A stretch of 26,155 nucleotides of DNA from a virus, in IMG/VR virus record IMGVR_UViG_3300030110_002073, positions 1 to 26,155 of that record. One strand, written 5' to 3'. This document shows, in pieces, positions 1 through 26,155 of the stretch. The notes under the pieces were generated by a model that was given only the letters and a program-made list of their open reading frames with translations, made no database searches and had not been told where the DNA came from. Both the position numbers and the translations under genes were made by a program. Positions within the stretch are counted from its first letter, which is position 1, and every line of letters starts with the position of its first letter.

Positions 1-531
1 ACCAATAGGCAATTTAGCTCTAAGTTCTGCTGACTTATATTTAAAATCTACTCTACCTTGCGCTCGACTTTCAAGTTTTAACATGTGGTATTTACCACTG
101 TGCTTTACAAAATATCTATGATTTTTATATATCTCGTCTCTTGATCTTTCTTTTTCTGTGTGAAATACATATTCTAAACCTTTAACAGGAGAGTTTGTAG
201 CAGACAAACCTACGTTACTTTCTGTTCCATCATAGTATTGTTTACCTTTAACTTCATAATCAAAACGAGCTAGCTTTCTAATACCAAATCCGTATCTATA
301 ATCGTAGTCATAATAATCAGTACCATCAACTACAATAGGTGGGGTGTATAAATTACCGTCAGGATTTGTTCTAACAAAATAATCTTTAGGTTCTTCTTTA
401 GGATTGTCTATGTCACCAGCTACATATATGGTTCCATATTTTAAAAAGTCTTTGTATATATCTTTAAATAAGTTTTGTGAAATTGAATTAGATGAAATTA
501 AAATAATAAGTAACGTAAGTAACTGTTTCAT
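1..531 (-). CDS. Secreted, beta-strand-rich protein, partial (C-terminus off left edge)
   Basis: The gene starts at the ATG at 531-529 and is still open at base 1, giving 177 visible residues. It begins with a clear Sec-type signal peptide: two residues, then a Leu/Ile-rich core, then SNSISQ, which resembles Bacteroidetes signal peptides; cleavage is probably near residue 19. The mature part is rich in Tyr, Asp, Lys and Gly, with alternating polar and aromatic stretches such as RYGFGIRKLARFDYEV (about residues 79-94) and a long strand-like tail. This pattern suggests an outer-membrane beta-barrel or other secreted beta protein, but no catalytic motif is visible. The start overlaps the stop of the upstream micro-ORF by one base (TAATG), so the two are probably translationally coupled. 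The gene sits at the end of the virion operon. Roles such as host-surface modification, superinfection exclusion or lysis are possible but not shown. Confidence is high that it is a gene and low on function. Confidence 0.8.
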   Translation of the reverse strand, partial: MKQLLTLLIILISSNSISQNLFKDIYKDFLKYGTIYVAGDIDNPKEEPKDYFVRTNPDGNLYTPPIVVDGTDYYDYDYRYGFGIRKLARFDYEVKGKQYYDGTESNVGLSATNSPVKGLEYVFHTEKERSRDEIYKNHRYFVKHSGKYHMLKLESRAQGRVDFKYKSAELRAKLPIG

Positions 532-608
532 TATTTGTAATTTTTAAACATTAATTTATATAGTAATTTATTCCAAGCTTCTTGGATTTTGTCAATTAAT
601 TTTTTCAT
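531..608 (-). CDS. 25-residue amphipathic cationic micropeptide (putative)
   Basis: This is a 26-codon reading frame lying exactly in the gap between the giant protein gene and the secreted-protein gene. Its ATG (608-606) is one base after the giant gene's stop, and its TAA shares an A with the next ATG. The peptide starts MKKLIDKIQEAWNKLLYK. It has seven Lys against one Asp and one Glu, and hydrophobic residues at positions 4, 5, 8, 12, 15, 16, 19 and 20, which gives a strongly amphipathic helix. No Shine-Dalgarno sequence is present, as elsewhere in the window. The snug fit supports translation, by coupling from the giant gene and into the next gene. The role is unknown: it could be membrane-active (lysis or toxin-like) or only a coupling leader. 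A chance frame cannot be excluded because of its size. Confidence 0.5.
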   Translation of the reverse strand: MKKLIDKIQEAWNKLLYKLMFKNYK

Positions 609-609
609 A

Positions 610-3600
610 TTAATCTATTTTTTTGTAATCTAACTTTTTATATATGTTTCTACTGTTTTTTGTTTTTCTTGCTGGAGGTTTGTTAGTATCATTTTCTTTA
701 TCTAAACCTATTTCCCAGTCTTGCCAACCACCAAGTAAAGCTAATCTCTCCCATAATTCTATATCTTGTGTTGTAGCTTTAGAAACATTAGTAGCTTTTT
801 TAACAGCTCTATCTAATGGTATATTTGTTAAAGCAGATATAACATTACCACCTGCTAAAAACGCTGGGTTATCTAAACTCCAACCACCGTTTATCATTTC
901 TTCTTTATCCCATTGATACGATCTAGCTGCTTGATTTATTCTTGAAAGCTTAGATGATATTGGAGGTGACAACCTAGATAATTCATAAGCTACTTTGTCT
1001 AACTTAGGTCTATCTTTTTCTAACTCTCTTTGTATACGCATGATCGCGTTTTTACCAACAGAAACTAAAGCACCACCAATACCTAAACCTCTTAGCAAAG
1101 AATCACTCATACCATTTGCTATACTAACATACTTTTCTTGTTTCTCTTTATCTTCAGGCTCTTCATCACCAAACGCAAACGCAAACAATGCTTGTTGTAA
1201 AGCGTTGAATATTAAGTTTTGAACAAAACCGTAATATAATATTTTAGATATATTAGTTTTAGTATCGCCTCTACCTGCTCTTAAATCTGAAGCAGCTTTT
1301 TTTATTAATCTAGCGTACTGCATTGGTGTGTTACCAAATGCTAATATTATTCTACCAAGCGGTCCAGCTTGTTGCATTGATATTCTATCAGGTCTACTTG
1401 ACTGCTGATTTTCTTCAGCTAGTTCTCTCCAATCATTAAAAGCTTTCTTTTCAGCAGCAGCTTTATCCATGCCGTCTTTTTCATACGTCTTAATCCTGTT
1501 TCTATAAAGCGTAGCTCCACCAGAAGCAATAGCAAAACTATCTGCTATTTGTGTAGGTATAAAACCAAGTTCTAATAATCTATTTATAACACCTTGCACG
1601 CCACCTTTTTTAGCCATATCAGCAATATCAGCTTCATTAACATTCATTCGTAAACCAGCTCTACGTTCTTTTAAAAAGTCAGAGTTTATTAATTTCATAA
1701 AGTCTGCCCAATATTGTTTTTGATTTGCAAAAGCTTTTGATGCGGCTAACGGATTGTTGTCGCTAAAGTTTATAAAGTTTATAGATGATATTGTTTGTAG
1801 TAATGCAGATCTAGTGTTAAAGAACATTATAGTACCAATACTACCAGTTAGCCAGTCAGTAAACTTCCCAGTTATAGTATCACCTGCAAAGTTACGGTTT
1901 CTACCTGTTTTCATACGTTGAAGCATATTTTCTAGTGCTTCTCTGTATGGTTTACCATACGCAGCTTCTAATTTATTTAAATTCTTTTCAGAGAATATTA
2001 CATCTACGTTCTGCTGCCATAGCTCTAAATACTTAGATCTTTTAGTTGTATTTAACCCTTGTAATAAATCTGTAGTGATACTACCTGCTGGCCACCCAAA
2101 CCTAGGTTTAGCATAACCATCTCCTTTATTTATTTCTATAAGTTGATCTGCAAATACTTTTAAATCAGTATTACCGTTTACATAATCAGTTAAGTCTTTT
2201 AAATCTGCATTGCTAATACCAGGAACTTCCATGTTTTGTTGATTCCATATATAAACTCTTACAGCTTGTTCTCTAGTGTATGGTTCACCTGGAACTTTCT
2301 TACGTAGATTTTTAGGCACAAGGTTTAATTCTTTTTTAAGAGCTTTGTAATCGTTCATTAAAGCAAGTCTTGACTTTGATATGTTTTGCATTGCTCTTGC
2401 ATAAGGATCTAGTAAATGTAATTTATACCAAGCCATTTGAGCATCACCAAGTTTACCTTTAGCTAGTGTCGCGTATAATAAACCTGTAAAGTCTTCTGCT
2501 GATGGTGGAATAAAGAAATTTAATTTACCTTTACCAGCACCTGCTACTTGAGCTTTAACTCTTTTGTATTCTTTTTCTGAAGCAATACCTGTTTTAGCTT
2601 CTATAATATCGTTAAAGTCTTTATCTAAATCAACAGACTTACTAAACTTAACATATGCTTGTCTAACTTTTGACTTAACATCTAATACACTTAACGCATC
2701 TTGTACTGCTTTAACATTTTTATAAGCATCATCTGCAAAATAAAAATCATTATAACCTTCAGCAGCTTTATTTACAACCCAACTTGCTTTAGCTTCAGGA
2801 GTTCCATCTGATAATCCTATGATATTTTTAACCGGTATATCAAGTCCAATACTTTTTAGAAACTTATGTATTGGTTCTGCAGCAGCCATTGGTCTAGCAG
2901 TTAATATAAAAACATTTTGATTGCCAAACTTTTTATTACGAGCTATAGCTTTTTCAAACATAGGACCTTTAGATCCTTTAGTAACAACATCAAATTCACT
3001 AAAATCAAACTCAGCGCCTTGCTCTATTAAATCTACAGATTCTTTAGCAAATTGCGCAGCTGTTAATTTACCTTTAGTACCATCTGGTAATGTATATAAA
3101 ACATTAGATTTAGTTGTAGCCAATGTGTCATCAAAATCCCATATGCTAATACCTTTAACAGTAGCATCAGCATTTTTAGCGTTATCAAAAGCCCTATCTA
3201 ATCTTCCTAAATTTTGTATTTGTTGTTGATTACTATCTGTTTTACTTAACTTCATACCAACTGGTTGAAGTTTATTATTAGATTGAGCTGCTTTTTTCTT
3301 AGAATTAATTATAGCTTGAGTTGAAGGTTGACCACTTGAGTCAACATTAAATTTTTCTTGAAAGCTTATATTATCTAATCCTATTATAGAGCTAGGGTTT
3401 ATACCTCCATCTATCATGACAACTATATCGTTAAAGTATCTTTGCCACCAACTACCATCAACAACACTCCAGTCGTCTGGCATTCTTCTTTGTAAACTAT
3501 AACCAGCAGCTGTTCTTGCGTTTCTAAGTTTATCGTCCATAGCTTTATCTAAAGCTATAACTTTATAATTATCAATTACTAAATCATAAGCCGCATTAAA

Positions 3601-6600
3601 ATCAGAGTTAGATAAAGAAGCATCTAACAAATACAAGTAAGCCATAGTAGCAGGCATAGCGTGCTCGTACTCATATCTAGATCCTGTTATTACATTAGAA
3701 TATCCTATTATTTGAGCGCCTAATTTATGCCAATGACTAGTATCATTAGCTACAAAACCTAAATAAGTAGCTATAGCAGAAGCAGATTTTTTATCTTTTT
3801 TTATTTCAGAATTTATTCTTTCCCATAATGCTCTATGTATTTTACCAACTTTATTATTGAAATTTTCTATTTTATTTATATTATTTTTTATAGTTTGAGG
3901 ATTTTTTAATAAAGTTTTATAAGAATTTCTTAGTGAATATATATCTTCGTCTTTAACACCTGGTATAGACTTACCATACTTAATCGTATTATCATTTTTT
4001 AAATCTTTTATTCTTTTAACAAACTCTTTCCATAAAGGATTTTTAGAACTCATTAATAAATTTTTAGAACTACTAGTAAGAACTGTTCCAACACCTGGTC
4101 CAAAAAACATTGCTTTAGGACCTAATACAAATACATTGTCTTTGAAAGCTTGTATAAATGTTTCTATATCTTCAATAGATTTTATCTTAAACGTAGGAGG
4201 TAAACCATATGTTTTTAATATTTTATCTTTACCGTTGTAATCTAAATTAAATGTATCACTTACGTTTATAATGTTATTAACATTTGTTTCACTAAACATT
4301 AACTTAGGTTTACCTTTAGCTATTTCAGCTTTAGCTCTTGCCTTAACATCTGGCTTAACATCTGTACTAGCATCGACTACTTCTCTAGCAACTACATTAC
4401 CTAGGTTTCTAGCATACATTTCTAGTAAACCTTTCATTGTTTGAGCTTCTGCAGATCTTGGTACAAAATTAGGGTCTACTTTACCATCTTTAATACCGAC
4501 AGCTTCTAAAAATGTATTACGATTATAAGGTTTTAAAGTCCACTGAAAGTTGTTACCAACTCTTTTACCTTTAGTGTAAAATATTTTTAATAGATTTCTT
4601 GGTATACCAGTTGGTTCACCACCTTTACGTATAACTCTACCGCCTGGTCCTTCAACTTCTACAACTTCTCTATTAGCTTCTGTAAATAAATTTTTAAGTG
4701 TTGGTTCGTTTTTAAGTATCCAGCGTTGTATATCAGAGATATTATCACCTTTACGTAAGTTATCTTTTGCGTTTGAAATACGGCTTACAGGGATATTAAA
4801 AAATTCAGCCACTGCTTCATATGGTGCAATGTCTTTAAGCTCCTTATATGTCACCGTGGTTACGTCTACGTCTTTGTCTGCAATGTTTTTTCTAACCTCT
4901 TCTGTTGCTTTACGTTTAATATCCATTATTCTAAATGGATCAATACGTCTTTTTTCAGGTTTTACAGGTGTTTCTATAACCGCAACTTCTTCTGCTACAA
5001 CTCCTGTTGCTTCTGTTACATCAGCTGTAAACTCTTCACCAAGCACTCTTCTCGATGCTTCAATTGTTCGTGCTGGTAAAAACTTATTTATATAAGCAGC
5101 GAGTGGAACATTTGATTCAGGTTTATATTCTTGTATTAAATCTAATATACCTCTCGTGCCAGTTTCTATTTCATCAGTTAATAATTGTCTATCAAAACCT
5201 GGAGCTTGACTTCTACGCTCTACAAGCTTACTTGTAATAGGTTTGAACTCTTGTATAATATCAAATGCAGCTTCAGTACCTCTAGTATCATATAAGGCTT
5301 GTACTCTGTCTGAAGCAGCTTCAGTTCTAGATTCTTTTACAATAGCTTCATCTGTTTTAGCTTTAGCTTCTGTTGTTACAGTTTCAGCTTGAATATCTAG
5401 ATCAGCAAAGTTTCCATCTTTTATAGACTTACTAAGACTTTGTATAAAGCTTACTACATCGGGAGCTCCCTGAAAAAATAAAGAGTTTTCTTTACCAGTT
5501 AATTTAGAAACAATACTATTTATATTAGCTCCTATAGCTGATACAAAGTTTTGATTGTTTTGTTTTTCTATATCTAATCTAGATACTTCCTCTAAATAAT
5601 TAGTTAATACTTCTTCTGAGCTTTGACCAGTAGTTTGAGCAGATAATCTTCTAGCTGCTGCTTCATTATTTTCTTTTAAATAATCTAATATTTGTGTAGC
5701 TAAATTATTATAGCCAGCTTTATCAATACCCAGGCTTTCCATAAACACTACATGACCAATCTCGTGTATAGGAGTTTTAGTTTTACCGTTGTTTAAAGCA
5801 TTTGTTTGTGAAACTAATACAGTATAATTTTTATTTCCTAAGTTTATAAATGCACCATTAGATTTACCGCTGTTAACATTATCTTTTAAATCATTAAATA
5901 TTTTATCTCCTTTAGTTTGAGATACATTTCCATTTTCAATAGCAGTATCTATATCTTGTCTAGCTATAGTTAATAACTCAGCATTGTTCTCACTAAACTT
6001 GTAATTAATTTTAGCTCCATATTTTTTAGCTAGTTTCTTTGCTGCTTTAGAAGCTTGCTCATTACTTTCTTGAAGTTTATCTATATTATATAACTTCTGA
6101 GCTTCTTTATCTATTTGTTTTTCGTCTGTAATTCCTTTGCTTATTAACTTACCTTTAGCTAATTCTTTATATTTATTTTTAATTTTTTTAGATTCTACAG
6201 AAAAAACATTTTGAAAGTCATCTTTAAATTCTTTTCTTTGTTTAGCTAGTTCTGAAAATCTATTTTGATATATGTTTAATAGTTTTGTTTTTTCAGAATT
6301 AGTTATATCGGTTCTTCCTAACAATGACTTAACTTCTAACCTTATGTTTTCTTGAGCAGAGGTAGCAAGATTATATAGTTTAAAACCTTCTGGAGTAAGT
6401 TTGCTAGCTAAATCATTTTCTATTTTGTTTAATATATCTGAATTACTTTCAGTTAAATTATTTATTAAATCAACTCTAGTTTTATATGAGTTAGTTCGTT
6501 TGTCCATACTTTGAATCTCGTTATTAAGTATGGCTATAGCCGACTCATTTTCTCTAAACTTAGACATTGTATTGTAATCTGTCATAGAAGCAAGCGCTGC

Positions 6601-8400
6601 ACCTTTCAATATTGGAACACCACCTAATGTAACACCTAGTAATCCACCTGTGAAACCTGCTTCAGGTACGTTGTCAAATATGTTTTGCATATTCATCTCA
6701 CCTCTTAAAACCTCAATACCATTTTGAAAAAATACTGTACTACCTTCTGCAATAACTTCAGTAGCACTTTGATCTATAAACCTAGGTAATTGTGCTTTAG
6801 TATAATCTTTTGCGCCTTTAAAAAACATTTTAGCACCCTCACCTGTAAGATTACTTTTTGCTGTTCCTAAAATTCTAACTGTATTTAGTGTTCCTAAGGT
6901 AGCTTCAAAACCTCCAAATCCTAAAGCTGTTAATCTTTTTTCTAAATTACCCGTCTCACTACCTCTTTGTTCATCAAGAGTTTCTATGTCATTTATTTTT
7001 TGCCCATAACCACCAGCACCTATTGAAGCAACGCCTACTACATTACCTAGTGCCAATTGAGCAAAAACAGGTATTTGACCTGAAAATGCTTGTAAAGAAT
7101 ATTTTCCAAAATTTGATGGACTTTCAAACGCTTTTTCAAAAGCTACTTGAGGAGCATAATCTTTCTCAAGATCTTCCATTGCGCGCTCTTGAACTTTTCT
7201 AGTATACTCAGCAATCTTTACATACTCAGGACTATATTTTGCAAGTCCTAAACCTACATCTCCAATAATATCAGCACCAGCTCTTACTAAACCAGCCGCT
7301 TGAGCAGCTCCAGTTTTAGTTACTATAGCTCCTAATTGATCTAAAAAATTATAATTTTTTCTTAACCACTCAATATCTAATTTAAATCCTTCTTGTTGAT
7401 CTATTAGATTAGTTAATTTTTTTGAAGCATTATCTACAAAATTATATTTTTCTCTTACTTCGTTAAGATTTTTATTATAAAAACTTAAAAGATCTTTAGT
7501 AATCATTACACCGTTTTCTAGTGTAACTATATTTTTAGATTTCTCTTCAACTTGTTTTTGCAGCGCTTGTATTTCTTGAACAGCAACTGGAGACTCTATT
7601 CCTTCTGATCTTCTTTTATTTACTTCTTCAATATCTTTTTTTAACTTATTTTCTAACTTTAAATACTCTTGAACATCTGGAAGAGTTTTAGGTATCCTAG
7701 TGCTACCATCTGGATTTACAGTAGATATATAAGAATTAATACTTAATAAGTTTTTATAAGCTGCAGATTTTGGTATTTGATCTAAAGTAATATTTATATC
7801 AGAGTTTAGTTCATCTTGCTGATATGTTCCATCAATAAGTCTTTTCTTAACAGTATCTCCAAGTTTAACTCTAGTTTCTTCAGGTAAAGTTTTAATATAG
7901 TTATTACGTTTTTCAGTTGCTAACTCTTGAAACTTATTATTATAAATTATTTTTTTAGCTTCTTCATAAACATCTTGAGATGGAGGATCGGTTTCTCCTT
8001 GTGCTTTTAAACTAACTCTAGCTTGCTCTAATTCGTCTTTATAAGGTTGAGTTGTTCTGCTAAATATACCAGTAAAATCTTTTTCAGTAATAGGTTTAAA
8101 ACTAATTTCTTTAACTTGTTTTTCTATATCAAGTTTTTCTTGATCTGTAATACGAACAGCATTGTCATATTTAGTCTCATCAGTTTCTTCTGGTAACTCC
8201 AAAGAAATACCTTCCAAATTTGAAACCATACTCTCGGATGCTACTTCCGGTTTGGGTACTACAGTCGCATCCACACTTGGAGCACCCTCTATCTTTACTT
8301 CTTCTTCCATTAAAATCGCTTCAGGATTTGTTTGAATAAATAAGTCTACTTGATCATCAGGTATATTATAAACCTGATTATTAGCTTCGTATCTTGGCAT
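610..8400 (-). CDS. Giant multidomain ejection/polyvalent-type virion protein with zincin protease and HAD phosphatase motifs
   Basis: This 2596-residue protein occupies 30% of the window. Residues 1-345 are charged and helical. Residues 355-605 hold Gly/Ala-rich, membrane-tropic segments. A zinc metalloprotease motif HEIGH is at residues 879-883, with a likely third ligand at E929 or E930. Residues 1545-1670 have a His/Glu cluster (H1556, H1558, E1579, H1580) of unknown meaning. A HAD domain at about 1745-1905 has all four motifs: DFDDT (D1755, D1757), T1834 in ILTARP, K1871 or nearby, and D1890-D1891. The C-terminal 600 residues are helical, with hydrophobic stretches near 2186-2212 and 2389-2412. 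Very large phage proteins that combine zincin, HAD and other domains are known as polyvalent proteins and are thought to be injected with DNA. The place after two smaller putative internal virion proteins fits that. Domain motifs are seen directly; virion packaging and ejection are inferred. It could be confused with a giant RNA polymerase, but no polymerase motif was found. Confidence 0.8.
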   Translation of the reverse strand: MPRYEANNQVYNIPDDQVDLFIQTNPEAILMEEEVKIEGAPSVDATVVPKPEVASESMVSNLEGISLELPEETDETKYDNAVRITDQEKLDIEKQVKEISFKPITEKDFTGIFSRTTQPYKDELEQARVSLKAQGETDPPSQDVYEEAKKIIYNNKFQELATEKRNNYIKTLPEETRVKLGDTVKKRLIDGTYQQDELNSDINITLDQIPKSAAYKNLLSINSYISTVNPDGSTRIPKTLPDVQEYLKLENKLKKDIEEVNKRRSEGIESPVAVQEIQALQKQVEEKSKNIVTLENGVMITKDLLSFYNKNLNEVREKYNFVDNASKKLTNLIDQQEGFKLDIEWLRKNYNFLDQLGAIVTKTGAAQAAGLVRAGADIIGDVGLGLAKYSPEYVKIAEYTRKVQERAMEDLEKDYAPQVAFEKAFESPSNFGKYSLQAFSGQIPVFAQLALGNVVGVASIGAGGYGQKINDIETLDEQRGSETGNLEKRLTALGFGGFEATLGTLNTVRILGTAKSNLTGEGAKMFFKGAKDYTKAQLPRFIDQSATEVIAEGSTVFFQNGIEVLRGEMNMQNIFDNVPEAGFTGGLLGVTLGGVPILKGAALASMTDYNTMSKFRENESAIAILNNEIQSMDKRTNSYKTRVDLINNLTESNSDILNKIENDLASKLTPEGFKLYNLATSAQENIRLEVKSLLGRTDITNSEKTKLLNIYQNRFSELAKQRKEFKDDFQNVFSVESKKIKNKYKELAKGKLISKGITDEKQIDKEAQKLYNIDKLQESNEQASKAAKKLAKKYGAKINYKFSENNAELLTIARQDIDTAIENGNVSQTKGDKIFNDLKDNVNSGKSNGAFINLGNKNYTVLVSQTNALNNGKTKTPIHEIGHVVFMESLGIDKAGYNNLATQILDYLKENNEAAARRLSAQTTGQSSEEVLTNYLEEVSRLDIEKQNNQNFVSAIGANINSIVSKLTGKENSLFFQGAPDVVSFIQSLSKSIKDGNFADLDIQAETVTTEAKAKTDEAIVKESRTEAASDRVQALYDTRGTEAAFDIIQEFKPITSKLVERRSQAPGFDRQLLTDEIETGTRGILDLIQEYKPESNVPLAAYINKFLPARTIEASRRVLGEEFTADVTEATGVVAEEVAVIETPVKPEKRRIDPFRIMDIKRKATEEVRKNIADKDVDVTTVTYKELKDIAPYEAVAEFFNIPVSRISNAKDNLRKGDNISDIQRWILKNEPTLKNLFTEANREVVEVEGPGGRVIRKGGEPTGIPRNLLKIFYTKGKRVGNNFQWTLKPYNRNTFLEAVGIKDGKVDPNFVPRSAEAQTMKGLLEMYARNLGNVVAREVVDASTDVKPDVKARAKAEIAKGKPKLMFSETNVNNIINVSDTFNLDYNGKDKILKTYGLPPTFKIKSIEDIETFIQAFKDNVFVLGPKAMFFGPGVGTVLTSSSKNLLMSSKNPLWKEFVKRIKDLKNDNTIKYGKSIPGVKDEDIYSLRNSYKTLLKNPQTIKNNINKIENFNNKVGKIHRALWERINSEIKKDKKSASAIATYLGFVANDTSHWHKLGAQIIGYSNVITGSRYEYEHAMPATMAYLYLLDASLSNSDFNAAYDLVIDNYKVIALDKAMDDKLRNARTAAGYSLQRRMPDDWSVVDGSWWQRYFNDIVVMIDGGINPSSIIGLDNISFQEKFNVDSSGQPSTQAIINSKKKAAQSNNKLQPVGMKLSKTDSNQQQIQNLGRLDRAFDNAKNADATVKGISIWDFDDTLATTKSNVLYTLPDGTKGKLTAAQFAKESVDLIEQGAEFDFSEFDVVTKGSKGPMFEKAIARNKKFGNQNVFILTARPMAAAEPIHKFLKSIGLDIPVKNIIGLSDGTPEAKASWVVNKAAEGYNDFYFADDAYKNVKAVQDALSVLDVKSKVRQAYVKFSKSVDLDKDFNDIIEAKTGIASEKEYKRVKAQVAGAGKGKLNFFIPPSAEDFTGLLYATLAKGKLGDAQMAWYKLHLLDPYARAMQNISKSRLALMNDYKALKKELNLVPKNLRKKVPGEPYTREQAVRVYIWNQQNMEVPGISNADLKDLTDYVNGNTDLKVFADQLIEINKGDGYAKPRFGWPAGSITTDLLQGLNTTKRSKYLELWQQNVDVIFSEKNLNKLEAAYGKPYREALENMLQRMKTGRNRNFAGDTITGKFTDWLTGSIGTIMFFNTRSALLQTISSINFINFSDNNPLAASKAFANQKQYWADFMKLINSDFLKERRAGLRMNVNEADIADMAKKGGVQGVINRLLELGFIPTQIADSFAIASGGATLYRNRIKTYEKDGMDKAAAEKKAFNDWRELAEENQQSSRPDRISMQQAGPLGRIILAFGNTPMQYARLIKKAASDLRAGRGDTKTNISKILYYGFVQNLIFNALQQALFAFAFGDEEPEDKEKQEKYVSIANGMSDSLLRGLGIGGALVSVGKNAIMRIQRELEKDRPKLDKVAYELSRLSPPISSKLSRINQAARSYQWDKEEMINGGWSLDNPAFLAGGNVISALTNIPLDRAVKKATNVSKATTQDIELWERLALLGGWQDWEIGLDKENDTNKPPARKTKNSRNIYKKLDYKKID

Positions 8401-8409
8401 AATTATATT

Positions 8410-10002
8410 TTATTGGTTTTCTATAAATCTTCCGAATGGATCTTCTTCTTTCAAAACAATGTAGTTTCTAGCTTTTTCTCTATCAACTTTATCATAACTA
8501 CCCGATACATTATCTATAAATCTTTCTACATCACTTGGGTTATCTATGTCTATAATAGTTTCTGCTGCTTTACCTATACCAACTTCAAAAGTAACTACAA
8601 ATTTTCTATTACCAGTGCCTTGTACTGGAGTAACATCAGTAATTCTTTTATCATCATAAGCTCTACCTACTAAATAGTTTATTGTATTAGTAGTAATACC
8701 ATCATATATTTCTTTTGAAAGATCAGCTCCAGGTTCTTTAGCGCTACTACCTTTGTCAGCTTTACGAGTTTTTACAGACTCGGTATATGTTTCATATATA
8801 GGCACACCATTTTCTTCACCTATTTGTTTTGAAATTATTTTAGATTTTGGAAACTCTCCTTTCATAACTTGTTTTTCTAAGTTATCCATTATGTTGTTCA
8901 TTAGAAAATCTCTTTTTGCTTGCTCAGAAGAATCAACCCAATTTTTAGTTTTTACAGTAGACCAACCTAGTCCTCCTAATTCAACATCCTTATTTACATA
9001 ATTTATTTGTTGATCTATATCTCCAGCTAGTATACCACTAATAAAGCCACTTACTTCAGCTCTTAAAACAGTATTGTTTTCTATTTTATCAAGATCTATA
9101 ATGTTTTTTGTAGTAATTATTTCATTGTTGCCTTCTACTTTACTTTCAATTCTAGTTTCTTTTACCATGCCTGGTAACACATTTCCATCTTTAAGTATAC
9201 CAGCGGTTTCCATAACCTTGATACCATTAATATTATCAAGAGTATCTATAATCATAGTCCCATCCCATTTACTTAAATCTCTTTTCCAATTTAAAGTAAC
9301 ATTACCATTTTCATCAAACTCAATATCATCTTTATTAAGCATACCTCCTTCTACAGCTAGTTTAAAAGTTTCGCTGTTTTTGTTTAGCTTAGTAGTTAGT
9401 GATAATTCATTATTTTTAAAAGATCTTTGTACGTCTAATCCTTTAAGCTGTTTATTTTGTAAATTATTTACAGCAATAAAGTTTGTAAATTTTTCAACAC
9501 CTTGTCCAGCAAAATCATTTTTAATACCTAGCTGAAAGCCTTGTAAATTTTCAGCTAAATCTAAATTAACTTCGATGTCAGCTAATTTATTTACAGTATT
9601 GTTTTGCCATATTTCGTATTCATTTATACGTTTTCTATATTCTTTTGCAACAGCTGGATCTACTCCACCCATGTTTAAAGCAGCTTTCATTTGTATAACA
9701 CCACCTCTACCATCTTCACCTTCAAGGTAATCAGTTGCTTGTTTTCTTATATCAACAACAATAGCATTGTCTAAATCATTTTCATTTATAGCTTTGTTTA
9801 AATTTTCTTGATACTCTAGCGCAGTAAGATTTATAAGCTTATTATAAGCATCTCTTTGCTTAGCAGCTTGAGCTTCAGCTATTTGTTTGTTTTTATAATA
9901 AGTATCTACACTACCAGCTATCATAGCACCTGCTCTTGTAATGCCTTCTGCCCATATTTCAGCCGATCTGTCTACTATTATTCTTGGGTTTCTATAACTC
10001 AT
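8410..10002 (-). CDS. Putative internal virion (ejection) protein, 530 aa
   Basis: I do not recognise a named family. The first 130 residues are helical and Ala/Gln/Lys-rich, including a mildly hydrophobic stretch near residues 22-32 (TRAGAMIAGSV). The middle and C-terminal parts are mixed helix and strand, with several Asp/Glu/Asn-rich loops. There is no signal peptide and no enzyme motif that I can see. The ATG at 10002 follows an A/T-rich leader and lies 22 bases after the 270-residue gene; the stop is nine bases before the giant gene's start. Its place between a coiled-coil internal protein and the giant ejection-type protein suggests a virion internal protein that leaves the capsid with DNA, comparable in position to T7 gp14-gp15-gp16 or P22 gp7-gp20-gp16. 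That role rests on gene order only. Confidence 0.6.
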   Translation of the reverse strand: MSYRNPRIIVDRSAEIWAEGITRAGAMIAGSVDTYYKNKQIAEAQAAKQRDAYNKLINLTALEYQENLNKAINENDLDNAIVVDIRKQATDYLEGEDGRGGVIQMKAALNMGGVDPAVAKEYRKRINEYEIWQNNTVNKLADIEVNLDLAENLQGFQLGIKNDFAGQGVEKFTNFIAVNNLQNKQLKGLDVQRSFKNNELSLTTKLNKNSETFKLAVEGGMLNKDDIEFDENGNVTLNWKRDLSKWDGTMIIDTLDNINGIKVMETAGILKDGNVLPGMVKETRIESKVEGNNEIITTKNIIDLDKIENNTVLRAEVSGFISGILAGDIDQQINYVNKDVELGGLGWSTVKTKNWVDSSEQAKRDFLMNNIMDNLEKQVMKGEFPKSKIISKQIGEENGVPIYETYTESVKTRKADKGSSAKEPGADLSKEIYDGITTNTINYLVGRAYDDKRITDVTPVQGTGNRKFVVTFEVGIGKAAETIIDIDNPSDVERFIDNVSGSYDKVDREKARNYIVLKEEDPFGRFIENQ

Positions 10003-10024
10003 AATTTATTTTTTTAATCTTCAT

Positions 10025-10837
10025 CTAAACCAAATCCGATGGCATTGTGTAACCTATAGATGACGCGCCACTTGGTTGAGGAGCAGTTGAAGTTGTATTA
10101 AATGCGCCGCTTGCTAAACCAGAACCTACTATACTTGCTACATTACCAATTGCACCGGTTATTGCAGCTGCTTGTGCTTGATTAGCAGAAGCTTGTTGAG
10201 CTTGTGCTTGACTGATTTGACCAGACACCCTATCAAGATCTGCATTAATTCTATTTTCTTGAACTTGAAACTCAAATTGTTTACCAGCAGCTTCAGCTGT
10301 TTGAAGTCTTTTTGCTTCAGCCATTTTAAGCTGCATAAGCTGTTGCTCGCCTTGAGCTCTAATTTTTTCATTTGCAGCTTCTTGTTGTTCTATATTTGCT
10401 GCAACTTGTTTCTTACTAGATAAAGCAGCTTGAGCAAGCGCAGTAGCACCACCAGCACTAGCACCTGTAGCTCTAAGAGTATCTAATGTATTTGCTAAAG
10501 CAATATCACTCTGCTCCATTTGTATTTCTGCTGCTTGAGTTGCAACACCCATTTTTTCAAACGGGTTACTTAACATACCACTTAGATCAGTTACGTTTTC
10601 ATAAGGATTTACTATTTCTTGTCTTTCTGAAAGTATTTGATTTAGCTGAGCTTCTTTTCTTCTTTTTTCTTTCTCAGCTTTTCTAGCGGCTCTTTTAGCT
10701 TTACTAGCTCCAAATAATCCACCAATTAAATTTACACCAGCAGACACAGCGGCTACAGCTAAAGCTGATGCATTAGTTAAATATGGTATTTCTGGTCCAT
10801 ATACTATGTTGTTTAATATTTCTAATAAGTATTCCAT
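10025..10837 (-). CDS. Internal virion / pilot-type protein with hydrophobic ends and coiled coil, 270 aa
   Basis: This protein has a hydrophobic, Gly/Ala-rich segment at about residues 24-44, then a strongly basic stretch (about 45-62). A long Gln/Ala/Glu-rich coiled coil runs from roughly 100 to 225, and a second Gly/Ala hydrophobic segment lies at 226-245. The tail is Ser/Pro/Thr-rich. This layout, with a small membrane-tropic segment, basic patch and Ala/Gln coiled coil, is typical of podovirus internal virion or DNA-ejection proteins (T7 gp14-like in style; no sequence homology is claimed). The gene starts three bases after the stop of the upstream gene and is followed by the 530-residue putative internal protein. 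The likely role is helping build the trans-envelope channel or guiding the genome out. The function is inferred from composition and position. Confidence 0.65.
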   Translation of the reverse strand: MEYLLEILNNIVYGPEIPYLTNASALAVAAVSAGVNLIGGLFGASKAKRAARKAEKEKRRKEAQLNQILSERQEIVNPYENVTDLSGMLSNPFEKMGVATQAAEIQMEQSDIALANTLDTLRATGASAGGATALAQAALSSKKQVAANIEQQEAANEKIRAQGEQQLMQLKMAEAKRLQTAEAAGKQFEFQVQENRINADLDRVSGQISQAQAQQASANQAQAAAITGAIGNVASIVGSGLASGAFNTTSTAPQPSGASSIGYTMPSDLV

Positions 10838-10840
10838 AAT

Positions 10841-12328
10841 TTAATATGATGATTCTGTATAATTAGATGATACTGCGAATAATTCTTTTAATCCACCTGG
10901 ATCTGTAGTGTCATCTGTTGATACCGTTACTGTAGCAAAGAAACCTTTTATACCTGTCATTTGATCACCAAATCTAACCTCACCTTGTGCTGCGGTGCTG
11001 TTATTAACTAGGTTAGCTACATATTTATTTTCTTTTCTATTGAAACCAGCTCTCTGTCTTGTGTGACCTGGGTTGCTAGTTCCAAATACTGATTCATAAT
11101 CTGCTGGTACAACAGCTTGATTATTAGTTGGGTTTATTATATATTCACCTTCAACATAGCTATATACAATAGTTGTTGAATCACTTGTGCTACCATAGAA
11201 CCCGTTTAATTCATCTTCACCTGTAACACCTGATTGAAAGTTTGTAACTTCCCAACCATTACTACCTTCGTAATTAATAGTTTTAAAGTTTTTAACAAGA
11301 CTTACATTAGGGTTAAATATAAATGTAATTGTTGTTGGATAGTCTGCTCCATAAAATCTACCACGATTAACATCAGGAGAATAATGAAGATACAACTGAC
11401 TGTTGTACATTGTGTACATATTATTCTTCAGACTAAATACATGTGTAGGTTCAAAATCAAAAAAACTAACCCAGCCTCTTACTGTTTCATCGTAAGCTAA
11501 TGTATTGTAACCACCTTCTGTAGCAGCTGACTGTGTAGATACTACATATTGTTTATTGTGAGCGTCCCAACCACTAACAACTTTACCATCGCTTGTAGTA
11601 TTCATAGCTACAAACTCATCTCTAAAGTAATCATACATACCATATTCAGATATTTCTGTAATACCATCACGTGATAATCTTAATACAGCATTTCTATTTC
11701 TATCAGTAAAGTATTTTCTATATCCATAAACAGCAAAGCTTTGTGGATCCGTGCTAATACCATACTCACCAGCGTAAGGAACTATTTGACCTATAACTAA
11801 GTTTAATTGACTAACAGGTGTTGCTGTGCCTTCAGCAGTGTAAATCGCGTCTTTGTCAATCAACGCTCTGTTAACTTTGTTTTCTTGGAATATAATTAAG
11901 TTAGTATTTTCAGCATAAAGCTTTTGTATTGAACCTCTAGAAGGATCTACAGACCTAGTAATATCTTCACCTACAGAAAACACATTTGTATCATTAATAC
12001 CTGTTCTAGAGTTATATATGCCAGAGTATATAAGAGTGTTAAATAAATTAGATGAGTTAGGTTCTTCTTCAACTAAGTAAGCTCTTACACCGTAATCTAC
12101 ACTTGTATTATTAAATCCACCTCTTATTCTAGCTTCTTCAATAGCCCAAACACTACTATTATAATTTGATGAATCATCACTAAAAGCAGGATAACCACCT
12201 AAACTTACTGGTATACCAAACGAACCGTTATAAACTGGTGCGTGTGTAGAAACTCCATGCGTACGGGTCTTACTAAGCTTCTTTAAAATAAAAGAGTTAA
12301 AATACTTTATTTCTATTACTGCTCCCAT
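10841..12328 (-). CDS. Tail/neck stabilization-associated structural protein, 495 aa
   Basis: A soluble, beta-rich protein with no signal peptide. Many Tyr, Asn, Thr and Gly residues occur in short repeating strand-turn units (for example SRTGINDTNVFSVGEDITRS near residues 107-126), which suggests a beta-propeller or similar fold. I recognise the general pattern (YFNSF near the start, a block with VNRALIDKDAIYTAEG, and GYRKYFTDRNRNAVLRLSRDG) as one that accompanies gp10-like stabilization proteins in podovirus-like phages of Bacteroidetes, though I cannot confirm this by search. It begins 22 bases downstream of the 1289-residue gene. It probably forms part of the tail hub or closure complex below the neck. 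Residues from about 370 onward include Asn/Thr-rich loops that may be exposed. Confidence is high that it is a virion protein, moderate on the exact position. Confidence 0.7.
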   Translation of the reverse strand: MGAVIEIKYFNSFILKKLSKTRTHGVSTHAPVYNGSFGIPVSLGGYPAFSDDSSNYNSSVWAIEEARIRGGFNNTSVDYGVRAYLVEEEPNSSNLFNTLIYSGIYNSRTGINDTNVFSVGEDITRSVDPSRGSIQKLYAENTNLIIFQENKVNRALIDKDAIYTAEGTATPVSQLNLVIGQIVPYAGEYGISTDPQSFAVYGYRKYFTDRNRNAVLRLSRDGITEISEYGMYDYFRDEFVAMNTTSDGKVVSGWDAHNKQYVVSTQSAATEGGYNTLAYDETVRGWVSFFDFEPTHVFSLKNNMYTMYNSQLYLHYSPDVNRGRFYGADYPTTITFIFNPNVSLVKNFKTINYEGSNGWEVTNFQSGVTGEDELNGFYGSTSDSTTIVYSYVEGEYIINPTNNQAVVPADYESVFGTSNPGHTRQRAGFNRKENKYVANLVNNSTAAQGEVRFGDQMTGIKGFFATVTVSTDDTTDPGGLKELFAVSSNYTESSY

Positions 12329-12350
12329 ATAATTATCACTTATATATCTA

Positions 12351-15300
12351 TTAAATTACTGTATATAACACGCTTTCTGCGCTATAATTTACATCTGCAC
12401 CTTGAGCTGATATACTACTATATCCTTGAGTTCGAAGACATGATTTAAATAATGCTATTGCTGTACCTTGTAAATTAGTATCATAATACAAACTACCACA
12501 AGTGTTTTGATTTTGTACAACTTCATTAAATGTTATAACAACATTTGAATTACCATTATCGGTTAAATCATTCCAAGATCCATCATAAACATAAAACCCA
12601 GGGTGATCTCCATCGTTTATTTGCAACACAACAGCTGGAAATATGTATTCAACCTCAACACCACCTACAGTTCTAAATGCTGAAAAATCACGTTGAAAAA
12701 CATTTACTACAGTTGTTCCATATTGTAATGTTATAATTACTTCATCTTGTTCACCAGTACCACCAGCATCTGTACATCTAACTTTAAGGTTATAAGTATC
12801 AGGTGGTAATGTACTACCTCTTAAATTATTAACAGAACATGTAGATGTATCTGTTGAAGAATCGTAGTTAAATTCTAAACCAAAATAAGGATAGTTTAAT
12901 GGATCACTAGGTCTAGGCCCAACGTTTTCACCAGATGAACTTGTTTGACTACCTATTATCCAGTCTATATCTCTACCTTCATTTAAGTTGTCAGGATTAT
13001 AAGCACCATTTATAGCTTTCATTTCGGTTACAGGATTAGCATCTGTTATACTAGCAACCACTGTATATGGAGCGCTACCACTTCCACTAGCTGGAGCTGT
13101 CATTGTTGGCGCTACATTTATTAATAAAGCTTCTCTAGATATATTTGTTGTAGAATCATTTACACCAACTTGTAAAGTAAAGTCAAATTCTCTAACTTCT
13201 GGAGCGCTACCATAAAATACATTTTCTAAAAATGCTGTAGTTGTTTGTATATTGTAACCAGTTGTATTATCACCAACTAAAGTAAAGTAAGCACTAGATA
13301 CATCTAATAAACCTTCACCAGCTACTTTTAAAGGCGTTGGTGATTGTCTATTAAAACAAGAAACTATTTTTAATGCACTAGTAATATCACCTGTAGGTAT
13401 AGTTGCACTAAAGTTATCTATTAAAAAGAAATTACTTGCTAATATGTTTTCACTTGAATTTAAAGCTTCTGTAAAAGTAGATGTATCAAAACTATTTATA
13501 TTAGCTGCAGAATTATTTGAGTTTAAAATAATAGTATTTAAATCTGATATTAAACCACTTGTACTAGTTTCATAATATATATCTAGTCTAGATTCAACAG
13601 GCTCTGTTTCTAATATAGTTAAATTATTAACAATATCATATGTAGAAAAACCTGTGTTTTCTGTGTTTATAACGCCAAATTGTTCAGCCGCAACATTACT
13701 AGTAACAAGCTCACCAATAAATGGATCTGATTCAGCTTTAAAAAACGCGTGATAAGGATAAGAGTCATCAGTTACATCAGGTAAAGAAAGAGTAAACATA
13801 TCATTTAAAGGCTCTATATTACTTGTTGTAAAATCTCTTCGGTCTGGATAATATTGATCACTACCAATATTAGAATAAGCTATAGTATTATTTTCTACTC
13901 TACCAAATAATTTAATAGAACTTCTAAACGTTCTATCTTGCGGCCCAACTTCTGTTAAATCTCTAGGTACTTTATTTATATTATCATTTATTAAAGTTAT
14001 AAAAGAGTTCTCTTGATTAGCAGGAGGTGCAGGTGTATAATCAACATCACCTTTTAAAGCCCCAGCAGTATATACATTATAATATTCTTGCTCTTGTTGT
14101 TTAACAACTATTTTAAATGAATACCAACCAAGTGGATTATAATCATCACTTGTTGTATCTCCGTTGTATAAACCTGGCCAACCTGTAGCTGAGTTTGCTT
14201 CAGCTGGTCCTATAACACTATTAAAAGACATTTTAAGTGAATTACCAGGCCATGTTATTACGTTTACATCTGTATCTATATATGGAGAATATATACTATC
14301 TCCTTTAAAAGTATCTGAACCAACAGTAATAGTATCTTCATTTTCACTTAATATAACGGAAGAAGTTCTACCATATCTGTCAGATAATACTACACCGACT
14401 TGATAATTTCTATTTGTTTTTAAAGAGTGACTAGGATATTCTATTATACTAGTTGTTTGTTCTATTTCTTCTTCAAGTGTAAAATTATAAGTTGTATCTG
14501 TTGTTTGTGTAACTGCATTTGTAACCGTTATTGTAGGTGATAAACCACCTGTTGTAGAAGTTACAATTGTATCTGTACCTGATATTGTTCCACCTGTCAT
14601 TACACTGCCAACAGCAATAGTTCCTGTTGCTAGTTTTATATTAATAACAGTGTCACCAGTTGGACGATCACTAACGTATCCAGTACCATTTTTTAAATCA
14701 AAAGCACTTTTTTCAGTAGCTATCACATTGTAGTCTAAAAATGCTGGTGGAGTGTGTTTATCTTGAAAATTACCATAAACAACTCTATTGCTAATTATTT
14801 CTTGTGATAAAGCTTTTACTGGTATTTTATCATAAACTCTTATTAAATCTTTTTGAGGTAATGTTTTAAAAGGTAGCTGACCTGAATATGTATAAGGTAA
14901 AATATAATTGCTACTAGCTAATGACGCTATGTCGTCTGCAGGTATGGTTTCTACAACTTTTAAAGATGTTCCATCAGATTCTTTATATATAATCTCAACA
15001 TTTTTAATCTTAAAGTCATCAACAAAATTATTACCAGTACTAGGTAGTGGTATGCTTAATTTTATTTCATTAACTTTGTTTTCCATAAACTCTACAATTG
15101 TAGAATTAAATGTTAGTTGTTGATCTCCTACACCGTCTGTAGCTGCGGTACCTGATTGGCTTTGATTTAAGAAATAACCATCTTGCTTAGGTATAAAACA
15201 TGCTTGAGTAAATGGAGCTATTAAAGAGTATTCACCATCATCAAACTCAAATCTATAGCTAAACCTAACAAATTTATCCTCTAAAAAATCATCATCACCA

Positions 15301-16220
15301 GCATAGTTTGGATCATAATAAGGATTAGCATTAAAAACTAATTCGTCACCAGCTGTTAAAGTTTGAGACGTTGTTAAAGTTACAGACGATGAACCACCTG
15401 CGGTAACCGGATTATCAGTATCGTCTATTGTACCACTAGCAGATACAACTCCAACTGTCATTCCAGCTTGTGGAACATTTGGTGAAGCAGCTGCTTGCGC
15501 ATTAGGATAAAAAGGTATGTTTAAAGTATTTAAAGCAAAAACAGTACCAGTGCTTGTAGCGTTAACGATAGCAGTTCCACCGCCAGGTAGAAACTTACTG
15601 GTTACATCTTTCATTGAACACTGGTAATCACCTAATGCGCTAGGTGATGCAACCTTAGCTGTTTCATAAAGCTCTATTGCTTGAAATGGATTATATTTTG
15701 CTACAGATATTTGATCTTCATTTGTATAATAAGAAGAGTTAGCAGCCGCTTTAGTTATGTTTATTTTTCTTGGCTGATTTCTATTATCAGTCCAAAACAA
15801 CATATCTTCTAATAAATTAACTGCTATTATAGGAAAGTGTGTTGAAAAGTTTAAAAAAGCACCTTCAACTAATTTTGTTTTAACTTCAGTCTTTACATTG
15901 TATCTCCATATAGAGTGTCTTAATAAACCACTAACCGGACCTTTTACCCAATTAGTTGTAAAATTATCTGTTAAAAACACGTATATATTATTGTTAGTTT
16001 CATCAACAAAATAACCTATAGATGTCATATTGTTTTGGAAAAGATTAAACTCAGTTAACAACTTGTTACCTAAAACATTAGTTAACGCGCCTACATCGTC
16101 ACCTTCAGATCTACTTATCTGAGCGTTTTGAGCATCTCTATATTCACCTGATGGAAGCAACCTAGCATCTAGGTCTTTATTCATCTTAGACTTTAGAAAA
16201 GCATTTTTAACTTCAGCCAT
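12351..16220 (-). CDS. P22 gp10-like packaged-DNA stabilization / tail hub protein with extra beta modules, 1289 aa
   Basis: The N-terminus (KMNKDLDARLLPSGEYRDAQ at residues 12-31, then ISRSEGDDVGALTNVLGN) matches the pattern I know from the gp10-like stabilization proteins of P22-type and crAss-like phages, which form a beta-propeller-like hub closing the neck after packaging. The body is beta-rich to about residue 870. Two Gly/Thr/Val-rich inserts interrupt it: residues about 215-298 (with GMTVG...TLTAGDELVF) and 518-582 (with TGTIAVGSVMTGGTISGTD). Residues about 1035-1170 look like an immunoglobulin- or cadherin-like domain (DTYNLKVRCTDAGGTGEQDE), followed by a cysteine-containing C-terminal region. 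It is unusually long for the family, so the extra modules are probably surface displays or receptor-contact domains. It starts two bases after the preceding stop. The core assignment is fairly secure; the roles of the inserts are inferred. Confidence 0.8.
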   Translation of the reverse strand: MAEVKNAFLKSKMNKDLDARLLPSGEYRDAQNAQISRSEGDDVGALTNVLGNKLLTEFNLFQNNMTSIGYFVDETNNNIYVFLTDNFTTNWVKGPVSGLLRHSIWRYNVKTEVKTKLVEGAFLNFSTHFPIIAVNLLEDMLFWTDNRNQPRKINITKAAANSSYYTNEDQISVAKYNPFQAIELYETAKVASPSALGDYQCSMKDVTSKFLPGGGTAIVNATSTGTVFALNTLNIPFYPNAQAAASPNVPQAGMTVGVVSASGTIDDTDNPVTAGGSSSVTLTTSQTLTAGDELVFNANPYYDPNYAGDDDFLEDKFVRFSYRFEFDDGEYSLIAPFTQACFIPKQDGYFLNQSQSGTAATDGVGDQQLTFNSTIVEFMENKVNEIKLSIPLPSTGNNFVDDFKIKNVEIIYKESDGTSLKVVETIPADDIASLASSNYILPYTYSGQLPFKTLPQKDLIRVYDKIPVKALSQEIISNRVVYGNFQDKHTPPAFLDYNVIATEKSAFDLKNGTGYVSDRPTGDTVINIKLATGTIAVGSVMTGGTISGTDTIVTSTTGGLSPTITVTNAVTQTTDTTYNFTLEEEIEQTTSIIEYPSHSLKTNRNYQVGVVLSDRYGRTSSVILSENEDTITVGSDTFKGDSIYSPYIDTDVNVITWPGNSLKMSFNSVIGPAEANSATGWPGLYNGDTTSDDYNPLGWYSFKIVVKQQEQEYYNVYTAGALKGDVDYTPAPPANQENSFITLINDNINKVPRDLTEVGPQDRTFRSSIKLFGRVENNTIAYSNIGSDQYYPDRRDFTTSNIEPLNDMFTLSLPDVTDDSYPYHAFFKAESDPFIGELVTSNVAAEQFGVINTENTGFSTYDIVNNLTILETEPVESRLDIYYETSTSGLISDLNTIILNSNNSAANINSFDTSTFTEALNSSENILASNFFLIDNFSATIPTGDITSALKIVSCFNRQSPTPLKVAGEGLLDVSSAYFTLVGDNTTGYNIQTTTAFLENVFYGSAPEVREFDFTLQVGVNDSTTNISREALLINVAPTMTAPASGSGSAPYTVVASITDANPVTEMKAINGAYNPDNLNEGRDIDWIIGSQTSSSGENVGPRPSDPLNYPYFGLEFNYDSSTDTSTCSVNNLRGSTLPPDTYNLKVRCTDAGGTGEQDEVIITLQYGTTVVNVFQRDFSAFRTVGGVEVEYIFPAVVLQINDGDHPGFYVYDGSWNDLTDNGNSNVVITFNEVVQNQNTCGSLYYDTNLQGTAIALFKSCLRTQGYSSISAQGADVNYSAESVLYTVI

Positions 16221-16222
16221 AT

Positions 16223-17440
16223 TTAATGTTTAATCCATTTAGATTTGTTACGCATTATCTGTACAAACTCATTTAGTTTAATATTAGATAAACGTATCTT
16301 AGCGTTTCTAAGTTTAGCGCTTCTTTCTTTTTTTAATCTTTGTACAATATATTCTGGCTGACCTATTCTTGTGGATATAATAGCGTGTAGTATATGCGCG
16401 TACATTGCTTCTTCAGCAAGCTTAGGTACTTTAGTATCTAAATCTACAGCTAAGCCATCAGATATATATTCAAATATAATTAACTTATCAACTAAATCGT
16501 TTGAAAAAGATATTTTACCTTCTCTTTGATTTATATGCCAGTAACCATTTACATTAGCATATTGAGGATCTAATCCATACATTTGACCATATCCAAAAAA
16601 TGGAAAGTCATAGTTGTAATAAAAAGAAGCTAATACAGTGTCGTCAATTAAATCTTTTGTTAATCTATTTTTTAAGTCGTTATCTTTCCATCTTTTTTCT
16701 ACTAGAGAAGTAGATTCTAGATTATTACCATAACCATCTTGAGTAGCTACACCATCACCGTCTTGTATTGGTAGTTCATAAGGGCTTGATGTTAAAGTCG
16801 TAGCTGGCATTATAATATGCTTAGCACCTTGATCATCAACCCAATATATGTTAACATAATTAACATAATCTTGTGGAAGCGGTATACTTAAATTATGTGG
16901 TATGTTTAATTCTTGAGACTTAATACTTCTAAGTGTATCATAACTAAACTCTTGTAAACCACGCTTAGCATGAAATACTACATCAGTTCTTTTTACATCT
17001 CTAACTAATTTATCAGCACCAACATATGCTACTAAAAAGTTATTTACAACTTCGTTTAACTTTATATAAGCATAACTACCGTAGTTTTCTTCAACAGTAT
17101 TACCATAAGCTTTATCAGCGGCGGTGCTACCATAATTTCCACCATCTAATTTTTTAAGTTGCACAACTATATTGTTGTCACTTGCAGGTGCAGAAGTAAA
17201 TGTAATTACATTACCAGAAACAGTATAACCACTTGTTGTTTCACTCCAACTACCAGCGGCTCCAGTCGCGCTTTGGTATAATTTAAAATTATTTTTACCG
17301 TAATCCGGATCTGTACTAGAAGCGGCAAACCAAGCTAGATCTGTTTCAAAAGTTGTAGTAAAAGAAGTTGTACTTCCATCACCTAAAAAGCCTTGAGCGC
17401 CTTCGTAATATTGTCTATTGTTTTCTGTTGAGTAAGCCAT
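16223..17440 (-). CDS. Neck/adaptor virion protein with an extra N-terminal beta domain, 405 aa
   Basis: The C-terminal three quarters (from about residue 125) contain an adaptor-like core with VVNNFLVAYVG, KRTDVVFHAKRGLQEFSYD, a loop with IPLPQDYVNYV and a basic helical C-terminus (residues 365-405). The order after the capsid genes and before the gp10-like hub fits a head-to-tail connector or tail tubular protein. Residues about 15-96 form a separate domain: GDGSTTSFTTTF, an aromatic stretch, then YTVSGNVITFTSAPASDNNI. This is the strand pattern of a small beta-sandwich common at the start of phage tail fibres (T7 gp17 N-terminal-like in style). That domain appears inserted between the initial MAYS segment and the core. 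The gene starts three bases after the preceding stop and has no Shine-Dalgarno. The core role is likely; the function of the extra domain is inferred. Confidence 0.72.
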   Translation of the reverse strand: MAYSTENNRQYYEGAQGFLGDGSTTSFTTTFETDLAWFAASSTDPDYGKNNFKLYQSATGAAGSWSETTSGYTVSGNVITFTSAPASDNNIVVQLKKLDGGNYGSTAADKAYGNTVEENYGSYAYIKLNEVVNNFLVAYVGADKLVRDVKRTDVVFHAKRGLQEFSYDTLRSIKSQELNIPHNLSIPLPQDYVNYVNIYWVDDQGAKHIIMPATTLTSSPYELPIQDGDGVATQDGYGNNLESTSLVEKRWKDNDLKNRLTKDLIDDTVLASFYYNYDFPFFGYGQMYGLDPQYANVNGYWHINQREGKISFSNDLVDKLIIFEYISDGLAVDLDTKVPKLAEEAMYAHILHAIISTRIGQPEYIVQRLKKERSAKLRNAKIRLSNIKLNEFVQIMRNKSKWIKH

Positions 17441-17443
17441 CTA

Positions 17444-18649
17444 TTAACTTTTTGAATTTATTTCTTCAGTTTGAACTGCTTGTGCAGCTGCTTGAACAAT
17501 TTGTGGATCTCTTATTACAACTCCAGCATAAGCTAATATTCTCATTATAACTTCGTTTTGCTCTGACGGGTGAAGTTCAAATTGTGTTGATGCTGAAGCA
17601 TTATAAAGATATTGATTTAATCCGCCAACAGTAAAACCCCAAACAACACTAGCGGGTTTTCTTATATAAGAAACCTTAATATCTGAAGCTGTAGTTATAC
17701 TTGTCGGGTATACATAGATATGTGGTATACCGGTATCATTACCAGAAGTTCCTTGAGTAGCTCTTTCGTATATGTATATAGGATAATCAGTTGTTGGTTT
17801 AGTTAGTCGAGACATGTTAATGTGAAGAAAATCGTCTCTATCAACTCTTTGAAGCTCTAATTCGTCTTTATATATTACAGTACCTATTCTATGTAGGTCT
17901 GAAGGTGGTAAAAAATAAAGCTGTGAGTTTATTAAGTTTACTGTTGCTGTAGCGTTTGCGTTACCAGTTAAAACAGTTATTGTGTCGTTCAATGAATAAG
18001 CTGAACCGCCGTTATTTACAGTGACACTAGATATAACACCATTACTATCAGATGTTAAAGTTATTGTTCCATCTACATTTCCAGCATTAACAGTTAGCAC
18101 TTCTCCATTTGAATAACCAGTTCCTGGAGTATTTATGCTAATTGATACTATTGCGCCAGTAGAAGAGTTTACTGAGTTTATGTTTACTGTTAAACCTACG
18201 CCAGAACCACCTGTAACACCTACGTTGGACGCAGCAGAGTAACCAGTTCCAGCAGCACTTAAAGTAAATGTTGGATTTGTTATATTTGTATCTACAGTTA
18301 GACCGGTTCCAGTACCACCTGAAGTTGATACATTATTAGCAGCTGTATAACCAGTACCACCACTAGTTAAGGTTACACCATTTACTACACCAACTGGTAC
18401 CACTGTAGTATTACCAATTGTTTTAAATATAGAAATACAATTATCTATATTTTTTCTACGGTTAGCGTACTCGCTTTCCGTTTGCGGCACACGTAACTGC
18501 TGGTTTAAATCTTCAAAATAATTTTCAAATACATCTAGCTGTACTTGTGTAGCTAGTTTGTTAAACTCATCTGGTGTTATATAACCTCTCTGTTCCTTAT
18601 TAAGAATAGACAGTACCGTTGTGTAAACAGTATTTACGTTTATTGCCAT
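17444..18649 (-). CDS. Head-tail adaptor protein interrupted by four GTGYS-type repeats, 401 aa
   Basis: Residues 1-80 are helical (NTVYTTVLSILNKEQRGYIT, then DEFNKLATQVQLDVFENYFE), and residues 243-401 continue with a mixed fold (LYFLPPSDLHRIGTVIYKDE, KVSYIRKPASVVWGF, then a helical C-terminus with FELHPSEQNEVIMRILAYAG). Together these look like one connector-type protein placed where podoviruses keep head-tail adaptors. Between them, residues about 88-242 consist of four imperfect repeats of about 39 residues, each with a GTGYS-like core (the last reads GSAYS) followed by a valine/threonine strand pair. The repeats look like a beta-solenoid or sandwich array grafted into a loop. The gene follows a 57-base gap holding a hairpin. 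The adaptor role rests on position and pattern; repeat function is unknown, with surface binding plausible. Confidence 0.72.
   Translation of the reverse strand: MAINVNTVYTTVLSILNKEQRGYITPDEFNKLATQVQLDVFENYFEDLNQQLRVPQTESEYANRRKNIDNCISIFKTIGNTTVVPVGVVNGVTLTSGGTGYTAANNVSTSGGTGTGLTVDTNITNPTFTLSAAGTGYSAASNVGVTGGSGVGLTVNINSVNSSTGAIVSISINTPGTGYSNGEVLTVNAGNVDGTITLTSDSNGVISSVTVNNGGSAYSLNDTITVLTGNANATATVNLINSQLYFLPPSDLHRIGTVIYKDELELQRVDRDDFLHINMSRLTKPTTDYPIYIYERATQGTSGNDTGIPHIYVYPTSITTASDIKVSYIRKPASVVWGFTVGGLNQYLYNASASTQFELHPSEQNEVIMRILAYAGVVIRDPQIVQAAAQAVQTEEINSKS
17924..18388 (-). repeat. Four diverged protein-coding repeats of about 37-40 codons (GTGYS repeats)
   Basis: Within the adaptor gene, four units can be laid out by their cores: SGGTGYTAANNVSTSGGTGT (unit 1, residues 88-124), AAGTGYSAASNVGVTGGSGV (unit 2, 125-164), TPGTGYSNGEVLTV (unit 3, 165-203) and NGGSAYSLNDTITV (unit 4, 204-242). 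Units 1 and 2 are closest to each other. At the DNA level the units have diverged, so this is not a fresh duplication. The array ends just before the adaptor fold resumes at LYFLPPSDL. Confidence 0.85.
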
Positions 18650-18665
18650 TTATATTTTTATTTTA

Positions 18666-18695
18666 ATATAGAGGCGACCGCAGCCGCCTCATATT
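18666..18695 (-). terminator. Hairpin between the 272-aa and adaptor genes (weak terminator or processing site)
   Basis: In the RNA sense the stem is GAGGCG / CGCCTC with an eight-base loop, extended by AATAT / ATATT with one bulged base. It is followed by TAAAATAAAAAT rather than a U-run, so it is at best a weak intrinsic terminator. It is one of the few GC-rich stretches in the intergenic DNA, filling most of a 57-base gap. A transcript-processing or mRNA-stabilising role is as likely. Confidence 0.5.
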
Positions 18696-18706
18696 ATTAT
18701 TACATG

Positions 18707-19525
18707 TTATCCAAGCTTTTTATCAATAGACTTGTAAACTTCTACACCTTCATCTGTTTTAAGATAAGCTGCAAAAGCTGAAAATGGATTTTCATCAAAT
18801 GGAACTTCCATTAACTTTCTACCGTTACTAGCCCAAGTAAAGTATCTTTGATCTCCAGATAACTCTATTATTCTAGCTTCACTTGCTCTAACCGCAAAGT
18901 TTCTTAATTGTACATTTTCATCATTTGCTAAGTTTATGAACAACGCTGGGTTCTTGCTAGCAAATAATAGTAAATCTCTTTTAAGCTCTTTAGAACTCAT
19001 CTTAGATACCTTAGAACCAACCTCAACTCTCATTATAGCTTCAGCATGATCTATATCCATACTTTTAGCAGCGTTTAATGCTTCTATTTGAAGTTCTAAA
19101 ATATCAAGTTCATCTGTTGCAATTTCTACAGTATCAAATTCTTTATATACTTTATCTTTTAAAGGGTGATAAATAGATAACAACTTTTGTAAAGCTTGAT
19201 TTTGTTTTTTAACTATAAGAGCACCATCTTTAAATATAATGTGACCCATAGTTGATTCACCTTTTTGTTCATCTACAAATGGTGAAGCTTGATTTGTAGC
19301 ATATCTAAGTTCACGTTGTTTGTTAGCTTTATCATCAAAATATAATAAAGAATGCTTAGTTGTATGCTTACTAGGTATTGTTAATGTTAAAGGATTTTTA
19401 TTTCCTTTTAATATATACCTACGATCTTTAATTTCCCAGTTGTCTTTTTTAACAACTTCTTTTTTTGGTGGAGCAACCTTTTTAGGTTGTTCAACAGCCA
19501 CCTCTGTTTTGTTTTCTTTTGCCAT
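18707..19525 (-). CDS. Head/neck-module protein of unknown function, 272 aa
   Basis: I do not recognise a named family. The first 28 residues are Lys/Pro/Val-rich and probably disordered. Residues about 30-130 look beta-rich, with several Lys/Asp turns, and include a short loop GESTMGHIIFKDGALIV. Residues 140-235 are helical (ILELQIEALNAAKSMDIDHA; then SSKELKRDLLLFASKNPALF and NLANDENVQLRNFAVRASEA), followed by an aromatic segment and a short helical C-terminus. There is no signal peptide or membrane span. Placed directly after the capsid gene, beyond a strong terminator, it may be a head-completion, decoration or assembly protein and may be made at a lower level than capsid protein. The A/T-rich leader carries no Shine-Dalgarno. 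That it is a gene is near certain; its role is open. Confidence 0.6.
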   Translation of the reverse strand: MAKENKTEVAVEQPKKVAPPKKEVVKKDNWEIKDRRYILKGNKNPLTLTIPSKHTTKHSLLYFDDKANKQRELRYATNQASPFVDEQKGESTMGHIIFKDGALIVKKQNQALQKLLSIYHPLKDKVYKEFDTVEIATDELDILELQIEALNAAKSMDIDHAEAIMRVEVGSKVSKMSSKELKRDLLLFASKNPALFINLANDENVQLRNFAVRASEARIIELSGDQRYFTWASNGRKLMEVPFDENPFSAFAAYLKTDEGVEVYKSIDKKLG

Positions 19526-19546
19526 AATATAATAAAATTAAATAAT

Positions 19547-19586
19547 AAAAAAAAGGTATATGGGCGCCGAAGCGCCCTAACCTTTG
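19547..19586 (-). terminator. Rho-independent terminator after the major capsid gene
   Basis: In RNA sense the inner stem is GGGCGC-UUCG-GCGCCC, perfect and closed by a stable UUCG tetraloop. An outer AAAGGT / ACCUUU stem encloses it, separated by a small A/U internal loop. Eight U residues follow. It begins nine bases after the capsid stop codon. It should end or strongly reduce transcription downstream, keeping capsid, scaffold, portal and terminase RNA above the tail genes. Confidence 0.9.
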
Positions 19587-19594
19587 TAAAGTAA

Positions 19595-21049
19595 TTATGC
19601 TCCTTTGAATAATACAAAGTTGTTAGCACCTTGTACACATAAACATCTTTCAGATAAGAAGTTAACTTCCATCGCATCAAGATCAGATGTGAACGCGCCA
19701 CCAACAGAACCAGTTAGCCACTGCTTCATTCTTCTATCATCAGTTTGTGAAGCTCTATATCTTACATGTAAGAAAGGTCTTCTGATGTTAGAACCAAGAA
19801 TTTGGTCATAAACAGTTGACGTACCAGCTGGGATTAGTACACCTTCAATTGAGTTAATACCATCAATAGCTCCTCTTGTAGAAGCATCGTTTAAGTATTT
19901 CCAGTCAGTTTTGTAGAAATCATATGAACCTCTTCTGAAACCACTAAATCCAAGATTTAATGCCATTTCTTCAGAGTTTTCAAATAATCCAAAAGCAACA
20001 CCACCTTGCATACCAGAAGAAACTGCAGCTAACATATCATCAAAATCTAAAGACGTTTGTCTTTGTAAGAATAACATGTTTTCTTCAATTGCTCCTTGAG
20101 TATCTAAGTTTTTAAGGATGTCATCAAACGCATCAAGTCCAGCAGCAGCAGTAAATCCTACGTTTACATTACCTCTATCTTCAATAGCAGCGAAAAGACC
20201 TTGTGTCCCTTGAACACCAACTCCTGACGTAGCAGCAGCTTGCTCACCTTCAACAACAGACATTTCTAAGTAATCCTCAAATCTTAATCTAGTTTCAGAT
20301 TCAGCTTTTAAATACCATAGGTATCCAGAAGTTCCATCTTCAGTAGCAACTTCTACCCAACCGATCTGTGCAGTATCAGATCCAGATACAACGTATTTGT
20401 TTCTAATAATGATAGGGTTGTTAGAAAATTGAGTGAAAGAAGGAGTAATACTTACGTATCCTTCAGCAGCACCTGCTTGATTAGTAATTGATACACCTTT
20501 GTCATATTCAGAACCGTAAACGAATACTTTAAGATCGTCCATGCTATCTGCAAAACCTAAATCAGATAGGTGAGCAGCGCCGTAAGGACGAGCTGTAATG
20601 TGACCTTCGTTAGTACCAGTTCCAGCGTTAGATGAAGTTACTAAACATTTTGCTTCTAATCCTGAAGCAGGATCCATAACAACAATTGTTTGGTTAACTG
20701 AAATAACATTTTCTTTAAAGTTAATACCAGTACCACCAGTTGGAATAGTTAATGTACTTGCAGCAGCAGATCTTGTTACAACACCTGTATAAGCTACGTG
20801 TAATCTATTTTGCTCTGACCAAATAACCTGATCAGAAGTCATAGGCATTTCAGCGCCTACCATTCTTAAGAATCCAGATAAAGTTCTATTACCATATCTT
20901 TCAACTTCTTGTTCGTAAATTTCTGGTAAATATTGAGCCGCGAAAGTATCAGTTCCAGTCGTCCCATTATCAAATACCAAAAAATTGCTCGATAAAACCT
21001 CTTGCTTTTGAGAAGGAGTTATTGAGCCAAATTGTGGAGTTAAACTCAT
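19595..21049 (-). CDS. Major capsid protein, 484 aa
   Basis: The product is soluble, of usual length for a podovirus HK97-type capsid subunit, with no signal peptide. The N-terminal arm (SLTPQFGSITPSQKQEVLSS) is followed by a helix with YLPEIYEQEVERYGNRTLSG, a strand-rich middle (residues 75-265) and a helical/strand C-terminal part ending in CVQGANNFVLFKG. It follows the acidic scaffold-like gene and precedes a strong terminator, the usual mark of the most abundant late product. Its GC content looks somewhat above that of the flanking genes, as is common for highly expressed capsid genes. The start at 21049 has an A-rich leader (TTAAAAATTAAAAAAA) instead of a Shine-Dalgarno. The fold is inferred from family knowledge; capsid identity is well supported by context. 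Confidence 0.9.
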   Translation of the reverse strand: MSLTPQFGSITPSQKQEVLSSNFLVFDNGTTGTDTFAAQYLPEIYEQEVERYGNRTLSGFLRMVGAEMPMTSDQVIWSEQNRLHVAYTGVVTRSAAASTLTIPTGGTGINFKENVISVNQTIVVMDPASGLEAKCLVTSSNAGTGTNEGHITARPYGAAHLSDLGFADSMDDLKVFVYGSEYDKGVSITNQAGAAEGYVSITPSFTQFSNNPIIIRNKYVVSGSDTAQIGWVEVATEDGTSGYLWYLKAESETRLRFEDYLEMSVVEGEQAAATSGVGVQGTQGLFAAIEDRGNVNVGFTAAAGLDAFDDILKNLDTQGAIEENMLFLQRQTSLDFDDMLAAVSSGMQGGVAFGLFENSEEMALNLGFSGFRRGSYDFYKTDWKYLNDASTRGAIDGINSIEGVLIPAGTSTVYDQILGSNIRRPFLHVRYRASQTDDRRMKQWLTGSVGGAFTSDLDAMEVNFLSERCLCVQGANNFVLFKGA

Positions 21050-21065
21050 TTTTTTTAATTTTTAA

Positions 21066-22262
21066 TTATTTAAAATTTCTTTTTTTAATTTTCAGTTTTG
21101 AAGAATCAAGTCCACTTATAGATTTAACTTTTAAACCACCAACAAACACATCACTTGGAACCGTCTTACGAGGTTCAGTTGATATATTTTTTGATTTAGC
21201 CATTATGTCTTTAGTAGCATCTGCTTTACCTTGCTCATAAAAATGTTGAGCAATAGTATCAGCATTTCTAGCTGCATACAAAGCTTTGTGATAGCCTTGA
21301 TAATCACTAACATTTCCTTGTTTATCTAGGAACTTCCCTATGAAATTAGAAATATCTGATTGTTTTTCAGCTACTTGTTTAGGATTTTTAATACCATATC
21401 TAAACTTTGAATCACCGACATTGAAATCAAAACCTTTGAAATCGTCACTTAAAAAGTTATTTGTTTTAGATAAAAAATCCTTATGTCTTTGTTCTGCAAC
21501 ACGTTGATCTTCGTTATATCTATTGAAAAAGTCTAAAGCTTTTTGTTGTTCTTGATTTACGCCTGGTCTCAACTTGATCTCATCGTAGTATTTAGTTTTC
21601 AATCCCTCTAAAAAGTTTTTAGCTTTTGCAACTTCTTCTTTAAACGCAATTTTCTTTTTGCGTACATCTTTTGGTTCATCTAATTCTTCATCATATGAAA
21701 AGTCTTCTAATAAAAGACTTACATCTTCAGAATCAAGATGTGGTTTAGTTTGCTTATAATATTCTCTGATTAATGTATTATTATCTACATTTGTATAATC
21801 AGCATTTAATCTAGCGTAATCTTCGATAGTACCACCAGTTTCTTCCATAAATGAAACTAGTTTTTCAATATTTTCTGGTAGTTGTTTCTGTTCAACAACT
21901 GTTTCAACTTTTGGTTGTTCAACTTTTTCTTCTACTTTTTCTTCTTCATCAACCTCAATAAGAGTAATAGGTGATTCTATTTCTTCTTCGGTGGGCCGTA
22001 TTTCTTCAACCACTCCTTCGCTGTTGCTATTGTCTTTGGATTCTTCGACAACAACATCGCTATCATTTGTCTCTTGTGCTTGAACGGCATTGTCTTCGTT
22101 TTTAATTACTACTCTAGTTACTTCTTGTTCTGGTAAATCAACTAATGGTTCTTTTAAATTAACTTTAACAGGTTCGTTAGAAGCTTTACCTAATTGTTTT
22201 GGTTTGGTTTTTTTACCTTTCAAAGTAAATTCACCTTCTTTTTTTGTTGCTTTTTCAGCCAT
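21066..22262 (-). CDS. Capsid scaffold protein, 398 aa
   Basis: The N-terminal 30 residues are Lys-rich. Residues about 40-130 are very acidic and low in complexity (Glu, Val, Pro, Asp, with EEEKVEEKVEQ near 106-116), and the rest is mostly charged helix (to about residue 330). The C-terminus is basic (KLKIKKRN at the end). An acidic, helical, coiled-coil-prone protein with a basic C-terminus located between portal and capsid protein is the classical internal scaffold, where the basic tail contacts the capsid shell. There is no visible protease fused to it. It starts 33 bases after the portal stop, and the capsid gene begins 16 bases past its own stop. The role is inferred from position and composition. 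Confidence 0.78.
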   Translation of the reverse strand: MAEKATKKEGEFTLKGKKTKPKQLGKASNEPVKVNLKEPLVDLPEQEVTRVVIKNEDNAVQAQETNDSDVVVEESKDNSNSEGVVEEIRPTEEEIESPITLIEVDEEEKVEEKVEQPKVETVVEQKQLPENIEKLVSFMEETGGTIEDYARLNADYTNVDNNTLIREYYKQTKPHLDSEDVSLLLEDFSYDEELDEPKDVRKKKIAFKEEVAKAKNFLEGLKTKYYDEIKLRPGVNQEQQKALDFFNRYNEDQRVAEQRHKDFLSKTNNFLSDDFKGFDFNVGDSKFRYGIKNPKQVAEKQSDISNFIGKFLDKQGNVSDYQGYHKALYAARNADTIAQHFYEQGKADATKDIMAKSKNISTEPRKTVPSDVFVGGLKVKSISGLDSSKLKIKKRNFK

Positions 22263-22295
22263 AATAAAATAATATAAAATTAGTAAAAAATATTT

Positions 22296-24716
22296 TTAAC
22301 GAGGTTCAAACTGTTCTAGTCCAAATCCTCCTAAAGAATCAAAACCAGCTGACTCAAAGTTTTTTGGCAGCTCATCGTTTTGACGTTGTGAGATCATCTG
22401 AGATTGTTGAGTACCAATTATTCTAGCACGCTCATCTTTACGATCTTCTATTTCTTTTTCTTTTGCTTTTTCAACACTAGCTCTAGCTTTTGCTAGCTCT
22501 ATATTGTAATTAAATTCTTCAGCCATAAGCTGTTTTTTAATTTCAGCTTCTGTTTGCATACGTTGTATTTCAAATTGAGATTTACCTTGCTCAACTTGTA
22601 ATTTACTTTCTGTAAGTGCTTGTTGTTTTTGTACTTCAGCTAAGGCAGCCGCTTCTGAAGCTTGTGCATTTGCCTGAGCTTGAGCTTGTATATTCTGCAT
22701 TTGAGCTTTTCTATCAGCTTCTTGTTTTTGCTTACGTTTTATTTTAAGCATTTGATTAGCTAGTTTAATATTAGATATTTCTCTAATATCTATAACATCT
22801 TCTAAATCAATACCACCTGATTGTAAAGCTATTTGTATGTTACGCTCAAGCATTTGTTTTTCTTCTTCTTCTGGTTCAAGTTCTAAGAATATACCAAACT
22901 CATGCATATTTAATTTTTCCATTTGTTCCAATGTATTAACATTAAATAAACTTATAGAGTTCATTAAAGCGTTTTTTGTTAATGGAAAACTTAAACTATC
23001 AGCAGCTCTTAAACTAACGTTTTCAGCTGTTCTTACAGTTAAATACATAAGAGATTGTAATATATGTTTAGTAGCTGTATTAGAAGCAGCAGCTGCTAAT
23101 TTTTGCAAACCAACTAAAGAATCTTTACTTGGCTGACTACCATCTCTTGCTTCATTTAATCCGGTCACATCTCTTATCATTTGTAAATAATATTGATAAG
23201 TTTGTATAAGCGCTTGTATTTTACCTATACCAGAAGATGTTTGTAATTCTTGAATAGGTACTTTACCTCTATTAGGATCACCATCTTGAGTTAAACTTCT
23301 ACCTACAATACTACCTGTTTGGAAGTACATGTTTAAAGCTTCTTGTGGATTATAATTAGTGCCATTACCTAAATCAACTTCAGCTAACCCGTCAACATCT
23401 ACAAAGACACCATCTGGCACCATACGAGCTAACACTTGTTGTATTTTTAAATGCGTTAATTGAATCATATCAGCAAAGCCAATACATTTACTTATAACAC
23501 TTTCAATACGACCCTTGTACATTCTAGGTGCTGATATGTTGTAGTTCATGTGAACTTTAGTTTGATCACTAAACGGTCTAGTCATGTTTTCACACATCTC
23601 CCATTTAAGCATTTTATCAAATCCTAAAACTTTAGCACCACTATATAATACTTCAATAGCTCTATGTACTTTGTTAAAGTTATCGCTATCAGGTGGATTA
23701 AATGTATCATCTTTTTGTAAAGCTTTTTCTAATCCTTGATCTGTTTGTTTTATTTTAAATACTTGATTTGAATAGGTTTTGTATTCAAAATATAAAACCT
23801 GAACAGTATTATAACTATCATCTACACCGTAATAACCTCTAGTATAATTAGAGTCACCGGGGTATTTTTGTATTTCTTCTAAATCTTTATCAGTTAAATC
23901 AGGAAATTGTTTTTTAACTTCTTGTAAGCTCATTGATTTAACTTCACCAACATAATATAAATCTTCAAAATTAGGATCTTCAGTATAAGAATATACTAAA
24001 TTTGTAGGATCTACATAATCAATAGTAATACCATTAGCTAAATTAAAATCTGTTTTAACAGCTCCAATACCAAGTACAACTAAGTCTTGGGCTAAACGTT
24101 TTTTAGTTTCATCATATTTATTAAAATCTAAAACATTAGATATTAATTCTTCTTCAGCTATTTCAACAGCTTGCTTATAGTTAAGCTGCATGTGTAACTC
24201 TAATTCTTCTTTAGTTTGTGGTAATTGCTCAGAAGGTACATTAGTTCTTTTTAAATCTAAACCTAATTTTTGCTGAGCTTCTTCTATTATTTGAGAAGCA
24301 AAAGCATCTTCAGCTATAGCATTAGCATGATTAGTTCTTTGTTTAACAGCATATGGATCTGATGCAAAAGATTTTATTTCATATCCTTTATCAGTCATAC
24401 CGTTTACAACTATATCTACAAACTTAGACAAAACGGCCACTGGCTTCCAGTCTAAATTTAAATAACTTAAGTCACCGTTGATTGATAACTCATCTTTATA
24501 TTTTTGTACAGACTGCTCGCCTCTTGCATAAAGTCTTAAATTATGAAAGTATTGCCAGTTGTTACCAAACCTACCTCCAACGCCAAGTCCTCTATCTCCT
24601 CTGAACCACTCGTTCTCAATAGCTCTTCCAACGGCGTAACCGTATTCATAGCTTTGTTTCTCTGCGTCTGACACTACTTGACTAGGAAAAGAACTATTAG
24701 TATTAGTATAAATCAT
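22296..24716 (-). CDS. Portal protein, 806 aa
   Basis: The dodecameric portal is the DNA-entry gate at one capsid vertex. The sequence fits the family: a helical N-terminus (residues 10-110), helices and strands with LAQDLVVLGIGAVKTDFNLA (208-227) and the characteristic YVDPTNLVYSYTEDPNFEDL (234-253), a clip/crown region, and helical segments after residue 500 (with SKDSLVGLQKLAAAASNTAT). Residues about 655-770 form a long Gln/Ala/Lys/Glu coiled coil, which explains the length and resembles the barrel extension of P22-type portals. Its ATG follows the terminase stop directly (TAGATG). Portal next to TerL and scaffold is the usual order. Confidence is high. Confidence 0.92.
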   Translation of the reverse strand: MIYTNTNSSFPSQVVSDAEKQSYEYGYAVGRAIENEWFRGDRGLGVGGRFGNNWQYFHNLRLYARGEQSVQKYKDELSINGDLSYLNLDWKPVAVLSKFVDIVVNGMTDKGYEIKSFASDPYAVKQRTNHANAIAEDAFASQIIEEAQQKLGLDLKRTNVPSEQLPQTKEELELHMQLNYKQAVEIAEEELISNVLDFNKYDETKKRLAQDLVVLGIGAVKTDFNLANGITIDYVDPTNLVYSYTEDPNFEDLYYVGEVKSMSLQEVKKQFPDLTDKDLEEIQKYPGDSNYTRGYYGVDDSYNTVQVLYFEYKTYSNQVFKIKQTDQGLEKALQKDDTFNPPDSDNFNKVHRAIEVLYSGAKVLGFDKMLKWEMCENMTRPFSDQTKVHMNYNISAPRMYKGRIESVISKCIGFADMIQLTHLKIQQVLARMVPDGVFVDVDGLAEVDLGNGTNYNPQEALNMYFQTGSIVGRSLTQDGDPNRGKVPIQELQTSSGIGKIQALIQTYQYYLQMIRDVTGLNEARDGSQPSKDSLVGLQKLAAAASNTATKHILQSLMYLTVRTAENVSLRAADSLSFPLTKNALMNSISLFNVNTLEQMEKLNMHEFGIFLELEPEEEEKQMLERNIQIALQSGGIDLEDVIDIREISNIKLANQMLKIKRKQKQEADRKAQMQNIQAQAQANAQASEAAALAEVQKQQALTESKLQVEQGKSQFEIQRMQTEAEIKKQLMAEEFNYNIELAKARASVEKAKEKEIEDRKDERARIIGTQQSQMISQRQNDELPKNFESAGFDSLGGFGLEQFEPR

Positions 24717-26153
24717 CTATTTTATTATTTTTGAAATCTCTCCATCGTTATTATACTTATTAAAAGATAATACAACAGACTTCTTTTGCGTTTTGTAAAC
24801 TGGCGTGTATTTATTTTTATTACAAGCCATAATAGCTAAACCAGAACTAATACTAGCATCGTGTTTTGTTCTGTTGTTTATATTAAACTGCGCCCAGTCT
24901 TCTAATGTTTTTTGAAAATACATTTGACCATATCCGTGTTCTAAAATACCAATATGATCTTCTATATATGTTTCTATAGCAGCAGCATGTGCTTGCTTAA
25001 TATCTTCACTCGAATTAGGTATGCCACCTATTTCTTTTTCAGCAACTGAAAGTTTATTATAAATTTTATCAGGTCTATTTATAGAGAACTGTCTATAACC
25101 TCTACGTTTTAAATAATACAATAATCTTGGTTTATTATTTTCTGCAAGTATTGGCATACCGTAAAAATGTAATGCCATTAATACATCTTCAAAAAATATT
25201 TCAGCTGTTTGAGGTCTTGCTATATATTCTAAAAAGAACATATTAGCTGGAGCTGCTTCCATGCTAAATTTAGTTAAACCATGAAAAGCACCTTTTGATC
25301 CTCGCTTGTCTACAGTACCTGATATATCGTAACTGTCACAACCAAAAGCACCTACGTGTTCATTACCTGGATGTTTCACTCCATTTTTTATAATCACACG
25401 ATTTTGTAAATGCGCAGGTGGAACCCAAGAAACTAAAAACCTACCGTTATTATTTGGTATAAATCTTACTAATGTATCTTTTATATCACCTTCCCACTGA
25501 AAACTACCACGAGTAATCAATGATTTGTTTTTTATATCTTCATTAAAATCTATTTGCTCATATATTCTAGTTAGATTAAATAAAGATTCTTTTGCTTCAT
25601 CTCTGAAAGCATGCTTTTCTGTGCGTGGAAACTGTCTATAAAACTCGTTTAAACCGTCTTGATCATTTTTTAATCCATCAACTTCATTCTGCCAATAATC
25701 AATAACACCTATATTTATAACTTCACCGTGTGGTCCTTTGGCAATTTCTTTCGGTGTGTCGAATACAGGTAATCCATAAGAATCAATGTATCCTTCGTAG
25801 TTCCATTCCATAGGTATGAACAAACTATATAGTCCTGAGCGAGTCTGTCCATTGGCGTTTCTTTTTCTAACATCTGAGTCATAATACAGTTTTTTAAAGT
25901 TATCACCACCTTTGTTAAGTGCATTAGATGTTGATCCCATCATGCACTTACCTATTATTTTACTACCTAACCTTAGTGTGGTTTTCGTGACCCTCCAGTT
26001 GTTGAGGATGTTGTTCGGACGCTCCCACTTGCCCGATTCATCATGTACGAGGAGTTTGAGTTTCTCCCCATCGTAGGAGTTGTCACCGGTGTTCTTCCAA
26101 TCGATGGTCGTGTCAAGTCCCTTGAGATCCTGTAAGGCTTCGTCGGCCGTGGT
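24717..26153 (-). CDS. terL: Terminase large subunit (TerL), 5' end off right edge
   Basis: The frame is open to the right edge, giving 479 codons with the stop included. An internal Met pair at 25943 is not the true start, because sense codons and a Walker B motif lie upstream. In the upstream 70 residues, KLLVHDESGKW carries the ATPase Walker B acids, and GKCMMGSTSN holds the likely coupling motif. The RNase H-like nuclease follows: first acid in GAFGCDSYD, a probable second acid in ILAENN, and the last in RTKHDASISSGLA (362 residues after the internal Met). Walker A lies beyond the window. TerL packages DNA into the prohead through the portal, whose gene follows it directly. Bases from about 25,980 to the edge are about 53% GC with C-ending codons, unlike the rest of the gene. 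Identity is secure. Confidence 0.93.
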   Translation of the reverse strand, partial: TTADEALQDLKGLDTTIDWKNTGDNSYDGEKLKLLVHDESGKWERPNNILNNWRVTKTTLRLGSKIIGKCMMGSTSNALNKGGDNFKKLYYDSDVRKRNANGQTRSGLYSLFIPMEWNYEGYIDSYGLPVFDTPKEIAKGPHGEVINIGVIDYWQNEVDGLKNDQDGLNEFYRQFPRTEKHAFRDEAKESLFNLTRIYEQIDFNEDIKNKSLITRGSFQWEGDIKDTLVRFIPNNNGRFLVSWVPPAHLQNRVIIKNGVKHPGNEHVGAFGCDSYDISGTVDKRGSKGAFHGLTKFSMEAAPANMFFLEYIARPQTAEIFFEDVLMALHFYGMPILAENNKPRLLYYLKRRGYRQFSINRPDKIYNKLSVAEKEIGGIPNSSEDIKQAHAAAIETYIEDHIGILEHGYGQMYFQKTLEDWAQFNINNRTKHDASISSGLAIMACNKNKYTPVYKTQKKSVVLSFNKYNNDGEISKIIK

Positions 26154-26155
26154 GG
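25978..26155. other. GC-rich segment inside terL (composition shift)
   Basis: Counting bases from 25,981 to the edge gives 93 G+C of 175 (53%), against 17 of 60 (28%) just left of 25,921. Leu is CTC five times of seven and Asn is AAC at every position up to the switch, while codons to the left favour A/T endings (CTA, TTA, AGT, ATA). The reading frame and the motifs continue smoothly across. Confidence 0.8.

Follow-up and report, generated by a model that had tools for sequence, protein, structure and literature searches.

The 2,596-residue protein described here is, in the reading that we favor with moderate confidence, the largest of three ejection proteins (270, 530, and 2,596 aa) encoded by a crAss-related marine phage. 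On this reading it is polyvalent and modular, and its sigma-like domain may attach to the RNA polymerase of the host. Its domain identities, modularity, synteny, and homology to virion proteins come from sequence and structure comparison. The source is an uncultured marine phage, kin to phages of Flavobacteriia, and the window (the whole stretch of DNA analyzed) is the entire IMG/VR record IMGVR_UViG_3300030110_002073 (26,155 nt, typed "linear"), which is probably a fragment of a genome.

The large genes of the window lie on the minus strand. The transcription order is terminase, portal, 398-aa protein, major capsid protein, and 272-aa protein, followed by structural proteins, a two-part muzzle, and the 270-, 530-, and 2,596-aa proteins. 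Because a Pfam scan detected the muzzle C-terminal domain PF25729, a crassvirus-type tail is indicated. By terminase and capsid, the nearest annotated genomes are the Manatee Spring genome, the Flavobacterium elemo phages, Maribacter phage Panino, and Cellulophaga phages phi38:1 and phi18:3; gut crassviruses are not among the nearest. The muzzle is apparently split into two ORFs (10841-12328 and 12351-16220), one of which matches positions 1-184 of the phrog_14478 profile and the other positions 918-1221; L001 has a similar pair of ORFs, and a single long ORF takes its place in elemo and the Manatee Spring genome. A 401-aa protein (17444-18649) has a virion-protein N terminus (phrog_14543) and a Gly/Thr-rich repeat insert that matches many baseplate and fibre families. 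The features discussed below are as follows.

610..8400, minus strand: giant ORF, 2,596 aa, assigned as polyvalent ejection protein (ATG start, no internal stop)
691..2628, minus strand: C-terminal all-helical polyvalent-protein domain, residues 1925-2570 (model, BFVD matches)
2626..3198, minus strand: HAD-superfamily phosphatase cassette with four motifs, residues 1735-1925 (motifs, phrog_415, DUF2608)
3241..4308, minus strand: conserved "core" domain (...HWHKLGAQ...EYEHAMPAT...WWQRYF...), residues 1365-1720 (conservation)
5041..5268, minus strand: sigma-70 region-2-like domain, residues ~1045-1120 (hhalign, Pfam, plasmid searches, sliding windows)
5566..6033, minus strand: zincin-like metallopeptidase, residues 790-945, with three strands, HExxH helix, and Glu helix (AF2 topology, conservation, elemo gp21)
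5611..5613, minus strand: E930, predicted third zinc ligand (invariant, 50/50)
5752..5766, minus strand: HEIGH, residues 879-883, predicted zinc ligands and catalytic Glu (sequence, conservation)
6301..7953, minus strand: N-terminal segment, residues 150-700, common to flavophage giant virion proteins (profile matches, hydropathy peaks)
8410..10002, minus strand: 530-aa protein, middle of the predicted ejection trio (gene order)
10025..10837, minus strand: 270-aa gp14-like small membrane/ejection protein (family kept in 140/146 loci)
10841..12328, minus strand: crAss muzzle C-terminal domain protein, context marker (PF25729, 3.9e-8)

By position and size, the muzzle, gp14-like protein, 530-aa protein, and giant stand in a T7-like order next to the tail genes. 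The 270-aa family matches phi38:1 gp99 (2.9e-13), Panino (2.9e-7), phi18:3 gp120 (1.7e-6), and elemo gp23 (6.1e-6); gp99 itself matches T7_gp14 (PF24072) over its length at an E of 0.0059, which is below the cut-off. The N-terminal segment of the giant matches phi38:1 gp101 (6e-13), elemo gp21 (1.6e-12), Panino (7.8e-8), and phi18:3 gp123 (1.2e-6); these matches are heavily composition-biased, with reversed and shuffled controls at 0.047 or worse. In the phi18:3 record gp120, gp121, and gp123 are annotated from experimental MS/MS. The first-pass annotation had proposed the giant as the ejected effector of the phage and would have withdrawn this had relatives' proteins been absent from virions; one relative's protein is annotated as found there. 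From the gene order and the N-terminal homology to flavophage giant virion proteins, one of them with MS/MS annotation, we infer ejection. Scans against Pfam, PHROGs, and NCBIfam gave no family of gp16-type peptidoglycan hydrolases.

The single uninterrupted frame at 610-8400, described earlier with no strand given, was confirmed (2,596 aa, minus strand). Of the proposed membrane-tropic region at residues 355-605, the position stood: the strongest 19-residue hydropathy peaks are at 443-461 (1.63) and 586-604 (1.53), but these values are only moderate. The hydrophobic stretches reported in the last 500 residues were not recovered, as no 19-residue window exceeds 1.4 there. The suspicion that the long spacers hide further domains proved sound, since the sigma-70-region-2-like domain, the conserved core, and the C-terminal domain all lie in them. 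Scans of the whole protein against Pfam, PHROGs, and NCBIfam gave no convincing match to the zincin, the core, or the C domain, and HMM searches against the PDB, with the whole protein and per domain, returned nothing for HAD, core, or C and weak, unrelated matches for the zincin.

Among 50,697 phage records the full-length protein has no relative, except for the elemo phages at residues 430-583. IMG/VR yielded 67 relatives via the core domain and at least 522 loci with the C domain. Presence was counted in 139 ORFs that carry the C domain and are open at the 5′ end, three of which are pieces shorter than 700 aa: HExxH occurs in 126, HAD in 88, and the core in 82, and the sigma-like profile, searched against 139 sequences, matches 79. 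HAD, core, and sigma-like segments occur among relatives in every one of the eight possible combinations. A C-domain tree of 106 rows needs at least 8 state changes for HAD, 24 for core, 23 for sigma, and 7 for HExxH; these counts are blind to gain versus loss, and any divergent copies that were missed would make the core and sigma numbers too high. Since some relatives are without HAD, sigma, or an intact HExxH, no single activity is indispensable, and the protein is more modular than first described.

The sigma-like segment is new here and is the part that a specialist would not expect. Foldseek matches of a model of residues 690-1720 were individually insignificant, yet rich in sigma factors (6omf_F, probability 0.77), and this recurrence drew attention to residues 1045-1120. 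Comparison of the family with eight sigma factors using hhalign gave an E of 7.4e-5 in one direction and 1.1e-5 in the other (20 column shuffles, ≥0.24; reversed alignment, 0.75); the former alignment is colinear with sigma regions 2.1-2.3. The window-like subset alone reached 5.6e-5 (best of 50 shuffles, 0.02) and the divergent subset 9.4e-4; bacterial sigmas only gave 1.6e-4. When 59 sliding windows were compared with sigma factors, this segment was the best (2.1e-4), followed by its neighbor (0.018), with all others at 0.03 or above. In six-frame searches of four sigma-bearing plasmids, the sigma-like profile found one match each in three (E of 0.0015-0.005), inside the plasmid's sigma gene each time, and none in the fourth. 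Pfam Sigma70_r2 matches inside the giant frame of L059 (2,372 aa) at 9.9e-6, with 21 bits against a cut-off of 24. When 63 members were scanned singly, the best E of any Pfam family was that of Sigma70_r2 (3.3e-4, in four members); DUF2963 reached 0.007, in six. Sigma region 3/4, including the promoter-binding HTH, was not found (residues 1135-1365 versus sigma factors, E ≥ 0.22), and for this reason we do not call the segment a sigma factor.

These comparisons make homology of the segment to sigma-70 region 2 likely. The signal could reflect merely a common helical fold, and the rival that survives best, although we consider it somewhat unlikely, takes the match for a generic helical hairpin and the segment for a structural linker unconnected with transcription. 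The similarity is remote (about 60 aligned residues, 11% identity), region 3/4 is missing, and the window's own sequence has no match to Pfam Sigma70_r2; against this stand the colinearity in two divergent halves of the family, the 50 shuffles that reach 0.02 at best, the single good sliding window, the restriction of plasmid matches to sigma genes, the L059 match, and the recurrent sigma structures. A separate Sigma70_r2 match lies outside the giant protein in all ten near-genome-length relatives (62-71 kb; including L154), as a free-standing frame of 250-274 aa in nine, and passes the cut-off in eight. Seven isolate or reference records contain neither a separate Sigma70_r2 nor a sigma-like segment, the second search being without a positive control. 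A search of the relatives for T7-type RNA polymerase was uninformative, since neither it nor its control gave a match. Returning to the sigma reading, we tentatively suggest that in marine crAss-related phages an injected sigma-like module within one polyvalent chain might grip host RNA polymerase at entry, as a virion-borne sigma mimic priming the host polymerase for the phage's own sigma. If true, this start of early transcription would be unlike a packaged polymerase (N4, crassviruses) or Alt-type modification (T4).

The HEIGH noticed near residue 880 is at 879-883. HExxH in the open-5′-end relatives compares with 0 of 100 composition-shuffled sequences; HEIGH and the HAD motifs are far beyond chance. 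Across 50 aligned zincin regions (4 of 54 candidate rows were left out, including L035, which has no HExxH), E880, H883, and E930 are each conserved in 50/50 and H879 in 49/50; mean column identity is 16%, and the ligands are nearly the sole invariant columns. The spacing from H to Glu is 47-75 residues. An AF2 model of residues 690-1720 (pLDDT 80.6) places strands at 797-803, 849-853, and 858-864, the HExxH helix at 876-890, and the E930 helix at 928-941; the modeled topology is that of polyvalent zincins. By hhalign the family matches the zincin of elemo gp21, a structural protein of a cultured phage, at 9.5e-6, and Peptidase_M78 matches one family member (3.8e-5). Anthrax lethal factor, a zincin relative named by Iyer et al. 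(PMC5512222), accounts for 4 of the top 21 Foldseek matches of the model, at an E of 0.99 or worse, which is suggestive only. The earlier reading was to be dropped for want of a structural match to either the zincin or the HAD region; for the zincin there is one, though only by ligands, topology, and weak hits.

Variants occur at the metal site. EELFH or EELSH replaces HExxH in L086, L087, L093, L094, L106, L078, and L002, where the first zinc ligand is lost or changed and the site is possibly inactive or altered. L104 has QEVGH at or near the zincin site, and L119 has HEMVGH at residue 1011, an HExxxH variant of the sort described for some polyvalent zincins (PMC5512222).

Two further rivals concern the zincin, and we hold each to be improbable. 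In the first, it is a virion-maturation protease acting in assembly, and the remainder of the chain is an internal structural core whose enzyme domains are undelivered. The zincin is indeed the most constant enzyme part, and for group 1 jumbo phages a zincin has been proposed to act in maturation (PMC7824862), but assembly offers no obvious task for the HAD and sigma-like domains, which are swapped as cassettes, while the gp14-like neighbor and the N-terminal homology indicate ejection. In the second, the zincin cleaves the giant itself at [FYLIM]S[KE] peptides, which recur where the core, HAD, and C units begin. Iyer et al. (PMC5512222) proposed that zincins process polyvalent proteins, and the peptide stands at 50-55% of unit starts versus 14-25% of random windows, with FSK occurring 250 times versus 97 expected; this count is inflated, however, because unit starts are homologous columns, and the peptide is equally frequent without an intact HExxH (6/12, 6/7, and 3/5). 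Cutting at FS[KE] peptides was rejected as a candidate on the ground that the enriched motif is not tied to intact HExxH. In the window protein, [FYLIM]S[KE] peptides lie at residues 1369, 1718, and 1919 (window about 4294, 3247, and 2644), at the starts of three unrelated units, two- to fourfold enriched over random windows.

We return to the giant as an ejected polyvalent protein. Its four-motif HAD domain is complete, as first noted, comprising D1755-F-D1757-D-T1759, T1834 (LTAR), K1871, and D1890-D1891 within residues 1735-1925, and 30 homologues all keep these motifs (DxDxT, T, K, DD) unchanged. DUF2608 matches 29 of these 30 members (best 8.6e-6) and the Pfam HAD model 6 (best 0.015), the window row itself falling below the cut-offs in both cases. 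The domain also matches phrog_415, annotated polynucleotide kinase, at 9.2e-6; it is the name of this family alone that suggests an action on nucleic-acid ends. Because about a third of relatives are without HAD, with clean flanks in the cases examined (e.g., L006, L008), the domain cannot be essential to the protein and is an optional cassette. A CHASE5 match at 1730-1774 (E = 0.008) is below the cut-off and sits in the HAD lead-in, and derivation of the cassette from the crAss polynucleotide kinase gene gp61 was rejected for want of a match.

No core domain was confirmed in 84,980 bacterial and archaeal genomes, and neither core nor C domain was found in any isolate by sequence. An HNH-type nuclease, suggested by eye for the core (EYEHAMP...NYK), had no Pfam support. 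The C domain is modeled as all-helical (pLDDT 73) and gives 40 matches in BFVD at E ≤ 1e-3, the nearest being close uncharacterised viral proteins; they include "Large polyvalent protein" (4e-6 to 8e-5), ART-PolyVal, and the elemoC structural protein (1.1e-4). Foldseek against the PDB gave no significant match for the zincin, sigma, or C domain (best E of 0.47 and 0.61). Matches to DUF885 in four C-domain members (0.0014) are sporadic. Together with the multidomain layout and the zincin topology, the resemblance of the modeled C domain to annotated large polyvalent proteins supports the class proposed earlier, for which these BFVD matches are the firmest evidence.

Like the polyvalent proteins of Iyer, Burroughs, Anand, de Souza, and Aravind (2017; PMC5512222), the giant is a long chain of several unrelated enzyme or effector domains, with a zincin that combines a three-strand sheet with HExxH and Glu helices, a C-terminal helical domain common in structure with annotated members, and delivery expected at entry. 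It differs in that the Pfam LPD search recommended by the first-pass annotation gave no LPD model at threshold, and the words sigma and phosphatase each occur 0 times in that text. Flavobacterium phage elemo gp21 (YP_010108907.1, a 3,694-aa "structural protein") is similar in gene position, N-terminal third, and zincin, and the C-terminal region of the elemoC protein matches the window C domain structurally; gp21 is longer, and no HAD, sigma-like segment, or core/C sequence match was found in it. The phi18:3 gp123 and phi38:1 gp101 proteins are syntenic giants that follow gp14-like and ~500-aa proteins and share N-terminal homology, to which the likeness of gp123 is limited; they have neither HExxH nor HAD and are shorter (1,935 and 1,691 aa). 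The small-middle-large order is that of T7 gp14/gp15/gp16, with the small protein gp14-like in phi38:1; the peptidoglycan hydrolase of T7 gp16 is not recognised in the window giant, and the payload domains of the giant are not known from T7.

Equivalence to the RNA-polymerase-associated cargo protein gp47 of PhicrAss001 (262 kDa) we rate as very unlikely and reject: gp47 has the same place after gp45 and gp46 behind the muzzle of a crassvirus-type tail, falls in the same size range, is present in virions (PMC10172136), and likewise has an HExxH, but hhalign gave an E of 0.36 against the C region and 0.02 against the zincin region, there is no profile match, the DFDxD motif was not found in the window protein, and the HExxH is at the opposite end. 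That motif in gp47 (L069 8120-15145, annotated RNA-polymerase subunit) is HEAFH at residue 2157, near the C terminus, and possibly marks an independent zincin.

For ejection, catalysis, RNA polymerase binding, and targets, we infer the following scheme. The virion would carry the giant protein until infection, when the N-terminal segment of the protein and the two smaller proteins would help to build a channel through the envelope, and the rest of the chain would be threaded into the cytoplasm before the DNA, to act as a chain of separate tools. The zincin might cut a host protein or the giant chain itself, and the HAD cassette might dephosphorylate a small substrate or a nucleic-acid end. The sigma-region-2-like segment may dock on the beta-prime clamp of host RNA polymerase, which would help to divert the polymerase to the phage at a time when the phage-encoded sigma factor has yet to be made. 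The C-terminal helical domain would be a chassis common to polyvalent proteins. For a large clade of marine phages that has no cultured member (the C domain is present in at least 522 viral contigs), the giant thereby becomes a concrete candidate entry effector whose parts are exchangeable; if its sigma-like module does bind polymerase, an early seizure of host transcription without a packaged polymerase would become testable with a fragment of ~100 residues.

Follow-up and report, generated by a model that had tools for sequence, protein, structure and literature searches.

A crAss-like tail ring protein of a marine phage with a loop insert predicted to form nested β-barrels resembling T4 gp18 domain I

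Introduction

Why should a protein that probably builds the neck of a phage tail be interrupted by a long stretch of glycine- and tyrosine-bearing repeats, and what might such a stretch do there? The question is raised by a ring gene of a marine phage, carried by a stretch of viral DNA of 26,155 nucleotides (IMG/VR record IMGVR_UViG_3300030110_002073; hereafter the window). An original prediction, made from the sequence alone, placed four imperfect repeats at positions 17924-18388, which correspond to residues 88-242 of the encoded protein. It pictured them as a β unit grafted into a head-tail adaptor, whose fold would stop at residue 81 and resume at 243, and as forming a collar of possibly sugar- or surface-binding domains at the neck. 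Here, we examine the carrier protein, the limits and architecture of the insert, its occurrence among relatives, its kinship and its probable role.

Results

The carrier is a predicted ring protein of the tail barrel

The 401-residue protein is encoded between a 272-aa and a 405-aa gene (Table 1). Family phrog_14543 matches its residues 1-76, and residues 1-245 of L020, a relative without the insert. In the AlphaFold2 model of the full protein (57 sequences; pLDDT 83.2, pTM 0.60), the closest solved fold found by VIA is chain 7qoj_E of phicrAss001 (Z 12.6 over 208 residues; Foldseek E 3.3e-5), that is, ring protein 4/5 or gp34; chain 7qoj_D of the same structure is ring protein 3, gp35. The next-best VIA matches are adaptors, namely those of Pa223 (Z 9.5), A4 (8.8), GP4 (8.5) and SU10 (7z47_B, 8.0). 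By VIA and Foldseek, both the helical bundle and the β domain of the ring/adaptor fold are present. Likeness in sequence is barely detectable: hhalign of the insert-free ring profile against phicrAss001 Gp34 gave a probability of 6.4 over 19 columns, and sequence searches of the PDB gave nothing useful, with best E values of 0.47 for the whole protein and 0.65 for the insert-free profile.

The neighbourhood points the same way. The 272-aa upstream gene is related to phicrAss001 Gp33 (hhalign probability 80), which also precedes Gp34 in that phage, and the ring gene lies in a block that runs from the terminase large subunit (TerL) through portal, virion structural genes and ring to a gene with a crAss_MUZ domain. 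Maribacter phage Panino has the same gene order, with a ring gene of 230 aa that lacks the insert. Judging from the modelled fold, we identify the 401-aa protein as a subunit of a crAss-like tail-barrel ring (head-tail adaptor), which agrees with the adaptor-type identity originally proposed.

Table 1. Features of the window that bear on the ring protein and its insert
Feature	Position	Strand	Residues or size	Evidence
Tail-barrel ring/head-tail adaptor protein with insert (predicted)	17444..18649	-	401 aa	ORF, phrog_14543, fold match
Ring body, N-terminal helical part	18407..18649	-	1-81	helices H5-19, H26-51, H58-73; conserved in aligned relatives
Whole insert, predicted as two nested six-stranded β-barrels	17921..18406	-	~82-243	edges from insert-free relatives; insert-alone model
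Unit 1 (type α), outer barrel first half (predicted)	18275..18385	-	89-125	module HMM 2-39 on residues 90-127
Units 2+3 (α2β3), complete inner barrel (predicted)	18035..18274	-	126-205	module HMM 2-74 on residues 126-201; VIA
Unit 4 (type β), outer barrel second half (predicted)	17921..18034	-	206-243	module HMM 35-76 on residues 201-242
Ring body, β domain and C-terminal helices	17447..17920 (stop codon excluded)	-	244-401	model, alignment of relatives
Terminase large subunit			478-aa ORF, open at window edge	phrog_6681
Portal protein				P22_portal, phrog_6547
Capsid-type structural gene				phrog_13704
Muzzle gene, downstream of ring	12351-16220	-	1289 aa	crAss_MUZ domain
Post-muzzle gene	10841-12328	-		

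Some other genes of the window deserve mention. The muzzle gene and the gene that follows it match positions 1-184 and 918-1221, respectively, of phrog_14478, perhaps because the muzzle is split or because the profile joins two genes. Two minus-strand genes (21066-22262 and 10025-10837) have no PHROG match at E 0.01; the first separates the portal gene from the capsid-type gene, an arrangement shared with Panino.

The insert is modelled as a separate β unit

Relatives without the insert (241-258 aa) align end to end around it and set its edges at about residues 82 and 244, in the turn just past the helical bundle, where the β domain starts. At this place they show a short turn and read '..IFKTIGNTTYNGAG-GYFLPPSDLHRIGTVIYKDE..'; the sequence across the turn is IFKTIGNTTY-NGAG-GYFLPPSDLHRIGTVIYKDE, and the GTGY insert takes the place of the few turn residues. 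The predicted interruption of the ring fold was thus located almost exactly, and the alignment makes clear that only some relatives carry the region. Two of them, L014 with a two-unit insert and L020 with none, have bodies that are 96% identical at the protein level; their DNA differs at this point by a single clean in-frame block of 240 bp, at which flanking BLAST alignments of 85-88% identity stop and restart.

The insert (162 residues) contains no Trp, no Lys or Arg and only five Asp/Glu. It bears four G-x-[GNSA]-Y motifs, at residues 98, 134, 176 and 215, a number reached in none of 20,000 shuffles of its own letters. Repeats are weak in its DNA, which places the repetition at the protein level. 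No Pfam family, including carbohydrate-binding, lectin and Ig-like ones, matched the window insert at E values up to 10 (within HMMER filters and the limits of the library). Modelled alone with AlphaFold2, the insert reached a pLDDT of 94.4 (over 93 in each of five models) and a pTM of 0.77, and folded as an all-β structure of 12 strands, three per unit, and no helix. In agreement with the earlier proposal of a distinct β unit, the model and the existence of relatives without the insert portray it as a separate all-β unit and not as an integral part of the ring fold.

One predicted barrel inside another

The four repeats foreseen are there as motifs, but they are not arranged in tandem. Two halves of the module HMM flank a full module (Table 1). 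VIA alignments to gp18 residues 97-186 cover residues 124-201 in the full model and residues 42-118 of the insert modelled alone, and matches of about 73 aligned residues span insert residues 42-119 or 4-160, which correspond to the inner barrel and to the pair of outer halves, respectively. Units 1 and 2 are alike, as are units 3 and 4 (z 10.8 and 5.9 against shuffles, with 0 of 500 reaching the observed score), whereas the four remaining pairings show little similarity (z 1.7-2.7). On these three grounds we read the modelled insert as paired units, α1[α2β3]β4, in which one six-stranded barrel sits inside another; for the same three we reject a tandem array of four equal repeats. The two-unit inserts (L014, L153 and L188) have the composition αβ and correspond to a single barrel.

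A ring loop that gains and loses modules

Three scans of viral contigs, seeded by conserved peptides (best 80 per scan, many shared), gave, with the window copy (L081), at least 190 loci; since the scans were seeded and bounded in this manner, the fractions of inserts given below are not natural frequencies. A ring ORF was found in 182 of 190 loci (the others being L036, L054, L081, L134, L161, L162, L168 and L181). These yielded 154 distinct ORFs, and 152 were classified after leaving out the short L135 and L151. With L140 reassigned, 108 have no insert, 27 an unrelated β insert, 12 a four-unit and five a two-unit GTGY insert. Among the last five, L154 has a frame break and is in fact a four-unit copy, so that 13 four-unit and four two-unit inserts is the fairer count; the break in this ring gene (L154:4001-5279) follows the insert and may be a sequencing error or real. 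With identical copies included, 131 of the 179 classified loci from the best 80 per scan lack an insert.

The unrelated β insert, here called type B, enters about 10 residues further on, after an -FxLP- strand, which means that GTGY and B modules occupy neighbouring loops rather than the same bond. Two rings (L157 and L169) have inserts of about 160 aa made of a B-type end and a further β-looking stretch. As far as can be judged, these sequences mark the ring loop as a hotspot of insertion, in which no fewer than two unrelated kinds of β module occur.

The tree was built from 149 ring bodies, with the insert region excluded and L140, L154 and L184 removed, by a quick method that left 44 of 144 inner branches open. 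On it, the four insert states require at least 10 changes and GTGY presence alone requires five. All GTGY forms in this tree except L188 fall in one clade of 25 rows (12 four-unit, three two-unit, 10 without insert; support 99).

The 405-aa gene next to the ring (16223-17440, minus strand) encodes near its N-terminus a β domain some 95 residues long (~12-105) that is absent from its homologues in Panino (290 aa) and L153 (304 aa) and is related to the B inserts found in the rings of other relatives (hhalign probability 87). By these comparisons, it appears to be a second removable decoration beside the ring insert.

Likeness to sheath domains

By VIA, the five highest-ranking solved matches of the insert come without exception from domain I of T4-type sheaths (Z 4.9-6.1, 73-75 residues, 2.6-2.9 Å), headed by gp18 chain 3foa_C (Z 6.1, 2.7 Å, 74 aligned residues). 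Unrelated EF-Tu-like barrels come next, at Z 4.4 and below (EF-Tu domain 3 about 4), and a Z near 6 can reflect a common barrel arrangement. Foldseek of the insert alone gave no significant match (best E 0.85); because it returned no E value under 0.8, the match to gp18 is taken from the VIA alignment. An hhalign comparison of the two-unit module profile with T4-type gp18 domain I reached a probability of 75.9 and an E of 2.3e-5, over only 20 columns around a P-G-S-N-Y motif, against a probability of 0.0 for a neighbouring gp18 control segment. Kinship is opposed by a disagreement over the first gp18 motif, which the profile places opposite a β unit and the structural alignment opposite an α unit. 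The Pfam family of this domain, PF22639 (Gp18_dom_I), did not match the window insert even at E 10, and L188 matched it at E 0.058. Domain I is described as containing an α-helix (PMC3004832), which the insert model lacks; for this reason we say that the insert resembles domain I and do not class it as a member.

The ring insert also matches sheaths of the cyanophage type. The four-unit form aligned with five cyanophage-type sheaths (S-CAM1, S-CAM3, L215, L216 and L219) at an hhalign E of 4.1e-31 over 150 columns, and the module HMM finds the same α[αβ]β layout in the sheath domain of S-CAM1 and S-CAM3. At the level of profiles, the ring insert and the four-unit stretch of these sheaths are the same domain.

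GTGY modules were also seen in other phage proteins (L218, in a 416-aa ORF at 2509, L223, L225-L227, L232, L221 and L224), whose carriers, by eye, are sheath-like, a two-module muzzle, a two-module connector-like short protein and fibre-like. Contigs assigned to metagenome-assembled genomes (L235-L238; titles Deltaproteobacteria, Bacteroidales, Euryarchaeota and Dependentiae) encode them as well, with as many as three consecutive modules in L235. PHROG matches named 'head closure Hc2' were set aside as proof of neck decoration, because the neck label 'gp14' of the cyanophage match H71 was given to a protein of some 2400 aa and gp14 of S-CAM1 has, by eye, no module.

GTGY modules elsewhere on the same tail

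Among 112 loci with a muzzle ORF of at least 800 aa, the module is on the ring only in eight (the window included), on the muzzle only in 11, on both in none and on neither in 93, the last including L015, whose weak ring module is missed by the HMM, and L017/L018. When the flanks were extended, a muzzle of at least 900 aa was present in 46 of 64 loci (complete in 44), and the corresponding numbers were four, eight, none and 34, the last again including L254, which is L015. In the clade of the window, no phage has GTGY modules on both ring and muzzle, and most relatives without a ring module have one on the muzzle. Four of these (L259, L260, L262 and L263) also bear it in a post-muzzle protein of 675-692 aa; L270/L271, likewise ring-minus, have two there (ORF at 13632). 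Such module-bearing post-muzzle proteins are some 170-210 aa longer than that of the window, which has no module there, as is the case for the other ring-plus relatives (576 aa in L254). L297 has a module on the muzzle and none on the post-muzzle protein, and L256/L257 have none at any of the places examined. The test of ring/muzzle alternation gave p 1, with related rows and only two or three independent contrasts that cannot reach significance, and we regard the alternation as a pattern in these sequences, not a result. The letters GTGY that the window muzzle shows at residue 511 were rejected as a module, the module HMM having no match there.

Discussion

The insert probably faces outward

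In phicrAss001, the ring is reported to be a dodecamer and the barrel to hold five rings in about 23 nm, with constrictions below 50 Å (PMC10172136). Twelve inserts require about 224,000 cubic Å, whereas a channel segment 50 Å wide and 46 Å high, with sizes taken from that account, offers about 90,000; a lumen of 80 Å would hold them (about 231,000 cubic Å). In SU10, the fibre-dock loops of the adaptor are described as protruding radially and holding the long tail fibres (PMC9509320). The excess volume, the narrow constrictions and the radial loops of SU10 make it likely that the insert faces outward, on a ring geometry borrowed from phicrAss001. The collar of surface domains at the neck that had been imagined is compatible with this most likely position. 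That decoration is not usually expected there was too strong a statement, since the adaptors of T7 and KP32, like that of SU10, are reported to carry fibre-dock domains (PMC9509320).

A probable contact surface on the tail exterior

We favour, with a probability of roughly 0.68, the reading that a crAss-like ring carries a mobile, nested surface module of the gp18 domain-I type that points outward and offers an exterior contact surface, most specifically a rest or dock for fibres. The turn after the helical bundle would have been filled by such a module and, in the lineage of the window, the module would in turn harbour another copy of its own kind, so that one barrel is set into another. With a dodecameric ring as described for phicrAss001, 24 barrels would project around the tail barrel, outside the DNA channel and the ring-ring contacts. 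Tail fibres may rest or dock on them, as retracted T4 fibres are described to do on gp18 domain I, which projects outward, has no gp18-gp18 contacts in that description and binds both the baseplate and the retracted long tail fibres (PMC3004832). The substitutions G106S, S175F and A178V in gp18 reportedly inhibit fibre retraction (PMC3004832); G106 should be the first glycine of the P-G-S-N-Y motif, because only numbering without the initial Met fits the three positions.

An accessory contact surface on the exterior is thus the best supported role, and a parking site for tail fibres is perhaps its specific form, by analogy with gp18. Two things single out fibre parking or docking as the most specific reading: among the accounts consulted, no other reading has an experimental precedent, and the adaptor of SU10 docks fibres. 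The presence of one module on ring, muzzle, sheath and other proteins speaks against a single specific fibre partner. In close relatives, such a module is either missing or mounted on other proteins of the tail, suggesting a movable outer attachment part rather than core machinery of the tail.

The wide range of exposed carriers makes weak adhesion a close second. The barrels may weakly bind polymers of the host surface or the extracellular space, and their 24 copies would lend the avidity to keep a virion near the cell. A module that sits on many unrelated exposed proteins and shifts between tail proteins is what one expects if only exposure matters, and a published account proposes adhesion as a role of additional sheath domains (PMC9230969). 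The absence of a match to carbohydrate-binding Pfam families, of Trp and of Lys/Arg counts against it, and the sugar binding suggested at the outset finds no backing in these features or in the few acidic residues. The closest studied fold, gp18 domain I, is described as binding tail fibres and baseplate (PMC3004832). On balance, adhesion is a tentative alternative to the exterior contact surface with fibre docking.

A further and rather doubtful idea is that of a relocatable tail module, whose presence on the exterior would outweigh the identity of its carrier. It would sit on the ring or on the muzzle and post-muzzle proteins, never on ring and muzzle together, and perform a single function from interchangeable sites, be it the parking of fibres or adhesion; gp18 domain I of T4 would then be an old captured copy. 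Similarly unlikely, and slightly more so, is a structural spacer or stabiliser, which would stiffen the barrel by packing on its neighbours or on the muzzle and bind nothing outside. Rigid barrels of low charge would suit it, and gp18 domain I is described as also contacting the baseplate, but the same account gives it no gp18-gp18 contacts (PMC3004832), the 131 of 179 classified loci lack the insert, and the close pair L014/L020 differs at this place by the insert alone. Scarcely credible is an integral part of the ring fold, ruled out by the insert-free relatives, or chance low-complexity sequence without a domain, which has the look of the sequence in its favour and against it the majority of relatives without insert, the regular motifs beyond the reach of shuffling and the confident insert-alone model.

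Significance and comparison with known systems

Rings, barrels and optional decorations are each of known kinds. In a limited search of the open-access literature, covering titles and abstract openings, we found no description of nested GTGY barrels at a ring-loop hotspot or of a link between this marine repeat and gp18 domain I. The finding ties a widespread, unnamed repeat of marine phages to a domain that has been solved and studied genetically, and through this tie the role of the repeat becomes testable. It also locates precisely a site prone to insertions on the ring protein from which crAss-like tails are built, and points to a natural instance of one barrel inserted in another. Should further genomes bear out the alternation of ring and muzzle, phage tails would carry exchangeable exterior modules that are free in their exact mounting point.

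The closest known counterparts of the carrier are gp34 and gp35 of phicrAss001 (ring protein 4/5 and ring protein 3), which share the ring fold and a syntenic place after the major capsid protein and a gp33-like gene; unlike the window protein, they have no such insert (238 and 230 aa). SU10 gp11, and similarly the adaptors of T7 and KP32, also bear extra exposed elements on a matching ring/adaptor fold, as described. The dock loops of SU10 belong to the adaptor itself, whereas the window insert would be a foreign module, and the comparison does not imply the same loop.

Sheaths offer the nearest parallels for the insert. Contractile sheaths with extra Ig-like or β domains are reported to show optional exposed domains on a conserved core (PMC9230969), in another carrier protein and of another kind, since the window insert is modelled as six-stranded barrels and matches no Ig family. 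T4 gp18 domain I is likewise a six-stranded β-barrel inserted in a tail protein, and the P-G-S-N-Y motif at its start resembles GTGY; it consists of one barrel with an α-helix on a contractile sheath, whereas the window has two predicted nested barrels, free of helix, on the ring of a short tail. The tail sheaths of the T4-like cyanophages S-CAM1 and S-CAM3 carry the same four-unit GTGY domain in the same nested layout, there in the middle of a contractile sheath protein (residues 200-363) and in a different phage group with a different host.
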